NCBI RefSeq assembly: GCF_000382205.1 | Contig: NZ_KB907787.1 | Location: forward strand, 1,279,176-1,343,175 | Length of the DNA stretch: 64,000 nucleotides | From: Dyadobacter beijingensis DSM 21582 | GTDB lineage: Bacteria; Bacteroidota; Bacteroidia; Cytophagales; Spirosomataceae | Direction of reading: 5' to 3' | Shown here: in pieces, positions 1-64,000 of the stretch | Numbering within the stretch: position 1 is the stretch's first letter | Layout: each line of letters begins with the position of its first letter | Program-made: the position numbers and the translations under genes | The notes under the pieces: model-generated | What the model saw: only the letters and a program-made list of their open reading frames with translations | Database searches by the model: none | Told to the model about the DNA's origin: nothing

Positions 1-1253
1 TACATATCAGCAATATCACGGTTCCGGAGGACATTCTGATGCTCGAAGAGCAAATCGAGAATATCAAACAGGAGAAAAACCGGGTGGTGAAAAGCCAGAA
101 ATACGAAGAGGCAGCCCAATTGAGAGATCGCGAAAAGAAATTGATCGATCAGCTGGAACGCGCCAAACTCGCCTGGGAAGAAGAAACCAAGCAAAAGCGC
201 TACACCGTTACAGAACATAATGTGGCTGAGGTAGTTGCGATGATGACCGGTATTCCGGTAACCAACGTATCGATGGACGAAGGCAAGAAATTGCTGAACA
301 TGGCCGACGAGCTGAAAGCGAAAGTAATCGGTCAGGATCCGCCGATTGAAAAACTGGTGAAAGCGATCCAGCGCACACGCGTCGGTTTGAAAGATCCTAA
401 GAAACCAATTGGTTCATTCATTTTCCTTGGACCAACCGGTGTAGGTAAAACCGAGCTTGCGAAAGTGTTGGCGACTTACCTGTTCGATAAGGAAGACTCA
501 CTGGTGCGGATCGATATGAGCGAATACATGGAGAAATTCAGCGTATCGCGTCTGGTAGGAGCACCTCCGGGATATGTCGGCTACGAAGAAGGTGGCCAGC
601 TGACCGAGAAGATCCGCCGGAAACCGTACAGCGTAGTGCTGCTCGACGAGATCGAGAAAGCGCACCCGGACGTGTTCAATATCCTGCTGCAAGTACTCGA
701 CGATGGTATTCTGACAGATGGTCTGGGTAGAAGGGTCGATTTCCGTAATACGATCATTATCATGACTTCGAACATCGGGGCACGTGATTTGAAAGATTTC
801 GGAACAGGGATCGGTTTCTCAACCAAAGCAAGGGCCGATAACCAGGACGACATTATGAAAGGTACCATCCAGAGCGCATTGCGTAAAGCATTCTCTCCGG
901 AGTTCCTGAACCGTCTCGACGATGTGATCGTGTTCAATTCGCTGCAACGCGAAGATCTGCACCGCATCATCGACATTTCACTGGGCAAATTGTTCAACCG
1001 AGTGAAAGGGCTGGGCTACGAAATAGAACTGACTATCGCAGCAAAAGACTTCCTGTCCGAAAAAGGCTACGATCCGCAATACGGAGCGCGTCCTTTGAAC
1101 CGGGCGATCCAGAAATACCTGGAAGATCCCGTAGCTGAGGAAATACTGAAAGGCGACCTGCGCGAAGGCGATGTATTGGTAGCCGATCACGAAGAAAAGA
1201 GTGAACAACTCGTTATCAGTGTTCGCAAGAAAGAAGAAGAGCTCGCAAACTAG
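1..1253 (+). CDS. clpC: ClpC-type AAA+ unfoldase, C-terminal part (truncated by window edge)
   Basis: This is the C-terminal two fifths of a Clp/Hsp100 ATPase, which unfolds proteins for ClpP to degrade. The frame is open to the left edge (first complete codon at base 3), so the true start lies outside the window. A UVR-like charged helical segment (QKYEEAAQLRDREKKL) comes first and indicates ClpC rather than ClpA or ClpB. It is followed by the second AAA+ module with Walker A GPTGVGKT, the Walker B region VVLLDEIEKAHPD, a pore loop in GAPPGYVGYEEGG, sensor residues in MTSNIGA, and the C-terminal D2-small domain (YDPQYGARPLNR). The protein ends in a charged tail. A strong hairpin terminator follows. 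Family assignment is secure; the N-domain and first AAA+ module cannot be seen. Confidence 0.95.
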   Translation, partial: HISNITVPEDILMLEEQIENIKQEKNRVVKSQKYEEAAQLRDREKKLIDQLERAKLAWEEETKQKRYTVTEHNVAEVVAMMTGIPVTNVSMDEGKKLLNMADELKAKVIGQDPPIEKLVKAIQRTRVGLKDPKKPIGSFIFLGPTGVGKTELAKVLATYLFDKEDSLVRIDMSEYMEKFSVSRLVGAPPGYVGYEEGGQLTEKIRRKPYSVVLLDEIEKAHPDVFNILLQVLDDGILTDGLGRRVDFRNTIIIMTSNIGARDLKDFGTGIGFSTKARADNQDDIMKGTIQSALRKAFSPEFLNRLDDVIVFNSLQREDLHRIIDISLGKLFNRVKGLGYEIELTIAAKDFLSEKGYDPQYGARPLNRAIQKYLEDPVAEEILKGDLREGDVLVADHEEKSEQLVISVRKKEEELAN

Positions 1254-1288
1254 ATTTGTAATACTCTGAAAGCACAAAGTAGCTTGGA

Positions 1289-1316
1289 AGGCAGGTCGGA
1301 TGACCTGCCTTTTTTT
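1289..1316 (+). terminator. Rho-independent terminator after clpC
   Basis: Nine-base perfect inverted repeat (arms 1289-1297 and 1302-1310, AGGCAGGTC / GACCTGCCT) with a four-base loop, followed directly by a run of six T. It lies 36 bases after the clpC stop and separates clpC from the following esterase gene. Confidence 0.9.
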
Positions 1317-1350
1317 GTTTATATTTAGCCATTGAAAATTCGTATAATCG

Positions 1351-3042
1351 ATGAGACCTAACTGGAAGAGCGCGCTGATAGGGCTAACCCTCAGTATTGC
1401 AGCAACTAATGTCAATGTGTTTGCACAAAAATTGCCTCCGGGCCCGCAAGTCCTCACTTTCTTCTCCGACGCCGATGATACCGAGCAGCCATACGGCCTT
1501 TATCTCCCAGAGAACTTCGACGAAACCAAAGCATATCCGCTGGTGATCATGCTGCACGGGGCCGGCTCCAATCACCGCCTCGCATTGCGCCGGGTATTCG
1601 GCAAGAGCAATGCCGACGGGGAGACGGATGTGGAAGCGACACGCAACTTCCCGAAATGGGACAATGTCGACTATATTGTAGCCTCGCCGTACGCGAGGGG
1701 AACGGCAGGTTACCAGGGCATTCCCGAGCAGGATGTTTACGACGTGCTGGCGGATGTCAAAAAGCGGTTTAAAATCGATGAGGACCGGACATATCTCACA
1801 GGCCTGTCGATGGGCGGCGGCGGTACGCTTTGGATCGGCCTCACACGCCCGGACATATGGGCGGCGATCGCGCCCGTATGCCCGGCGCCACCCGCAGCCA
1901 CATTCGAGCTTGCGACCAATGCACTGAACTTTCCCGTGCATTTCTTCCACGGAGATGCCGATCCGGTAGTGCCCGTGGCCGGGACGCGTAAATGGGTCAG
2001 CCATTTGCAGGATCTGGGCGGGGATGTTACCTACAAGGAGTTCGTAGACGTGGAACACGATAGCTGGGTGAGCGCCTATGACAACGAGTACATTTTCGAA
2101 TGGTTCAAGGATTTCAAGCGTAACCCGTACCCGAACCGTGTGCGGTTTGTGAGTAAGCAATACAAATACGACAAGGCATTCTGGGTGCAGTTTAACCGGT
2201 TTGCCTATGGCCAGCTGGCGGAGATCGATGCGAAGTTCACGAAGGAGAATGCATTGGAAATCGCGACTAAAAATCTGGAAAAATTTACCCTTAACCTGAA
2301 AGACCACCCGAAATTCAAACCCGGCACAGCGCTCAGCCTCAAAATCGACGGTTCGGTGGTAAATGCCAAAACGGACAGTGTATTGACCCTGTTCCGTGCA
2401 TCGGCGGGTGGTAAATGGGCGGTAGAGGGTGCAAGCATTATGTCCGTTTACACGGGTAAGAAACAAGGCGCCGAGGGACCCATTTATGCCGCATTCTCAT
2501 CGCGCCATGTGTATGTGTATGGCACGGCCGATAATCCGTCACCGGAAGAACTGAAAAAACGCGTGGAAATTGCGACGCAGGCGGCGGGCTGGTCGCAGTA
2601 CCGGGGGGAGTTTTTGGGACGGATCATGTTTTTCCCACGTGTGCTGGCGGATAAGGAAGTGCGCCCAAGCGACATCGAGACCTCGAACCTGATTTTATTC
2701 GGTACAAAAGAAACCAATGCATTGATCGCGAAACATGCCGGGCAGCTTCCCGTGCATTTAAAAAAGACAGATGCCGCTCACGGCCTTTTTTATGTATTTC
2801 CCATCGAAGGGCACTACATAGCAGTGAGTTCCGGACTGCCCTGGTGGGCGGGCATAAAAGACGAAGGATTTCCGTTTGTGCCCGTCATGCACCGCAAGCT
2901 GTCAGAGTTCAAGGACATTATATTCTTCAAAGACGCTTCTACCAATTTGCTGATCGACAATCATTTCACGCAGGAATGGAAGCTCGACGACGACACGAAA
3001 CGCAAGCTCTCCGCCTCAGGCGCCGTTGATATTACCCCGTAG
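1351..3042 (+). CDS. Secreted alpha/beta hydrolase (esterase/peptidase type)
   Basis: A 563-residue protein with an N-terminal signal peptide (hydrophobic stretch ending near ATNVNVFAQ), so probably periplasmic or exported. Residues about 35-260 form an alpha/beta hydrolase domain related to polyhydroxybutyrate depolymerase and prolyl-oligopeptidase-like predicted peptidases. The visible catalytic set is the oxyanion motif HGAGSNH near residue 69, nucleophile Ser153 in GLSMGG, Asp204 in HGDADP, and His236 in VEHDSW. The C-terminal half (about 270-563) has no family I recognise. The substrate is unknown. A gene for a secreted sugar-isomerase-like protein starts 30 bases downstream, so the two are probably co-transcribed and could act on the same carbohydrate ester, which is inference. 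The ATG at 1351 is favoured because it directly precedes the signal peptide. Confidence 0.8.
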   Translation: MRPNWKSALIGLTLSIAATNVNVFAQKLPPGPQVLTFFSDADDTEQPYGLYLPENFDETKAYPLVIMLHGAGSNHRLALRRVFGKSNADGETDVEATRNFPKWDNVDYIVASPYARGTAGYQGIPEQDVYDVLADVKKRFKIDEDRTYLTGLSMGGGGTLWIGLTRPDIWAAIAPVCPAPPAATFELATNALNFPVHFFHGDADPVVPVAGTRKWVSHLQDLGGDVTYKEFVDVEHDSWVSAYDNEYIFEWFKDFKRNPYPNRVRFVSKQYKYDKAFWVQFNRFAYGQLAEIDAKFTKENALEIATKNLEKFTLNLKDHPKFKPGTALSLKIDGSVVNAKTDSVLTLFRASAGGKWAVEGASIMSVYTGKKQGAEGPIYAAFSSRHVYVYGTADNPSPEELKKRVEIATQAAGWSQYRGEFLGRIMFFPRVLADKEVRPSDIETSNLILFGTKETNALIAKHAGQLPVHLKKTDAAHGLFYVFPIEGHYIAVSSGLPWWAGIKDEGFPFVPVMHRKLSEFKDIIFFKDASTNLLIDNHFTQEWKLDDDTKRKLSASGAVDITP

Positions 3043-3072
3043 TTTATTTTTCAATTTTTCGAATACTAACCC

Positions 3073-3960
3073 ATGGATTACAACGAAAAGATTTCCCGGA
3101 AATCGTTCCTTAAAGCCAGTGCTTTCATGCTGGCTACGCCCATGCTCTCCAAGCTGAACCTGGACGCGAAGGCTGCTTCGCCGATCGGTTTGCAGTTGTA
3201 CACATTGCGCAATGAAATATCCAAAGATCTCCTGGGAACGCTGAAAAAAGTGGCGGCGATCGGCTACAAGGAAGTGGAGCTTTACGGCTATTCCGACGGC
3301 AAATTCTTCGGGAAAACACCGAAGGAATTCAAGAAAATCCTGGGCGACCTTGGCCTCAACCCCGTGAGCGGCCATTACGGCGCCGGTGTGGAGAGCAAAA
3401 CGGCAAAAGGTACATTGAGCAACGGCTGGCAGAAAGCGGTTGAAGATGCCGCGGAAATCGGGCAGAAATATGTGAACTGCGCTTACCTGACCGAATCGGA
3501 GCGGAAGACGATCGATCAGTACAAGAAGTATGTCGACCTTTTCAATAAGTCTGGTGAAGTAGCGAAGAAGGCGGGGTTGCAATTCGGCTACCACAACCAC
3601 GATTTTGAATTCAAGAAAATCGACGGACAGGTTCCTTACGACCTTATCGTAGGCAAAACCGATCCGAAGCTTGTGAAACTGGAACTGGATTTGTACTGGG
3701 CGGTCAAAGCGGGCATCGATCCGGTGGCATTGTTCAAGAAATATCCGGGCCGTTTCCCGTTGTGGCACGTGAAGGATATTGATAAAAAAGACGGTTCATT
3801 CGCCGAGGTAGGAACGGGTACGATCGATTTCAAGAAGATCTTCGATAATCGCAAACTCGCCGGTATGACGCATTTCTTCGTAGAACAGGACGTCGCAAAA
3901 GTGCCGCCGGTGCAGGCGATCGAGACGAGCTTCAAGAACGTCGTGAAGATGAAAGTCTAG
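3073..3960 (+). CDS. Exported sugar phosphate isomerase/epimerase-like TIM-barrel protein
   Basis: A 295-residue member of the xylose isomerase-like TIM-barrel (AP endonuclease 2) superfamily. The N-terminus carries a Tat-like leader (SRKSFLKASAFMLATPML); the usual second arginine is lysine, so the export route is uncertain. The barrel starts at IGLQLYTLRNEI. Metal and active-site elements typical of the family are visible: VELYG, GYHNHDFEF, ELDLYWAVKAG and PLWHVKD. Family members isomerise, epimerise or eliminate sugars and cyclitols; the substrate here cannot be told from sequence. It sits 30 bases behind a secreted esterase gene, suggesting an operon. A strong hairpin shared with the convergent ATP synthase operon lies just past the stop. 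Confidence 0.85.
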   Translation: MDYNEKISRKSFLKASAFMLATPMLSKLNLDAKAASPIGLQLYTLRNEISKDLLGTLKKVAAIGYKEVELYGYSDGKFFGKTPKEFKKILGDLGLNPVSGHYGAGVESKTAKGTLSNGWQKAVEDAAEIGQKYVNCAYLTESERKTIDQYKKYVDLFNKSGEVAKKAGLQFGYHNHDFEFKKIDGQVPYDLIVGKTDPKLVKLELDLYWAVKAGIDPVALFKKYPGRFPLWHVKDIDKKDGSFAEVGTGTIDFKKIFDNRKLAGMTHFFVEQDVAKVPPVQAIETSFKNVVKMKV

Positions 3961-3963
3961 CAT

Positions 3964-3997
3964 AAAAAAAGACCCGGCCGCATCGCAGCCGGGTCTT
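3964..3997 (-). terminator. Terminator of the F0 ATP synthase operon (shared hairpin)
   Basis: Perfect ten-base inverted repeat (arms 3969-3978 and 3988-3997, AAGACCCGGC / GCCGGGTCTT). Read on the minus strand it is followed by a run of T (complement of the A run at 3964-3970). It lies 22 bases past the atpH stop and also serves as a weaker barrier for the forward gene ending at 3960. Confidence 0.85.
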
Positions 3998-4019
3998 CCA
4001 AATTATGCAGATAAAAATT

Positions 4020-4556
4020 TCAGTTTACTAACTGTAATTTAAGTTCGTTCAAACGGCTGCGCAGCGAAGCGTCGATCTGACGGTCGCCCACTGTGAGAAC
4101 ATATCCCCCGATTAGCGCATTGTCTACTTTTTCGGCGAGTTCTACCGTTTTTCCGGTTGCTTTGGCAACAATATCGGTGAATTGTTTGCGAAGTTCGTCG
4201 GTCAGCGGGGTAGGGGTTACCACCGTCGCTCTTTCGATCCCCTTGAAACTGTTATAGGCTTTAATGAATTCCACCGCGATCTCGTCCAGGATAGCCTCCC
4301 GGTTTTTCTTGGTGATAATATCGAAGATCGCGAATGATACCGGGCTTACCCGCTCTTTGAAAAGACCTTTCAGAATGCCTGATTTCTTCTCGTGACGTAC
4401 CACCGGGCTTTTCAATGCAAGCATCAGGCCGCGGTTCTTGTCTGCTGTGTCTTTGAACAGCAGCATATCCTGATACACCGTGTCGAGAACGTTCTGTTCT
4501 TTCGCCAGCTCGATCAGCGATTTTGCGTATCTGGAAGCTACAATACTTACTGACAT
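4020..4556 (-). CDS. atpH: F-type ATP synthase delta subunit
   Basis: A 178-residue OSCP/delta subunit, part of the peripheral stalk joining F1 to the membrane b subunits. The N-terminal helical bundle opens with VASRYAKSLIELAKEQ, and the C-terminal signature GYVLTVGDRQIDASLRSRLNELK is the standard end of this family. Length is normal. It is the last gene of a minus-strand cluster and starts 24 bases after the atpF stop. A strong terminator follows, so atpA and atpG, which usually come next in bacterial operons, are not part of this transcript. Confidence 0.95.
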   Translation of the reverse strand: MSVSIVASRYAKSLIELAKEQNVLDTVYQDMLLFKDTADKNRGLMLALKSPVVRHEKKSGILKGLFKERVSPVSFAIFDIITKKNREAILDEIAVEFIKAYNSFKGIERATVVTPTPLTDELRKQFTDIVAKATGKTVELAEKVDNALIGGYVLTVGDRQIDASLRSRLNELKLQLVN

Positions 4557-4580
4557 CGGAATGTTGGATTAGAATGCTGA

Positions 4581-5075
4581 TTAGTTAAGACGTGCAGATG
4601 AAGCCAGGTCAGCGATCAGTTTCTCCTGAGACGCTTTGTCAGCCAATTCACGGTGCAATACTTTTTCAGCGATTTCCAATGAAAGGGTAGCTACTTCCCG
4701 TTTGATTTTGCTCACCGCCACAGCTTGTTCGTTGCGGATGGTTTCGCGTGCGCTTTCGATGATTTTTTGTGCCTCCACAGCCGCTTTGTCTTTCGATTCG
4801 GCGATCGTTCTGTCGGATGCGTCTTTCGCGTCACGAAGGATCTGGTCACGGATGGCGTTGGCTTCTGCGATCAGTTTTTCGTTGTCCGACTTCAATTGTG
4901 CCATTTCAGCACGGGTTTTCTCTGCGAGGTCCAAAGCACCCTGAATTTCGTTCTCACGGTCTTTCAGGCCTTTCAGGATAGGCTTCCATGCAAATTTCGC
5001 GAGGATGAACACTACCAGCAAAAATACTACCAGCATCCAGAAAATAAGGCCTGGGTTTGGAGTAAGCAATGACAT
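4581..5075 (-). CDS. atpF: F-type ATP synthase b subunit
   Basis: A 164-residue b subunit: one N-terminal membrane helix (about residues 10-30, IFWMLVVFLLVVFILAKFAW) and a long charged coiled-coil region that forms the peripheral stalk. KPILKGLKDRENEIQGAL directly after the helix is typical of the family. It lies between atpE and atpH in the same orientation. The 146 bases separating it from atpE contain a large stem-loop. Confidence 0.95.
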   Translation of the reverse strand: MSLLTPNPGLIFWMLVVFLLVVFILAKFAWKPILKGLKDRENEIQGALDLAEKTRAEMAQLKSDNEKLIAEANAIRDQILRDAKDASDRTIAESKDKAAVEAQKIIESARETIRNEQAVAVSKIKREVATLSLEIAEKVLHRELADKASQEKLIADLASSARLN

Positions 5076-5174
5076 AGTTAAATGAGTTTTTGAGTGTAAG
5101 AATGATCTGTATCTTCTCTCTTCTTATTAAAATTTCGTGGAAGCCTAATGCTCCCACGAGAATGTTTTTGCGCC

Positions 5175-5219
5175 GCTTCCGGGCCTAGCGCGCCGGGGCG
5201 ACGTTCCCCTTTCGGAAGC
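5175..5219 (-). other. Stem-loop between atpE and atpF
   Basis: Nested inverted repeat directly after the atpE stop. The outer arms are GCTTCCG at 5175-5181 and CGGAAGC at 5213-5219, and the inner arms are GGGG at 5195-5198 and CCCC at 5206-5209. No T run follows on either strand, so it does not look like a full terminator. A role as an mRNA-stabilising or partial attenuating structure is inference. Confidence 0.5.
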
Positions 5220-5221
5220 TA

Positions 5222-5509
<288 letters not shown>

Positions 5510-5530
5510 TTAATAAAAAAGAGATTCAAA

Positions 5531-6625
5531 TCAATGTCCGTGATCGGCGTGGCCATGCTCTTCGATGGCGCTTCCGATGTACATGGACGATAGTAGTGTG
5601 AAGATGAACGCCTGGATGAACGCTACCATGATCTCGATGAAGTTCAGGAACAACGCGAACAGGGAGATTACGGGGGCGATCACGATGCTTTGGAAAATAA
5701 AGATCAGACCGAACAAGCTCAGGAGGATAATGTGGCCTGCGGTGATGTTGGCGAATAACCGGACCATCAGTGAAAATGGCTTCATGAACACACCGACGAT
5801 TTCCACGGGGATCATGATCAGCAACAGCGGAGCAGGTACGCCGGGAGGGCTCAGCAAGTGTTTGTAGTAGTTGCCGTTCGCGTTCAGGTGAACGATGATG
5901 AACGTCAGTACTGCCAATGTCAGGGTCACGGCGATGTTACCGGTAAGGTTAGCCGATCCTGGAAGCAGGCCCATGATGTTGTTGATCAGGATGAAGAAGA
6001 ACAACGTGAGCAGGTATGGCAGGTATTTTTCGTATTTAGGACCTACGTTCGGTTTCACCACCTCGTCGCGGATGAAGAGGATGATCACCTCCATCGCTGA
6101 GTTGAACCCTTTCGGCGCTTTGCCTTTGCTGTTTTTGTACCAGCCGGCGATGCTTGTGAAAACGAGGATCAGGATCAGGGCGCTGAGGAGCATGGACGCT
6201 ACGTTCTTCGTAATCGAGAAGTCGTAAACCTTACGTGATTCGTCAACCGGCACGATTTGCTCGGAATCCCCGTGTACCAGGTGATAGCCGTTGTATTCGT
6301 GGTGTTCATTGTGGAATTTGGATGCCGAGAATACCTCGATGCCACGGTCGGCCGAATAAAGGATTACGGGTAGGGGGATCGAAACACCGTGCGAGAATTC
6401 CCATTCGTGGGAGTCGGCAATGTGATGCATGATCATCTCACCGATATTGAACTTTGCTTCGTGCTCTTCAAGCTTATGTTCAATTTTATGCTCTTCCTCG
6501 TTCACAGCCTGTGCGACCTTGTCAGTATCGTGCTGCGTAGGTTCGTCGGCGCGGGCCGGGAGGTTAAAAAGGCATGTTGCCGCTACAAGGGCGATAGTAA
6601 AAAACCGTCTCAGATGGGTATACAT
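5531..6625 (-). CDS. atpB: F-type ATP synthase a subunit
   Basis: A 364-residue a subunit, the static half of the proton channel. It is longer than the E. coli protein (271) because of an N-terminal extension with a signal peptide (about 1-26, ending near LPARA) and a His/Glu-rich periplasmic segment, common in Bacteroidota. The membrane part holds the essential arginine in MVRLFANITAGHIILL and the C-terminal helices FLNFIEIMVAFIQAFIFTLLSSMYI. The protein ends in HGHADHGH. It sits 45 bases upstream of atpE. Confidence 0.95.
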   Translation of the reverse strand: MYTHLRRFFTIALVAATCLFNLPARADEPTQHDTDKVAQAVNEEEHKIEHKLEEHEAKFNIGEMIMHHIADSHEWEFSHGVSIPLPVILYSADRGIEVFSASKFHNEHHEYNGYHLVHGDSEQIVPVDESRKVYDFSITKNVASMLLSALILILVFTSIAGWYKNSKGKAPKGFNSAMEVIILFIRDEVVKPNVGPKYEKYLPYLLTLFFFILINNIMGLLPGSANLTGNIAVTLTLAVLTFIIVHLNANGNYYKHLLSPPGVPAPLLLIMIPVEIVGVFMKPFSLMVRLFANITAGHIILLSLFGLIFIFQSIVIAPVISLFALFLNFIEIMVAFIQAFIFTLLSSMYIGSAIEEHGHADHGH

Positions 6626-6649
6626 AAATGCTTGAAATACTATGCTTTG

Positions 6650-7009
6650 TCAATCGCGGCGCAAGTTACGATACAAACCATATATTTCAAAGCATGTATA
6701 AAATAAATAGAGTGCAAAAAAGTCGATAACGAATAGGAATGAATCAGTTAGCCCTCTGTATAAAAAAATGGCGATAAAAATGAGGCTGAGAATGATCCGT
6801 GCAACGATGGTAGAAATGTAAAATGTGACAAATTTCTCCCGTTTGTTTTGCATTCCGAAGTCCATGAGCCGGTGTGCCAGGAACGACAGCCCGAAAAAGA
6901 ACACGAGAATATACCATATATAAGGATGCAGGAAGGAATCGAAGTGGAATTTTTGAGCAAGGAAAAATACAATTCCTAGCAAAATGGTTGCGATGAGGGT
7001 GCGTAGCAT
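6650..7009 (-). CDS. Small membrane protein in ATP synthase operon (AtpI-like position)
   Basis: A 119-residue protein with four predicted membrane helices (about residues 4-19, 31-46, 66-86 and 88-108) and a basic C-terminus (YRNLRRD). I do not recognise a named family. It lies between atpZ and atpB, where other bacteria encode AtpI, an assembly factor for the c ring, and its size and topology fit such a role. That is inference from position. It starts 21 bases after the atpZ stop, and its own stop is 24 bases before atpB, so it is almost certainly in the operon. Confidence 0.65.
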   Translation of the reverse strand: MLRTLIATILLGIVFFLAQKFHFDSFLHPYIWYILVFFFGLSFLAHRLMDFGMQNKREKFVTFYISTIVARIILSLIFIAIFLYRGLTDSFLFVIDFFALYLFYTCFEIYGLYRNLRRD

Positions 7010-7030
7010 GCGCGGGTGTTGGGAAACGGG

Positions 7031-7255
7031 TTACTGTTTGGTAAAACTTCGGATCAGCAGGTAGAGCGACGCCCCAATCGAGACGAGCGAAAGTACGAGC
7101 GTCCACACAGGAACTTTGTTCTGCTGCCACTCGTCGAGCTTGTAACCGCCGTAAGTGAATGCCAGAATGGTCCCCAGCATTTGCGTGGCCATCCCCGAAT
7201 ATTTCAGGAAGCGGGACGACTGGCCCCTGTCTGCCGGCTTTTTTTGTTCTGCCAT
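7031..7255 (-). CDS. atpZ: AtpZ/AtpI family protein
   Basis: A 74-residue protein with two membrane helices (about residues 22-40 and 49-69) and the signature YSGMATQMLGTILAFTYGGYKLDEW, matching the AtpZ/AtpI family (ATPase gene 1). Family members accompany F-type ATPase operons and have been linked to Mg/Ca uptake or assembly. It is the first gene of the minus-strand operon, and the 163 bases upstream are shared with the divergent sprE gene. Confidence 0.85.
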   Translation of the reverse strand: MAEQKKPADRGQSSRFLKYSGMATQMLGTILAFTYGGYKLDEWQQNKVPVWTLVLSLVSIGASLYLLIRSFTKQ

Positions 7256-7369
7256 AATCTGGTAACCTCCTGTTTCAGTTGAAAAACAATGGTAGAATAT
7301 CGGGGTAAAATTGCTTCAAATTTTGCAAATGGCATTATCTTCGATACGCATTTATTGAAAATACCGTTT

Positions 7370-7377
7370 TAGGTTTG
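7370..7377 (+). promoter_or_regulatory. Putative Bacteroidota -7 box for sprE
   Basis: TAGGTTTG matches the Bacteroidota sigma-A -7 consensus TAnnTTTG. It lies 41 bases before the GTG start of sprE, giving a short leader. No well-spaced TTTG -33 element is visible, so support is moderate. Confidence 0.45.
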
Positions 7378-7418
7378 CAAACCTGGCACATAGACGAACA
7401 CCCCATAAAGTCAATTTC

Positions 7419-9620
7419 GTGATCGACCGCTTTACCTCCCATATCCGACGCACATTACCGCTACTTGGCCTGATCACCCTGCTGGCAGCATGCTCGCAAT
7501 ACAGTTCAAGGCCCGGTGCGATCACATTCCACAATGTAGCGGCGCGGTATAATGCCTATTTCATGGCCGAGCAGGATATGCTGGATGCGGAATTTGAAAT
7601 GCAAAAAGCTTATAAGGAAAACTATAACCAGCTGCTACCCATTCTTTTGCCGATGGATTCGGTGCGGGCGCAGGCCGTGAAGCCGAAGTTGCAGGATGCG
7701 ATCAAAAAGGCGTCGATCGTGGCGGAGAAGCACCAGAACAGCAAGTGGATCGACAACAGCTATATTTTACTGGGTAAATCCAGGCTCTATCTCGGCGAGT
7801 GGGCCGACGGCCTCGAAGCCCTGCGCTACGTATATGCCAACGGGCGCGACGAAAGCGATAAAAACAATGCGCTTATCGTGCTCATGCGCGCCTACATCGA
7901 GCACAAGGACTATTCCAATGCATTGGGCGTGGCCGAATACCTGAGCCAGCAGCCGCTTAACAAAAGCTCGCAACGTGATTTTTACCTTACCAAAGCCTAT
8001 CTGCACCAGCAAAACGGCGAGTACCTCACATCCGTCGCGATCCTGGAAGAGACATTTCCGCTGTTAAAGAAATCGATTGAAACGGCCCGCATTCACTTTG
8101 CGGCGGCGCAGATGTACGACCGTCTCGGGCAATATGCATTGGCCAACAAGCATTACAAGAGCGTGAACCGCAACAAGCCAAACTACGACTTGGGTTTCTA
8201 CTCGGCCATGAATTCGCTGCAAAACGAAGTGGTACTCAATCCCGAGCGCAATCTGGCTAATGTAGGTTTCGATAAAATGCTCCGCGACCGCAAAAACGAC
8301 GACCTGCGGGACCGGGTATACTTTACAATGGGCTTGCTCGCCGAACACAAGAAACAGCTCCCGCAAGCCGTCGAATACCTGCAAAAAGCCGCCGCCGCCT
8401 CAAAAGGCAATATGCAGCAGAAAGCATATACTTACCTTCAACTCGCACGTATCGAATACGAGTCGCTGGAGAATTTCGAAATGTCGAAAGCCTATTATGA
8501 CAGTGCATTAGCCATTCTCCCGCAGGAAGCACCGGAATACCGCCTCGTGGCCGACCGGAAACGTGCACTGGATAATTTTGTGACCCAATACACCATCGTC
8601 TCCGCCGAGGACAGCCTCCAGAAGCTGGCCCGCATGAACCCCGCCGCTTTGGACAACAAAATCGACGGGATTATCGAAGCGCAGGAAAAGAAACGCCTGG
8701 AAGAGGAAGAAAAGGCCCGCAAAGCCCAGCTGGCAGCGCAGAATGCGAGCATGCAGCAAGGCGGCGGTAACCCGCTGGTGAATGGCGGCGAGCGTCGCTG
8801 GGAGCTATACGATCCCGCATTGGTGAATAAGGGCAAAATCGACTTTAAAAGGGCGTGGGGTAACCGTCCGCTGGAAGACGACTGGCGCCGGAGCAGCCGT
8901 CCGTTACGCTCATTGGCCGGAAACGGCGCCGCCGGAACCGACAGCACGGCCGTAGCGCAAACCGCTACCGACAATACAGGTCTGAAAAAAGGCACGCCCG
9001 AATGGGACCAGGTGCATGCGGTGCTCAAAAAGAACGTTCCGCTGAGCGATACCGCCTTTGCTACCTCCCAAAAGAAGAAGGAAGACGCCTTGTATAACCT
9101 CGGGAAAATCTACCGTTTCGACCTGAAAGAATCCAGCCGCGCCATCACGTCGTTTGAGCGTGTGCTTTCGGAATATCCCAAAACGCAATACAAGGACGAG
9201 ATTTACTACCTGCTTTTCCTGAGCAATGAAGACAATGTCACGCAGAAAGAGTCGTGGAAAGGCAAGTTGCTCAGCGAATATCCCAATTCTACCTACGCAC
9301 GCCTCGTGAACAAATCGACGGACACGGGCGGGACTTCCGGCAATGCGACCAAGGAGTACGAGGCCATGTACAAGCTCTACGCGGACGGCAACTACACTAG
9401 GGCCCTCGAAGATATCGAGAAAAACCTGCCGTCTTACAAAGGCAGTTCTATGGAGGACAAGTTTGCATTGCTCCGCGTTTTCCTGATCGGTAAAGTCCGG
9501 GGTAAGGATGCTTACGGCCAGGCCATTACCGAGTTTATGCGGCTTTATCCAACCAGCATCTACCTGCCTCGGCTCAAAGAAATGCAGGAGTTCAATTCCG
9601 TGTCGATGGGCAAGAGATAA
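7419..9620 (+). CDS. sprE: Type IX secretion system TPR lipoprotein SprE/PorW
   Basis: A 733-residue outer-membrane-type lipoprotein: signal peptide with lipobox LLAAC (Cys25 lipidated), then HNVAARYNAYFMAEQ, a characteristic start of SprE/PorW proteins. The rest is rich in tetratricopeptide-like helices (for example WIDNSYILLGKSRLYLG and YNLGKIYRFDLKESSRAI). A Gln/Ala/Glu-rich low-complexity linker lies near residues 425-450. SprE/PorW is needed for type IX secretion and for gliding in Flavobacterium. Length is in the family range. The start is GTG at 7419, chosen because it directly precedes the lipoprotein signal. The gene is first in a forward run with a penicillin-binding protein, glycerate kinase and uvrC. 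Confidence 0.85.
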   Translation: MIDRFTSHIRRTLPLLGLITLLAACSQYSSRPGAITFHNVAARYNAYFMAEQDMLDAEFEMQKAYKENYNQLLPILLPMDSVRAQAVKPKLQDAIKKASIVAEKHQNSKWIDNSYILLGKSRLYLGEWADGLEALRYVYANGRDESDKNNALIVLMRAYIEHKDYSNALGVAEYLSQQPLNKSSQRDFYLTKAYLHQQNGEYLTSVAILEETFPLLKKSIETARIHFAAAQMYDRLGQYALANKHYKSVNRNKPNYDLGFYSAMNSLQNEVVLNPERNLANVGFDKMLRDRKNDDLRDRVYFTMGLLAEHKKQLPQAVEYLQKAAAASKGNMQQKAYTYLQLARIEYESLENFEMSKAYYDSALAILPQEAPEYRLVADRKRALDNFVTQYTIVSAEDSLQKLARMNPAALDNKIDGIIEAQEKKRLEEEEKARKAQLAAQNASMQQGGGNPLVNGGERRWELYDPALVNKGKIDFKRAWGNRPLEDDWRRSSRPLRSLAGNGAAGTDSTAVAQTATDNTGLKKGTPEWDQVHAVLKKNVPLSDTAFATSQKKKEDALYNLGKIYRFDLKESSRAITSFERVLSEYPKTQYKDEIYYLLFLSNEDNVTQKESWKGKLLSEYPNSTYARLVNKSTDTGGTSGNATKEYEAMYKLYADGNYTRALEDIEKNLPSYKGSSMEDKFALLRVFLIGKVRGKDAYGQAITEFMRLYPTSIYLPRLKEMQEFNSVSMGKR

Positions 9621-9671
9621 TAGGCTGAAATCGTATATTTGCCTTTTACAGTAACCTATCACCCCACATCT

Positions 9672-11969
9672 ATGATTGAATTACAACCCGGAAAGTATCG
9701 GCGTACCATTATCCGTCTCTGGCGGGTTGTTGGCCTGGGACTGGGTCTGATCATATTCTACATTGTTGCCGTCAGTTTTAACTTTTTGTGGTTGTTCGGC
9801 GGTATGCCTGATCTCAAAACGCTCGAAAACCCGAAAAGCGAGCTCTCGTCGGAACTGATCAGCGAGGACGGCAAATCATTGGGAAAATACTTCTTCGAAA
9901 ACCGCACGCCGATCGACATCGCGCAGATTTCCCCTAACCTCATCGCCGCATTGGTTGCGACCGAGGACGCACGTTTTGTCAACCACTCGGGTATCGATCC
10001 GCGCAGTTTGGCGCGGGTGTTCAAAGGGGTAGTTTCGGGCAATTCCAGCTCCGGGGGCGGTAGTACCCTTACCCAACAGGTGGCCAAAAACCTTTTCAAT
10101 ACCCGTTCCGAAGAATATGAAGGGCTACTGGGCAAAATTCCGGTGATAAGGATCGTGATCGCCAAAACGAAGGAATGGATACTTGCGGTGGTGCTGGAAA
10201 GGAAATATACCAAGCAGGAAATTATGCAGATGTACCTGAACACGGTTTCGTTTGGTAATAATACATACGGTATCAAGGTCGCTTCCAAGACCTATTTCGA
10301 TAAAGATCCCTGGGACCTGAATGTGACGGAAGCCGCATTGCTCGTGGGCATGCTGCAAAACCCGACGCTCTTCAACCCGCTGCGCTTTCCGACCAACGCA
10401 TTGAACCGCCGGAATACCGTGCTCGCGCAGATGTACAAGTACGAGTACATCCGCGAACAGGATTTCGAGAAATTCAAAGACAAATCACTGGGGCTGAACT
10501 TCACCGTCGACAGCCACAATACCGGCCTGGCGCCCTACTTCCGCGAATCCATGCGCGGTTACCTCAAAAGCTGGGTGAAGCTATACAATGAAGAGCATGA
10601 CACCGACCTCGACCTGTACACGAGCGGCCTGCGCATTTACACGACCATTGATTCCCGCATGCAGCGTTATCAGGAGGCCGCATTGACCGAGCATATGAAG
10701 GCCCAGCAAAAGCTCTTCGACGAGCACTGGAAAGGCCGTAACCCATGGACATTCGACAACGGCAAGGAAATTCCGGGCTTTATTGCTACTGCCGCACGCA
10801 GGTCTCCGCATTTTATCTCCTTGAAACGCGACCTGGGCGAGGAAGAAGCCTGGAAGATTATGCGGAAGCCCTACAAAATGAAGGTGTTTACGTGGAATGG
10901 CGAGAAGGAGGTAACAATGAGCCCACTCGATTCCATTGCTTATTACAAGCGCTTCCTGCGGGCAGGTATGATGTCTATGGACCCGCGTAACGGGCATGTC
11001 AAGGCGTGGGTAGGAGGTATTAATTTCAAATATTTCAAATACGACCACGTCAAGCAGGGCTCGCGGCAGCCGGGGTCTACGTTCAAGCCATTTGTCTATG
11101 TTTCGGCTTTGGATAAAAACTTCCTCACACCGTGCGACCACGTGACCGACCAGCCTATTTTCTTCGGACTTTCCGATGGCGTGCCGGGTGGATGGTCACC
11201 TAAGAACTCGAACAACAAGTATTCCTACCAGTCGCTGTCGCTGCGGCAGGCATTGGGTAAATCAGTGAACACGGTGAGTGCTTACCTGATGAAAATGGTG
11301 CGGCCGAAGGCGGTAGTGGAATATGCGCACAAGCTGGGCATTACCTCCAAATTGCAGGAAGTACCTTCGCTCTGCCTTGGTATCAGCGACGTGTCGGTAT
11401 ATGAGATGGTCGGAGCGTATTGCGCATTCGCCAACGGAGGCCACCGTACCGAACCGATGACGATCCTGCGCATTGAAGATCGATATGGCAATGTGTTGCA
11501 GGAGTTTTTCCAGAAGCAGAACCAGGAGATCAGCGAAAATATGGCATATAATATGTTGTACCTCATGCGCGGGGCGGTAGAAGATCCGGGTGGTACGGCA
11601 GGGCGGTTGCGTCAGTATGGCGTCACCGAGGGCAATGAGATCGCCGCAAAAACGGGTACTACATCCAATTATTCGGACGGCTGGTTTATGGGTATGACCC
11701 AAAACCTGGTATCCGGCATCTGGGTAGGCGGCGAGGACCGCAGCATTCACTTCCGTACCATAGCCTACGGGCAGGGCGGGCGCATTGCGATGCCGGCCTG
11801 GGGATTGTTCATGCAAAAAGTATATGCCGATCCCACCCTGGTACAATACCGGAAGATGCCTTTCAACAAACCTGAAAACTACGTCCGGGAATGCGGCGGC
11901 GTCGCGACGGACAGCACCAATACCTACGTCCCGCCATCCCGCTCGGATGACGAAGGCATTTTGTTCTGA
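9672..11969 (+). CDS. Class A penicillin-binding protein 1A
   Basis: A bifunctional peptidoglycan synthase of 765 residues, using the ATG at 9672; an in-frame TTG at 9639 would add 11 residues but is less likely. One N-terminal membrane anchor (LGLGLIIFYIVAVSFNFLWLF by position, about residues 22-42) is followed by a glycosyltransferase 51 domain with the catalytic motif ATEDARF (Glu98) and GGGSTLTQQVAKNLF. The transpeptidase domain has SxxK in GSTFKPFVY, SxN in GKSVNT and KTG in AAKTGTTSNYSDGWF. All key residues are present. It begins 51 bases after sprE, so the two may share a transcript. Confidence 0.93.
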   Translation: MIELQPGKYRRTIIRLWRVVGLGLGLIIFYIVAVSFNFLWLFGGMPDLKTLENPKSELSSELISEDGKSLGKYFFENRTPIDIAQISPNLIAALVATEDARFVNHSGIDPRSLARVFKGVVSGNSSSGGGSTLTQQVAKNLFNTRSEEYEGLLGKIPVIRIVIAKTKEWILAVVLERKYTKQEIMQMYLNTVSFGNNTYGIKVASKTYFDKDPWDLNVTEAALLVGMLQNPTLFNPLRFPTNALNRRNTVLAQMYKYEYIREQDFEKFKDKSLGLNFTVDSHNTGLAPYFRESMRGYLKSWVKLYNEEHDTDLDLYTSGLRIYTTIDSRMQRYQEAALTEHMKAQQKLFDEHWKGRNPWTFDNGKEIPGFIATAARRSPHFISLKRDLGEEEAWKIMRKPYKMKVFTWNGEKEVTMSPLDSIAYYKRFLRAGMMSMDPRNGHVKAWVGGINFKYFKYDHVKQGSRQPGSTFKPFVYVSALDKNFLTPCDHVTDQPIFFGLSDGVPGGWSPKNSNNKYSYQSLSLRQALGKSVNTVSAYLMKMVRPKAVVEYAHKLGITSKLQEVPSLCLGISDVSVYEMVGAYCAFANGGHRTEPMTILRIEDRYGNVLQEFFQKQNQEISENMAYNMLYLMRGAVEDPGGTAGRLRQYGVTEGNEIAAKTGTTSNYSDGWFMGMTQNLVSGIWVGGEDRSIHFRTIAYGQGGRIAMPAWGLFMQKVYADPTLVQYRKMPFNKPENYVRECGGVATDSTNTYVPPSRSDDEGILF

Positions 11970-11987
11970 CATCCTAAATTCTTGCCC

Positions 11988-13130
11988 GTGAATATTCTCG
12001 TAGCCCCCGACAAGTTTCGTGGCTCGCTGGAAGCCGTGGAAGTGTGCAATGCCGTAAAAGAAGGCGTTCTGAAAGCATACCCGCAAGCCAGCGTCACCAC
12101 CATCCCGCTCGCCGACGGCGGTGAAGGGACTTCGAAAATACTCACCCGGCATGCAGGCGGTACAGAAGTGACCGTGACCGTTATGGACCCGCTGAACCGG
12201 CCTGTCCGGGCAACTTATGGCCTTTCACAGGATAGCCAGGTCGCTTTTATCGAAATGGCGGCCGCTTCCGGGCTGCATTTGCTGGCAGTCGAAGCGCGTA
12301 ATCCATTGCGCACGAGCACATTCGGTACCGGTCAGCTCATCGTAGACGCGCTCGATCGAGGTGTTAAAAAGATCATTCTCGGGATCGGCGGCAGCGCTAC
12401 CACGGACGGCGGCATCGGAATGGCGGAAGCGCTGGGGTATGCATTCAGGGATTCGGAAGGGCATACATTGCTTCCCAATGGCGAATCGCTCGGAAAAATT
12501 GCGTCGATCGACAGGCTTAATGCCGATCCGCGGCTGGCTTCCGTTGCCGTTACCGTCGCATGCGATGTGACCAATCCACTGTTTGGCAAAGACGGAGCGG
12601 CTTATGTGTATGGTCCTCAAAAAGGCGCCGATCCGGACATGGTAACGATCCTGGACCACGGCCTTGAAAACCTCGCGCAGGTAGCCACGCGTGCATTGGG
12701 GCGTGATGTGAGCCTGGTACCCGGCGCAGGTGCCGCTGGTGGGCTGGGAGCAGGGTGCATGTGGTTCCTGGATGCGGTCCTCAAAGACGGTATCAGCATT
12801 GTCATGGAGCAGAGTAATGTGGCGGCGCTCGTGGAAAAGGCCGACCTGGTCATTACCGGCGAAGGAAAGGTGGATGAACAAACGTTGGCCGGTAAGGTAG
12901 TGAAAGGGCTGGCAGGACTTTGCCAGGAATATAATGTGCCACTAGCGGTAGTTTGCGGCACATTGCAAATTACACCGCAGCAGGCCTGGGATGCAGGCAT
13001 GACATACGCCGTGTCGGTACTGAACCGTCCGATGGACCTCGACGCAGCCCAGCGCGACGCGTACAGCCTCGTGAGCGACGCAACTTTTCAATTAGTGCGG
13101 TTGTTTTTCTTCAACAGGGACAATATTTAG
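11988..13130 (+). CDS. Glycerate 2-kinase (GarK/GlxK family)
   Basis: A roughly 380-residue glycerate kinase type 1, which phosphorylates D-glycerate to 2-phosphoglycerate. Family signatures: NILVAPDKFRGSLEA at the N-terminus, PLADGGEGT, GIGGSATTDGG, and PGAGAAGGLGAG. I favour the GTG at 11988 because it puts the conserved N-terminal strand at residue 1; a TTG at 11982 would add two residues. The gene starts 18 bases after the penicillin-binding protein stop. Glycerate metabolism has no obvious link to the neighbours. Confidence 0.9.
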   Translation: MNILVAPDKFRGSLEAVEVCNAVKEGVLKAYPQASVTTIPLADGGEGTSKILTRHAGGTEVTVTVMDPLNRPVRATYGLSQDSQVAFIEMAAASGLHLLAVEARNPLRTSTFGTGQLIVDALDRGVKKIILGIGGSATTDGGIGMAEALGYAFRDSEGHTLLPNGESLGKIASIDRLNADPRLASVAVTVACDVTNPLFGKDGAAYVYGPQKGADPDMVTILDHGLENLAQVATRALGRDVSLVPGAGAAGGLGAGCMWFLDAVLKDGISIVMEQSNVAALVEKADLVITGEGKVDEQTLAGKVVKGLAGLCQEYNVPLAVVCGTLQITPQQAWDAGMTYAVSVLNRPMDLDAAQRDAYSLVSDATFQLVRLFFFNRDNI

Positions 13131-13146
13131 TCCTAAATTACAGTCA

Positions 13147-14961
13147 ATGTCTGAATTCAATTACAAAGAAGAACTCACCAAAATTCCTCTCGATCCCGGC
13201 GTGTACCGGTATTTCGATGAAACGGGCGAGGTTATATATGTAGGAAAAGCAAAAAGCCTACGTAACCGGGTTTCGAGCTATTTTTTGAAAAACAACCAGC
13301 ACGACCGCAAGACCAAACGGCTTGTGAGCCAAATCCGGCGGATCGAATATACCATCGTATTGAGTGAATGGGACGCGTTGCTGCTCGAAAACCAGCTGAT
13401 CAAGCAGTTGCAGCCGAAATTCAATATCCTGCTCAAAGACGACAAGACCTACCCATTCATTTGCGTCACCGACGAACCTTTCCCCCGCGTTTTCCCGACG
13501 CGGAACATGGACCGTACCAAAGGCACGTTCTACGGCCCGTTTGCCAATTTGCGCTCCATGCACACGCTGCTGGACATGTTCAAGAGCCTCTACCAGATCC
13601 GCTCCTGCCAGCTGCCGCTCACAAAAGCGAATATCGAAGCGAAGAAGTTTAAAGTTTGCCTCGAATACCATATCGGCAACTGCAAAGGCCCCTGCGAGGG
13701 CTTGCAGGCAGAGGACGAGTACGATGCGGAAATCGAGCAGGTGCATAACATATTGAAAGGGAACCTGTCGTCGCCGCAGCAGTATTTCAAGGAAAAAATG
13801 CTCGAAGCGGCGGAGCAAATGGCTTTTGAAAAAGCACACGCCTGGAAAACGAAGATCGAGCATTTGTCGAATTTCCAGAGCAAGGCCACCGTCATTAACC
13901 CGCGCATCGGGAATATCGATGTGCTCACCATCGTTTCCGACGAGGAAGCCGCTTATCTCAATTTTATGAAGATCAAGCAGGGCTATATGGTGGCCACGCA
14001 AACGCTGGAAGTGAAGAAAAAGCTCGACGAGAGCGATATGGAAATCCTGGCGATGATGATCGTCGAAATGCGGACGACTTATGGTTCCGAGGCGAAGGAG
14101 CTCATTTCCAATATGAAGCCCGATCTCGATATGCGCCTGGAAGTGACGGTACCGCAAATCGGCGACAAAAAGAAGCTGCTGGATATGTCCATGAAGAATG
14201 TGATGTATTTCAGGAGGGAAAGAGCCGAGCGCCGGGAAGTGGAAGCATCCGCAACAACCTCGAAAAAGGACCGCGTGCTCATCCGTCTCAAAGCCGATTT
14301 GCAGATCAAGACATTACCCCGCCACATCGAATGTTTCGATAACTCCAACATCCAGGGTACCAACCCCGTGGCGTCGATGGTCTGTTTCAAAGAAGGTAAG
14401 CCATCCAAAAAGGATTACCGCCATTTCAATATCAAAACGGTGATAGGCCCGAACGACTTCGCGTCGATGAATGAGATCGTATCCCGCCGTTACCTGCGCC
14501 TGATCGCCGAGGAACAGCCATTGCCGGACCTGATCGTGATCGATGGCGGCAAGGGGCAGCTCGGCGCGGCTTGCGATGCATTGAAAAGCCTCGGTATATA
14601 CGGCCAGGTGCCCATTATCGGCATTGCAAAGCGGTTGGAAGAAATTTATTTTCCCGAAGACCCGCTGCCATTGTATATCGACAAACGGTCGGAGTCGCTG
14701 AAACTGATCCAGCAGATCCGCGACGAAGCGCACCGCTTTGCGATCACATTCCACCGCGACAAACGAAGCAAAAGCAGCCTGGTAAGCGAGCTGGAAGGCG
14801 TCGTTGGTGTTGGGAAAGTGACCGCCACCAAGCTGCTGAAGCATTTCGGTTCCGTGCGCGCCATACGCGAGAGCTCGGTGGAAACGCTTACAGACCTCAT
14901 CGGCCTCGACCGTGCGAAAAAGGTACGAGCCTATTTCGATACCATAGCCGGGCTACGATAG
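13147..14961 (+). CDS. uvrC: Excinuclease ABC subunit C
   Basis: A 604-residue UvrC, the dual-incision nuclease of nucleotide excision repair. The N-terminal GIY-YIG domain (GVYRYFDETGEVIYVGKAKSL) makes the 3' cut. A UVR motif occurs near residues 200-240. The C-terminal RNase H-like nuclease (HIECFDNSNIQGTNPVASMVCF and PDLIVIDGGKGQL) makes the 5' cut, and helix-hairpin-helix motifs (GVVGVGKVTATKLLKHFGS) end the protein. Cys residues (CLEYHIGNCKGPC) fit the known Fe-S-binding set. The last codons run into a 14-base tandem repeat. Confidence 0.96.
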   Translation: MSEFNYKEELTKIPLDPGVYRYFDETGEVIYVGKAKSLRNRVSSYFLKNNQHDRKTKRLVSQIRRIEYTIVLSEWDALLLENQLIKQLQPKFNILLKDDKTYPFICVTDEPFPRVFPTRNMDRTKGTFYGPFANLRSMHTLLDMFKSLYQIRSCQLPLTKANIEAKKFKVCLEYHIGNCKGPCEGLQAEDEYDAEIEQVHNILKGNLSSPQQYFKEKMLEAAEQMAFEKAHAWKTKIEHLSNFQSKATVINPRIGNIDVLTIVSDEEAAYLNFMKIKQGYMVATQTLEVKKKLDESDMEILAMMIVEMRTTYGSEAKELISNMKPDLDMRLEVTVPQIGDKKKLLDMSMKNVMYFRRERAERREVEASATTSKKDRVLIRLKADLQIKTLPRHIECFDNSNIQGTNPVASMVCFKEGKPSKKDYRHFNIKTVIGPNDFASMNEIVSRRYLRLIAEEQPLPDLIVIDGGKGQLGAACDALKSLGIYGQVPIIGIAKRLEEIYFPEDPLPLYIDKRSESLKLIQQIRDEAHRFAITFHRDKRSKSSLVSELEGVVGVGKVTATKLLKHFGSVRAIRESSVETLTDLIGLDRAKKVRAYFDTIAGLR

Positions 14962-14992
14962 CCGGGCTACGGTAGCAGGGCTACGGTAGCCG
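14945..14992. repeat. 14-base tandem repeat at the uvrC 3' end
   Basis: Three near-perfect copies of a 14-base unit (TAGCCGGGCTACGG with one or two changes) plus a partial fourth. The first copy encodes the last uvrC residues and its stop codon; the rest fills the gap to the convergent gene at 14997. No terminator hairpin with a T run is visible here. Confidence 0.75.
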
Positions 14993-14996
14993 ACAA

Positions 14997-16211
14997 TTAA
15001 AGGCCAATGTTTTTGCCGGCAATATAGCCCGTTGTCCAGGCATTCTGGAAGTTGAAGCCGCCGGTGATGCCATCGACGTCCATTACTTCACCAGCGAAAT
15101 ACAGGCCGGGTGTAGAGCGGCTTTGCAAGGTTTCGGGGTCGATATCGGGCAATGCAATGCCGCCGCAGGTGACGAATTCCTCCTTGAAAGTGGTTTTGCC
15201 TTTCACATCGAACTGGCTGTTCGTCAGGAGCTCGGTCATCCGGTTGAGCACCTTATGGCTGGCATCCGACCAGCGGAGCGTTTCGGGGATTTCCGCTCTT
15301 TCCGTAAATGCTTTCCAAAGCCGGGAAGGCAGCCCGAGGCGGGTGTGGGAAGCAATTTGCTGCTTGGGCGTATTGTTTTTTTCTGCCAACAAAAAATCAC
15401 GGATTTGCTGTTCCTTCATGTCCGGCAGCCAGTTGATGCGGCAGGTGAAATGGTAATCCGTTTCGGCGAGGTCACGGGCGCCCCAGGCCGAAAGTTTCAG
15501 CACCGCCGGCCCGCTGAAACCCCAGTGCGTGATGAGCAGCGGCCCCCGCCATTCGTGCTTCGTCCCGCCTATTTTGACCAACGCATCTTTCACCGAAACG
15601 CCGGCCAGCGGCAGCAGGTAATTGTCGGGCGTATTAAATGTGAACAATGACGGCAGCGGCGGCACAATGCCGTGCTCGTGTTCCTGCAACCAATCGAAAC
15701 TCTCCGCTTTGGGATAGCCGCCCGTAGCGATGAGCAGTCGGTCGGTTGTGATCGGCTCACCATTCAGGATTTCCAGCTGGAACTGTCCGCCGTTTTTAAC
15801 AAAAGCATTCACATTCACGCCCGTCCTGATCCCGATATCCAGGTTACGGGCCGTTTTAATGAGGCATTCGATAATGGTGTGCGACGAGTCCGAAACGGGG
15901 AACATCCGGCCATCGGCTTCGGTCTTCAATTTCACCCCTCTTTTTTCAAACCATTCCACCGTCGCCCCGGCGTCGAAATGTGTTAGCAGCTTCCGCAGCA
16001 GCTTTTCGCCCCGCGGATAGTTTTTTACGAAATGCCGGAGCTCGTGCGGCCGGTGGGTGACGTTGCACCTGCCCCCGCCCGAGATTCGCACCTTGTTCAG
16101 CACGGTTTTGCTTTTTTCCAGAATGGTAATGCGCGCGCCCGGAAATGTCTCCGCGGCGGTGATGGCAGCCATAAAACCCGAGGCGCCCCCGCCCACGATG
16201 GTGATTGTCAT
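14997..16211 (-). CDS. HI0933-family NAD(P)/FAD flavoprotein
   Basis: A 404-residue flavoprotein of the HI0933/BaiN family, whose members reduce double bonds in sterol or other substrates or have unknown roles. An FAD-binding GGGASGFMAAITAAE opens the protein, followed by KVRISGGGRCNVTH, a family hallmark. The C-terminal FAD motif is PGLYFAGEVMDVDGITGGFNFQNAWTTG by position, ending with the usual GxxxAGKN. Length is normal. It is convergent with uvrC and divergent from the saccharopine dehydrogenase gene. The specific reaction cannot be read from sequence. Confidence 0.9.
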   Translation of the reverse strand: MTITIVGGGASGFMAAITAAETFPGARITILEKSKTVLNKVRISGGGRCNVTHRPHELRHFVKNYPRGEKLLRKLLTHFDAGATVEWFEKRGVKLKTEADGRMFPVSDSSHTIIECLIKTARNLDIGIRTGVNVNAFVKNGGQFQLEILNGEPITTDRLLIATGGYPKAESFDWLQEHEHGIVPPLPSLFTFNTPDNYLLPLAGVSVKDALVKIGGTKHEWRGPLLITHWGFSGPAVLKLSAWGARDLAETDYHFTCRINWLPDMKEQQIRDFLLAEKNNTPKQQIASHTRLGLPSRLWKAFTERAEIPETLRWSDASHKVLNRMTELLTNSQFDVKGKTTFKEEFVTCGGIALPDIDPETLQSRSTPGLYFAGEVMDVDGITGGFNFQNAWTTGYIAGKNIGL

Positions 16212-16323
16212 AATCCTCTATTTACCCCACAAAAATGCCATGCAAGTTTTAAAAACTGCAATTTCTTTTTCTATCTTTCAAAATAGCTTCAAAAATTCTA
16301 ACTAAAACCATTTAAAACTATAC

Positions 16324-17376
16324 ATGCAAAAAGTACTTGTAATCGGTCTGGGCAAAGTAGGCTCGCTCGTGGGCACTTTGCTTAGCAAACGCTTCGGGGT
16401 GACCGGCGTGGACAGGGCCCAGCCGGCGGTGCAGCTGCCATTTGAAGTGGTGGAAGGCGATGTCAACGACGACGCTTTCCTGGAAAAAGTCATGACAGGT
16501 TTCGACGCCGTGGTGTCGTGTATGCCGTACAACCTCAATCTCCCCATCGCGCGCCGGGCCCACCAGTCGGGCATCCATTATTTCGACCTCACCGAAGACG
16601 TACCGACTACTTCCGCGATCCGCGAAATGGCCCAAAACAGCCGGAGCGTGCTGGCCCCCCAATGCGGGCTGGCGCCGGGGTTTATCGGCATCGTAGGTAT
16701 GGACCTGGCGAAGCGTTTTACCAAAATCAGGGACATCGAGCTCCGCGTGGGCGCATTGCCGCGCTACCCGAACGGGCAAATGGGCTACTCCTTTACCTGG
16801 TCGCCTGCGGGAGTGGTGAACGAATACCTGAACGACGCCGAGGTGATCCATAACGGCGTCCGCAAGATGGTACCGTCGCTGGAAGGCATCGAAATGATCA
16901 ATATCGAAGGGCAGGAGTTCGAGGCATTCAGCACTTCGGGCGGGCTCGGTACCATGTGCGAGACGCTGGAAGGGAAGGTGGATACATTGAATTACAAAAC
17001 CATCCGCTATCCGGGGCATTGCAGCCTGATGCGATTTGTATTATATGAACTGTGCTTGAAGGATAAACGCGCATTGGTAGAGGAAATCCTGACGGAGGCC
17101 AAGCCGCCCGTGCAGCAGGACGTAGTGTATGTATATGCCGTGGTGGAAGGCTGGAAAGGCAGCCACCTCGAAAGGGAAGAATTTTACCGGGCCTATCACC
17201 CGATCCAGATCGACGGCCAGCATTGGCGGGCAATTTCGTGGACCACCGCCGCTTCCATCGCTTCCGTTGTGGAAATGGTAGCCGATGGTGTTTTGCCCCA
17301 AAGCGGCTTTATCCGCCAGGAAGACATTCTGCTGGATGATTTTTTCAAAACGCAAAACGGGCAGTATTTCAACTAG
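16324..17376 (+). CDS. Saccharopine dehydrogenase-like protein (lysine catabolism)
   Basis: A 350-residue NAD(P)-binding protein with an N-terminal Rossmann motif (VLVIGLGKVGSLVGTLL) and the saccharopine dehydrogenase-type core (DAVVSCMPYNLNLPIARRA; APGFIGIVGMDLAKRF). In the saccharopine route this enzyme releases glutamate from saccharopine to give 2-aminoadipate semialdehyde. The gene is followed after 16 bases by an ALDH7-type dehydrogenase that would oxidise that product, which strongly supports a lysine-degrading pair. No lysine-ketoglutarate reductase is visible in the window. A near-match to the -7 box (TATCTTTC at 16272-16279) lies upstream. Confidence 0.85.
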   Translation: MQKVLVIGLGKVGSLVGTLLSKRFGVTGVDRAQPAVQLPFEVVEGDVNDDAFLEKVMTGFDAVVSCMPYNLNLPIARRAHQSGIHYFDLTEDVPTTSAIREMAQNSRSVLAPQCGLAPGFIGIVGMDLAKRFTKIRDIELRVGALPRYPNGQMGYSFTWSPAGVVNEYLNDAEVIHNGVRKMVPSLEGIEMINIEGQEFEAFSTSGGLGTMCETLEGKVDTLNYKTIRYPGHCSLMRFVLYELCLKDKRALVEEILTEAKPPVQQDVVYVYAVVEGWKGSHLEREEFYRAYHPIQIDGQHWRAISWTTAASIASVVEMVADGVLPQSGFIRQEDILLDDFFKTQNGQYFN

Positions 17377-17392
17377 CATATCATCGCAAAAT

Positions 17393-18931
17393 ATGAAGGA
17401 AATCCATGATATTCTTGGAAAACTGGGCATTGCTGCCAGCAATAATGGCGTGAGTACCGGGCAGACGAGCTGGCAAGGCGGCGGCGCATTGCTGGAATCA
17501 TTTTCACCGGTCGATGGATTGAAAATAGCGGCATTAACCGGCAGCGTAAAGACTGACTACGACCGTGCCGTGGAAACGGCAACGCTCGCATTCAAGAAAT
17601 GGCGGAGCATACCTGCACCGAAACGCGGCGAAATCGTACGGCAAATGGGGGCGAAGCTCCGCGAACGCAAGCACGAGCTCGGAACGCTCGTGAGCTATGA
17701 AATGGGTAAGAGCTTGCAGGAGGGGCTCGGGGAGGTACAGGAAATGATCGACATATGCGATTTTGCTACCGGTCTTTCGCGGCAATTGTACGGCCTCACC
17801 ATGCATAGCGAGCGGCCGCAGCACCGGATGTACGAGCAGTGGCACCCCCTGGGCGTGACAGGCATTATTTCAGCATTCAATTTCCCGGTGGCGGTATGGT
17901 CGTGGAATGCGATGATCGCCTGGGTGTGCGGGAATGTGTGCGTGTGGAAACCCTCTGAAAAGACGCCGCTGACGGCTATTGCCTGCCAGCACATTATCCA
18001 GCAAGTTTTAAAAGACAATGAAGTACCCGAAGGCGTATCGTGCATTGTATCCGGCGGGCGCGAAGTGGGCGAATGGCTGGCTAACGACCCGCGCATTGGC
18101 CTCGTTTCAGCCACGGGCAGTATTCCAATGGGGCGGTCGGTAGGAGAGGCGGTAGCGCGCAGGCTGGGCAAGAGTTTGCTGGAACTGGGCGGGAACAATG
18201 CCATCATCGTCACGCCGACGGCCGATTTGAAAGTAGCGGTTCCCGGAATCGTTTTTGGCGCAGTAGGAACGGCCGGTCAGCGGTGCACATCCACCCGCCG
18301 GCTGATCGTCCACGAATCCATTTTTGAAGAGGTAAAAGCCCGTTTGAAAAAAGCGTATGGGCAGTTGAAAATCGGCAATCCGCTCGTGGAAGGCATTCAC
18401 GTAGGGCCGTTGATCGATCGGCCGGCAGTGACACAATACGAAAATGCGGTAGCCGAAATACGGAAGTCGGGTGGAAGATTTGTCGTGGAACCAGCCGTGC
18501 TGACGGGTGAGGAGTATGCTTCGGGCTGCTATGTGGCGCCGTGCATTGCCGAGGTGGAAAACCATTTCGCGATTGTGCAGCATGAAACGTTCGCGCCGAT
18601 ACTGTATATGATCCCGTACAGCGAGCCCGACGAGGCGATAGCATTACAAAACGATGTGCCCCAGGGGCTTTCCTCGGCGATTTTTACGAACGACCTCCGG
18701 GATGCCGAGCGCTTTCTCTCGCACGCCGGCTCCGATTGCGGCATTGCCAATGTGAATATCGGCACGTCGGGCGCGGAGATCGGCGGTGCATTCGGTGGGG
18801 AAAAGGAGACGGGCGGCGGGCGCGAATCGGGTTCGGATGCCTGGAAAGCCTACATGCGCAGGCAAACCAATACGATTAATTACGGCACGGCATTGCCGCT
18901 TGCGCAGGGAATAAAGTTTGAGATCGAGTAA
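17393..18931 (+). CDS. Aminoadipate semialdehyde dehydrogenase (ALDH7 family)
   Basis: A 512-residue aldehyde dehydrogenase most like ALDH7A1/antiquitin, which oxidises 2-aminoadipate semialdehyde to aminoadipate with NAD. Catalytic Cys298 sits in GTAGQRCTSTRRL and the general base Glu264 in LLELGGNNA. HPLGVTGIISAFNFPVAVWSWN is typical of ALDH7. The ATG at 17393 is chosen over upstream in-frame starts because those lie inside the preceding gene. Start-to-stop spacing of 16 bases from the saccharopine dehydrogenase indicates an operon. A promoter for the next cassette lies in its last codons. Confidence 0.9.
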   Translation: MKEIHDILGKLGIAASNNGVSTGQTSWQGGGALLESFSPVDGLKIAALTGSVKTDYDRAVETATLAFKKWRSIPAPKRGEIVRQMGAKLRERKHELGTLVSYEMGKSLQEGLGEVQEMIDICDFATGLSRQLYGLTMHSERPQHRMYEQWHPLGVTGIISAFNFPVAVWSWNAMIAWVCGNVCVWKPSEKTPLTAIACQHIIQQVLKDNEVPEGVSCIVSGGREVGEWLANDPRIGLVSATGSIPMGRSVGEAVARRLGKSLLELGGNNAIIVTPTADLKVAVPGIVFGAVGTAGQRCTSTRRLIVHESIFEEVKARLKKAYGQLKIGNPLVEGIHVGPLIDRPAVTQYENAVAEIRKSGGRFVVEPAVLTGEEYASGCYVAPCIAEVENHFAIVQHETFAPILYMIPYSEPDEAIALQNDVPQGLSSAIFTNDLRDAERFLSHAGSDCGIANVNIGTSGAEIGGAFGGEKETGGGRESGSDAWKAYMRRQTNTINYGTALPLAQGIKFEIE

Positions 18932-18949
18932 TTAAAATTTCTAACTTTG
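18917..18949 (+). promoter_or_regulatory. Promoter of the PqqD/transglutaminase/HprK/NTase cassette
   Basis: TTTG at 18917-18920 and TAACTTTG at 18942-18949, 21 bases apart, match the Bacteroidota -33/-7 promoter form. The -33 element is inside the end of the ALDH7 gene. Transcription would begin near 18955, leaving a leader of about 40 bases with no room for a precursor peptide gene before the first ATG at 18995. Confidence 0.65.
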
Positions 18950-18994
18950 TACAAAGCCAATACACATTCTATTTTTTCAGATTAAACTTTCAGA

Positions 18995-19261
18995 ATGAAA
19001 TACCAGCTCACTTCCGATCAGATCTCATCCAAAGTTGCGGGGGAAACAGTGATCCTTAACCACAGCAAAGGGGCATATTATGGTCTGGATGAAGTGGGCG
19101 TCCTGGTGTGGGATACATTGGAAAAAGGCCCGCAGACGATCGAGGAACTTTGCGAAGCGGTTACCAGCGAATACGAGGTGGATGCCGAAACCTGCAAAAG
19201 CGATATCGACGGGCTGCTGAAAGACCTTATCTCGGAACGACTGGTTGAAATCATCAAATAG
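18995..19261 (+). CDS. PqqD-like peptide-binding protein (RiPP recognition element)
   Basis: An 88-residue stand-alone PqqD-family domain. The core reads NHSKGAYYGLDEVGVLVW, then TIEELCEAV, and ends in DGLLKDLISERLVEI, covering the full winged-helix RRE fold. In RiPP pathways such domains bind the leader of a precursor peptide and present it to modifying enzymes; in lasso systems this is the B1 protein. It is the first gene of a tight four-gene run with its own promoter. The next gene begins two bases after its stop. The peptide it would bind is not evident nearby. Confidence 0.8.
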   Translation: MKYQLTSDQISSKVAGETVILNHSKGAYYGLDEVGVLVWDTLEKGPQTIEELCEAVTSEYEVDAETCKSDIDGLLKDLISERLVEIIK

Positions 19262-19263
19262 TT

Positions 19264-19704
19264 TTGGGCAAAATCGGCAAGCTGATCGGCAAATGGCGGA
19301 CGCTGTCCGGACCCGAGAAATGGATTTTCCTGCGGGCCGTATGGAGTTTGCTCTGGATCAAAACCGGTCTTGCGTTACTGCCGTTTGCCATTTTCCGCAA
19401 ATGGTACCACTGGCTAAGCCGCCCCAGCCACCTGAAAGAAACACCCCCGGACCAGATGACGCTTACCGTGTGGGCCGTGGACACCGCCGCCAACCTGCTG
19501 CCGTTCGAGCTATTGTGCCTGCCGCGCGCGCTGGCGACCAAATACCTGCTTCGTAATTCGCCCGCATTGACCCTGGAAATCGGAATAGAGATCAATCCTG
19601 CCAAACAGTTCGAGGCGCATGCCTGGGTGGAGCAGCATGGCAACATCGTCATCGGCCGCTGGCCTGACACCGTCTCTTACAAACGGATCTGGGTTTGGGA
19701 GTGA
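19264..19704 (+). CDS. Lasso-peptide B2-like transglutaminase-fold protease
   Basis: A 146-residue protein matching the lasso B2 (McjB C-terminal) family, a cysteine protease of transglutaminase fold that removes the leader peptide. The conserved core is present: Cys85 in ELLCLPRALATKYLL and His119 in FEAHAWVE; Asp135 in GRWPD is a candidate third residue. The N-terminal half (residues 20-50) is hydrophobic, as in many B2 proteins. The start is TTG at 19264, two bases after the preceding stop, the only reading that keeps the N-terminal helix. It lacks the usual partner lasso cyclase. Confidence 0.8.
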   Translation: MGKIGKLIGKWRTLSGPEKWIFLRAVWSLLWIKTGLALLPFAIFRKWYHWLSRPSHLKETPPDQMTLTVWAVDTAANLLPFELLCLPRALATKYLLRNSPALTLEIGIEINPAKQFEAHAWVEQHGNIVIGRWPDTVSYKRIWVWE

Positions 19705-19724
19705 TATTAATTGAAACGACACAC

Positions 19725-20642
19725 ATGCATCATTACATGGCCTTCGGGCTTCATATCCATTCTGAAATCGCATTGCCCGAACTCGCCGACGGCGACCCGG
19801 ATGCTGTGGTCGATGTGCACATCCGGCGCGGTACTTTCGAGCTGCCCAAGCTCCGCCCTACGACGATTTACAGACGGGGTATCCGCGCGCATTTCGGCCG
19901 GGACGCACAGCAGGCATTGTACCTCGATTGGGCCGGTGTGGCAGCATTCAAAGCCACGGGCGGCCATGCGCTCACCGTTTCGCCCGTTACTGCCGACGGT
20001 AATCTGATCAGCCTTTTTACAGTTAGCGAAGCATTAGGGCTCGTGCTGTTTCAAAAGGGCTATTTTCTCCTGCACGCGAGCGCTGTGGCCGTCGGTGACG
20101 AGGCGTGGTGCTTTATGGGGATGCCTGGGGCAGGAAAATCCTCTACCGCGGCGGCATTCATCAAGGCTGGTTGCCGGCTGCTGAGTGACGACCTTACCGC
20201 CATTACATTCGATAAATCCGGCAAACCGCTCATCATTCCCGCCTATCCACAGCTGAAAATCTGGGACCGCACCGTGCAGGGCCTGCAATACAACCGCTCG
20301 GACCTTGAACCGGTGAGCGAGGGGGTTAATAAGTTTTCATTCCAGCCCAAAGAAGGTTTCTCCCTGGCCGCCGTGCCATTAAAGAAAGTATTGTTTTTAC
20401 ACAAAGCGAGAAACAAACCGGCCGTACAAAGCCTCGGCGTGGCCGAAGTGCCGGGTGAAATGCTGCGTAATTTCCCGTTGGCAACGGAGCTTCTGGACGG
20501 CGAGTATCTCAAAAAGCATTTCTTTCAAAGCCTGCAATGTGCCAAATCTGCCGAAATTTTGCGGCAAAGAAGGCCGGAAGGTTTTGAAAGGCTGGAAAAA
20601 TGGGTGCGGGAAAGCATCCGTGAACAACTAATCGCGGGCTGA
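19725..20642 (+). CDS. HprK-like P-loop serine kinase
   Basis: About 305 residues from the ATG at 19725; a TTG at 19695 inside the previous gene would add ten. The C-terminal half resembles HPr kinase/phosphorylase: FLLHASAV, Walker A GMPGAGKSS, then GCRLLSDDLTAI with the acidic pair that follows the P-loop in HprK. It is not a true HPr kinase by context. Related proteins are found with PqqD-like proteins and nucleotidyltransferases in HprK-related modification systems, and HprK-like kinases phosphorylate the C-terminal serine of some lasso peptides. The target here is unknown. The nucleotidyltransferase starts one base after its stop. Confidence 0.75.
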   Translation: MHHYMAFGLHIHSEIALPELADGDPDAVVDVHIRRGTFELPKLRPTTIYRRGIRAHFGRDAQQALYLDWAGVAAFKATGGHALTVSPVTADGNLISLFTVSEALGLVLFQKGYFLLHASAVAVGDEAWCFMGMPGAGKSSTAAAFIKAGCRLLSDDLTAITFDKSGKPLIIPAYPQLKIWDRTVQGLQYNRSDLEPVSEGVNKFSFQPKEGFSLAAVPLKKVLFLHKARNKPAVQSLGVAEVPGEMLRNFPLATELLDGEYLKKHFFQSLQCAKSAEILRQRRPEGFERLEKWVRESIREQLIAG

Positions 20643-20643
20643 T

Positions 20644-21825
20644 ATGCGCCAGACCCATATTTCCCGTGAACTGGCTATTCTCATAGAAGCCGCGCTGGCG
20701 CCTGTCGGCGAGCTGCCGTTTAAGGTGAGCGATGCTCCGTTGGATCCGCAAAAATTTATGGCGCTCAGTAAATGGCACCAGGTGCGGCCGCTGGCATTTG
20801 AATATGCGCAGTCCCGTTCGCTGGAACTTCCCGAGCGCGTGTTGCGGGCATTGCGCGAATTCACCTTAGGACAGGCTGTGGCTAATATGGCGTTTTTGGG
20901 CATTTGCGTGCGTTTGTACAACCGGCTTACCGAACAGCACGTACGGGCTTTTCCGATGAAGGGCGCGCTGTGGGCCTGGAAGCTTTACGACAAACCCACT
21001 TTGCGGGAATTCGGCGATATAGACTTTTTTATCGGTAAGGAAGACGTTTCCAAAAGCCTCGACATTTTCCGCACCGAAGGTTTCGCAGCCGACAGCTACC
21101 GGCATTACCTGCTGAACCAGCAATCGGTGATGGACGATTACCTGAACACCGATTACCAGCTTCCGCTCACACCATTGCAGGAGCATACATTGCAGTCTCT
21201 TGAAATTCAATGGAATAGTACATACCCGCGGTATTGCTACAATTTCACATGGGATGAGCTGGCGGCGAACCGCGTCGAATTCACGATGGCTGGTAAGTCG
21301 GTCCTCGTTCCCGATACGGAAACGCAGCTCATTATGATGGTCATCCATCACGCGGGGGTGGAGCAGTGGGACAAGCTGAAATACATGGCCGATTTCGTCA
21401 GGCTACTCGATAAGTTCGCCGACCGGCTGGATTGGGAATATATCAGTCGCGTGGCAGCCGCGAAAGGTTTTTACAAACTGCTTCTTGAATCGCTGGGGGT
21501 GGCGGGTTTGCTTGCCGGGCGTGACTACTTGTCGGCTGCCGGGGTGCCGGGACAATATCCTTCACCTGCGTTTTTGCAAGAAATGCTGGCCCATTGGGAG
21601 AATGAGCGCCCTTCGCTGCAAACCAAAACGTGGCGCATTTTCCTTTATAATATCAAAAACCGCGACAGATGGTCGGATAAACTTTCCATTGTCGCGGCGC
21701 ATATCAGTTATTTGAGCCACTGGCGGCTGTTGTGGCACAAGCTCATTTGGTACCGGAAGCGGCCCTTAAACGAGGCTGACCGTAACCGTGCCGTCAACGC
21801 TATGACCGGGCGCGAGGATATTTAA
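20644..21825 (+). CDS. Nucleotidyltransferase family protein (NTP_transf_5-like)
   Basis: A 393-residue protein of the nucleotidyltransferase family found beside lasso-type and HprK-related peptide modification genes. The visible signature is FPMKGALWAWKLYDKPTLREFGDIDFFIG by position, near residues 98-126: a GxxL-like helix and the acidic DxD in GDIDFF, which would bind metal and NTP. The remainder is helical without a family I recognise. ATG at 20644 follows the kinase stop by a single base. Its last 60 bases overlap, tail to tail, the convergent mutarotase gene. Nucleotide transfer to a peptide or to a kinase partner is plausible but unproven. Confidence 0.75.
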   Translation: MRQTHISRELAILIEAALAPVGELPFKVSDAPLDPQKFMALSKWHQVRPLAFEYAQSRSLELPERVLRALREFTLGQAVANMAFLGICVRLYNRLTEQHVRAFPMKGALWAWKLYDKPTLREFGDIDFFIGKEDVSKSLDIFRTEGFAADSYRHYLLNQQSVMDDYLNTDYQLPLTPLQEHTLQSLEIQWNSTYPRYCYNFTWDELAANRVEFTMAGKSVLVPDTETQLIMMVIHHAGVEQWDKLKYMADFVRLLDKFADRLDWEYISRVAAAKGFYKLLLESLGVAGLLAGRDYLSAAGVPGQYPSPAFLQEMLAHWENERPSLQTKTWRIFLYNIKNRDRWSDKLSIVAAHISYLSHWRLLWHKLIWYRKRPLNEADRNRAVNAMTGREDI

Positions 21826-22713
21826 GCCGTCGCCGGTGTTGAATGAGTCGACATTGGCCGTAAGCGGCTCTATCGCTACGCAATCGCGCTGCGGGCGCGT
21901 GTACACCACGAGATAGTTGAATTTTCCTTCCCCGGTTTCCTGCTGAATGCGCAGGGTCACATCCTGATTTTTCGAGATCAGTTCGGTTACCGCGTGCGGG
22001 CCGGCAGCGTCCATGATAAAGCAATTGTCGAATTCTTTCCGGTGCAGCAGCGTGGGCATTTCCATCGTAAATGGCTCGGTACCGATCGGAATGAGGTTTT
22101 CGTTGAATGTCACAAGCCGTTTCGACGGGATATTGATTTTCCACGCTTCCACATCCTCATTGCCCAACACCCAGTAAGGATGCCAGCCGAACATGGTCGG
22201 GCATGGGGCCTGGCCATTGTTTTTCGCTTCATATTTCAACTCGAAACGACCGTCGACGTGCAGGGTGTAACGTACCGAGAAATGCACCTGGAATGGGTAA
22301 CCTTTTGCATTGTCGATGGAATAGGAGAGCTGAATGGCGGCATGGTCTTCGTGCACCGATTGCTCGTCGATATGGAAGTGGTTTTTGCGCACGAGGCCGT
22401 GGATGGCATTTAATCCGCCGTCTTCGTTTTTCTCCAACTCGTATTCTTTGCCGAGGAACTTGTATTTCCCTTCCGGGATGCGGCTGGCGAAGGGGAAAAG
22501 CAGTTCGCTGGCGCTCTTGGTGTCGGCTACCAATGCATTAGGGGTAGGCGGGGTTTTCAGGAGCGAGAAAAGCGTGAGGCCTTTTCGCAATGAGAGCTGG
22601 CGCACCACGCCGCCGAGCTCGGGAATGACTACGCAGCGATTTTCGGTGGAGGTATCGTGTATGACGTATTCTGTAAGATCGCCGAATTGCTGTTTGAAAA
22701 TTTCAAAGGACAT
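21766..22713 (-). CDS. Aldose 1-epimerase (mutarotase) family protein
   Basis: A 315-residue galactose mutarotase-like protein, which interconverts sugar anomers. Family features: FASRIPEGKYKFLGKEYEL, AIHGLVRKNHF with the catalytic-type histidine, PCPTMFGWHPYWVL, and the C-terminal CVAIEPLTANVDSFNTGDGL holding the conserved Glu-Pro. It is a single gene on the minus strand between the ftsH terminator and the convergent nucleotidyltransferase, whose 3' end it overlaps by 60 bases. The exact sugar is unknown. Confidence 0.88.
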   Translation of the reverse strand: MSFEIFKQQFGDLTEYVIHDTSTENRCVVIPELGGVVRQLSLRKGLTLFSLLKTPPTPNALVADTKSASELLFPFASRIPEGKYKFLGKEYELEKNEDGGLNAIHGLVRKNHFHIDEQSVHEDHAAIQLSYSIDNAKGYPFQVHFSVRYTLHVDGRFELKYEAKNNGQAPCPTMFGWHPYWVLGNEDVEAWKINIPSKRLVTFNENLIPIGTEPFTMEMPTLLHRKEFDNCFIMDAAGPHAVTELISKNQDVTLRIQQETGEGKFNYLVVYTRPQRDCVAIEPLTANVDSFNTGDGLNILAPGHSVDGTVTVSLV

Positions 22714-22758
22714 TTGCTTTGAAGGTTTAGGTAAAAAATCACTGTATGCTGTAAAAAT

Positions 22759-22790
22759 AATAGCCGGACAGGTTGAATTGTCCGGCTATT
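22759..22790 (-). terminator. Terminator after ftsH
   Basis: Perfect 12-base inverted repeat (arms 22759-22770 and 22779-22790, AATAGCCGGACA / TGTCCGGCTATT) with an eight-base loop. On the minus strand it runs into a T-rich stretch. It lies 28 bases past the ftsH stop. Confidence 0.85.
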
Positions 22791-22817
22791 GCATATTTAA
22801 TCGTCAAAAGTCGCTTC

Positions 22818-24875
22818 CTATTCGGTGTCGGCGCTTTTTTCGGCTTCTGCCATTTCTTCTTCCTTGCGCTCTTTTTCAAGGGTTTGTTTCACCACTTCCT
22901 CGTGGATGGCAGCCTCTTCGTTCGAGCGGCGGTTGATATAGGCCTGGTAGCTCGTTTCCTTTTCGTAAGGACGCTTGCCGATCAGTTTTTCAAGGTCTGC
23001 CTGGAACAGGATTTCTTTTTCCAGCAGTTCTTTTGCCAAAACTTCCAATGCCTCGCGTTTCTCAACCAAAAGGTTTTTCACGAACTGGTACGCCTGGTCC
23101 ACCAGTTTTCTCACTTCCTCATCGATCGCCTGCGACGTCGATTCGGAGTAGGGTTTGGTGAATGCATAATCGGTTTGTTTCGAATCGTAGAATGAAATGT
23201 TGCCAATGCGCTCGTTCATACCGTACATGGTTACCATGCTGTAAGCAACTTTCGTTACGCGTTCCAGGTCGCTCAATGCGCCGGTAGATATTTTACCGAA
23301 CACCACATCTTCTGCTGCCCGGCCGCCCAATGTCATACACATTTCGTCGAAGAGCTGCTCGGTACGGTACAGATACTGCTCACGCGGCAGATATTGTGCG
23401 TAACCCAATGCCGCCACACCACGCGGTACGATCGACACTTTCACCAAAGGATCGGCATGTTCGAGGAACCAGCCTGCCACCGCGTGACCTGCCTCGTGGT
23501 ACGCCACGATTTGCTTTTCTTCCGGCGAAATGAGTTTGTTTTTCTTTTCCAAACCGCCGATTACGCGGTCCATTGCATCCTGGAAATCCTGCATCGTTAC
23601 TTCCTCACGGTTACGACGAGCGGCGATCAACGCGGCTTCGTTACAAACGTTGGCGATTTCCGCACCGGCGAAGCCAGGAGTTTGGGACGAGAGTTTCTGA
23701 ATATTAACGTCCGTAGCCAGTTTCAATGGCTTCAAATGCACTTTGAAAATCGCCTCACGACCGATCACATCTGGCTTGTCGACGGAAATCTGGCGGTCGA
23801 AACGGCCCGGACGAAGTAGTGCAGGGTCGAGGACGTCGGGACGGTTGGTAGCTGCCACGATGATGATACCGGAATCGGTCGCAAAACCGTCCATTTCCAC
23901 GAGCAGGGAGTTCAATGTGTTTTCGCGCTCGTCGTTAGAACCGGGCATCGCGCCACGGCCGCGTGAACGACCTACCGCGTCGATCTCATCGATAAAAATG
24001 ATACAAGGCGCTTTTTCTTTCGCCTGCTTGAAGAGGTCACGCACACGCGCTGCACCCACACCCACGAACATTTCCACGAAATCGGAACCTGAAAGGGAGA
24101 AGAATGGTACGCCTGCCTCACCTGCTACGGCTTTTGCAAGCAACGTTTTACCCGTTCCCGGAGGGCCTACGAGCAATGCACCTTTCGGGATTTTTGCACC
24201 CAGTTTCTTGAATTTGTCAGGGCTTTGGAGGTATTCTACGATTTCTTTGATCTCTTCTTTCGCTTCGTCGAGGCCGGCCACATCGTTGAATGTGATCTTT
24301 ACCTTATTCTCCGCATCGAAAAGCGTTGCGCGGGAGCGGCCGATGTTGAAGATCTGACCGCCGGGACCTACACCGCCCGACATTCTGCCGAGGATGAAGT
24401 ACATGACGAGGATCATGACAATGAAAAAGCCCCAGGTTCCGAGGAAGCTGGTCCAGTCGTTGCGGGTATCCACGACAAACGGCACCTTGTCGTCATCGGG
24501 GACGCCTTCCTGCATTTTGTCGAAGTCCTTTTTAAAAGTCTCCGCCGATGTTACCTGGAACTGGTAATGGGAAGCATTTTCCCCGCCGAAATAGTTATTT
24601 TCCTTTGCAACAACCCGGTATTTGTCGAGTTTGAGCGCCTCGGGTTTCAGTGTGACCTCTACCGATTTGTCATTCACAATGGTTACGCGTTCCACCTCCT
24701 TGTCGGCCATCATCTTCTCAAAACGCTTCTGAGTGGTTTCGCGGATTGTCGATGTGCGGTTAAGGTACGTGATTCCGAGTATAGTAGCGATCAGAGCGGC
24801 TATAATCCAACCTTGATATCCCTTCTGAGGACTTTTAGGGTTGAGTGGCCCCCTTTTGTTATCGTTTTCAGACAT
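22818..24875 (-). CDS. ftsH: ATP-dependent membrane zinc metalloprotease FtsH
   Basis: A 685-residue FtsH. There are two membrane helices (about residues 22-40 and 141-162) around a periplasmic domain, an AAA+ module with Walker A GPPGTGKT, Walker [13 protein letters not shown], the second-region-of-homology arginines in [15 protein letters not shown], and the zinc site HEAGHA in the peptidase domain. The C-terminus is Glu/Lys-rich. It degrades membrane and regulatory proteins. It follows rsfS with a 72-base gap in the same orientation, so the two are probably an operon. Confidence 0.97.
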
Positions 24876-24947
24876 TCGTTCGTATTAATTAAGAGGAAAT
24901 ATAATAAACAACAATCCCGGCGGGGCTAATGTTCGCCCGGCGGGCCT

Positions 24948-25331
24948 TTATACCATGGAGTCTTCCAGGTACGTCACCTCTGCATCTCCCCAAAGTTCTT
25001 CCAGATCGTAATGTTTGCGGCGTTCTTTGTTGAAAATATGTGCGACAACGTCCACATAGTCAATCAAAATCCATTCCCCATTCGCCTTTCCTTCTTTTTG
25101 CCAGGGCTCTGTTTTGGATATTTTATAAACTTCATCTTCAACCGAGCTGGCCAAAGCGTCTATCTGAGTGTCGGAATTACCCGAGCAAATCACGAAAAAG
25201 TCGGTTATTGAATTTTTTACTTTTCTGAGGTCTAATATGGCAATGTCCAAACCTTTCTTTTCTGTCATTCCCTTCACCACCAGTTCGGTGAGATCTTTTG
25301 AGGATAGTTCTTTATTTTTGCGTTCTTTCAT
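24948..25331 (-). CDS. rsfS: Ribosome silencing factor RsfS
   Basis: A 127-residue RsfS/Iojap protein, which binds ribosomal protein uL14 and blocks subunit joining under starvation. Signatures are KGLDIAILDLRKVKNSITDFFVICSGNSDTQ by position (residues 33-63), ANGEWILIDYVDVVAHIF, and LEELWGDAE at the C-terminus. Length is normal. It is divergent from birA with only 45 bases between starts and lies upstream of ftsH. Confidence 0.95.
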   Translation of the reverse strand: MKERKNKELSSKDLTELVVKGMTEKKGLDIAILDLRKVKNSITDFFVICSGNSDTQIDALASSVEDEVYKISKTEPWQKEGKANGEWILIDYVDVVAHIFNKERRKHYDLEELWGDAEVTYLEDSMV

Positions 25332-25376
25332 GCGTGATTGTTTCCTTTTCTAAAACCCTAAAGTAAAACAAAAAAA

Positions 25377-26144
25377 TTGTACAACTCTACACCAGATACG
25401 CTAATAATTGGTAAAAAAGTTATATACCTGCCAACTTGTCATTCCACCAACGACATAGCGGCTGAAATAGTGCATGCGGGCTTGTTTGAAGAAGGAACGG
25501 TTGTCATCACCGATAATCAGGTAAAAGGAAGAGGGCAGCGCGGTACCGTCTGGAACGCGAATGCGGGCGAGAATCTGACATTTTCTGTCATACTTAAACC
25601 GGTATTCCTTCCGATCCAGGAGCAGTTCCTGATCAGCCAGATCACCGCCCTCGCGATACGCGCATACCTGGGCAGCTACGTGCCCGGCACGAAGGTCAAA
25701 TGGCCGAACGATATTTACATGAACAACCGCAAGTCCTGTGGAGTACTGATCGAAAATTCATTGCAGGGCACCCGGTACGCGACCTCTATCGTAGGTATCG
25801 GCGTCAATATCAATCAGTCGGTGTTCGATAATAACTACGCTACCTCGCTCTTTCGCGAAACGGGGCAGGTATTTGCACTGTCGGAGGAATTTCAGAAGCT
25901 GCTCAAATACCTCGATGCCTACTATGTCAGGCTGCGGTCGGGGAGCCAAAATGAAGCTATCAGGGCTGAGTATCTGAATCAACTATATGGTTATCAGCAG
26001 GATGTGAGGTTTTTGTATAACGGAAATATCACAAACGGCTCGGTAACCAACGTGACGCAACTCGGGCGGTTGCGGGTGAGATTGGCTACCGAGCCGGAAG
26101 AACTCGAATTCGGTTTGAAGGAAATCGAATGGGTTAAAGAGTGA
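25377..26144 (+). CDS. birA: Biotin--[acetyl-CoA-carboxylase] ligase
   Basis: A 255-residue biotin protein ligase that activates biotin as biotinyl-AMP and attaches it to carboxylase carrier domains. Catalytic motif GRGQRG at residues 51-56, KWPNDIY at 108-114 and conserved Lys119 before GVLIE are present. There is no N-terminal helix-turn-helix, so it is a monofunctional ligase and not the biotin repressor. The only reasonable start is TTG at 25377; no ATG precedes the catalytic core. Its stop codon directly abuts the convergent gene. Confidence 0.93.
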   Translation: MYNSTPDTLIIGKKVIYLPTCHSTNDIAAEIVHAGLFEEGTVVITDNQVKGRGQRGTVWNANAGENLTFSVILKPVFLPIQEQFLISQITALAIRAYLGSYVPGTKVKWPNDIYMNNRKSCGVLIENSLQGTRYATSIVGIGVNINQSVFDNNYATSLFRETGQVFALSEEFQKLLKYLDAYYVRLRSGSQNEAIRAEYLNQLYGYQQDVRFLYNGNITNGSVTNVTQLGRLRVRLATEPEELEFGLKEIEWVKE

Positions 26145-26474
26145 TCAACCCCATTTGCCGATCACAGCCATTACGATGGCACAAATGCCCAGGCCAAGCG
26201 ACTCACGGGCCAGTTCGATATTAAGGCTGCGCATGGCAGTTTCTCCAAAGAAAATACCTTCAAATTCAGGCGGCCACTGGAAAATAGCGCCAATCAGGTA
26301 ACCGGCTCCCATCGCATAAAACACCCAGGAAGGCCACAGTTCGCGGAAGCTCATGAAGCACGCCAGTGCTGCGAACGCGTAAATCGCTATCCACACGCCC
26401 GAGTCGGGGTCATTCAGCTGAAAATAGGCGAAAATCACGAAGATAATGCCGAAAAATATCTTGAAGAGTTTCAT
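26145..26474 (-). CDS. TMEM220-like small membrane protein
   Basis: A 109-residue protein with about four hydrophobic segments. The motif AYFQLNDPDSGVWIAIYAFAAL by position (residues 16-37) is characteristic of the transmembrane 220 family, whose function is unknown. It ends exactly where birA ends, tail to tail with no spacer, and follows a TPR lipoprotein gene from which it is 38 bases away on the same strand but upstream in coordinate, so it reads after that gene. No functional context is evident. Confidence 0.7.
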   Translation of the reverse strand: MKLFKIFFGIIFVIFAYFQLNDPDSGVWIAIYAFAALACFMSFRELWPSWVFYAMGAGYLIGAIFQWPPEFEGIFFGETAMRSLNIELARESLGLGICAIVMAVIGKWG

Positions 26475-26512
26475 GATAGTGGGTTTTGTTTCCTAGCAAT
26501 TAAACAAATTTT

Positions 26513-27214
26513 TTACTGACAAAATTGCGCCAAAGCGTTCGCCGCATCGCTGTAACCGAGGTTCAGCGCCTGTTTAAGGCTGGTACAACCTAAGTCTTTT
26601 TCACCATCATTATACTGTGCGAGGCCGAGGCCGTAGAATGCTTTGCCGTATGAAGCATCGAGTTTCACGGTCTGGCGGAATGCGAGCGTGGCCTGTTTGA
26701 AATCCTTACTGCGGTAGTAGGTATTGCCGAGGTTATACCAGGCCTGTTTGTTATTGGCGTCGAGCTGCGTCGCTTTTTCGAAATCCTTGATCGCATCCGG
26801 TGTCTTGTCCATTAACACGAGTAACTGGCCCCGGTTCAGGAAGACATCGGCCGTGTCGGGTGCCAGTTCGGCGGATTTGTTGTAATCGGCAAATGCGGAA
26901 TCGAGCTTATTTTCGTCCGTATAGAGCAATGCGCGGTTAAAATAGGGGCGGTAGGAGCCGGGTTGCAGCTTAATGGCCTGACCGAAATCGAGCAACGCGT
27001 TGTCGTTTTCTTTCAGTTCGTAATAGGCCACGCCGCGGAGGTTGAACGCGTCGGCGTTGGAGGTATTTTTTTCGATCGCTTTGTTGATGAATTCAATGGC
27101 CTCACGGGTTTTGCCCTGCTGCATCAGTTCTTTGCCCTTTTGGAGAAATGCGTCAGAAGATTGGGAGCAGGCGTAGAGGAAAATCAGAAAAATGAAAAAA
27201 AATAATCGGGGCAT
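26513..27214 (-). CDS. TPR-repeat lipoprotein
   Basis: A 233-residue lipoprotein: short signal with a lipobox (LIFLYAC, Cys16) followed by about six tetratricopeptide repeats, for example AIEFINKAIEKNTSNADAFN and QAWYNLGNTYYRSKDFKQA by position. The repeats cover the whole mature protein, which suggests a scaffold at the inner leaflet of the outer membrane. No specific family is recognisable. A -7 box (TACTTTTG on the minus strand, 27241-27248) lies just upstream. Confidence 0.8.
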   Translation of the reverse strand: MPRLFFFIFLIFLYACSQSSDAFLQKGKELMQQGKTREAIEFINKAIEKNTSNADAFNLRGVAYYELKENDNALLDFGQAIKLQPGSYRPYFNRALLYTDENKLDSAFADYNKSAELAPDTADVFLNRGQLLVLMDKTPDAIKDFEKATQLDANNKQAWYNLGNTYYRSKDFKQATLAFRQTVKLDASYGKAFYGLGLAQYNDGEKDLGCTSLKQALNLGYSDAANALAQFCQ

Positions 27215-27240
27215 ACTGGTTCATTTCGAGTTGTTTCGCA

Positions 27241-27248
27241 CAAAAGTA
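27241..27248 (-). promoter_or_regulatory. Putative -7 box for the TPR lipoprotein
   Basis: The plus-strand sequence CAAAAGTA reads TACTTTTG on the minus strand, an exact TAnnTTTG match. It lies 26 bases before the ATG at 27214. No clear -33 element is seen. Confidence 0.45.
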
Positions 27249-27295
27249 AGGCGAAACGTTACACGAATGTTTTCTTTTTGTGAATAAAATGTCGT

Positions 27296-27303
27296 TATCT
27301 TTG
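27296..27303 (+). promoter_or_regulatory. Promoter (-7 box) of the SRP RNA gene
   Basis: TATCTTTG is an exact TAnnTTTG match ending four bases before the predicted SRP RNA 5' end at 27308, the expected distance for transcription to begin there. A T-rich stretch with TTTG at 27277-27280 may act as -33, though the spacing (15) is short. Confidence 0.6.
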
Positions 27304-27307
27304 CAGC

Positions 27308-27398
27308 GGCAAATCGGAACTACCAGCTCCTTTCGAATCCCCCAGGTCCTGACGGAAGCAAGGGTAGATGGTCGATGCGGTGAGATTCTCGGTTTGCC
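27308..27398 (+). ncRNA. ffs: Bacterial small signal recognition particle RNA (4.5S type)
   Basis: A 91-base RNA with the SRP helix 8 signature: AGGTC at 27344-27348 followed by GACGGAAGCA at 27351-27360, where GGAA is the conserved tetraloop bound by Ffh. The ends pair: GGCAAATCGG at 27308-27317 against CTCGGTTTGCC at 27388-27398. A T run at 27399-27405 terminates transcription. It lacks the Alu domain, as expected for the short bacterial form. The promoter box ends four bases upstream. Confidence 0.85.
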
Positions 27399-27442
27399 TT
27401 TTTTTATTTCTTCGCCTCGGGTTTATCCGTCTTTCTTTTCTT

Positions 27443-27472
27443 TTTGCTTTTGTTCAGGGTTTTCTACTTTTG
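27443..27472 (+). promoter_or_regulatory. Promoter of the aldolase/transaldolase gene
   Basis: TTTG at 27443-27446 and TACTTTTG at 27465-27472, separated by 18 bases, match the Bacteroidota promoter form well. Transcription would begin about 23 bases before the ATG at 27502. Confidence 0.65.
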
Positions 27473-27501
27473 TGGAATATTCTAACCAATAAATTTTCAA
27501 T

Positions 27502-28158
27502 ATGAAATTTTTCATTGATACTGCGAACCTGGATGAAATTCGGGAAGCGCAGGCACTTGGTGTTTTGGACGGTGTGACCACCAACCCATCCCTGATGGCG
27601 AAAGAAGGAATTACAGGTAAGGATAATATAATGCGTCACTACAAGGCTATCTGCGACATCGTGGATGGTGATGTAAGTGCGGAAGTGATCTCGGTTGATT
27701 TCGAAGGAATGGTTCGCGAAGGCGAGGAGCTGGTAGAGATCGACGAGAAAATCGTGGTGAAAATCCCGATGATCAAGGAAGGTATCAAGGCTTTGAAATA
27801 TTTCTCTTCAAAAGGCATCCGTACCAACTGTACGCTGATTTTCTCGGCAGGACAGGCGCTCGTGGCTGCGAAAGCAGGTGCTACCTACGTTTCGCCATTC
27901 GTGGGACGTCTGGACGATATCTCAACCGACGGTATCGGTCTGATCGAGCAAATCCTGACTATTTACAGAAACTACGGTTTCGATACGCAGGTATTGGCAG
28001 CGTCAGTTCGTCACCCGATGCACATTATCCAATGCGCAGAGGTAGGTTCGGACGTGATGACCGGCCCATTGAGCGCGATCGAAGCATTGCTGAAACACCC
28101 ATTGACAGATATCGGTCTGGAGAAATTCCTTTCTGATTACAAAAAGGGTAATGCTTAA
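27502..28158 (+). CDS. fsa: Fructose-6-phosphate aldolase / short transaldolase
   Basis: A 218-residue member of the small transaldolase family (FsaA/TalC type). [16 protein letters not shown] and [13 protein letters not shown] open the TIM barrel. Lys87 in VVKIPM is the Schiff-base lysine, and [14 protein letters not shown] is the phosphate-binding region. These enzymes either cleave fructose 6-phosphate to dihydroxyacetone and glyceraldehyde 3-phosphate or act as true transaldolases; sequence alone does not decide which. It has its own promoter just after the SRP RNA terminator. Confidence 0.9.
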
Positions 28159-28167
28159 ACATTGACA

Positions 28168-28249
28168 TGTCACACTGAGCGGAGTCGAAGTGCAATGCAT
28201 GATGCCGGGGGCATCACGCCATTATCCTCCGACTTCGCTCAGGATGACA
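28168..28249. repeat. Long imperfect inverted repeat (REP-like intergenic element)
   Basis: The left arm begins TGTCACACTGAGCGGAG at 28168 and the right arm ends CGCTCAGGATGACA at 28249. The reverse complement of the right arm matches the left at about 20 of 23 bases. A second, inner dyad (GATGCC / GGCATC) lies at 28201-28214. It fills the gap between the aldolase and ftsE genes and has no T run. From memory, TGTCATnCTGAGCGAAGTCG-type sequences recur in Bacteroidota genomes. Confidence 0.7.
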
Positions 28250-28310
28250 TTAATCTCCCCGCACTATTCTACCAGAGCATCATTAGCTCAACATTCTCAT
28301 TAGCACAATT

Positions 28311-28997
28311 ATGACCACCGATTCGACGGAGCCAATAATCAGACTGGAAAGGGCAGATATTTATCAGGGTGAGAGGCCCGTTTTGAACGACGTTCACTTC
28401 GAGATCAACAAGGGCGAATTCGTCTACCTTATCGGGCGCACCGGTAGTGGTAAAAGTTCGCTTTTAAAAACACTATACGCCGATTTATGGCTGCATACCG
28501 GTTCTGCCAAAGTGGCCGGTTATGAGCTGCACAACATTAAAAGGGCCGATATCCCGTTCCTGCGCCGCCGCATAGGCATTGTATTCCAGGATTTTCAATT
28601 GCTATCCGACCGTTCCGTGGAGGATAACCTCGCATTCGTGCTGCGTGCGACGGGCTGGGAAGACAAGGGTAAAATTTCCAAACGCATTGCCGAAGTGCTC
28701 ATGCAGGTAGGTCTCGGAACCGCTCAGAAGCGAATGCCGCACCAGCTTTCCGGCGGTGAGCAGCAGCGCGTCGTCATCGCCCGCGCCATGCTGAACGAAC
28801 CGCAGATCCTCATTGCCGACGAGCCAACCGGTAACCTCGATCCGGAAGTAGGCGACCAGATCATGCAGGTTTTCCGGACGATCAACAATGCAGGTACAGC
28901 GATATTAATGGCCACGCACAACCACGACTTTCTGAAACGCTTTCCCGCACGCGTGATCAAATGCGAGAACGGAGGCATTACGGTGACGGACAACTGA
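28311..28997 (+). CDS. ftsE: Cell-division ABC ATPase FtsE
   Basis: A 228-residue ABC ATPase. Walker A is GRTGSGKSS, the Q-loop is VFQDFQLL, the signature is LSGGEQQRVVIARAML, Walker B is ILIADEPTGNLD, and the switch histidine is in ATHNHDF. The order and the VFQDFQLLSDRSVEDNLAF segment are characteristic of FtsE, which works with FtsX to control periplasmic amidases at the septum. No ftsX is adjacent, so the partner must be elsewhere. A strong terminator follows. Confidence 0.85.
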   Translation: MTTDSTEPIIRLERADIYQGERPVLNDVHFEINKGEFVYLIGRTGSGKSSLLKTLYADLWLHTGSAKVAGYELHNIKRADIPFLRRRIGIVFQDFQLLSDRSVEDNLAFVLRATGWEDKGKISKRIAEVLMQVGLGTAQKRMPHQLSGGEQQRVVIARAMLNEPQILIADEPTGNLDPEVGDQIMQVFRTINNAGTAILMATHNHDFLKRFPARVIKCENGGITVTDN

Positions 28998-29015
28998 TAT
29001 GATATAAGCCAAAAC

Positions 29016-29050
29016 AAAAAGGGCGTCTGATCAACTCAGACGCCCTTTTT
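29016..29050. terminator. Bidirectional terminator between ftsE and porX
   Basis: Perfect 15-base inverted repeat (arms 29016-29030 and 29036-29050, AAAAAGGGCGTCTGA / TCAGACGCCCTTTTT) with a five-base loop. The A and T runs in the arms make it a terminator for both convergent genes. Confidence 0.92.
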
Positions 29051-29065
29051 GCATATCTAAACTGC

Positions 29066-30631
29066 CTATTTCGCTTTCATATCGATCACCGGTATGATCA
29101 TCTCTTCGAGCGACACGCCGCCGTGCTGGAAGGTGTCCCGGTAGAGGTTGACGTATTGGTTGTAATTGTTCGGGTAGGCGAAGAAGTAATCCTCTTTCGT
29201 GAACACATAAGATGTCGAAACGTGCGGTTTCGGCAGGAAAATGCGCTCGGGCTTGCGGCATACCATCAAATGGTTGTCGTCGAAGCCGAGGTTTTTGCCG
29301 TGTTTGTAACGGAGATTCGTATTCGTTTCGCGGTATCCGATGATTTTGACCGGTTTTTGCACACGGATCATACCGTGGTCGGTCGTCAGGATGAGGCGGC
29401 CTTTTTTCTCGGCTACCTTTCGGATGAAGTCCAGTAGCGGCGAATGCTGGAACCACGAGCGGGTAATCGAACGGTAAGCAGCTTCGTCAGGCGCGAGCTC
29501 CTTGATCATCTGGACGTCCGTACGCGCGTGGGAAAGCATATCCACAAAGTTGTAGACAATCACATTCAGCTGGTTGGTCAGCAGGTTGTTGAATGTGTCC
29601 ACCAGCGCTTTGCCCTGGTTCGTGTTCAATATCTTGTTGTATGAAAACTTGATATTCAAGTGGTTCATTTCCAGTTGTTTCTGTAAGAAGTCCTGTTCGT
29701 GGTTATTGAGCCCTTCTTCCCCTTCCGGGGTATTTTCGTCGCTTACCCACCATTGCGGATGCTTGCGCTCCATTTCGCTTGGCATCAGGCCGGAGAAGAT
29801 CGCATTACGCGCATAGCCGGTGGTTGTCGGCAGAATGGAATAGTAGGATGACTCTTCCTCGATATTGAAATACTCCTGTAAAATCGGCTGGATCATCTTC
29901 CATTGATCGTACCGGAAGTTGTCGATGAGCAGGAAGAAAACCGGATCGCTGGATCCTTTCAAATGCGGGAACACCTTCTGTTTCATCAATTGGTGCGACA
30001 GAATGGGCTTGTCGGAACGCGGGTCGTTCAGCCATTCTTCATATTCATCCTCAATGAATTTGCAGAAATTCGCGTTGGCTTCGCTTTTCTGCATGCTGAA
30101 AACCTCGGCCATTCCCTGGTCGTCGGAGCTTTCGAGTTCCAGCTCCCAATAAATGAGTTTTTTGTAAATATCCGCCCACTCCTCGTGACCGATGCGGTCC
30201 TGATACTGCATGGCCAGGCTGCGGAATTCCTGCTGGTAGCTAAGGGTGGTTTTTTCGGTTACCAGACGTTTGTTGTCCAATATCTTTTTAACCGAAAGTA
30301 ATATCTGATTTGGATTCAGGGGTTTGATGAGGTAATCGTCTATTTTGGAGCCGATTGCATCCTCCATAATGTGCTCTTCCTCGCTCTTGGTGATCATCAC
30401 CACGGGCAGGTTCGGCTGCTGTTGCTTGATTTGCGCGAGGGTTTCGAGGCCGGTCATACCGGGCATCATTTCGTCGAGGAACACAATGTCAAACCGGTCA
30501 TTCTCAATGCGGTCCAATGCATCCGCGCCGCTGTTGACGGGCGTCACATTATAACCTTTATTGGTAAGGAACATGATATGCGGTTTGAGAAGATCTATTT
30601 CGTCATCGGCCCACAGGATGTTATATTGCAT
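29066..30631 (-). CDS. porX: PorX: response regulator with PglZ effector domain, T9SS regulator
   Basis: A 521-residue protein, close to the 518 residues of P. gingivalis PorX. The receiver domain (1-120) has the acidic pair in WADDEID, phospho-acceptor Asp53 in DIVFLDEMMPG, and the conserved Lys in MITKSEEE. The C-terminal part is an alkaline-phosphatase-fold PglZ domain (FFLLIDNFRYDQWKMI; LILTTDHGMIRV) that hydrolyses oligonucleotides in studied PorX proteins and controls T9SS genes with PorY and SigP. I use the ATG at 30631, since the in-frame TTG at 30646 adds only five residues. Its sensor partner is not visible here. Confidence 0.9.
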   Translation of the reverse strand: MQYNILWADDEIDLLKPHIMFLTNKGYNVTPVNSGADALDRIENDRFDIVFLDEMMPGMTGLETLAQIKQQQPNLPVVMITKSEEEHIMEDAIGSKIDDYLIKPLNPNQILLSVKKILDNKRLVTEKTTLSYQQEFRSLAMQYQDRIGHEEWADIYKKLIYWELELESSDDQGMAEVFSMQKSEANANFCKFIEDEYEEWLNDPRSDKPILSHQLMKQKVFPHLKGSSDPVFFLLIDNFRYDQWKMIQPILQEYFNIEEESSYYSILPTTTGYARNAIFSGLMPSEMERKHPQWWVSDENTPEGEEGLNNHEQDFLQKQLEMNHLNIKFSYNKILNTNQGKALVDTFNNLLTNQLNVIVYNFVDMLSHARTDVQMIKELAPDEAAYRSITRSWFQHSPLLDFIRKVAEKKGRLILTTDHGMIRVQKPVKIIGYRETNTNLRYKHGKNLGFDDNHLMVCRKPERIFLPKPHVSTSYVFTKEDYFFAYPNNYNQYVNLYRDTFQHGGVSLEEMIIPVIDMKAK

Positions 30632-30794
30632 AGGACTGTTTTTCAAAAGTGGTAATTAACTAAAACAATAAAAGGCTAACGCGTCGGAAGAAGCGGGTCG
30701 TATACGTAAAACGGTTTTAACGTTTTTTAAGAAATATACGGCTAATCCTTATACGTTAACCTTCCCCGTAAAAAATGCATTCCACAATGGCTGC

Positions 30795-31538
30795 CTAGTG
30801 CAAAAATTTTCTCGTTACCCGGGCCAGGTCGTCGGGCGTATCCACGCCGTGTGAGTCGTCGGAGGTGATTACCGCGCGGATCGCATAGCCGTTTTCCAGC
30901 CAGCGCAGCTGTTCCAATGCTTCCGCTTTTTCCAGTGACGACACCGGCAGCTTCGTAATCTCGGCCAGCACATCGGTGCGGTAGGCATAAATGCCGATAT
31001 GCTTATAAAAAACGTGCGATTTCAGGAATTCGTCCTGGCTTTGGGCATTCCGCAGGTAAGGAATGGTTTGCCGGCTGAAATACATTACTTCCCCACGCTT
31101 GTTGAGAACGGCCTTTGGTACATTTACATTGAAAAGGATCTCGTCATTATCGATCACTTTTACCAATGTGGCGAGCTCGGTATCACCATTCAGGACGGAT
31201 GCCAGATGGTCGATCGGCTCCGGGCTGATGAACGGCTCGTCGCCCTGGATGTTGATCACGTAGTCGTATCCGCCGTCGGTTTTGGAAAGCGCTTCATAGC
31301 AGCGATCGGTGCCGCTCTGATGGTCCTCGGAGGTCATAACCGCCTTTCCGCCGAACTCTTCGACGTGGTTGAATATTCTTTCGTCGTCCGTCGCTACGAT
31401 AACCTGGCCGAGTTGCGTAGCTTTGGATGCTTGTTCGTAAACCCGCTGGATCATGCTTTTGCCGCCGATATCCACCAAAGCTTTTGCAGGAAAGCGGGTA
31501 GAAGCGTAGCGGGCGGGTATTATTCCTAAAATGCGCAC
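30795..31538 (-). CDS. kdsB: 3-deoxy-manno-octulosonate cytidylyltransferase (CMP-Kdo synthetase)
   Basis: A 247-residue KdsB, which makes CMP-Kdo for lipid A-core assembly and marks the organism as an LPS producer. Signatures are IIPARYASTRFPAKALVDIGGK by position at the N-terminus, SGTDRCYEAL, INIQGDEPFISP with the metal-binding Asp, and KHIGIYAYR. Length is normal. The start is GTG at 31538, placing the nucleotide-binding strand at residue 2. It stands apart from porX by 163 bases with no clear terminator. Confidence 0.95.
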   Translation of the reverse strand: MRILGIIPARYASTRFPAKALVDIGGKSMIQRVYEQASKATQLGQVIVATDDERIFNHVEEFGGKAVMTSEDHQSGTDRCYEALSKTDGGYDYVINIQGDEPFISPEPIDHLASVLNGDTELATLVKVIDNDEILFNVNVPKAVLNKRGEVMYFSRQTIPYLRNAQSQDEFLKSHVFYKHIGIYAYRTDVLAEITKLPVSSLEKAEALEQLRWLENGYAIRAVITSDDSHGVDTPDDLARVTRKFLH

Positions 31539-31584
31539 GAGGTCGTTGTCAGTTTAAATTGGAATTCAAAATAAAGGTAAAAAA

Positions 31585-32373
31585 TTGCAAAATCTGTTTT
31601 CGTTCCGGTTTTCGGAAAACATCTGGCGGGTAATGCCCGATGCCGATCCGAAAAGTGCGTTGTGGGTCATCGAGTTACGCAATGCGGAGACGAGGGAGGT
31701 ATCGTTTGCGATCGTCGATTTGCATTCACAGACATTGAAATGGCACCGCGCGCTGGAAGGCACGGATTGGTGGACATTGCTGACCGCTTTCTCGCATAAC
31801 CGCATTTACCTGCATAATTACAGGAACCCTGAAATTCCCGAACCGACGGATTTGATGGCTGTGGATGCAGAAACGGGGATAATATCCTGGTTTTTGCCTG
31901 ATTATGTGCTTGTCAAAAGCATTCATGATAACGTGCTGGAAGTGGCAACAAAGCAAGGCGACCGTTTCAAACACGCGCATTGCGATGCAGTAACCGGCAA
32001 GTTGTCGCCATTGAAAGAGCATGCGTCAGAATCCGGTACAGAAGTAATTTTAAAGGAGCCCGTTCGTTACAGGGAGGAGAATATGTATTTCGAACGGCTC
32101 GCGCAATTTATTGTCGATGCGACGGGCGGGCATATGCCGGTAGCCATTGATTATTTGGAGAAAAGACCCTATATAATCTTTTCTTATTATATTTACGAGC
32201 AAGATAAAACAGTGCAATACCTCCTCATAGTAACCGATCACAAGCAACAGGTTTTACACGAGAAACTATCGGAAGAGCGGGAAGGAACAGGCCGCTCGAC
32301 GATGATGCTGAAAGCGTCCACACTGGTTTATCTGAAAAATAGCAACGAGTTTTCGAGTTTAACGCTTTCATAA
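31585..32373 (+). CDS. Uncharacterised protein, probable DUF4905 family
   Basis: A protein of up to 262 residues without signal peptide or membrane segment. It resembles a Bacteroidota family of unknown function that I believe is DUF4905: FSENIWRVMPDADPKSALWVIELRN, AIVDLHSQTLKW, and DWWTLLTAFSHNRIYLHNY by position. The alternation of strands suggests a beta-propeller-like fold, which is inference. The reading frame begins with TTG at 31585; the first ATG is at 31633, inside the conserved N-terminal segment, so TTG is favoured. Its stop lies three bases before the next start. Confidence 0.6.
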   Translation: MQNLFSFRFSENIWRVMPDADPKSALWVIELRNAETREVSFAIVDLHSQTLKWHRALEGTDWWTLLTAFSHNRIYLHNYRNPEIPEPTDLMAVDAETGIISWFLPDYVLVKSIHDNVLEVATKQGDRFKHAHCDAVTGKLSPLKEHASESGTEVILKEPVRYREENMYFERLAQFIVDATGGHMPVAIDYLEKRPYIIFSYYIYEQDKTVQYLLIVTDHKQQVLHEKLSEEREGTGRSTMMLKASTLVYLKNSNEFSSLTLS

Positions 32374-32376
32374 TAA

Positions 32377-33372
32377 ATGAAATACATTTTTTGCCTGGCC
32401 CTTTTGGCAGGATTGATGACAGGTTTGACGAGTGCCCGGGCTAAGGGATTGAATGCTGTTGACTCCGTCGGAGTTGAAAAGGTAGGAGGGAAGATCTTCG
32501 TTTTGCATAAGGTTAACCAGGGACAAACCATGTTCGCCGTCGTACGGCAATATGGCACCACCATTCACGCATTGCGCGAGGCCAATCCCGGTATGAGCGA
32601 CCAGATCCAGTCGGGACAGACGATCCGTGTGCCTTACACCCCCAAGACCGCCAAAAAGGATTCCAAAAAAGAAGATAAAAAGGAAGAAAAGAAGGAGCTT
32701 GTAAAGGCTGAGGTGAAGGAAACAAAACCCGTAGCCGATACGCCTGCTGCCCCGGTCGTCACCAGCACCGCCGCACCATCCGGCCCTCCCGCCCCGCTGC
32801 CTTCGAACGGTATTCATAAGGTAGAGCCGGGCCAGACATTGTACCGCGTGGCCGTGAAATACGGCGTTCTCATGGCCGATCTCCGCAAATGGAACAACCT
32901 CACAGATGATAACCTGAAAGACGGCCAGGAGCTGATTGTCAGTGAAAAAGGTGCTGAAAAAGCTGCCGCGCCAGCCGCGACGCCGCCCGCCCCAAAAGTA
33001 GCTACGACGGTGGTGAAAGATTCCGTAAAAGCAAAAACCGCTGTGGCAGAAAAGGTGGTAAAGCCGGTAGAAGAGGTGGCGCCGCCGAAAGTGGTGAAAA
33101 GCAAGAAGAAATCGGAATCGGGCCTGGCGGAAGTGATCGAAACGGACGAAAGTACCAGCAAATTCCTCGGCCTTCACCGTACCGCTCCGATCGGGTCGCT
33201 GGTAGAGGTTTTGAACGAGTATAACCAGGAGAAAATCATCGTCCGCATTATCGGCCGCATTCCCGACACCAGCGTGAATGACGACATTGTGATCAAACTT
33301 TCGTCGCGCGCATTTGAAAAAGTTTCCCCCAACAGCAAACGATTCCGCGCCGTAGTGAGTTATCTTGAATAA
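32377..33372 (+). CDS. LysM-domain exported protein with RlpA-like C-terminus
   Basis: A 331-residue protein with a signal peptide (about 1-22), two LysM peptidoglycan-binding domains (residues 43-87, HKVNQGQTMFAVVRQYG; and 147-188, HKVEPGQTLYRVAVKYG), Lys/Glu and Pro/Ala-rich linkers, and a C-terminal double-psi-barrel-like segment (about 265-331, GSLVEVLNEYNQEKIIVRIIGR by position) resembling RlpA. RlpA proteins bind or cleave naked glycan strands at the septum. The catalytic Asp of RlpA lytic enzymes is not evident, so a structural role is likelier. It is coupled to its neighbours on both sides. Confidence 0.8.
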   Translation: MKYIFCLALLAGLMTGLTSARAKGLNAVDSVGVEKVGGKIFVLHKVNQGQTMFAVVRQYGTTIHALREANPGMSDQIQSGQTIRVPYTPKTAKKDSKKEDKKEEKKELVKAEVKETKPVADTPAAPVVTSTAAPSGPPAPLPSNGIHKVEPGQTLYRVAVKYGVLMADLRKWNNLTDDNLKDGQELIVSEKGAEKAAAPAATPPAPKVATTVVKDSVKAKTAVAEKVVKPVEEVAPPKVVKSKKKSESGLAEVIETDESTSKFLGLHRTAPIGSLVEVLNEYNQEKIIVRIIGRIPDTSVNDDIVIKLSSRAFEKVSPNSKRFRAVVSYLE

Positions 33373-33391
33373 CAGCGGTATAACGAATATT

Positions 33392-33604
33392 ATGAAACAC
33401 GCACCACAGTTTCGCTCCAAGAGAGAAGAGGAGCGGGAAGCGCTCAAAAACACGGCAGGATACAAGGTATGGAGTGTGATGTTCACGCTGCTGTATCCGT
33501 TTATTGCCGTTTTTACATTCCTGTTTTCGGGGATCGTGATGATTTTTTCAGGTATTTCACGTGTGCTGGCTTACCTGTTTGGAGGTAGCCATGCCAGACG
33601 CTGA
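33392..33604 (+). CDS. Small basic membrane protein
   Basis: A 70-residue protein (ATG at 33392) with a charged N-terminus (FRSKREEEREALKN) and one long hydrophobic region at about residues 25-60 (SVMFTLLYPFIAVFTFLFSG, then IVMIFSGISRVLAYLF), ending HARR. No family is recognised. It follows the LysM gene by 19 bases and overlaps the start of the TIGR02757 gene by 14 bases, so it is translated in the same operon. An in-frame TTG at 33365 would overlap the LysM gene and is less likely. Confidence 0.6.
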   Translation: MKHAPQFRSKREEEREALKNTAGYKVWSVMFTLLYPFIAVFTFLFSGIVMIFSGISRVLAYLFGGSHARR

Positions 33605-34391
33605 CTTTACCGCCTACCCGCCGTCCTACGTTGCCGAACTGCTGGACGAAAAGGTGGCACAATACAACCGGCCGGACTTTATTCCTTTCGATCCGATCAG
33701 CATTCCGCACCGGTTTTCCATCAAACAGGACATTGAAATCATGGGTTTCTGGGCCGCAGTACTAGCCTGGGGCCAGCGGAAAACCATTATCAACAAATGC
33801 CTGGAATTGGCCGCATTGATGGACAATGCGCCTTACGACTTCGTCAGGAACCACCACGAAAGTGATCTTAAACCTTTCCTGCATTTCAAACACCGGACTT
33901 TCAACGCGACCGATACCCTCTATTTCCTGCATTTCTTTCAGGAATACTACAAAATCCACGACTCGCTGGAATTCGCATTCAGCAGCCATATGACACAGCA
34001 GGAGGTTACCATTGAGACCGGCCTTACCGGCTTCCACGACCTGTTTTCCAACTCCGAAAATTTTCCCGCACGCACGCGCAAGCACATCGCGACGCCTGCA
34101 CGCAAGTCCTCCTGCAAGCGCCTGAACATGTTCCTTCGCTGGATGGTCCGCAAAGACGACCACGGCGTCGACTTCGGCATCTGGAACACGATCCGCCCGG
34201 CCCAGCTCGTATGCCCCTGCGATGTTCACGTCGACCGGGTCGCGCGCGTCCTGGGCCTGATCAAACGCCCCACCACCGACTGGCAAACGGCTACCGAGCT
34301 TACTGCCTCTTTGCGTCTGCTCGATCCTAATGACCCTGTGAAGTATGACTTTGCATTGTTTGGGTTGGGGATAGAAGGGTTTGCGAATTAA
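33591..34391 (+). CDS. TIGR02757 family protein (DUF2400)
   Basis: About 266 residues from the ATG at 33591, which is preceded by a GGAGG-like ribosome site inside the previous gene. It matches the TIGR02757/DUF2400 family: ELLDEKVAQYNRPDFIPFDPISIPHRFS by position, IEIMGFWAAVLAWGQRKTII, and the C-terminal CPCDVHVDRVARVLGLI and DPVKYDFALFGLGI. The function is unknown; the fold resembles helix-hairpin-helix DNA glycosylases, so a DNA-related role has been suggested. It overlaps the upstream small membrane protein by 14 bases. Confidence 0.88.
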   Translation: MPDADFTAYPPSYVAELLDEKVAQYNRPDFIPFDPISIPHRFSIKQDIEIMGFWAAVLAWGQRKTIINKCLELAALMDNAPYDFVRNHHESDLKPFLHFKHRTFNATDTLYFLHFFQEYYKIHDSLEFAFSSHMTQQEVTIETGLTGFHDLFSNSENFPARTRKHIATPARKSSCKRLNMFLRWMVRKDDHGVDFGIWNTIRPAQLVCPCDVHVDRVARVLGLIKRPTTDWQTATELTASLRLLDPNDPVKYDFALFGLGIEGFAN

Positions 34392-34457
34392 GAATACCGG
34401 AAAAAAACGCAGCACGGCCATTAGTGTAAGGCTTTGGATGATCATGCCTGTCGCAAT

Positions 34458-34492
34458 TCACATTTGTGATTGTTACAAGCGGTCGCTTGTAA
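34458..34492. promoter_or_regulatory. Two adjacent dyads upstream of the T9SS adhesin
   Basis: TCACA-TT-TGTGA at 34458-34469, then a perfect 20-base palindrome with nine-base arms (TTACAAGCG / CGCTTGTAA, 34473-34492). The palindrome ends 25 bases before the ATG at 34518. Neither dyad has a T run, so an operator for a dimeric regulator is the best reading. Confidence 0.55.
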
Positions 34493-34517
34493 ACGTTTCA
34501 CTCTAATCAGTCGTGTT

Positions 34518-36233
34518 ATGTTCAAAAATTACAGGAAGGCGGCGCTTGCCGTGATGGGTTGCATGATATCACAGTTCGTTTCGGCCCAGACACATTACGG
34601 CGTCGGGGCAGGTACACAAGGGCAGTTTCATTCGCATTTTGGCGTGGATGCGGGGAAAGTGAGTACGGGGCCGTCCAATACGTTTATCGGGCAGGAGGCC
34701 GGGGCGAATAATGGGGTAGCGAATGACAACACTTTTGTTGGCTACAAATCGGGCGGATTAAATGTCGGTGGAATTGACAACACTTTTGTCGGAAGTCTTG
34801 CCGGTAAGTCTAATACTACGGGTTTTCAGAATGTGTTTTTGGGTAGAGAGGCGGGTGGGAGCAATCAGATTGGCGGGCTCAATGTTTACCTAGGCTTTCA
34901 GGCGGCGGCTTTAAATACACAAGGAGGAAGCAACTGTGCGATAGGGGCCCTAGCTAACTATCTGGGGACCAGCGGAAATTACAATGTCTTTGTGGGTACG
35001 CAGGCAGGCGAGGCAAACAGTGGTAGTGAAAACGTCATCATCGGCTTTGCTTCCGGTACGAATAACAAGGGCGATTTTAATGTCTTTACCGGAAGCCATG
35101 CCGGTTACAGCAATACCTCGGGATTTGAAAACACTTTTTTGGGGGATTATGCGGGATATAGCGGTGCCGTCGGGTACCGTAATACTTATGTCGGGGCACG
35201 GGCGGGCTTCTTCAACCAGACTGGCTCTGACAACGTATTTCTAGGTAATTGGTCGGGATATTTTAACACGGGTGGGCAAGGCAATACATTTTTAGGTTTT
35301 CATGCGGGGGAGAGCAATACCAGTGGAAAAAGAAATACCTACGTGGGTTACAATGCCAGCGGCGATTCTAACCTGACCAATGCGACAGCCATAGGTGCTT
35401 CCGCAAAAGTAACTGCTAGCAATAGCCTTGTTTTGGGGCAGAAAGCCAGCGTAGGCATCGGCATATCCGCACCATCTTTCCAATTACATTTAAGCACCGA
35501 TGCCGCGGCCAAACCCGGCTCCGCACTTTGGACGGTAGCTTCCGACAGGCGCCTCAAACAGAACATTACCGAGTTTAATGATGGTCTGGACGTTCTCAAA
35601 CAAATCCACCCCGTCCGATTCCAATACAACGGCCAGGCAGGCATTGAAACGGGTAGCAAACAATTTGTCGGCATTATCGCACAGGAAATGCAGAAAATAG
35701 CGCCCTACACAGTCGGTTCATTCACGCACCAGGATTCATTGGGAAACAAAACAGAATACCTGGATTATGACGCCAATGCGGTGACTTATATTCTGATCAA
35801 CTCGGTGAAAGAACAGCAGCAGGTAATCGAGCGAAAGGATGCGGAATTGAAAGAAATGAATGCGCAAGTCGCCGCATTGTCGAAGCGACTCGAACAGTTA
35901 GAGCAGGTCGTGGCATCCAATACCGCAAAGCCGTTGACTGGCAACGCTGCGCGCGTTGAACCGAATGCGAATGGAGTGGTTCTCGAACAAAATGCGCCGA
36001 ATGGGTTTTCAAAAAACTCGTCGATCAGATTCTTTATTCCGCAATCTGTGAAGGAGGCGTCCGTTGAGGTATATTCTGTAAATGGTATTAAGGTGAACTC
36101 CTATCCGTTAAAGGAAAGGGGAGAGGGAGAACTGACAATTTCAGCATCGGATTTTCAAAACGGGGTTTTTCTGTATGACCTGATAACCGACGGAAAAAGC
36201 AACGGTGTGAAGAAAATGGTGGTTCAGAAGTAA
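34518..36233 (+). CDS. T9SS-exported repeat adhesin with endosialidase-type (S74) chaperone domain
   Basis: A 571-residue protein from the ATG at 34518. In order: signal peptide ending near QFVSAQ; about 13 imperfect repeats of roughly 20 residues with the pattern NTFVG..AG..N..G (about 35-300), like YadA-head beta-roll repeats; an intramolecular chaperone of endosialidase domain (Peptidase S74, about 339-430) starting ASDRRLKQNI, holding the Ser and Lys needed for self-cleavage; a short coiled coil (about 428-470); and a T9SS sorting domain in the last 80 residues (VEVYSVNGIKVNSY, ending VKKMVVQK). It resembles phage tail-fibre proteins in part, but the sorting domain marks it as a cell-surface protein. 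A terminator follows. Confidence 0.82.
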   Translation: MFKNYRKAALAVMGCMISQFVSAQTHYGVGAGTQGQFHSHFGVDAGKVSTGPSNTFIGQEAGANNGVANDNTFVGYKSGGLNVGGIDNTFVGSLAGKSNTTGFQNVFLGREAGGSNQIGGLNVYLGFQAAALNTQGGSNCAIGALANYLGTSGNYNVFVGTQAGEANSGSENVIIGFASGTNNKGDFNVFTGSHAGYSNTSGFENTFLGDYAGYSGAVGYRNTYVGARAGFFNQTGSDNVFLGNWSGYFNTGGQGNTFLGFHAGESNTSGKRNTYVGYNASGDSNLTNATAIGASAKVTASNSLVLGQKASVGIGISAPSFQLHLSTDAAAKPGSALWTVASDRRLKQNITEFNDGLDVLKQIHPVRFQYNGQAGIETGSKQFVGIIAQEMQKIAPYTVGSFTHQDSLGNKTEYLDYDANAVTYILINSVKEQQQVIERKDAELKEMNAQVAALSKRLEQLEQVVASNTAKPLTGNAARVEPNANGVVLEQNAPNGFSKNSSIRFFIPQSVKEASVEVYSVNGIKVNSYPLKERGEGELTISASDFQNGVFLYDLITDGKSNGVKKMVVQK

Positions 36234-36255
36234 ATTTGTTACCCATTAGGAATGT

Positions 36256-36287
36256 AAAAGCGGGCTCCCGTCAAGGAGCCCGCTTTT
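36256..36287. terminator. Bidirectional terminator
   Basis: Perfect 13-base inverted repeat (arms 36256-36268 and 36275-36287, AAAAGCGGGCTCC / GGAGCCCGCTTTT) with a six-base loop, between the convergent T9SS adhesin and ThuA-fusion genes. Confidence 0.88.
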
Positions 36288-36310
36288 ATCATTTTACTAA
36301 AAAATCACTT

Positions 36311-39300
36311 TCACAACACAGTATTCTCAAACCGCACCGATTCAATCGAGAACAGCGGCTTGTTGCCTGCTTCGGCGTTTTTAAATACAAAATACACCTT
36401 ATGCAACTTCCCATCGGCCGGGGCTTTCACCGGGATGCTGATGGTTTCCGTCTTATCGACTTTGCCTTCGCCGATTTTAGCTCCGGCAACACCATCGAGG
36501 CGTACTTCCAGGATGCCGCCCGCGGAGCGACCTGCATTGCTTCCTACCGAGACAGAGAGCTTCGAAATTTCGGTCAGGTCGATCTCGTCGAAGGCGATGA
36601 AGCCGCCGTCTTTCATGCCGATTACCATTTCATTACCATTTTCACCCTTGTACTTAAAGGTATTTCTGGTTGTGTCGGCCGTGTTGGCTAGCAGGGTAGC
36701 CGGGCGTAATGCCACGGTTTTACTTCCCGTCAATGGGCCCATATTGCCGTTACCTTTGTCGGTGTAGCTGGCTGTGAAGATGTACGAACCATCTTTCTTT
36801 TTAGCTTGTGTCACGTATGCGCTTTTCAGCGGTTTTTTGTCCACAGCCTTTTCATTTGCCAGGCCGAGAATGTATTTCACCATTTCTTCCACTTCCTCAG
36901 GCTTGTGCTGCGGGTGACCGGGCATTGCCTGCTCGCCCCAAACGCCGCTTCCGCCTTTCAGTACCTTGTCGGTAAGCGTCTTCAACGAATTGCGCTCGCT
37001 TTTGTATTTCTTGGCAACTTCGCGGTACGCAGGACCGATCGATTTTTTATCGATCGAATGGCAAGCTTTACAGTCGCTCAGCTCGATCATGCGTTTACCG
37101 GTTTCAAAGCCGGTATTGGCCTGGTGACCTTGCGCGAGCTGGGTTTTATCGAAACCTTCGAGATAGTTAATGGTCAGTACCACCTCGTCTTCCGGGATTT
37201 TTTTGTTAGCAAGGCTACCATCTTCCTTATCTGAAACGGAAACTTCGTAATTCACAGGCTTATCGTTCCAATAGAAAGTCTTATTGCCTTTAATCGCCAC
37301 GTCTACTTTTGGAATAGCGTTACCCACGCGCACGATCACCTCCGAAGTGTTGGAGTTACCCGCATTGTCGGTGACTTTTAGGGTAGCAGTGTATTCTCCT
37401 GGTTTAGCGTACGTGAAGCTTGGGTTAGCCAGCGTACTTTTCGGCAGACCTTTGCCGAAAGACCACTCATATTTGATTGGGTCGCCATCGTGGTCCATGG
37501 AGCCTTTCGATGAGAAATTCACCTTCAATGGTGTGGCACCCGTTGTGTTCGTCGCGCTGGCAATGGCAACCGGAACGCGGTTACCGGCATTGAATGTGAT
37601 ATGCGAGAGGCTGGCTTCGTCATTTTGGGCAAACCAGTTCGGGCCGTATTCCAATGTATACAATGAACCATCTTTGGCAAACTGCATGTCGATCGGGTGG
37701 CTGAACTTGGTGTCCGGCATAAAGCGTTCGATGCTTTGCAGGTCGCCTTTCTCGTTCATGGTAACGATATTGATGTAGTCGCGAATCCAGTCGTAGGCGA
37801 AGAATTTGCCATTGTAATACGAAGGGAATTTAACTTTGCTATCCTGAAAATCGTCCGAGTAGTAAACCGGTCCGGCCATGGCGTTACGTCCGCCCTTACC
37901 CACGATGGCGCCGAATTCCGGCGAATCGGCATACGGATAGTAGATGAATGCCGGCTGAGCAGGCGGTAGTTCCTGAATACCGGTATTATGCGGGGAGTTA
38001 TTGATCGGTTTCAAAGGATCGAACGGTTTGCCGGAAGTACTGTCGGCGAAGTTGAAATCGATATAAGGCCTGTTGTTTCCAATAAACAGCGGATAGCCGA
38101 AATAGCCTGCTTTTCTTGCCTGATTAACCTCATCATAACCTCTCGGGCCACGTTTCGGATCGTCGTTGGATGCGTCCGGACCCACATCGCCCCAATACAA
38201 ATAGCCCGTGTGCTGGTCTACCGAAATGCGGTATGGGTTACGGGTACCCATTACATAAATTTCAGGACGCGTTTTGTCGGTTCCGGGAGGAAAGAGGTTG
38301 CCTTCGGGAATGTCGTACAGGTTGGTACCGCCTGGCATATTCGCACGACGGTCTCCGTAGCGCGGCTTAATGCGCAATACCTTTCCTCTCAACGAGTTGG
38401 TATTCGAGGAAGTATGCTGCCCATCCCAGCCCTCACGGCCCGGACGCTCGTCGATAGGCCCGTAACCGTTCGACTGGAACGGGTTCACGTCGTCACCGGT
38501 AGACAGGTAAAGATTGCCTTTCGCATCCCAGGCGATGGAGCCGCCGGTATGGCAGCAGTCGGTACGCTTTACGGGAACTGTCAGAAGCACTTCTTCGGTG
38601 CTCAACAGCACGGTGTCCTTCACATCATCATATTTAAATCTCGACAAATGCTGCGCCGTATCTTTTTCCGTCGAAGGCGGCGAATAGTACATGTAAATCA
38701 GCTTGTTCGTCTTGAAGTTCGGGTCGATATTCAGGCCCATGAGGCCATATTCCTGTTTGGTGTACACAGGAACTTCACCCACGATCTTGACCTTCCCGGT
38801 TTTGGGATTGAACAACTTTACCTTTCCCTTACGCTCGGTAAAAAGCACCCGTTGATCATCCAGGACGACCAATTCGGTAGGTTCGTCAAGTTTGGTAGCC
38901 AATACTTTTTTAGTAAACCGGTTTTCTTCCGGACGTGATTTGGCATAATCCAGCTTAGAAGCCATGGCCCAGTTGAGTCCGCCTGTGAAGTGTTTCACAA
39001 AAACCGGGTTTACGAAAGTTGCATCTTCGTGCCCGAAATTGGTATAAAATGCACGGCCCCCGTCGAACTCGTGGTACCACGACATCGGGTGGTTATCGCC
39101 CATTTTACCATCCTTGTAGGTTTTCTCGTCGATTTTTACGAGGACAGTTACCTTGTCGTTGAAGTTCTTGAAGTCGTAAAATTCATCCTTGATCTTCCAT
39201 TTTTTTGGAAAACCATCCATCGAGGGATGCTGATCGTTCACGACAAATGCTTCGCCTTCCTGCACATTCGGATTGCCCGGATGGCTCAGGAATTGCGCGC

Positions 39301-39718
39301 CGGCGAGTTTGTTATACCATGGCCAGTCATATTCGGTGTCGGTGGCGGCGTGGACGCCCACGTAGCCGCCGCCCGCCTGGATGTAACGTTCAAATGCGTC
39401 CTGCTGCTTGTCGTTCAGGACATTACCGGTGGTGTTCAGGAATATAACGGCTGCGTACTTTTGCAGGTTTTTATTGGTAAAGACGGCCGCATTCTCGGTA
39501 GTATCCACCGCGAAGCCGGTTTCTCTACCTAATTTCAGGATGGCAGTTTTCCCTGCCGGGATTGACGAATGCCGGAACCCGGCTGTTTTCGAGAATACCA
39601 GTACGCGCTTTTCCGGCGTCACCGTCTGTGCCGTAGCCACCAGACCGCAACAGGCCAGTGCCGCCACCCCGGCGATCCTGAAACGTTTCAATACTTTTTG
39701 AAAAGGGGATTCACTCAT
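36311..39718 (-). CDS. ThuA / PQQ-type sugar dehydrogenase / PKD / cytochrome c fusion protein
   Basis: An exported 1135-residue multidomain protein (ATG at 39718; a further ATG at 39757 would add 13 residues ahead of the signal peptide). Domains in order: signal peptide ending near VATAQ; ThuA-like domain about 36-255 (RVLVFSKTAGFRHSSI; GGYVGVHAATDTEYDW); glucose/sorbosone dehydrogenase-type beta-propeller about 265-690 (YGLMGLNIDPNF; CCHTGGSIAWDAKGNLYLSTGDD by position); PKD domain about 713-803; cytochrome c with haem site C883-K-A-C886-H887; and a C-terminal carbohydrate-binding-like domain about 973-1135. It probably oxidises sugars in the periplasm and passes electrons to its own haem. 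Confidence 0.85.
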   Translation of the reverse strand: MSESPFQKVLKRFRIAGVAALACCGLVATAQTVTPEKRVLVFSKTAGFRHSSIPAGKTAILKLGRETGFAVDTTENAAVFTNKNLQKYAAVIFLNTTGNVLNDKQQDAFERYIQAGGGYVGVHAATDTEYDWPWYNKLAGAQFLSHPGNPNVQEGEAFVVNDQHPSMDGFPKKWKIKDEFYDFKNFNDKVTVLVKIDEKTYKDGKMGDNHPMSWYHEFDGGRAFYTNFGHEDATFVNPVFVKHFTGGLNWAMASKLDYAKSRPEENRFTKKVLATKLDEPTELVVLDDQRVLFTERKGKVKLFNPKTGKVKIVGEVPVYTKQEYGLMGLNIDPNFKTNKLIYMYYSPPSTEKDTAQHLSRFKYDDVKDTVLLSTEEVLLTVPVKRTDCCHTGGSIAWDAKGNLYLSTGDDVNPFQSNGYGPIDERPGREGWDGQHTSSNTNSLRGKVLRIKPRYGDRRANMPGGTNLYDIPEGNLFPPGTDKTRPEIYVMGTRNPYRISVDQHTGYLYWGDVGPDASNDDPKRGPRGYDEVNQARKAGYFGYPLFIGNNRPYIDFNFADSTSGKPFDPLKPINNSPHNTGIQELPPAQPAFIYYPYADSPEFGAIVGKGGRNAMAGPVYYSDDFQDSKVKFPSYYNGKFFAYDWIRDYINIVTMNEKGDLQSIERFMPDTKFSHPIDMQFAKDGSLYTLEYGPNWFAQNDEASLSHITFNAGNRVPVAIASATNTTGATPLKVNFSSKGSMDHDGDPIKYEWSFGKGLPKSTLANPSFTYAKPGEYTATLKVTDNAGNSNTSEVIVRVGNAIPKVDVAIKGNKTFYWNDKPVNYEVSVSDKEDGSLANKKIPEDEVVLTINYLEGFDKTQLAQGHQANTGFETGKRMIELSDCKACHSIDKKSIGPAYREVAKKYKSERNSLKTLTDKVLKGGSGVWGEQAMPGHPQHKPEEVEEMVKYILGLANEKAVDKKPLKSAYVTQAKKKDGSYIFTASYTDKGNGNMGPLTGSKTVALRPATLLANTADTTRNTFKYKGENGNEMVIGMKDGGFIAFDEIDLTEISKLSVSVGSNAGRSAGGILEVRLDGVAGAKIGEGKVDKTETISIPVKAPADGKLHKVYFVFKNAEAGNKPLFSIESVRFENTVL

Positions 39719-39796
39719 TATGATGATTTGGTTAACATGGAAAAACCTATCTTCCATAAGGAAGACAGGTTTTCAATATACTTGTAAGATCGACAA

Positions 39797-40849
39797 TTAT
39801 AGACCTAAAACCTTGCGGTTAAATGCCTCATCTGCACCGGTTCCTGCGAAATCGTCGAATGCTTTTGTCGTTACTTCGATGATGTGGCTTTCGATGAACG
39901 GTGCACCCTCCGCCGCGCCTTGTACGGGCGACTTAATGCAGCATTCCCATTCCAGCACCGCCCAGCTGTCGTAATCATACTGCGACAGTTTGGAAAAAAT
40001 CCCGCCGAAATCCACCTGGCCGTCTCCCAATGAACGGAAACGTCCCGCGCGGTCGGCCCAGCCTGCGAAGCCGCTGTAAACGCCTTGCTTACCGCTTGGG
40101 TTAAACTCCGCGTCTTTTACGTGGAAAGCCTTGATACGGTCGTGATACAAGTCGATGAACTGGAGGTAATCCAGCTGCTGCAGCACGAAATGGCTCGGAT
40201 CGTAGTTGATATTCGCGCGGGTGTGGCCGTCGAGGTAGTCAACAAACATTTCGAAAGTAGTACCGTCGAAGAGGTCCTCGCCCGGGTGCAGCTCGTAGGC
40301 CACATCCACGCCGTTTTCGTCATACACATCCAGGATAGGCTTCCAGCGGGTCGCCAATTCTTTGAATGCCGTTTCAACGAGGCCGGCAGGGCGCTGCGGC
40401 CACGGGTAAAGGAAAGGCCATGCCAGCGCGCCGGAGAATGTCGCGCTGGCTTTCAGACCAAGCCGACGGCTTGCCTGTGCTACATATTTCAAATGCTGGG
40501 TAGCCCATTCGGCACGCGCTTTCGGGTTGTTTCGAACTTCCGGTACGGCGAAACCGTCGTACATTTCGTCATAAACCGGGTGTGAAGCCACCAGCTGGCC
40601 GATAATGTGAGAAGCCAATTCGGTAATTGCCAGTCCTTTATCTGCCAGTTTGCCTTTCAGCTCATCGGCATAGGTCTGAGATTCCGCTGCCTGTTTCACG
40701 TCGATCACGCGCGGATCCCAGGTAGGGAGCTGCAAACCTTTATAGCCGAGCCCGGCCATGTAATCGGCAATGGTATCCAATGAGTTGAACGGAGCCTCAT
40801 CGCCCAAAAACTGAGCGAGGAAGATGCCGGGTCCTTTTATTGTTTTCAT
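39797..40849 (-). CDS. Sugar phosphate isomerase/epimerase-like TIM-barrel protein
   Basis: A 350-residue cytoplasmic protein of the xylose-isomerase-like TIM-barrel superfamily. Conserved strand ends with acidic or His metal ligands are visible: YKGLQLPTWDP, DVAYELHPGEDLFDG, NINYDPSHFVLQ, AFHVKDAEF and WAVLEWECC. There is no signal peptide, unlike the family member at 3073. It lies 78 bases before the ThuA-fusion gene and after two Gfo/Idh/MocA oxidoreductases on the same strand, so it probably acts on oxidised sugar or inositol intermediates. Confidence 0.85.
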   Translation of the reverse strand: MKTIKGPGIFLAQFLGDEAPFNSLDTIADYMAGLGYKGLQLPTWDPRVIDVKQAAESQTYADELKGKLADKGLAITELASHIIGQLVASHPVYDEMYDGFAVPEVRNNPKARAEWATQHLKYVAQASRRLGLKASATFSGALAWPFLYPWPQRPAGLVETAFKELATRWKPILDVYDENGVDVAYELHPGEDLFDGTTFEMFVDYLDGHTRANINYDPSHFVLQQLDYLQFIDLYHDRIKAFHVKDAEFNPSGKQGVYSGFAGWADRAGRFRSLGDGQVDFGGIFSKLSQYDYDSWAVLEWECCIKSPVQGAAEGAPFIESHIIEVTTKAFDDFAGTGADEAFNRKVLGL

Positions 40850-40878
40850 AGATATCTGTGTTTAGTGATCGAATGCGC

Positions 40879-40977
40879 GAATTGTCAGGTGTGGTCATTT
40901 GTAGTCAAGAGTTGTCATTTGTGGTCAAGTAGTCATTGATAGTATTTAATTAAAGCAATACCTGACAACACCCGACC
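40879..40977. repeat. Short direct and inverted repeats
   Basis: The motif GTCATTTGTRGTCAAG occurs at 40894-40909 and 40913-40928, with a partial copy at 40932. GTCAGGTGTGGTC near 40884 and the reverse complement of the bases near 40961-40976 are similar (12 of 16). This fills the 152-base gap between the isomerase and the Gfo/Idh/MocA genes; no terminator is seen. Confidence 0.55.
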
Positions 40978-41001
40978 TTTAACACATTCAATCATTCAAA
41001 A

Positions 41002-42147
41002 TTAAATTGTTACCCAAGCCTCAGCCCGGTTGCTTTCCAGGATCTTCTCGCAAATCAGCAACTCGCGGTAGCCGTCCGCAAACGTCGGGAATGTCGGGTT
41101 CTCCGGTTGCTTACCGGCTGCGATGGCGGCATACACTTCCTTGAACATTTGTTTCGAAGTATCCGGGAAGCCTTCGTTGTGGCCGCCAGGGAAGGTGATG
41201 GTCGAGCGGACGTCCTCGTTCACGAGCGACGGGTCGCGCATGAGGACTTCGTTTGCCTTGTCGCGGTTACCGATCCACATTTCGTTCGGGGATTCCGAGC
41301 ACCAGCTGAATGTCTTTTTAGAACCGGAAATTTCCAGTGACATGCGGTTTTTACGGCCTGCCGAAACCTGCGAAACGGTGATCACACCCTTGTTTCCATT
41401 ATCGAAACGGAGCAATACGTTGGCGTGGTCCTCGGTATTGATGGGGACATCGGCATAGTCTTCCGGCTGCAGCATTTTGCCCGAGTAAGTCTCAACGGCT
41501 TTCAAGGGCTTCTTGCGGGTTTTGTGAACGGTGTTGAAGTCCGCCAGAACGGCAACGGTTTTCAAGCCGGTAATGTATTCCAGGATGTCCATCAAGTGGG
41601 AACCGATGTCCGCGATCGCGCGTGAGTCGCCGGATTTGTCCGGTTCGAGGCGCCAGTTGTAGTCGGTTTCGTAAAACAGCCAGTCTTGCAGGTAAGAACC
41701 GATGAACGAATAAATCTCGCCCAGTTCGCCTTTTTCACGCATTGACTTCATCTGGCGGGCCAATGGGTAATAGCGCAGGTTGAAGTGAACGGCATTTACC
41801 AGACCGGTTTTCGCAGCGAGTTCAACGAGTTCTTCCGCTTCTGCGAGGTCTTTGGCCAATGGTTTTTCACAAATCACGTGTTTGCCGGCGAGCAATGCCG
41901 CCTTCGACTGTGAGTAGTGCAAAAAGTTAGGCGTGCAAATGTGGATAGCCTGAATGTCATCCTGTTTTAACAGTTCATCGAAAGTGTAGGAACGGGCAAT
42001 GCCAAGTGCGTCAGCTTTTTCCTTGGCCAGTTCTGCGGTCACTTCGCAAAGTGCGGCAACTTCTACATTAGGAAGACGTCTCAGTGCTTCAATATGTGCG
42101 GGGCCAATGAAGCCGGTACCGACAACGCCAACTTTGATTTTGTTCAT
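41002..42147 (-). CDS. Gfo/Idh/MocA family oxidoreductase
   Basis: A 381-residue NAD(P)-dependent sugar or inositol dehydrogenase. The Rossmann motif is VGVVGTGFIGPAHIEAL, and the conserved EKP (residues 94-96, in CEKPLAKDL) contains the catalytic lysine. The C-terminal domain has IGSHLMDILEYITGL, with the usual active-site His in GSHLMD. No signal peptide. The substrate cannot be read, but these enzymes commonly oxidise the C3 or C1 hydroxyl of sugars. A second paralogue lies 83 bases upstream in the same orientation, and the isomerase and ThuA fusion lie downstream. Confidence 0.9.
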   Translation of the reverse strand: MNKIKVGVVGTGFIGPAHIEALRRLPNVEVAALCEVTAELAKEKADALGIARSYTFDELLKQDDIQAIHICTPNFLHYSQSKAALLAGKHVICEKPLAKDLAEAEELVELAAKTGLVNAVHFNLRYYPLARQMKSMREKGELGEIYSFIGSYLQDWLFYETDYNWRLEPDKSGDSRAIADIGSHLMDILEYITGLKTVAVLADFNTVHKTRKKPLKAVETYSGKMLQPEDYADVPINTEDHANVLLRFDNGNKGVITVSQVSAGRKNRMSLEISGSKKTFSWCSESPNEMWIGNRDKANEVLMRDPSLVNEDVRSTITFPGGHNEGFPDTSKQMFKEVYAAIAAGKQPENPTFPTFADGYRELLICEKILESNRAEAWVTI

Positions 42148-42230
42148 AAATGGGTATGGAATGATTGGTGAAAAACAGTCCGCTCTCGCGGGTTAAATTG
42201 AGATGTAGGTGAATTGACTGCGTATCCGGA

Positions 42231-43376
42231 TCAGAAATCGGTCCATTTCGTCTCCGTCTTGTTCGAAGCGATGACGGCATCGATGAACTTCATGCCTCTC
42301 AAACCATCCTGTGCGGTCGGGAAGTCGTACACCGGATCGGCTTTTTTGCCTTCCCAGTAAGCCCTCACGTGAATGGCGAAGTTACGGTAGAGGTTGGCGA
42401 AGGCTTCGAAGTAGCCCTCGGGGTGGCCGGCCGGGATACGGGTATGCACCTGCGCGGCTTTGGACAGGTTGCCCACACCCGTACGGATGATGCGTGTGCC
42501 CTGGTTGGTTTTGTGGATCAATGTATTCGGCTCCATCTGCTTCCATTGGAGGCCGCCCGTTTCGCCGTAGACGCGGATATTGAGGTCGTTCTCCTCCCCG
42601 TTGGCGATCTGGCTGTTTTGCAGGATACCTTTGGCGCCGTTGTTGAAACGTAGCAGGATATTGGCGTCGTCATCCAGCAAACGGCCCTCCACAAATATTG
42701 TAAGGTCGGCGCAAATCTGGGTGATTTTCAGTCCGGTGACGTATTCTGCCAGGTTTTCGGCGTGGGTACCAATGTCGCCCAGGCCTCCCGCTGCTCCCGA
42801 ACGTTTGGGATCGGTGCGCCAGGCGGCCTGTTTGTTGCCGGTTACCTCCACCAGTGTGGCGAGCCAGCCCTGCGGATATTCCACAATGACCTTTCTAACT
42901 TCGCCAATGGCGCCCGAGGCGATCATCTGGCGGGCTTCTTTGACCATCGGGTAGCCGGTATAGTTGTGTGTGAGGCAGAAAACCAGCCCGGTTTTTTCGA
43001 CCAGCGCGACGATTTCTTCGGCTTCTTCGGTATTGAGGGTAATCGGTTTATCACAAACGACGTGGAAGCCATTTTCCAAAGCCAGCTTCGTAGGCGCGGC
43101 GTGTACGTGGTTAGGGGTAACGATGGCAACAAAATCCATGCGTTCGCCTTCCGGTAGTTGCTTTTCTTTCAGGATCATCTCCTCAAAGTCGTTATAAACC
43201 CTGTTTTCAGGCAGGTATAGCGCTTTTCCGGTTTCCTTAGACTTAGCGGGATCGGAGCTGAACACTCCGCAAACCAGCTCAATTTCTCCATCCATGATCG
43301 CTGCACGGCGATGGACCCCACCAATAAATGCATCCAGGGAGCCGCCTACCATGCCCATTCTGATCTTTCTTGACAT
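42231..43376 (-). CDS. Gfo/Idh/MocA family oxidoreductase, second paralogue
   Basis: A 381-residue paralogue. The N-terminus is MGMVGGSLDAFIGGVHRRA, a form in which the glycine-rich loop is altered (GGSLDAF) as in several inositol-dehydrogenase-like subgroups. CDKP replaces the usual EKP but keeps the lysine. The C-terminal domain retains GDIGTHAENLAEYVTG, with the active-site His. It is first in the minus-strand run and divergent from the MFS transporter; the 227 bases between them hold a minus-strand -7 box (CAAATATA at 43449-43456). Confidence 0.88.
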   Translation of the reverse strand: MSRKIRMGMVGGSLDAFIGGVHRRAAIMDGEIELVCGVFSSDPAKSKETGKALYLPENRVYNDFEEMILKEKQLPEGERMDFVAIVTPNHVHAAPTKLALENGFHVVCDKPITLNTEEAEEIVALVEKTGLVFCLTHNYTGYPMVKEARQMIASGAIGEVRKVIVEYPQGWLATLVEVTGNKQAAWRTDPKRSGAAGGLGDIGTHAENLAEYVTGLKITQICADLTIFVEGRLLDDDANILLRFNNGAKGILQNSQIANGEENDLNIRVYGETGGLQWKQMEPNTLIHKTNQGTRIIRTGVGNLSKAAQVHTRIPAGHPEGYFEAFANLYRNFAIHVRAYWEGKKADPVYDFPTAQDGLRGMKFIDAVIASNKTETKWTDF

Positions 43377-43448
43377 TCCAGTTGGTTTAAGGTTTTCGAA
43401 AAGATTTTATTAGTAAGAAAGAGTCGGGTAAAAAACTCTTACTTCTCA

Positions 43449-43456
43449 CAAATATA
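43449..43456 (-). promoter_or_regulatory. Putative -7 box for the sugar-oxidation operon
   Basis: CAAATATA reads TATATTTG on the minus strand, matching TAnnTTTG, 73 bases before the ATG at 43376. No clear -33 element. The flanking 227-base divergent region is A/T-rich and would hold the control of both the dehydrogenases and the transporter. Confidence 0.4.
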
Positions 43457-43603
43457 AATTTAAGACATAAAAAACATTGCTTAGGAATAATGAAAAGCAG
43501 TAGAATTCCCGGGAGTTTGTTTTTTTTGTGAAAATCTTAGAATAAAAACAGTATCCCGAAGTTATCAATCATCTAGTTCAAATAATCAAACCCATTACGT
43601 CAC

Positions 43604-44842
43604 ATGACCCAATCAGTTAACAGCGGAAGGCTCTTCAATGCAAGTTGTTTTGCGCTCATAACCACTGCATTCTCATTCAGTATTCGTGCGGGGATTCTGC
43701 CGCAGCTCGGCTCGGAATTCAACCTTTCTGCCGAGCAGCTGGGCTTTATCAACTCGATGTGGTTCTTCGGATTCCCGCTTGCCATGATCATTGGCGGGCT
43801 CGTATACCACACCATCGGGCCGAAAATTATCATGCAGGTGGCCTTCGTCTGCCACGCGATTGGTATCATTATGACGATTTATTCAGGTGGCTACACAGGT
43901 CTTCTGATCTCTACATTCCTCATAGGGGTAGGTAACGGCTGTACCGAAGCTGCCTGTAATCCGATGATCGCCGATTCCTACTCGGGCCTGCAGATGAGCA
44001 AAATGCTCAACCGCTTCCACATGTGGTTCCCGGGCGGTATCGTAGTGGGCTCGCTGATCTCGAAATTCATGACCGACGCCAATCTCGGCTGGCAGGCGCA
44101 GATCTGGGTGATCCTCATCCCTACGATCATTTACGCATTTCTTTTCTGGGGCCAAGCATTCCCCAGACCGCATGTGGATGGTGTAACGTCAATCGGCGAA
44201 AACGTGAAAGCGATGTTCACGCCGCTGTTCCTGTTCATTTTCGTGTGTATGGCCTTCACGGCGATCAGCGAATTCGGTCCGCAGCAATGGACAGGCCTCA
44301 TCATGAGCAAAAGCGGCGCCAGCCCCATGCTGATCCTCGCATTGGTAACCGGTCTGATGGCGATTACCCGCTTCTTTGCGCACCCGATCGTGGCTGCGAT
44401 AGGTCAAACCGGTATCCTATGGGGTTCTTCCATCCTCGCGGCCATCGGTATTTACCTGTTCAGCACCGTAACCGGTCCTGCGGCGTACGCGGCGGCGGTG
44501 ATCTTCGCGATGGGCGTAGCGCTGTTCTGGCCGACGATGATCGGTTTCGTGGCGCAAAATGTGCCTCTGAGCGGTGCATTGGGTATGTCGATCGTCGGTG
44601 GTATCGGGATGTTCTCGACGGCGATCTGGCAGCCGGTAATCGGTAAGTGGCTGGATGACGCCAAGATCGAGAAAGCGGCAGCAGGCCTTACCGGCGACGA
44701 AATGGAGCTCGCAGCAGGGCAGGCGACGCTGAGCACGATGGTGATGTTCCCCGCATTGCTGATCGTCGCATTCGCAATCCTGTATTTCTGGATGAAAGGA
44801 CGTAAAACAGTACCGGCCTCTTCTGCGGCAGCGGCACACTGA
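43604..44842 (+). CDS. MFS transporter, probably sugar
   Basis: A 412-residue transporter with 12 predicted membrane helices, resembling the FucP/sugar subgroup of the major facilitator superfamily (FGFPLAMIIGGLVYHTIGPK between helices 2 and 3; GNGCTEAACNPMIADSY in helix 4). It is divergent from the Gfo/Idh/MocA pair and ends at a perfect 19-base hairpin, so it is probably the importer for the substrate of that pathway. The specific sugar is unknown. Confidence 0.85.
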   Translation: MTQSVNSGRLFNASCFALITTAFSFSIRAGILPQLGSEFNLSAEQLGFINSMWFFGFPLAMIIGGLVYHTIGPKIIMQVAFVCHAIGIIMTIYSGGYTGLLISTFLIGVGNGCTEAACNPMIADSYSGLQMSKMLNRFHMWFPGGIVVGSLISKFMTDANLGWQAQIWVILIPTIIYAFLFWGQAFPRPHVDGVTSIGENVKAMFTPLFLFIFVCMAFTAISEFGPQQWTGLIMSKSGASPMLILALVTGLMAITRFFAHPIVAAIGQTGILWGSSILAAIGIYLFSTVTGPAAYAAAVIFAMGVALFWPTMIGFVAQNVPLSGALGMSIVGGIGMFSTAIWQPVIGKWLDDAKIEKAAAGLTGDEMELAAGQATLSTMVMFPALLIVAFAILYFWMKGRKTVPASSAAAAH

Positions 44843-44855
44843 TTTTTCATAGACT

Positions 44856-44900
44856 ATTAATGCAAAAAGGACGCTGACGAGGCGTCCTTTTTGCATTAAT
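44856..44900. terminator. Bidirectional terminator between MFS gene and mutS2
   Basis: Perfect 19-base inverted repeat, arms 44856-44874 and 44882-44900 (ATTAATGCAAAAAGGACGC and its complement), with a seven-base loop and A/T runs within the arms. It serves both convergent genes. Confidence 0.92.
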
Positions 44901-44916
44901 ACGACTGTTCAAACGG

Positions 44917-47325
44917 TTATTTCAGCTTAACGATCGTCACGCCCGCGCCGCCGCGGTCCGCATGCTCGTCATACATGCCCGCTACCTGCTTGTACCCGCG
45001 CAGGTGGTTGCGTACGAGCGTGCGCAGGATGCCGTCGCCTTTGCCGTGCACAATGCGCAGCTCGTCGTAACCGAGCATAATGGCATTATCCATAAACTGG
45101 TCCACCATCCCGAGCGCCTCCTCGCCGCGTTTGCCGCGCATATCGAGGTTAAAGCTGAAATTCAGCATCCGCTCGTTCATATCTACGCCCCGCGCGGCCG
45201 TCTTCACGCCTTTTTCGCCCGTAGCGGCCCGATAGGTCTTGCGGGATACCTTTTCCAGGCGGTTCAATTTCACGGTCGATTTGAGGTCTCCAATGCGGAT
45301 CTCCGCGTCCTTGCCTTTTACGGACAGGACTTCGCCGATGGCAGTCTGCCCGCTGATCCGCACGTAGCTTCCGGCCGTGATCTCGCCGCCTTCCGGTTCG
45401 TACACGTCTTCGGCAGGCTGCGGTTCGGTCACTTCGGCCAGTTTGAGGTTGTTTTTGCCAAAATTTTCGAGCGTAGTCCGTACCGTTTTGGTTTTCTCCT
45501 TTTCGGCTTTGTTTTCCTTGATCTCCCGAATGGTATTCTCAATGAGCTGGTTGGCGTCGGCAAGCAGGTTTTTAGCCTTCTGCTTGGCCTCATTGACGAT
45601 CTTCTTCTCGTTGTTATCGAGCTTTTCCTTAAGAGCCGTGTAATCGGCCAGCTGCTTGGCGAGTTTCCGCTCCTTAATGCCTATTTCAATGTTTTTCTCC
45701 GCGAAAACACGTCTTTCGATATCGAGTTCTTTCAACAGTTTTTCAAAATTCACCTGCTGCGTGCCCAGCTTTTCCTTCGCCCGCGCCACCACCGCTTTCG
45801 GTAAACCGATTTTAGAGGCGATTTCAAATGCAAACGAACTGCCCGGACGGCCGATTTCGAGCTGGTACAGCGGTTCCAGATGCTCGCCGTCGAAGCGCAT
45901 CGCGCCATTTACGAGGCCTTCGGTTTTATCAGCAAGCACTTTTAAGTTGGTATAATGCGTGTTGATCATCCCGAATGCGCCCGATTTGGTGAGGTTTTCG
46001 AGGATCGCCTCGGCAATGGCACCGCCCAGCCCCGGCTCCGTACCGGTACCGAACTCGTCGATCAGGAACAACGTCCTTTTGTTCGCCATCGAGAGGAAAT
46101 GGCGCATATTGGTCAAATGCGAGCTGTACGTACTCAGATCATTTTCAAGGGATTGTTCGTCGCCGATATCGATGAAGATATTTTGGAAAAAACCCATCGA
46201 TGAGCCTTCCTGCATCGGTACCAGCAAGCCGCATTGAAACATGTACTGAATGAGCCCCACTGTTTTCAACGCCACCGACTTACCACCGGCATTAGGCCCG
46301 GAAACGATGAGAATGCGTTGCTTTTCCTGTAACTCGATATTCAGCGGGATCACTTTTTTGCCCTGCTTCTGGAACGACAAATGCAGCAGCGGGTGCCGCG
46401 CCTCTCGCCAATCGATAAACTGCCGGTTTTCAAACGGCGGGTTAATGGCACCCATTTCCCCTGCTAACCGGGCTTTGGCGCGCAGGAAATCCATTAAGCC
46501 CAGGAAGCCGTACGCCTTCTGCAAATCGGGCACGAAGGGCCGGATATAGGCAGTGAGTTCCAGCAGAATGCGGTTGATTTCCCTGCGTTCTTCATATTCA
46601 AGCTCGCGTATTTCATTGTTGGACTCAAAAACGTCCGTCGGTTCGATGAACACGGTTTGTCCCGTGGCTGATTCGTCGTGGATAAATCCGCGCAGCTTCC
46701 GCTTGTGTTCTGCGGCCACGGGAATTACCATACGGCCGTTGCGGACAGTCAAAGAAACGTCGTCGCCGATCCAGCCATTGCTTCTGGCCGATTTCAGGAT
46801 CGTATCCAGCTTTTTCCGAATGCCGGCCTGCTCGGAAATGAGTTTTTTGCGTATGCGCGAGAGCTCGGGCGAAGCCGAGTCGCGGATCTGCCCGCGGTCG
46901 TCGATAATGCGGTCGATGGCATCGGTAACGGCCTTTTCGACCTTAATCGTTTTGGCGTATTCTCCCAAAATAGGGAAAGCGTCCGCTTCCTGGCTTTCGA
47001 AAAAGCGGAGGCAGAGGCGGATCGTCAGGAGCGACACTTTCAGGTCCGAAAATTCCGGCTGCGTGAGCAGCATGCCTTCAATGGACGCCCTTTTTAGATA
47101 GGGGGTGGCATCAATGTAGTTCTGCGATGGGAAATTCTCGCCCAGTTCCAGGATGCGCTGCATTTCGGCGGTCTGGCTTACGAGTTTCTCCACCATGCCG
47201 AAATTCTCGGAAAACCGGATTTTCTCGACATAATTCTGCCCGAGCGAGCTGATACAAAGCTCTTTCAGTCGTTCCCTCAGCTTGTCGAAACCTAGTTTTT
47301 GTTCTAATGTATTGGGGTAAAGCAT
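44917..47325 (-). CDS. mutS2: MutS2 endonuclease
   Basis: An 802-residue MutS2 from the ATG at 47325 (MLYPNTLEQKLGFDKL, the usual N-terminus); further in-frame codons run upstream into repeats and are not coding. It has a MutS core without mismatch-reading domain I, an ABC-type ATPase (IVSGPNAGGKSVALK; TLFLIDEFGTGTEPGLGGA), a long coiled coil (about 530-620) and a C-terminal Smr nuclease domain (LDMRGKRGEEAL and RIVHGKGDGILR). MutS2 limits recombination or rescues stalled ribosomes in other bacteria. A dense GC-rich repeat lies just upstream. Confidence 0.95.
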   Translation of the reverse strand: MLYPNTLEQKLGFDKLRERLKELCISSLGQNYVEKIRFSENFGMVEKLVSQTAEMQRILELGENFPSQNYIDATPYLKRASIEGMLLTQPEFSDLKVSLLTIRLCLRFFESQEADAFPILGEYAKTIKVEKAVTDAIDRIIDDRGQIRDSASPELSRIRKKLISEQAGIRKKLDTILKSARSNGWIGDDVSLTVRNGRMVIPVAAEHKRKLRGFIHDESATGQTVFIEPTDVFESNNEIRELEYEERREINRILLELTAYIRPFVPDLQKAYGFLGLMDFLRAKARLAGEMGAINPPFENRQFIDWREARHPLLHLSFQKQGKKVIPLNIELQEKQRILIVSGPNAGGKSVALKTVGLIQYMFQCGLLVPMQEGSSMGFFQNIFIDIGDEQSLENDLSTYSSHLTNMRHFLSMANKRTLFLIDEFGTGTEPGLGGAIAEAILENLTKSGAFGMINTHYTNLKVLADKTEGLVNGAMRFDGEHLEPLYQLEIGRPGSSFAFEIASKIGLPKAVVARAKEKLGTQQVNFEKLLKELDIERRVFAEKNIEIGIKERKLAKQLADYTALKEKLDNNEKKIVNEAKQKAKNLLADANQLIENTIREIKENKAEKEKTKTVRTTLENFGKNNLKLAEVTEPQPAEDVYEPEGGEITAGSYVRISGQTAIGEVLSVKGKDAEIRIGDLKSTVKLNRLEKVSRKTYRAATGEKGVKTAARGVDMNERMLNFSFNLDMRGKRGEEALGMVDQFMDNAIMLGYDELRIVHGKGDGILRTLVRNHLRGYKQVAGMYDEHADRGGAGVTIVKLK

Positions 47326-47720
47326 TTTCTTATTGGTCGCCGGCGCTTGTTTCCGGCCGGATTGAAATAGTGTTGATGTTAATTTTGGCGGCTGACGGCC
47401 GGTTACGCCATTTCCGATCGGTAACAACGACCGCCGACCGCCGACTGTGCCTTTTCCGATCGATAACAACGACCGCTGACCGCCGACGGCCGTTACGCCT
47501 TTTAGGACCGCTGACCGCCGACGGCCGTTACGCCTCTTAGGACCGCCGACCGCTGACGGCCGATTACGTCTTTTACGACCGGCAACAACGACCTCCGACT
47601 ACGCCTCATCAGACCAAGCACCAACGGCGGTCAGCGGTCGGCCGTCAGCGGTCCGCAATCCGCCGTCAGCGGTCTTCCGTCAGTGGTCGCAATCCGCACT
47701 CGGCGGTCAGCCGTCCGCGG
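47326..47720. repeat. GC-rich heptamer repeat array, 395 bases without a gene
   Basis: The stretch between mutS2 and the next gene is an array of heptamers GACCGCY (47388-47600) followed by the reverse orientation GCGGTCR (47627-47723), so the whole forms a giant imperfect inverted repeat. The left half also contains a 35-base unit (five heptamers, with TTACGCCT and TTAG) repeated in tandem at about 47481-47550. Another unit (CCGATCGRTAACAACGACCG) occurs at 47414 and 47456. The right end overlaps the stop codon of the next gene. No open frame with coding character or spacer-repeat CRISPR pattern is present. Confidence 0.85.
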
Positions 47721-48239
47721 TCAGAAAACATTCCTGATCTCCTCCTTCAAAACCTTCAATGCGTGCGTCGAGGGCTGTATTTCCTTTTCGATCACGTGCG
47801 AGAAGATTTTCTTGGCAAGGTCGGAGGAGGGCGCTTCGGCGCTCACTTCCGCTGCTGCCTGGTTCACCACGGCCACGGTTTCGTTCATCGCGTTCACGAT
47901 CTGTTCCCAGGCATGCGTGCTGATGTATAGCTGCTGCGCTACATTATGGTTATATTCTTCCCGGATTTCATGCAGCACGATCTGCTGCAGTTCCAGGGCA
48001 CTCATCGCCGACGGGGCGAGTCTTAACAACAGGTTATTAGGGGTAATGCGTTCCAGGAAGAGGCACATACGCTCGTAGGCCTGCAAGCGCAGGGGCAGGG
48101 TGATTTCGATATTTTTGCTACGAATGTCCCAGCGCTGCTTCTCGAATATCTTATTAGCGACGGTCGTAATGGTGAGGTAAATGCCGAAAGTAACGATGAC
48201 GCCGAGGGCGAGAATGGTCAGTATCCAGATATATTCCAT
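47721..48239 (-). CDS. Conserved membrane-anchored protein of unknown function
   Basis: A 172-residue protein with one N-terminal membrane helix (about residues 3-26, IWILTILALGVIVTFGIYL) and a long helical cytoplasmic region (ITLPLRLQAYERMCLFLERITPNNLLLRL). I recognise this as a type common in Bacteroidota but know no function or reliable family name. The stop codon falls inside the GCGGTC repeat array. A minus-strand -7 box (48274-48281) lies 34 bases upstream of the start. Confidence 0.65.
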   Translation of the reverse strand: MEYIWILTILALGVIVTFGIYLTITTVANKIFEKQRWDIRSKNIEITLPLRLQAYERMCLFLERITPNNLLLRLAPSAMSALELQQIVLHEIREEYNHNVAQQLYISTHAWEQIVNAMNETVAVVNQAAAEVSAEAPSSDLAKKIFSHVIEKEIQPSTHALKVLKEEIRNVF

Positions 48240-48273
48240 GGTGTGAAAAGTAATTTTATGCCAAAATGAGGCA

Positions 48274-48281
48274 CAAAATTA
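48274..48281 (-). promoter_or_regulatory. Putative -7 box
   Basis: CAAAATTA reads TAATTTTG on the minus strand, an exact TAnnTTTG match upstream of the membrane-anchored protein at 48239. No clear -33 element. Confidence 0.4.
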
Positions 48282-48381
48282 AACGAATAGCCGCATTTGG
48301 GAGATATTTATTTCAAAACGCGAATGGAACGGAAGCAGTTTGCGTTTACTGATTTATCGCCACCAAGAATAATGAGCAGGA

Positions 48382-48681
48382 ATGAATAACCCGATTCAAC
48401 TGACCCAGGCAGCACAGCTGGAAATCAGATCGACACTCGAAGCCAATAAAATCCCGGATACCTATGGACTCAGGGTAGGTTTAAGAGGGGGTGCGTGCAG
48501 CGGATCCTTTTTGCTTGGGTTCGACACAGCCACAGAGCATGACCAGACATACCTCATCGAAGGAATTAAGGTACTGATAGACAAGCGCCACCTCATGTAT
48601 GTGATTGGCGTGTCTGTTGACTTTGAAGAGGGTGCGAACGGCAGCGGTTATACGGTTTCCGCCGCTGAAAAACTCAAATAA
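48382..48681 (+). CDS. IscA/HesB-like protein lacking the C-terminal cysteine pair
   Basis: A 99-residue protein of the A-type Fe-S carrier fold. The N-terminal part matches IscA (IQLTQAAQLEIRSTL; GLRVGLRGGACSGSF), with the first conserved cysteine present (Cys39). The C-terminal CxC motif of true IscA/HesB proteins is absent: the equivalent segment reads EEGANGSGYTVSAAEKLK. With one of three ligands left, canonical Fe-S binding is doubtful. It stands alone between divergent and convergent genes. Confidence 0.75.
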   Translation: MNNPIQLTQAAQLEIRSTLEANKIPDTYGLRVGLRGGACSGSFLLGFDTATEHDQTYLIEGIKVLIDKRHLMYVIGVSVDFEEGANGSGYTVSAAEKLK

Positions 48682-48690
48682 GTATTTTGA

Positions 48691-49263
48691 TTAATCTTCA
48701 ACGGTTACATGCTTCCAGTTTTCTCCCGAACGAATGCGGTTGAGCTGCGTATGCGTGATTCCGAATTGCTTCGCGATCATTTTCAAACGGTTGTTATCGT
48801 TTTTCAAAAGCTTCTTAATGATCCGCACTTTACTTTCCGTTAGCTTGTAATTTTTCGTACGGCGCGGGATCACCCGGTTGATGAATGCAGGGTTTTCGCG
48901 ATTGTGATCGATCATTTCCGCCTTGGTAACCCATTTCAGGTTTTCGTAATGATTGTTCTGCTTGTCAAAATCCAGGTGGATCACGAAGTTATGGTCGGCA
49001 TCAGGCTTGTCCGCAAAATGCTCGGCTACCAGCTTGTGAACGTAACGGTTGATGGTCTTTCCACCGGCTACACGGATATTCAATGATCTATACCCTTGAA
49101 TGACAGATCCTTTGATGACAACACCTTCCTTGGGGTTGTTCTGGAAACTTTTCAATCTGCCATAATTGGATACCTCGTAATGGGGAGCGTTCTCGATCTC
49201 GTCGAATAAAATTTTTGCCCACTTTTCGTTCCAGAAGCTCCGGCTTACATTTGATTCATTCAT
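48691..49263 (-). CDS. NUMOD4 / HNH endonuclease-like protein with C-terminal HTH
   Basis: A 190-residue protein from the ATG at 49263. It begins with a NUMOD4-like DNA-binding motif (EIENAPHYEVSNYGRLKSF), followed by an HNH_3-type segment (RYVHKLVAEHFAD and HLDFDKQNNHYENLKWVT) and a C-terminal helix-turn-helix (KMIAKQFGITHTQLNRIRSG). The arrangement is that of homing endonucleases, but there is no intron or intein here. In the HNH segment the usual NHIDGN is VIHLDFDK, so cleavage activity is uncertain. It may be a domesticated regulator. Confidence 0.8.
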   Translation of the reverse strand: MNESNVSRSFWNEKWAKILFDEIENAPHYEVSNYGRLKSFQNNPKEGVVIKGSVIQGYRSLNIRVAGGKTINRYVHKLVAEHFADKPDADHNFVIHLDFDKQNNHYENLKWVTKAEMIDHNRENPAFINRVIPRRTKNYKLTESKVRIIKKLLKNDNNRLKMIAKQFGITHTQLNRIRSGENWKHVTVED

Positions 49264-49404
49264 TTTTTTAAAAGCTATTATGATAGGTTCTAAACGTTGT
49301 ACAGCTGTACTCGCACCCGGCGCGAACGCGGGAACGATCTTTTGTTGTTTCAAAAGTGTGTGGGCGGGCATTGCTGCCCCTGTTATTTATTAAATTGATT
49401 TGGC

Positions 49405-49764
49405 ATGAAACGTACACTCATCATTGGAGCAACTTCAAACCCTTCCAGGTACGCTTACCTGGCTGCACAGAAACTCAGGCATTATGGTCACCCCATATTA
49501 CTCATCGGACGCAGGAAAGGTTTCGCATTAGGAGAAGAAATCAACACAGACAAAACTGACTGGGAGGACGTAGATACCGTCACTTTGTATATCAATCCGA
49601 GCCACCAACCTGAATACTACGAATACATCGTTTCTCTAAATCCTAAACGCGTTATCTTTAACCCTGGTACAGAGAATCCTGAATTTAAGGATATTTTAAT
49701 AGATAAAAATATCATACCAATAGAGGGGTGCACATTGGTCATGCTGTCGACCGGACAATTCTAG
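49405..49764 (+). CDS. CoA-binding (Rossmann) domain protein
   Basis: A 119-residue single-domain protein of the CoA_binding_2 family: TLIIGATSNPSRYAYLAAQKL, LLIGRRKGFALGEE, TVTLYINPSHQPEYYEYI, VIFNPGTENPEF. Such proteins bind CoA or nucleotides, and their role is mostly unknown. Its stop codon sits in the loop of a seven-base hairpin that separates it from the convergent fabH. Confidence 0.85.
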   Translation: MKRTLIIGATSNPSRYAYLAAQKLRHYGHPILLIGRRKGFALGEEINTDKTDWEDVDTVTLYINPSHQPEYYEYIVSLNPKRVIFNPGTENPEFKDILIDKNIIPIEGCTLVMLSTGQF

Positions 49765-49770
49765 TCCGGT
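49750..49770. terminator. Weak hairpin between CoA-binding gene and fabH
   Basis: Seven-base inverted repeat ACCGGAC (49750-49756) / GTCCGGT (49764-49770) spanning the stop codon of the CoA-binding gene. No T run follows, so termination is uncertain. Confidence 0.4.
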
Positions 49771-49772
49771 CC

Positions 49773-50774
49773 CTACCACCTGATCAGCGCCGAGGCCCAC
49801 GTAAACCCGCTTCCGAACGCGGCCAGGCACACGAGATCACCTTCTTTCACCTTTCCAAGCTCCCAGGCTTCCGTCAATGCGATGGGAATGGAAGCCGCGG
49901 TGGTATTTCCGAAACGTTGTAAGTTGTTGATTACCTGCGATTCTTCGAGGCCGAGTTGCTGGCGTACGTAGTCGCTGATGCGGATATTGGCCTGGTGCGG
50001 TACCAGCAGGTCGATATCGCCGGCCGAGTAGCCGTTTGCCGCCAATGCCTCCTGGATCACCTCGCCAAAGCGCACGATCGCATGTTTGAAAACCGCATTG
50101 CCATTCATGTATACATTATGCCCGCCCGATTCGAGGACTTCCTGGCTTACCGGCCGGCCCTCGCGGCTGCTGCCGGGATCTTTGACATAAAGCTCCTCCG
50201 CAAACCGCCCGTCGGCGTGAAGGTGTGTAGATAATATACAATGTTGGGGATCGTCCGTGGCAGAAACGACCGCCGCACCGGCGCCGTCGCCGAAAATCAC
50301 CGCCGTATTGCGCCCTTCCGTGCTTTTGTCGATCCACGACGACTGGATTTCCGAACCCACTACCAGCGCCGTCTTGTACATGCCCGATTTGATAAACTGA
50401 TCGGCGATGGAAAGCGCGTACACAAAACCGGAGCATTGCTCGCGGATGTCGATCACCGGCTTGCCGTCCATGCCCAGCTCGCGCTGCATGAGAAACGCCG
50501 AGCCGGGGAAAAAGTAATCCGGGGTAATGGTAGCGTAGACGATCACGTCGATATCATTGGGCGTTAACCCGGCCCGTTCCAGCGCCTGGCGCGATGCCGC
50601 GGCCGCCATGCTGTAATTGGTATCCTTACCGTACTGAAAATAGCGGCGCTCCCGGATGCCGGTCCGCTCGCGGATCCACTCATCGGAAGTGTCCATCCAT
50701 TGGGTAAGGTCGTCGTTGGTAATGATATTGTCGGGAACGTAAAAGCCTAGGCCGGTAATGCGGGAAAATGTCAT
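49773..50774 (-). CDS. fabH: 3-oxoacyl-ACP synthase III (FabH-type)
   Basis: A 333-residue beta-ketoacyl-ACP synthase III that condenses acetyl-CoA (or branched starters) with malonyl-ACP to begin fatty acid synthesis. Catalytic Cys114 is in REQCSGFVYA, His in VPHQANIRI, and Asn in QRFGNTTAASIPIAL. The N-terminus ITGLGFYVPDNIITNDDL is typical. Length is normal. No other fab genes are adjacent, so it may be one of several FabH paralogues. Confidence 0.93.
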   Translation of the reverse strand: MTFSRITGLGFYVPDNIITNDDLTQWMDTSDEWIRERTGIRERRYFQYGKDTNYSMAAAASRQALERAGLTPNDIDVIVYATITPDYFFPGSAFLMQRELGMDGKPVIDIREQCSGFVYALSIADQFIKSGMYKTALVVGSEIQSSWIDKSTEGRNTAVIFGDGAGAAVVSATDDPQHCILSTHLHADGRFAEELYVKDPGSSREGRPVSQEVLESGGHNVYMNGNAVFKHAIVRFGEVIQEALAANGYSAGDIDLLVPHQANIRISDYVRQQLGLEESQVINNLQRFGNTTAASIPIALTEAWELGKVKEGDLVCLAAFGSGFTWASALIRW

Positions 50775-50907
50775 GCGAATGAAGGTGCTCCGTGTTGCCG
50801 AGGGTCAACAGGCAAGTGGGACGGTTTTAATTCTAAACAGATATGTATTAGCAACATACGTTGCCGGAAAGACTACAAAAATGCAACAAAAAGTACTGGG
50901 AACCAAT

Positions 50908-51612
50908 TCATGCCCGCTTTTTCCTAAGGTTGTCGGCGAGGGAAAGCAGCACGTAGATGATCAGGATCGCGGGGATCGCCAGGATTTTTAATGTAACCAA
51001 TAAAAGGATGGAAATGCCAAGGAACACAAACCGCGCCTCATTTCCTTTCCATCCGAAACTTTTGAATTTCAGCGCGATCAGCGGGAGTTCCATGACCAAT
51101 GCATAAGACATCACAGCGCTCAGGATCAGCAGATTGTTGGTGTTTACAATAATATCCTTCCAAATGCCGCCTTCGATATGCACGATCCACGGCAATGACG
51201 CCATCAGCATCGCATTCGCCGGGGTAGGCACGCCGATGAAAGAGTCGGACTGGCGCGGGTCGTTGTTAAACTTCGCCAGGCGGATGGCCGAGAAAATAGC
51301 GATAATGAATGCAGGATAGGCTTTCCATATCCCGAACAGGTCAGGAATGCTTTGCATAAGCAACTGATAAACGATAATGGCCGGCAGCAAACCGAAAGTA
51401 ACCATATCCGCCAGCGAGTCGAGGTCGCGGCCGATCGGGGAAGTGACTTTGAGCAGCCGCGCCAGGAAGCCGTCCAGGAAGTCGAAAATCAAGGCCACAC
51501 CGATGAGCAGGCACGAAAGCAGGAGGTTATTGTGAAATGCTTCCACCACACCAATGCAGCCGCAAAGCAGGTTTCCGCAGGTGAGGGCATTGGGGATATT
51601 GCGACGGATCAT
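50908..51612 (-). CDS. pssA: CDP-diacylglycerol--serine O-phosphatidyltransferase
   Basis: A 234-residue integral membrane enzyme making phosphatidylserine, precursor of phosphatidylethanolamine. The CDP-alcohol phosphotransferase motif is complete: DFLDGFLARLLKV followed by GRDLDSLAD with the two terminal aspartates. The N-terminus (IPNALTCGNLLCGC) and six to eight hydrophobic segments fit PssA of the Bacillus type. It starts six bases after the stop of the MBL-fold gene, so they are probably co-transcribed. Confidence 0.93.
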   Translation of the reverse strand: MIRRNIPNALTCGNLLCGCIGVVEAFHNNLLLSCLLIGVALIFDFLDGFLARLLKVTSPIGRDLDSLADMVTFGLLPAIIVYQLLMQSIPDLFGIWKAYPAFIIAIFSAIRLAKFNNDPRQSDSFIGVPTPANAMLMASLPWIVHIEGGIWKDIIVNTNNLLILSAVMSYALVMELPLIALKFKSFGWKGNEARFVFLGISILLLVTLKILAIPAILIIYVLLSLADNLRKKRA

Positions 51613-51618
51613 AGCGCG

Positions 51619-52257
51619 CTATTTGAAGAAGGGGTTATTTCTTTTCTCAAAACCAATGTTCGTAGGCTCCATGTGCCCGGCGTAGACGGTGTAATCGTCG
51701 GGTAATGTAAACAATTCCTCACGAATGCTCCGCAGCAAGGTCGCATGGTCGCCGCCGGGAAGGTCGGTGCGGCCGATACTCATCCGAAACAGTACATCGC
51801 CGCCGATTACAAACTTGTCGGCATCGTCCACAAATGCCACGTGGCCTGGTGCGTGGCCGGGTACGAATATGATTTTCAGGGACGTGTTGCCAAAATCGAT
51901 CGTTTCGCCTTCTTTGATAAAACGGTCGATCTCCGGTTCCTCGAATGCCGAAAATCCATAGTTGGATGCGTAAGTTTTAACGGCCCTTAGCAAAGGTTCG
52001 TCCAGCTTGTGCAATGCGAAGGGCACATTGTATTTCCGCTTCAATGCCGCCACGCCAAGCACATGGTCGATATGTGCGTGGGTGTTCACGATCAGCACGG
52101 GTTTCAGGCCTTGTTGTTCCACGAAAGCGGTAAGTTCGTTCACTTCCGAGCGGTCATAGCAGCCCGGGTCGATGATGATCGCCTCGCCGGTTTCGTCGTG
52201 AAGCAGATAGGTATTTTCAGAAAATGGGTTGAAGACAAACGTCTGTACCTGTACCAT
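51619..52257 (-). CDS. MBL-fold metallo-hydrolase (glyoxalase II-like)
   Basis: A 212-residue metallo-beta-lactamase-fold hydrolase. The zinc motif THAHIDH is intact, followed by GHAPGHVAFVDD and the final His in VYAGHMEPTNIG. It is shorter than glyoxalase II and most like the YcbL type; the substrate is probably a thioester such as S-lactoylglutathione or another small ester. It precedes pssA with a six-base gap. Confidence 0.88.
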   Translation of the reverse strand: MVQVQTFVFNPFSENTYLLHDETGEAIIIDPGCYDRSEVNELTAFVEQQGLKPVLIVNTHAHIDHVLGVAALKRKYNVPFALHKLDEPLLRAVKTYASNYGFSAFEEPEIDRFIKEGETIDFGNTSLKIIFVPGHAPGHVAFVDDADKFVIGGDVLFRMSIGRTDLPGGDHATLLRSIREELFTLPDDYTVYAGHMEPTNIGFEKRNNPFFK

Positions 52258-52308
52258 TCCGGTAGGGTTTATGTGGGTTAATAAATGGTGCTGAATGGAG
52301 GAAACACT

Positions 52309-53010
52309 TCACAGTTCTTTGAAAGTGGCGATAATGCGGTCGAAATAGAATATCGTCGTATCCTTATAGTCCGAGTCGGTGCCTGCGTAAAACCATAGCT
52401 CGCCCCGGTTATTGGCGGTGACCGTCACGGGTGCATTGGAATACCGTAATAGTGTATGGTAGCGCGTGTCGCGGTTTGTGCTGGCAATGCTGCCCGAAAG
52501 CAGCACGTCCTTGCCTGGCTGCTTGCCTGTGCCTTTATCGAGATTGAATGCGTACACACCGGATACCAGCTTTGTCAATGGTTCGGAAGGAGAGACGCCG
52601 GCCTTGAAGGTCACCTGGTCTACGACACCTTTGGCGCTGTCGTTGCTGTAATTGGTCGCCAGGTCCACTTGCAGCGTCATTTCATAGGAGCCGTTCGGTG
52701 TAAACCCGCTTACGCGCTTTTTGAGATAGCTGAACATGTTGCCCTTCGAGTATCTCGACAAAATACGAAACCCATATTGTGTCGTATCGAGTCCACGGGG
52801 CAGGAGGGCGATCGCTGCAACGGTATCGAGCTGGCTCGAATCGGCTGTGGAGGCATACCCGGCGAAGCCAGGTTCCCACCCGTTTTCCCCGCTCGTTCCG
52901 GACTGGAAGTTGGAATCCACCGTAATCGCGGCATCGAGGCTGTCGTCATTACAGCCCCACAAGCCTGCGGCGGCCAGAAGGGCGATCAGAATGTATTTCT
53001 TCAATGTCAA
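52309..53010 (-). CDS. Lipoprotein of unknown function
   Basis: A 233-residue lipoprotein with lipobox LWGC (Cys20 from the TTG start at 53010; a second TTG at 53004 is also possible). The mature protein looks beta-rich: YEMTLQVDLATNYSNDSAKG and GELWFYAGTDSDYKDTTIFYFDRI by position. No family is recognised. It is separated from the MBL-fold gene by 51 bases and may be independent. Confidence 0.65.
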   Translation of the reverse strand: MTLKKYILIALLAAAGLWGCNDDSLDAAITVDSNFQSGTSGENGWEPGFAGYASTADSSQLDTVAAIALLPRGLDTTQYGFRILSRYSKGNMFSYLKKRVSGFTPNGSYEMTLQVDLATNYSNDSAKGVVDQVTFKAGVSPSEPLTKLVSGVYAFNLDKGTGKQPGKDVLLSGSIASTNRDTRYHTLLRYSNAPVTVTANNRGELWFYAGTDSDYKDTTIFYFDRIIATFKEL

Positions 53011-53095
53011 ATGCAGTTTACAAAAAGAACGAAAAGATCGGTCGGTATCTTTCGTCCGTGAAACCGGTAAAGTTAAGCCAGCGTTCCGCTAATGC

Positions 53096-53800
53096 CTATC
53101 CGATCAGGAAAATTGTCGGGATTTTGTGCAAATCGGGCTTCGAGGCCTTCCATTTTCGAATGGGCATGGTCCTGATGTACTCGTCGGGCGCAGTCACGTT
53201 CGCGGCAATGCATAGCAGCAGATCGGGCGAGCAGGCTTCGGCTACGGCTTCCAGCAGCTGGTTGTTGCGAAAGGGCGTTTCCATGAAAATCTGCGTTTGC
53301 TGATATTGTCTCGCATTACGCTCGAGGGTTTGCAACGTTTTCTTGCGCTGCACTTTGTCGATGGGAAGGTAGCCGTGGAATGCAAACGACTGTCCGCTCA
53401 TGCCGGAGGCCATCAATGCGAGCAAAATAGACGAAGGCCCTACGAGCGGCACCACCCGGATGCCCAGCTCGTGCGCAATGCGTACCGCCACCGCGCCCGG
53501 ATCGGCCACGCCAGGGCACCCGGCCTCCGAAATCACCCCGGCGCTTTTGCCGAGGCTGCGCAGGGCCGCAACGGTCTCGCTCTCCGGCGTATCCTTATCG
53601 AGTTCGATGAACGACAGCTCGTCGATCACCTTGCCGAGCTTTAAACTGCTGATAAACCGCCGGGCCGTGCGGACGTTTTCCACGAAAAAAACATCCAGAT
53701 TTTGGACGGTATCCTTGATTTGCGGCGAGAGGACGTCGTTTTGCGTGCCTTCCGCCAGTATAGTAGGGATTAAGTACAGAGAAATCCCGGAATCGTTCAT
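53096..53800 (-). CDS. RsmI-like tetrapyrrole-methylase-fold methyltransferase
   Basis: A 234-residue SAM-dependent methyltransferase of the RsmI/TP-methylase superfamily. SEAGCPGVADPGAVAVRIA is the SAM-binding core, and GPSSILLALMASGMSG is a family motif. RsmI adds the 2'-O-methyl at C1402 of 16S rRNA, but this protein is shorter than E. coli RsmI (286) and lacks its C-terminal part, so a related rRNA or other target is possible. It stands alone on the minus strand. Confidence 0.82.
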   Translation of the reverse strand: MNDSGISLYLIPTILAEGTQNDVLSPQIKDTVQNLDVFFVENVRTARRFISSLKLGKVIDELSFIELDKDTPESETVAALRSLGKSAGVISEAGCPGVADPGAVAVRIAHELGIRVVPLVGPSSILLALMASGMSGQSFAFHGYLPIDKVQRKKTLQTLERNARQYQQTQIFMETPFRNNQLLEAVAEACSPDLLLCIAANVTAPDEYIRTMPIRKWKASKPDLHKIPTIFLIG

Positions 53801-53880
53801 AGGCGCTGCATTTTTTTATTCCTTTCCAACCAAAATGGCTGATTGTGAATCTACGGAATAAATAAAATTATTTAATAAGT

Positions 53881-54312
53881 ATGAAAAGACTATTATACAT
53901 ACCCGTGGTCCTGGTGTGGTTAGTGTCTTGTAAAAAGGATAGTGTCGGCGATATGTCTCCGAATGCCGCATTCACGACTGTGTCGGGTCTTTGGCATTCC
54001 ATCGAGATTGAGAGATCGTCACTCGATAACAAAAGCAGCTGGGAGCCCATTGCGGCTACCCAGTCCGACTCATTGATTTTTCGCAGCGACGGCGTGGTGC
54101 TGAATGCCAATGGTACGCCCCGGTGCTGTGCGCCGGCCACCATGATCATCAATGGCGCCCTGTTAGACGTGAAGCCTTTGACCGCGCTGCCCAGCAACCC
54201 GCAATGCGAACTGCTGAACTGCATCACCTGCCCGACCTGGGAAGTATCCCTGAGCGATGACCAGCTGATCCTCAATACCTGTAATTCACCCAGGGTCAAA
54301 TACGTCAGATAG
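53881..54312 (+). CDS. Small cysteine-rich lipoprotein
   Basis: A 143-residue lipoprotein with a lipobox (LVSC, Cys17) and seven further cysteines in the mature part, including CCAPAT and LLNCITCPTW. The size and FRSDGVVLNANG-type strands suggest a lipocalin-like barrel, but I recognise no family. It overlaps the convergent esterase gene by eight bases at the 3' end. Confidence 0.6.
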   Translation: MKRLLYIPVVLVWLVSCKKDSVGDMSPNAAFTTVSGLWHSIEIERSSLDNKSSWEPIAATQSDSLIFRSDGVVLNANGTPRCCAPATMIINGALLDVKPLTALPSNPQCELLNCITCPTWEVSLSDDQLILNTCNSPRVKYVR

Positions 54313-55081
54313 CCGTATTCAGAAATTCAAGCAGGGTGCTGACAAATGCTTTCGGCTGTTCGGCCTGCACCCAGTGCCCTGCTCCTTCAATCGTTTTTAG
54401 CTGTGCATTCGGGAACAGGTCTAGAATGCCTTCCATATCTTCATCCAGAACATAACTGGAATCCGCGCCGCGCATGAAGAGCGTCGGCGTTTCCACCGGC
54501 GTATCGGATTTTATCTGCGCACCTACATTGGCCATATCGGTCGTCAGCAAGGGCAGGTTAAAGCGCCACGCGAAGCCGCCTTCTTCCTTTCTATACAAGT
54601 TTTTTAGCAGAAACTGCCGCACGCCGAGCAAAGGCTCGTATTCCGCCAGGATTTCGTCGGCCTGGTTTCGGCTTTCGATTTCATCGATGGGAATCGCGTT
54701 GAGGCCTTTCAGGATTTTGGTATGATGGATCGGGTAGCCTTTCGGGCCGATGTCCACCACTACCAGCGCCTCGAATGTGCCGGGATAGGTTACGGCATAC
54801 TCCATCACGGTTTTTCCGCCCATCGAATGGCCTACCAGGATCGGGGACTCGATCGCCTGCTGATCCAGGAATTCTTTCAGATCAGCCGCCAACGTCGGGA
54901 AGGTGAGAGGCGCCTCGTGCGGGGAGCGGCCGTGGTTACGCTGGTCGACGAGGTACACGCGGTAACCCTGCTCGGCGATGTGCTTGCCGATGGTCAGCCA
55001 GTTGTCGAGAAAGCCAAACACGCCGTGTAGAATAATGAGCGGCTTGCCGGTTTCGCCTATTTGTTTGAAATTGAGTTGCAT
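54305..55081 (-). CDS. Alpha/beta hydrolase (YbfF-type esterase)
   Basis: A 258-residue cytoplasmic alpha/beta hydrolase. Oxyanion motif LHGVFGFLDNW, nucleophile Ser in VGHSMGGKT, the strand VDQRNHGRSPH that precedes it, and a C-terminal His in GAGHWVQAE form the usual set. It resembles YbfF esterases acting on acyl-CoA or short esters. It overlaps the 3' end of the lipoprotein gene by eight bases. A GCGGTC repeat lies 40-100 bases upstream of its start. Confidence 0.88.
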   Translation of the reverse strand: MQLNFKQIGETGKPLIILHGVFGFLDNWLTIGKHIAEQGYRVYLVDQRNHGRSPHEAPLTFPTLAADLKEFLDQQAIESPILVGHSMGGKTVMEYAVTYPGTFEALVVVDIGPKGYPIHHTKILKGLNAIPIDEIESRNQADEILAEYEPLLGVRQFLLKNLYRKEEGGFAWRFNLPLLTTDMANVGAQIKSDTPVETPTLFMRGADSSYVLDEDMEGILDLFPNAQLKTIEGAGHWVQAEQPKAFVSTLLEFLNTAI

Positions 55082-55574
55082 AATGTTGAACTTTGGGAAA
55101 GAGATTTTGAAAGCTAACCACCGACGGCCCGACCGTCGTTTTTCAGGATTAATCCTTCCAGCGGTCGGCGGTCAGCGGTCACTACGCTTGCCCGTAAAGT
55201 TTGTAAGTATTTTCGGTAAGGAAAAAAATCCTGCGCAAGTTAGACTTAACAATTTCTTAATACCAGTTACCTTTTGGTACGATAATTGAAGTCCCGGATA
55301 GATAAAAAATCTTTTTTTGTCACCTTAAATAGCCTTCCCCAAGCGCTCCGCTACCCTCCCCATTTATTAATGATTTGATAAAATAGAAAATATTGAAGTA
55401 TTGGTACACGAATCTGTATTATTTCAATAAATCAGCCAGTTACGGCGACTAGTATTGTATTTTAGTAGGATTTAGGCTTTTGCTTGTGAATGTAAAAAGC
55501 TATTATTTTGCACCAATTATTCATCCTCCTTGAATGAATCCGCTAGTATTCTTACAAACCAAATCACCAAATTT
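55082..55574. other. 493-base intergenic region upstream of the TonB receptor
   Basis: No gene is visible. The left part (55120-55182) holds heptamer repeats described separately. The rest (55290-55560) is A/T-rich with several possible promoter-like T runs, for example ATTATTTTG at 55502-55510, one base short of TAnnTTTG. A long regulatory leader for the TonB receptor is possible but I see no recognised riboswitch or RNA fold. Confidence 0.5.
55120..55182. repeat. Heptamer repeat, second locus
   Basis: CCGACGGCCCGACCGTCG (55120-55137) and AGCGGTCGGCGGTCAGCGG at 55160-55178, continuing TCAC, which is three GCGGTCR heptamers. The same units form the arrays at 47.4-47.7 kb and 60.9 kb. It lies between the esterase start and the TonB receptor leader. 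Confidence 0.75.
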
Positions 55575-58500
55575 ATGAACGGGAAAAGTTTACTCTTCCG
55601 GGCGGTATGCCTTGCGGTAACCGCGTTTCTATTCTCTCTATTGGGGCCGGGTGCGCAAGCCCAGGTCACTTCATCAGCAATTACAGGGCGTGTTGCAGAC
55701 GGCAAAGGCGACGTTCTTCCGGGCGCTACCGTAGTCGCTATTCACGAACCTTCAGGAACCAAATACGGCTCGGTAACCAATGAGCAGGGGCTTTACACGA
55801 TCCCGGCCGTACGCGTGGGCGGGCCTTACAAGGTGACGGTTTCCTTCGTCGGTTTCAACGAGCAGTCGCAGGAAAACATCTTCGCTAACCTCGGTACTGC
55901 GGCCAACGTCAACTTCGAGTTGAAGGACGGCTCCACCGAATTGCAGGAAGTGGTAGTGACCGGCGCAGGAAGCGATATTTTCAGCTCCGACCGTACAGGT
56001 GCCGCTACTACCTTCAATAAGAACCTCATTACCAGCCTCCCTACATTGGGGCGTACGCTGAACGACATTACCAAGTACAATGCGTACAGCAACGGCCGCT
56101 CATTCGGCGGGCAGGACAGCCGTTATAACAACTTCACGATCGACGGTTCGGTGTTCAACAACGGTTTCGGTCTCGGTAGCGAGGCGCAGGCCGGTGGTCG
56201 TACCGGTTCTACGGCGATCTCGCTCGACGCGATCGAAGAGGTGCAGATCAACATCGCTCCTTATGACGTGCGTCAATCGGGCTTCGCGGGTGCGGGTATC
56301 AACGCGGTAACACGCTCGGGTACCAACGAATTCTCGGGTTCTGCATTCCACTTCTTCAAAAACAAGAGCCTCGCAGGTAAGAAAATTGACGGCAGCGACA
56401 TTACAGTGGCCGAATTCAACGAGAAAACGACCGGTTTCCGTCTGGGCGGTCCGATTGTGAAAAACAAATTGTTCTTCTTTGTCAACGGCGAATTTGTAAA
56501 ACGTTCAAGCCCTGCGCTCGACTTCGTACTGAACCGCGGCCAGTCGGGCAGCAACGTTTCCCGCACGACACTGGCGGATATGCAGGACCTGGCTTCGTTC
56601 ATGAAAGAGAAGTTTAATTACGATGTAGGTGCACTGGACGGCTTTAACAACGAGAACAAAAGCAAGAAATTCCTCGGCCGTATCGATTACAACATCAGCG
56701 ACAAGCACAAGCTGACCTTGCGCTACTCGCACCACGATTCGGATTCGGACGTGCTTATCAGCCAGTCGAACAGCTCCAACACGGCAGGTTTCGGTAACCG
56801 TACCAACTCGCTTTCGGCGATCTCTCCACAGAATACCGGCTACATTATCCAGGACAATACCCGTTCATTCGTAGCGGAATTGAACTCGAACTTCGGCGGT
56901 AAATTTGCCAACAACCTGATCGCGACTTACAACAAGCAGATCGAAGACCGTAAATACAAGGCGCCGATCTTCCCGACGATCGAAATCCAGAAAGACGGAT
57001 CGACTTACACGACCATCGGTTCAGATCCGTTCACTCCGAACAACCGCCTCGATTACGCGACTTTCAACATTACCGACAACCTGACGTACTTCGCAGGAAA
57101 GCATACATTTACAGTAGGTGCGGCATATGAGCACTTCAAGTCGAACAACTTGTTCTTCCCCACTTCCAATGGGGTGTGGGTATTCAGATCGATCCAGGAT
57201 TTCAAGAATGCAGCTAATGCATACCTCGCTAATCCTAACCTGACGACCGCTCCTGATACCGTAACACGTTTCAACTACCGCTACTCATTGCTTCCGGGCG
57301 GCGCTGCTCCGTGGCAGACATTCAAAACGCAGACTTTCAGCTTGTACGCACAGGATGAGTTCCAGGCTACGCCTAACTTCAAGCTTACAGCAGGTATCCG
57401 CGCTGATCTGATCACGATCCCGAATACATCGGAACAATACTACAATGCACAAGTGGCGGCTATCAAATTCAAAGATCCGGAGGGTGCCGACTACAACGTC
57501 AACACGGGCAATGTGCCGAAATCACGTATCTACCTGTCCCCACGCGTAGGTTTCAACTGGGACGTAAAAGGCGACCGTACGACGCAGGTTCGCGGTGGAA
57601 CGGGTTTGTTCCTTTCCCGCATTCCTTACGTGTTGATTTCAAACCAATTGGGTAACAATGGTGTGAACTCCGCTACGGTCGTTGGAAACAACACCACGCA
57701 GTATCCGTTCACATTGGACCCAAGCCGTTACAATCCGACAACCACCGGCCCATTGAAAGGCTACCAGGTGAACGCGTCGGATGAAAACCTGAAATTCCCG
57801 CAAATCTGGAAAAGCAACATCGGTATCGACCAGCAACTGGGCTGGGGCGTAGTAGCGACTGTGGAAGGTATTTTCAATAAAAACTACAACTCACTCCGCT
57901 ACATCGACGTGAACCTGAAAGCGCCTACTACCCAGTTCGCAGGACCTGATACACGCGATCGTTTCCCGGCTTCGGGCTTGCCAACGGCACAGGTTAACGC
58001 AGCGCGCCTTGTGAATACCGACGTTTCGAACGTTTATGTTTTGACCAATACCAATAAAGGCTACTCATATTCATTGACTGGTAAACTCGAAAAACCTGCA
58101 ACACGCGGTTTCGGTGGAATGGTGGGTTATACTTACGGGATGGCGAAGGACATTGCTTCGGTATCGTCAACCGTGGAAGGCAACGTGCCGGGTGTGAATG
58201 GTTTGAACTATCTCGACCTGGCTTATTCTGGTAACGACGTTCGTCACCGTTTTGTAGGTTACGTTTCTTATCGCAAAGAATATGGCGGTAAATTCGGTGG
58301 TGCTACGATGGTAACATTGGGCGGCGTTTCTTCAAGCGGTACCAAAATATCTTACATCAGCGCAACGGATATGAACGGCGACGGTCAGAACAACGACCTG
58401 ATCTTTGTTCCAAACAAAGCCACCGATATTACATTCCAGACGCTGACTACTACTGCGAACGGTAAAACCTACACCTTCTCGCCGGAGCAGCAAGCCGAAG

Positions 58501-58925
58501 CATTCCAGAAATACATCGATAACCACCCGTATTTGAAGGAAAGAAAAGGCAAATATGCAGAGCGTAACGGCGGTGCTTACCCTTGGCTAACCCGTTTCGA
58601 TTTGACGGTAGAGCAGGATTTCTACGTAAAAGTGGGCAAGAAAGACAAGAAGAACATCATACGTCTTCGGGCAGATATCTTCAACGTGGGTAACCTGATC
58701 AAGGATACCTGGGGCGTAGCCAACCAGGTGACCGCTTCTTCCAACAGCACACAATCTAACCCGCTCAACTTCGCGAGCGTGAATGCGCAGGGTGTTCCCA
58801 CCTACCGCATGGGTACGCAGGTAGTAAATGGCGAAACTGTTTTGGTGAAAGACGCATTCGTGAAGTCGAGAACGATCAACGACGTGTGGCAGGCGCAAAT
58901 CGGTATCCGTTATATCTTCAACTAA
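55575..58925 (+). CDS. Oar-like TonB-dependent outer membrane receptor
   Basis: A 1116-residue outer-membrane receptor from the ATG at 55575; an earlier in-frame start at 55530 is less likely, since the signal peptide begins at [10 protein letters not shown]. Domains: signal peptide; N-terminal carboxypeptidase-regulatory-like (CnaB) domain [19 protein letters not shown]; plug with [10 protein letters not shown] and the [19 protein letters not shown] segment; and a large beta-barrel ending in QIGIRYIFN, with the terminal aromatic. It resembles Oar-type receptors that export or import large substrates. No SusD partner is adjacent, so it is not a standard SusCD pair. Confidence 0.88.
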
Positions 58926-58946
58926 GAATACGAGCTTCCTATAAGC

Positions 58947-58976
58947 AACCGAGCCCGCAGCAATGCGGGCTCGGTT
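58947..58976. terminator. Terminator after the TonB receptor
   Basis: Perfect 12-base inverted repeat (arms 58947-58958 and 58965-58976, AACCGAGCCCGC / GCGGGCTCGGTT) with a six-base loop and T-rich sequence after it. It lies between the convergent receptor and GDPD genes. Confidence 0.8.
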
Positions 58977-59023
58977 TGTTTTATACCTAATGTCAATGTT
59001 CCTACCATTCCTCGTTCCTCCCT

Positions 59024-59914
59024 TTAATCCTTCTTATAAAATATACTCTGGACCAAAATAGGATTATCGGTACAAATAATGTCCGGCCCGCCGGAATCCC
59101 GGATCTTCTGGTACAATGGCCGCGATTCGGTCGTTTGAAGCGTGTCGACGTTGCCGTTGGTGCCGAGGGAAGACGCGACGTTCAGGTCGTGAATGCGCTG
59201 GTAAAAAGGGGCGTCCTGCAACTCGCGGGGCGTAAGTGCCACCAGTTGCTCAAACGGCAGGCCCGATTGCTCAACGGCGTCGATATGTTCCGGGCTGTTG
59301 AAACCTACGGCGAGCATAAGCTGCGGAGCTAGTTTGTGCGCAAGCTGCGCTTCTTTTAATGAATAGCATATCAGTACCGACTTGTACAGGTTGCCGGTAC
59401 CTTGCAGCAACTGAATGGTGCGTGCAATGCTCGTTTCCGGCTTTTTATCCACGATGAGCACCAGGTTTTTTCCGGCCGACCAGTTCAACACCTCCTGGAA
59501 TGTAGGTATCGGATGCTCCGTCATGGAGCCATAGGGATCTTTCAGCCTCAGTTTGCTGACTTCTTTCCACTTCTTCTTGCTGAGCAATCCCTTGCCATTG
59601 GTTTTCAAAGCCAGGTCGTCGTCGTGGGAGATGACGAGCAGGCTGTCGGCGGTGGGGCGCACGTCGATTTCCAGGAGCACGCAAGGCACTTTGGAATAAG
59701 TCCGTGCGAAGGTGGCCATGCTGTTGCCGGGGAAGCCGTCTTCGGTACCGCCCTGGTGCGCCATGATGAGCGGGGTGGTTCGTTTGCCCGGTTTCAGGTA
59801 CATTTTCAGGGCATCGGCGTCGGCGAACTTGCAGTCGCCGGTCTGGGCCTGGATGGTGTGTGTAAAGGCAGCGAGCAGCAATGCTGTGAAAATCTGCCGG
59901 GTTTGATGTTTCAT
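59024..59914 (-). CDS. Glycerophosphodiester phosphodiesterase family protein with altered HR motif
   Basis: A 296-residue exported protein: signal peptide (about 1-23) and GDPD TIM barrel. The metal-binding EIDV (in LLEIDVRPTADSL) and the second catalytic His in VISHDDDLAL are kept. The first catalytic element reads AHQGG instead of AHRGG and PGNS replaces PENT, so the phosphate-binding Arg is Gln. The reaction may therefore differ from standard glycerophosphodiester hydrolysis. It starts ten bases after the patatin stop, suggesting a lipid-degrading operon. Confidence 0.82.
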   Translation of the reverse strand: MKHQTRQIFTALLLAAFTHTIQAQTGDCKFADADALKMYLKPGKRTTPLIMAHQGGTEDGFPGNSMATFARTYSKVPCVLLEIDVRPTADSLLVISHDDDLALKTNGKGLLSKKKWKEVSKLRLKDPYGSMTEHPIPTFQEVLNWSAGKNLVLIVDKKPETSIARTIQLLQGTGNLYKSVLICYSLKEAQLAHKLAPQLMLAVGFNSPEHIDAVEQSGLPFEQLVALTPRELQDAPFYQRIHDLNVASSLGTNGNVDTLQTTESRPLYQKIRDSGGPDIICTDNPILVQSIFYKKD

Positions 59915-59924
59915 GATAGCGATA

Positions 59925-60911
59925 TCAGGTTGTTTTGTCTGGCACAGCCGGGTCGCCGACGGGATTTCCTACCGGGTGTCCTATGGCGGTATCCACGATT
60001 GTCGTGTCCGATACCTTTTCCGCCTTCAAAATCGATTCCACACCTGCTCGGTAACCTTCGATGATCAGCCGGGAAATGTCTTCGGAATTGAAATGCTGCA
60101 AATCGAGGAACAGCGGCGTCGAAGGCCTTACGACGGTTAGCTTCATGGGCTTGCCGCGCAGGTTCGAGCGGTCGACGTACGACTCGGCCCATTGGATGTT
60201 GTTGTTCACGATCTGGTTCACGGTAATGTCGCGCACGCGCTCGATGAGTGTGATCAGGTTGCGGGTGTTGATGCCCTCGGGCTGGTAGAGCAGGGGAGAA
60301 TGGCAGCCGATGAGCACGATTTCCGTCGCCCCGTCCTCGATTGCCTCGCGGATGGGCGCTACTTCGCGCAGGCCGCCATCGAGATACAAGTGGTTATCGA
60401 TCTCGACCGCCGGCATCAGCATCGGGATCGACGAGCTGGCGTACACAAAATCGATGTAATGCGGGTCGCGGCTCGACACATATTTCATTTCCCCCGTTTC
60501 GATATTCACGGCCCCGGCTTTCACCTTAACGGGCGTGTCGCGGAGGTAATCGTCGTTGAGATGCTTGCGGATAAGCAGGTGGAGCGGTGAAGGGTCCACG
60601 ATGCCGTCGAAGCGGCTCATGAGCGTGTTCATGCCGAGCATGACGCGCGAGCGCAACGTCGAAATATCCTGGGGCTGGGTAATGTTCTTGATCCAGAATT
60701 CGAGGAGCTTGCGCCCGGCCAGGGGCCAGTCTATCCGCCCGTTTTCCGCATTTTGTTTGCCTGTTTCGTTGGCAAGGAATGTCGCATTCAATGAGCCTAC
60801 TGAAATTCCATATACCATTTCAGGTTCAAAGCCATTTTCTAATACTGCCTGAATTACTCCTACCTGAAATGCTCCCTTCATAGATCCTCCGCCGAGGACG
60901 AGTGCTTTCAT
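59925..60911 (-). CDS. Patatin-like phospholipase
   Basis: A 328-residue patatin-family lipase. The oxyanion glycine motif is GGGSMKGAF; nucleophile Ser37 is in GISVG (residues 35-39), and the dyad Asp is in YLDGGLREVAP. No signal peptide. Patatins hydrolyse phospholipid acyl chains; together with the GDPD-like gene ten bases downstream, the pair could release fatty acids and then cleave the head group. That link is inference. A heptamer repeat lies 32-59 bases upstream of the start. Confidence 0.88.
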   Translation of the reverse strand: MKALVLGGGSMKGAFQVGVIQAVLENGFEPEMVYGISVGSLNATFLANETGKQNAENGRIDWPLAGRKLLEFWIKNITQPQDISTLRSRVMLGMNTLMSRFDGIVDPSPLHLLIRKHLNDDYLRDTPVKVKAGAVNIETGEMKYVSSRDPHYIDFVYASSSIPMLMPAVEIDNHLYLDGGLREVAPIREAIEDGATEIVLIGCHSPLLYQPEGINTRNLITLIERVRDITVNQIVNNNIQWAESYVDRSNLRGKPMKLTVVRPSTPLFLDLQHFNSEDISRLIIEGYRAGVESILKAEKVSDTTIVDTAIGHPVGNPVGDPAVPDKTT

Positions 60912-60942
60912 ATCAACCGGTTTACGTGGTTTAGTTTGTACT

Positions 60943-60970
60943 TCGGCCGTCGGCGGTCGGCGGTCGGCCG
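60943..60970. repeat. Heptamer repeat, third locus
   Basis: Four GCGGTCG-type heptamers starting CGGCCGTCGGCGG at 60943, adjacent to the 5' end of the patatin gene. The same heptamer occurs in the arrays at 47.4-47.7 and 55.1-55.2 kb. The rest of this 244-base gap (to 61155) is A/T-rich with no gene visible. Confidence 0.75.
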
Positions 60971-61155
60971 TTTGTGGCGCCCGGGCCTTTGCTCAATTCT
61001 AAACATTTTCAGCTTAAAATTGATATAAACAGAAGATTTTATTCCAAATTTGAAGATCAAAGTTCAGAGGGTTAAACGAAACTATCGGATGAATAAATGC
61101 CCCTGTCTGCATCCTTTTAATATCAGTAGGCGGCAACGGCCCCTCTTATAATCAT

Positions 61156-62130
61156 ATGACCCTTTCAATAAAGGAAATCCAGGCGCCTATCGCGGACGAA
61201 ATGAAGGCCTTCGAGCAGAAGTTTCGCCAGTTTATGAAAAGCGAGGTAATGCTGCTGGACCAGATCATGAACTATATCGTGCGACGGAAAGGCAAGCAGC
61301 TGCGCCCGATGTTCGTGTTCCTGTCGGCCGGGGTTTGCGGCGACATCGCCGAGTCGACCTACCGGGGCGGCGCGATGATCGAGCTCCTGCATACGGCCAC
61401 GCTCGTGCACGACGACGTGGTGGACGATTCCAACTACCGCCGCGGCTTTTTCTCCGTCAATGCATTGTGGAAAAACAAGATCGCCGTATTGGTCGGCGAC
61501 TACCTGCTGTCGCGCGGGCTGCTGCTCTCGGTGGACCATGAAGAGTTCAAAATCCTGAAAATCGTTTCCACAGCCGTCCGCGAGCTCAGCGAAGGCGAGC
61601 TTTTGCAAATTGAAAAAGCCCGCAGGCTCGACATCAATGAAGAAGTTTATTACGAAATCATCCGCCAGAAAACGGCATCACTCATCGCCTCCTGCTGTGC
61701 GGTGGGCGCCAGTTCGGTCGGCGCGGCGAAGGAAGTGGTGGACAGAATGCACGCATTCGGCGAGAAAGTAGGTATGGCGTTCCAGATCAAGGACGACCTG
61801 TTCGATTACGGCGAAGACGAGATCGGCAAGCCGCTCGGTATCGATATCAAGGAAAAGAAAATGACGCTCCCGCTCATTTACGCCCTTAACCAAGCTCCCT
61901 GGCTTGAAAAACGGCGAATTATCAACATTATCCGCAACGAAAGTCACAAACCCAACAAAGTAAGCGAAGTGATCGCGTTTGTAAAGGAATCGGGTGGCCT
62001 CCGCTACGCGCAGGAAGTGATGGAGCGGTACGTAAAAGAAGCCCTCGCACTACTCAACGAATTCGCGGACTCGCCGCACCGCCGCTCCCTCGAACAGCTG
62101 GTTCAATACACCATCGAAAGGAGCAAGTAG
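61156..62130 (+). CDS. ispB: Polyprenyl diphosphate synthase (octaprenyl-type)
   Basis: A 324-residue trans-prenyltransferase. First aspartate-rich motif LVHDDVVDDS (Asp86-Asp87 and Asp90) and second motif KDDLFDYGEDEIGKP are complete, and the KQLRPMFVFLSA segment binds the isopentenyl diphosphate. Such enzymes make the polyprenyl side chain of menaquinone. The exact chain length cannot be told from sequence. It stands alone with about 240 bases upstream. Confidence 0.92.
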   Translation: MTLSIKEIQAPIADEMKAFEQKFRQFMKSEVMLLDQIMNYIVRRKGKQLRPMFVFLSAGVCGDIAESTYRGGAMIELLHTATLVHDDVVDDSNYRRGFFSVNALWKNKIAVLVGDYLLSRGLLLSVDHEEFKILKIVSTAVRELSEGELLQIEKARRLDINEEVYYEIIRQKTASLIASCCAVGASSVGAAKEVVDRMHAFGEKVGMAFQIKDDLFDYGEDEIGKPLGIDIKEKKMTLPLIYALNQAPWLEKRRIINIIRNESHKPNKVSEVIAFVKESGGLRYAQEVMERYVKEALALLNEFADSPHRRSLEQLVQYTIERSK

Positions 62131-62200
62131 AATGAGCGGATATTAGCGTTTCGGCAGTAAAATATATAAGTAAATATAATAATATAACTAGCTTTTTAGT

Positions 62201-62208
62201 TATGTTTG
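62201..62208 (+). promoter_or_regulatory. -7 box that favours the downstream start of the LRR gene
   Basis: TATGTTTG at 62201-62208 matches TAnnTTTG. Transcription would begin near 62214, downstream of the in-frame TTG at 62206, which leaves ATGs at 62221 and 62233. A leader of about 19 bases favours 62233. Confidence 0.5.
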
Positions 62209-62232
62209 CGTATTCACTTAATGCTGCCGGTC

Positions 62233-63648
62233 ATGAAAATATTCTTCACTGTTTTATTGCTCGTCGCGGGCCTGGGGCTGGCGGCGCAGCCTGTGGTGCT
62301 CAGCCGCAAAGAAGTTAATGCAAAGGGGATCGGATTGAAATTGGAACAGGATTACAAAAATCCCGAAGATTCCCAGTTGGAAACCCCTTATAGCATTCAA
62401 AAGGCATTTCAGGAAATGTATGCGCAGATGCTCGAAACGGACAAGCTGCAAGACGTTACCATCTGGAATACGCTCCTGCTGAATGCCGAAGGAAAGATCG
62501 ATTACCTTACTTTCGAAATCCTGAGCCAGCGGTTCAAGCTGGTGAACGGCAAGCAGCAGCGGGAACCGGATAATGCGGATTCGCTGGCCGCCATTATCAA
62601 GGCAAAAATTACACCTTACCTCACGGGCATCAAATCACGCAGGACTGCTGGCAAAAAGGCCACGCTGACGGCATTTGTCGGGTTTTATCCGTCGGCGCCG
62701 AAGGAGCAGAATGCCAAAAAGGACAGTGTGGTTCACGGAATGGAGGAAGCATTGGCGGTGAAGGACACATTAAAAGTGAAGACGCTGGCACTTGGCCGGA
62801 GCATGCTGACGTCCGTTCCCCAGGTGATATATCGTTTCCCTAACCTTGAAGAACTGCTTCTGACAGACAACGATATCGAAAATCTCGACCTCGATATGTC
62901 GCGCCTGCCCAAATTGCGCAACCTCGACGTGACACGGAACATACTGACGGAAAAAAGCATCCGCATCAGTCGAAACAGATCGCTAAGGCTCATCAACCTG
63001 CAAATGAATATGCTGACGGACATTCCGGCGGCGGCACGGAATTGCAAAAAGCTGGAATCGCTCTGGCTGGGAAATAACCGGCTGGCAGGTTTGAACAATG
63101 CGAGTTTCAAAAAACTGAAATCGGTCAAAGACCTCAACTTTTACAAAGCCGGACTGGCCGCATTGCCGACCGGAATCCGCAAAATGCGCCGGTTGGAAGT
63201 GCTGGATTTGTATTACAATAAACTTGGGACCCTGCCGAGGTCAATCACCCGGCTGAAACGCCTCACGCACCTGGCGGTTTCATACAATGAGCTCACCGCA
63301 CTGCCCGCACGCATCGATAAAATGAAGCGCGTAACCACCATTTACGCCCACCATAACCATCTCAGCAAGCTCCCCGCGCGCATCACGCGTATGAAGGACC
63401 TGCGCGTTGTGGACCTGGGTTTCAACTGGCTCACGACATTTCCGGCCGAGCTGGCGGCATTTACCAACTTGCAGGAGCTGGATTTGTCGGCCAACAACTT
63501 CCCCGATTTCCCGATGCAGCTGTTGCAGATCCGCAAGCTCGACAAGCTGCATTTACGCGGCAATCCGTTCCTGGGAGCGGATGCCGAGCAAAAATACAGC
63601 GAGCAGCTGAGCCAGCTCAAAAAGAAGAATATCGAAGTGTTTTATTAA
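62233..63648 (+). CDS. Exported leucine-rich repeat protein
   Basis: About 471 residues from the ATG at 62233 (an ATG at 62221 is also possible). Signal peptide MKIFFTVLLLVAGLGLAAQ, then an N-terminal domain of unknown type (about 20-185), then about ten leucine-rich repeats of 22-24 residues (for example LRVVDLGFNWLTTFPAEL, and LEVLDLYYNKLGTLPRSI). The repeats end near LHLRGNPF, followed by a short capping helix. LRR proteins bind other proteins; exported ones often act at the cell surface. Its stop overlaps by three bases the convergent gene at the window end. Confidence 0.85.
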   Translation: MKIFFTVLLLVAGLGLAAQPVVLSRKEVNAKGIGLKLEQDYKNPEDSQLETPYSIQKAFQEMYAQMLETDKLQDVTIWNTLLLNAEGKIDYLTFEILSQRFKLVNGKQQREPDNADSLAAIIKAKITPYLTGIKSRRTAGKKATLTAFVGFYPSAPKEQNAKKDSVVHGMEEALAVKDTLKVKTLALGRSMLTSVPQVIYRFPNLEELLLTDNDIENLDLDMSRLPKLRNLDVTRNILTEKSIRISRNRSLRLINLQMNMLTDIPAAARNCKKLESLWLGNNRLAGLNNASFKKLKSVKDLNFYKAGLAALPTGIRKMRRLEVLDLYYNKLGTLPRSITRLKRLTHLAVSYNELTALPARIDKMKRVTTIYAHHNHLSKLPARITRMKDLRVVDLGFNWLTTFPAELAAFTNLQELDLSANNFPDFPMQLLQIRKLDKLHLRGNPFLGADAEQKYSEQLSQLKKKNIEVFY

Positions 63649-64000
63649 AGATTCCACCAGTAGGTGAATTTCAGCACGATCGCCCGGTTTTTGACCCGGA
63701 AGTTCTCCGGCAGATAATTGTCGGTGTACACAATGAAAAGGTCCGACGCGGGTTTGTAGCGCCATTGCAGACGTGCATTCAGGTTGATATTGTCGGCCTG
63801 ATTGTTATACTGCATGAATGTCGTGAAAAACAGGCTGTTCGTGAAGGTTACGTCCACGCGCGGGCCTACGAGCCAGAGCTGTGTGCGCTTCCACGGCTCG
63901 GGCAGGCGGATATCGTTGTAGTTACCGGCCATCGTGATCGCCACGTACGGCTGCACGCGGTAACCGAGCTCGGCTTTCAGGTTGTTGCGCTTGCCGTTCT
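63645..64000 (-). CDS. C-terminal part of a DUF5916/carbohydrate-binding-9 type protein (truncated)
   Basis: The frame is open to the right edge. The visible 118 residues (NGKRNNLKAELGYRVQPY onward, then FFTTFMQYNNQADNINLNARLQWRYKPASDLFIVYTDN by position, ending KFTYWWNL) match the barrel-like C-terminus of Bacteroidota proteins with an N-terminal CBM9 domain and DUF5916. These are large exported, probably outer-membrane proteins of unknown function. The N-terminal part is outside the window. Confidence 0.7.
   Translation of the reverse strand, partial: NGKRNNLKAELGYRVQPYVAITMAGNYNDIRLPEPWKRTQLWLVGPRVDVTFTNSLFFTTFMQYNNQADNINLNARLQWRYKPASDLFIVYTDNYLPENFRVKNRAIVLKFTYWWNL

Follow-up and report, generated by a model that had tools for sequence, protein, structure and literature searches.

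A four-gene cassette of Dyadobacter beijingensis as the probable leader-processing and tailoring half of a split lasso-peptide pathway

Four tightly packed genes of Dyadobacter beijingensis DSM 21582 very probably constitute the half of a lasso-peptide pathway that processes the leader and tailors the peptide, while its precursor and cyclase are encoded on the same contig at a distance of ~630 kb. This reading is based on sequence, namely single matches in the genome, mostly invariant catalytic residues, joint gene sets in relatives and a recurring two-place layout, from which we infer that the two loci act together in the cell, that the product is threaded, which residue is modified and in what order the steps proceed. 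The features are listed below; cassette positions refer to the window, that is, the whole 64,000-nucleotide stretch of DNA analysed, and those of the distant locus to contig C2.

18917..18949, plus strand: promoter-like site, TTTG at 18917-18920 and TAACTTTG at 18942-18949 (from sequence and conservation in the genus)
18995..19261, plus strand: B1, PqqD-type RiPP recognition element, 88 aa (PF05402 and solved-structure match)
19264..19704, plus strand: B2, transglutaminase-like lasso leader peptidase, 146 aa, TTG start (NF033537)
19725..20642, plus strand: K, HprK-like kinase, 305 aa, ATG at 19725 (weak HprK matches, residues and AlphaFold model)
20644..21825, plus strand: N, NTP_transf_5 nucleotidyltransferase, 393 aa (PF14907)
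C2:669993-670148, minus strand: precursor A, 51-aa ORF with a YxxP leader, a penultimate Thr and a core reading GKLGSQPDD... 
C2:668014-669948, minus strand: cyclase C, lasso-cyclase-like, 644 aa (PF00733, NF033535)

The initial annotation described a compact four-gene cassette with a promoter of its own between metabolic genes, and these points hold, the promoter as a promoter-like site. The genes belong to the PqqD, lasso B2, HprK-like kinase and NTP_transf_5 families and are separated by 2, 20 and 1 bases (with the kinase ATG taken at 19725), with saccharopine-dehydrogenase-like and aldehyde dehydrogenase (ALDH) genes on the 5' side and an aldose-epimerase-like gene on the 3' side. The promoter-like site, which we take to be of the Bacteroidota type, has its TAACTTTG element ending 45 bases 5' of the PqqD ATG. 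The pattern TTG-N17..23-TAnnTTTG precedes PqqD in 42 of the 48 genus genomes (base shuffles: mean 0.2, max 4), a count drawn from genomes related to each other, and the TTTG half is partly conserved as coding sequence because the 3' end of the dehydrogenase gene extends into it. The cassette had also been regarded as an orphan; this stands for the 64-kb window, in which a pattern search found neither a leader-like motif near a C-terminus nor an SGGLDS-like motif, but not for the genome, where both a precursor and a cyclase are present elsewhere.

PqqD matches PF05402 with 71.2 bits (cut-off 23.4) and NF033536 with 67.6 bits, under the cut-off of 80, and lies under both narrow lasso PqqD cut-offs; its best match among solved structures is TbiB1 (6.3e-12), which places it closest to lasso B1 proteins. 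B2 exceeds the cut-offs of both Transglut_core3 (75.8 against 26 bits) and the NCBIfam lasso B2 model NF033537 (91.1 against 33 bits). Its Cys85 and His119 are invariant in all 48 genus genomes; no third triad residue is conserved at position 132, where the Asp would be expected, with D in 24, R in 11, N in 9 and K in 2 of the 48. A sequence search of solved structures gave no match at E <= 1 for B2, K or N.

The kinase stays under the cut-offs of Hpr_kinase_C (19.9 of 33.3 bits, Pfam) and HprK_rel_A (38.1 of 200, NCBIfam), and its AlphaFold model (pLDDT 92.7) is PEP carboxykinase-like, with a weaker resemblance to HPr kinase. The residues His127-Lys148-Asp165-Asp166 (numbering from the TTG at 19695) are invariant in 47/47 genus sequences (G032 excluded for length). 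The nucleotidyltransferase matches NTP_transf_5 with 163 bits (cut-off 31.2), and K106-G107 and G124-D-I-D127 are invariant in all 18 sequences that reach 300 aa. PqqD and kinase also weakly match the models of the HPr-rel-A system, falling short of both TIGR04353 (24.8 of 35 bits) and TIGR04352 (38.1 of 200 bits).

At the distant locus, precursor A, the single genome match of the precursor profile (8.8e-24), adjoins cyclase C on its upstream side. Cyclase C is the only Asn_synthase match of the genome (134 bits to PF00733); its best NCBIfam model is NF033535, with 191 bits and a cut-off of 525, followed by asn_synth_AEB with 149.5, and since its N-terminus reads MLIQGF and not MC, it is devoid of the N-terminal catalytic Cys. 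PqqD, B2 and NTP_transf_5, like Asn_synthase, each have one match in this 99.99%-complete genome. When named genome contigs were scanned with the cyclase as query, a single locus was returned, that of D. jiangsuensis. Thus, a precursor and a cyclase with no B1 or B2 next to them exist elsewhere in the genome, the situation that the annotation had itself named as refuting its reading in favour of a split lasso pathway. The annotation was right about the four families, in linking the cassette to lasso tailoring and in allowing for a peptide substrate encoded elsewhere; its suggestions of a system distinct from the making of lasso peptides and of a protein target found no support.

The two-place layout is a property of the genus. 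All 48 Dyadobacter genomes carry PqqD-B2-K-N in a row, and B2, a lasso-type cyclase and a precursor match are each found in 48/48 (with the precursor frameshifted in G032). The cassette and the cyclase-precursor pair occupy separate places, clearly >15 kb apart in 47 of the 48 genomes, one fragmented genome not being placed, and B2 and cyclase lie within 15 kb on a contig in none. Where both loci share a contig (21 genomes), they are hundreds of kb apart, 15 of the 21 falling at 559-695 kb. Elsewhere in the family, B2 and cyclase are within 15 kb of each other in 27 of the 49 genomes of other genera holding both, and three stretches (L113, L116 and L121) combine precursor, PqqD, B2, K, N and a convergent cyclase. 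The nearest B2 relative, that of G155, groups as the sister of the genus clade with a support of 0.957, and there the order is ALDH-PqqD-B2-...-precursor-C-lipoprotein-C25 peptidase-K-N, with the cyclase-precursor block between B2 and K-N. At 1e-60, with at most five candidates scored per genome, no cyclase match was obtained in 17 of the 114 family genomes with B2. These genomes and the distances in all 21 same-contig cases would fit a cassette that acts on some other peptide or protein, the distant lasso precursor and cyclase being processed without it. We consider this improbable: no second PqqD or B2 match exists in the genome, so the precursor would be without such a peptidase; both loci are present throughout the genus; the parts cluster together in some relatives; and, among proteins of solved structure, lasso B1 proteins are the nearest to this PqqD.

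The split pathway does not appear to be degrading. In G032, the kinase is in two frames and the precursor frame is broken, as would be expected of a decaying remnant, a reading that we regard as extremely unlikely for the cassette in view of the residues of B2 (Cys and His, 48/48), kinase (47/47) and nucleotidyltransferase (18/18), the SGG-DSSS and GxxGD motifs of the cyclase (47/47, G045 excluded for length) and the median identity of 0.60 within the genus for both B2 and K. Loss of catalytic residues across relatives, named by the annotation as the sign of a remnant, was thus not what we found: most tested residues are invariant, which argues against general decay. Retention of the pathway in 48/48 species suggests a steady function rather than an occasional weapon. 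The cyclase, with a median identity of 0.32 within the genus, diverges faster than the cassette. The correlation of B2 and cyclase identities (0.64) was rejected as proof of co-evolution, since B2 and ALDH correlate almost as closely (0.63) and shared descent explains the value. The lipoprotein beside the cyclase was likewise rejected as a lasso-specific partner; found in 158 of 222 family genomes, against 99 with a cyclase at 1e-60, it looks like an ordinary neighbour.

Leader Y, P and Thr are invariant in 23 aligned precursors. An acid (Asp/Glu) lies at core positions 7-9 in 42 of the 43 distinct genus cores and is the first acid of the core in 38, compared with 6.3 +- 2.3 (max 15) in shuffles. 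The D. beijingensis core ends in Ala, and a C-terminal Ser occurs in 7 of the 43; Gly-Ser is present in every core read, inside the predicted ring. The ten cores read from other genera would start with Lys and have the acid at residue 7. Together with the low identity of the cyclase and its score under the lasso model cut-off, these ten cores leave some room for a real pathway with an unthreaded product, a macrolactam or other cyclic peptide, which we consider unlikely because the leader Thr and the acid at 7-9 match lasso precursors and B1, B2 and C make up the lasso set. The conserved Gly-Ser does not prove the site of the kinase. It is also kept in L114, L115 and L118, clusters in which the stretch read contains no K, though these genomes encode a kinase elsewhere. 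A kinase match is lacking in two genomes that have a cyclase. One, G207 (80% complete), holds in L134 a Gly-Ser-bearing precursor; for the other, G122, the pattern found no precursor in L133.

In the proposed split pathway, B1 would bind the YxxP leader of precursor A, K would phosphorylate a precursor Ser, most likely that of the conserved core Gly-Ser, and N would add a nucleotidyl group, or a sugar as reported for PsmN, to that phosphate. B2 would then cleave two residues past the conserved Thr, and C would activate the Asp/Glu at core 7-9 and close the ring on the new N-terminus. According to the accessible text of PMC9266682, the psm lasso cluster includes the kinase PsmK, which phosphorylates, and the nucleotidyltransferase PsmN, which leads to a hexose on phospho-Ser. 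Pseudomycoidin likewise unites a lasso pathway with a kinase and a nucleotidyltransferase, but, in the material available, these are encoded in the cluster and a C-terminal Ser is modified, whereas here they are ~630 kb apart from a core ending in Ala. Kinases and NTP transferases are typical of paeninodin-like lasso peptides (PMC13381572, available portion), and PadeK, ThcoK and SyanK are HprK-like with the same His-Lys-Asp-Asp motif (PMC9266682, available portion); their substrates carry the C-terminal Ser that is rare here, and the Bacillota leaders are WxxP (PMC13381572, same portion) rather than YxxP. The LPP systems of Bacillota share the discrete RRE, HprK-like kinase, NTP transferase and YxxP leader, and LppK targets Ser3 of its core; however, the conserved LPP set as given in that portion includes a signal-peptidase-like protease but lacks a cyclase, whereas here the cassette encodes a lasso B2 and a cyclase adjoins the precursor, so that a linear polyphosphorylated peptide system of this kind is highly improbable. 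Off-cluster encoding has a parallel in citrulassin, for which one tailoring enzyme, a peptidylarginine deiminase, is distant (PMC12971885, accessible part); here both tailoring enzymes are distant, together with the recognition element and the leader peptidase.

By sequence, then, the lasso components B2, B1, cyclase and precursor are all found, and the single cluster, usual though not strictly defining, is not. Counting against the split-lasso reading are the cyclase and PqqD scores under lasso cut-offs, the variable position 132, the rarity of C-terminal Ser, the 17/114 genomes without a cyclase match and the broken frames of G032. The system is new with respect to the paeninodin/pseudomycoidin type in its genus-wide split, its faster-diverging cyclase and its cores, mostly without C-terminal Ser but all with Gly-Ser. 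In the accessible open-access literature, we found no account of lasso peptides from Dyadobacter or Spirosoma and, including the available parts of PMC4289311, PMC7280977, PMC10352776 and PMC10885120, no description of B1/B2 apart from precursor and cyclase. One-cluster mining would see either locus as incomplete, and hence a genus-wide lasso-like family of 43 distinct cores could be overlooked.

Tentatively, and with the balance somewhat against it, one fixed B1-B2-K-N cassette may serve in trans faster-diverging A-C loci, as a constant module with a changeable cartridge, while K and N modify the in-ring Gly-Ser and not a C-terminal Ser; if so, this Gly-Ser would add a new site to those at which lasso peptides are tailored. 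The conserved Gly-Ser, together with the kinase and nucleotidyltransferase, makes the role of NTP_transf_5 in lasso pathways directly testable. The layout also offers a natural setting in which to ask to what extent a single recognition element and leader peptidase can act in trans on several precursors; one genome carries three precursor-cyclase pairs and a fourth precursor.

Comparison of predicted genes across the genome and its relatives indicates that the cassette is one half of a split lasso pathway rather than the orphan system proposed in the initial annotation. Its tight packing was confirmed from the coordinates, with intergenic gaps of 2, 20 and 1 bases:

18995-19261, + strand, PqqD-type recognition element (B1), above the Pfam cut-off
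19264-19704, + strand, lasso leader peptidase (B2), TTG start, above cut-off in Pfam and NCBIfam
19725-20642, + strand, HprK-like kinase, weak Pfam and NCBIfam support
20644-21825, + strand, NTP_transf_5 nucleotidyltransferase, above the Pfam cut-off

Among solved structures, the nearest to PqqD was the lasso protein TbiB1 (6.3e-12). The AlphaFold model of the kinase (15 input sequences; pLDDT 92.7, pTM 0.90) best resembles PEP carboxykinases (best E 2.1e-08, TM-score by query ~0.45-0.55), which belong to the same P-loop superfamily as HPr kinase; the S. xylosus HPr kinase ranked 47th, at 2.9e-06 but with a TM-score of 0.26. A Bacteroidota-type promoter-like site lies upstream of the cassette in 42 of the 48 genomes of the genus set (Dyadobacter).

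As first noted, neither a precursor-like nor a cyclase-like motif was found in the 64-kb window; both genes are present elsewhere in the same genome (7.38 Mb, 13 contigs, 99.99% complete), on the window's own contig (C2), with the cyclase gene 630 kb from B2:

C2:668014-669948, - strand, cyclase, 644 aa, sole Asn_synthase match
C2:669993-670148, - strand, precursor ORF of 51 aa, upstream of the cyclase on the same strand

PqqD, B2, NTP_transf_5 and Asn_synthase each had a single match genome-wide (E <= 0.001). The cyclase scored highest against the lasso cyclase model (191 bits, though below the cut-off of 525), and its N-terminus, MLIQGF, is without the catalytic Cys with which asparagine synthetases begin. 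The precursor, MRTLTSHSTQTKKSYRKPVLVQHGSVNKLTK-GKLGSQPDDEGTEPNYAPDA, carries YxxP in its leader and, two residues ahead of the proposed cut, a Thr; cutting there would yield a core with Gly1 and Asp8/Asp9, and a profile from 23 such precursors matched only this ORF in the genome (8.8e-24). The pathway is known in kind, and its split layout here is apparently new as far as the open-access literature goes, in which we found no prior report of split Bacteroidota lasso genes; earlier notice is possible beyond that scope.

The layout recurs throughout the genus set. B2 above cut-off (with a weak second B2 in G025), a lasso-type cyclase, a precursor match, and adjacency of PqqD, B2, kinase and nucleotidyltransferase were each found in 48/48 genomes. 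An aldehyde dehydrogenase gene was seen upstream of the cassette in 44/48, and the labelled cyclase loci, one per genome, included a C25 peptidase (45/48) and a lipoprotein (43/48). In no genome did B2 and cyclase lie within 15 kb on one contig: 27 had them on separate contigs and 21 on a shared one, 15 of these at 559-695 kb and the others at greater distances. The exception is G047: its main cyclase lies on a different contig, and the distance of 361 kb there separates B2 from a second cyclase-like gene. By contig positions, a short distance could be concealed only in the fragmented G045, where the cyclase sits at the end of its contig. In G003 a single B2 accompanies three cyclase-precursor pairs plus a fourth, separate precursor; this fourth one (G003:C11:1048306-1048440), on a contig with no cyclase match listed, is a possible orphan precursor. 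Second lasso-like loci in G006 (L086) and G027 (L087) pair a convergent precursor with a cyclase-like gene starting MGGIAG, resembling those read outside the genus, and G014 carries an additional, distant HprK-like kinase close to an Asn-synthase-like gene (L139, G014:C2:2633000-2643500).

Across the family (222 genomes; cyclase threshold 1e-60, up to five candidates scored per genome), B2 was found in 114 and the cyclase in 99; 97 had both, 17 B2 alone and 2 the cyclase alone. Outside the genus, 49 had both: within 15 kb in 27, on the same contig but at least 171 kb apart in 9, and on different contigs in 13. Loci were read in 12 of these 49 (20 stretches), in two more of them (G155 and G129), and in the cyclase-bearing G122, which is split in another way. 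Precursor, PqqD, B2, kinase and nucleotidyltransferase stand in a row with a convergent cyclase in L113, L116 and L121; L119 and L120 have all five enzymes, and the pattern search found no precursor there. Genes missing from the stretch read were found elsewhere in the same genomes: the kinase (L114, L118), kinase and nucleotidyltransferase (L115), and B2 (L126/L136 of G188, L128/L135 of G203). G181 has three separate places, with B2, cyclase plus nucleotidyltransferase, and kinase.

G155, whose B2 forms the sister lineage of the 48 B2 sequences of the genus (tree of 64 sequences; local support 0.957), has the order aldehyde dehydrogenase-PqqD-B2-...-precursor-cyclase-lipoprotein-C25 peptidase-kinase-nucleotidyltransferase, with ~17 kb from PqqD to the nucleotidyltransferase. 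This finding is the best single evidence that the two Dyadobacter loci form one pathway. Either the split or the joined state may be the older one, because G096 and G173, which also have the cassette next to aldehyde dehydrogenase, are split too. In L113, L116, L121 and L136 a protein of ~345-353 aa adjoins the precursor, the pair being repeated in tandem in L136. The control genome Bacteroides ihuae matched PqqD, lasso B2 and NTP_transf_5, and a similar set may therefore exist in Bacteroides.

Catalytic residues are largely kept in the genus: B2 Cys85 and His119 in 48/48, the third triad residue not being conserved at its expected position; kinase His127-Lys148-Asp165-Asp166 in 47/47, omitting G032, whose kinase is in two pieces; nucleotidyltransferase K106-G107 and G124-D-I-D127 in 18/18, the other 30 being cut by locus ends; and cyclase SGG-DSSS and GxxGD in 47/47 sequences of at least 500 aa, omitting G045. 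In G032 (L096, L065) the kinase is split over two frames and the precursor leader is frameshifted at a run of A, reflecting either decay or sequencing error. Pairwise identity has a median of 0.60 for B2 and the kinase, 0.41 for the neighbouring C25 peptidase and 0.32 for the cyclase, which thus diverges faster than B2 and the kinase.

Reading by pattern gave 49 precursors from 47 genus genomes, with 43 distinct cores, leaving out the frameshifted G032 precursor and the extra matches of G003, G006, G014, G027 and G047. Asp or Glu occupies core position 7-9 in 42/43, and is the first acid there in 38/43 (shuffles 6.3, sd 2.3, max 15). Gly-Ser with Ser at position 4-6 occurs in 43/43 genus cores and in 10/10 from other genera. 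Known kinases of this type modify a C-terminal Ser (PMC9266682), whereas 7/43 cores here end in Ser; LppK, the kinase of linear polyphosphorylated peptides, is reported to modify Ser3 of its core (PMC13381572). Because few cores end in Ser and LppK acts on Ser3, we tentatively propose the conserved Gly-Ser serine as the likeliest kinase target, at slightly less than even confidence; alternatively, Gly-Ser may be needed for folding or by the cyclase. If this serine is the target, the kinase would phosphorylate it and the nucleotidyltransferase would add to the phosphate, as reported for the pseudomycoidin enzyme PsmN. Upstream of the precursors, GGATACT (often GGATACTGGTAnTAATCAT) occurs within 90 bases of the presumed start at 31/49 genus loci (shuffle mean 0.15), for example L036, L037, L038 and L041, and may belong to the start region of a promoter or be a site for a regulator.
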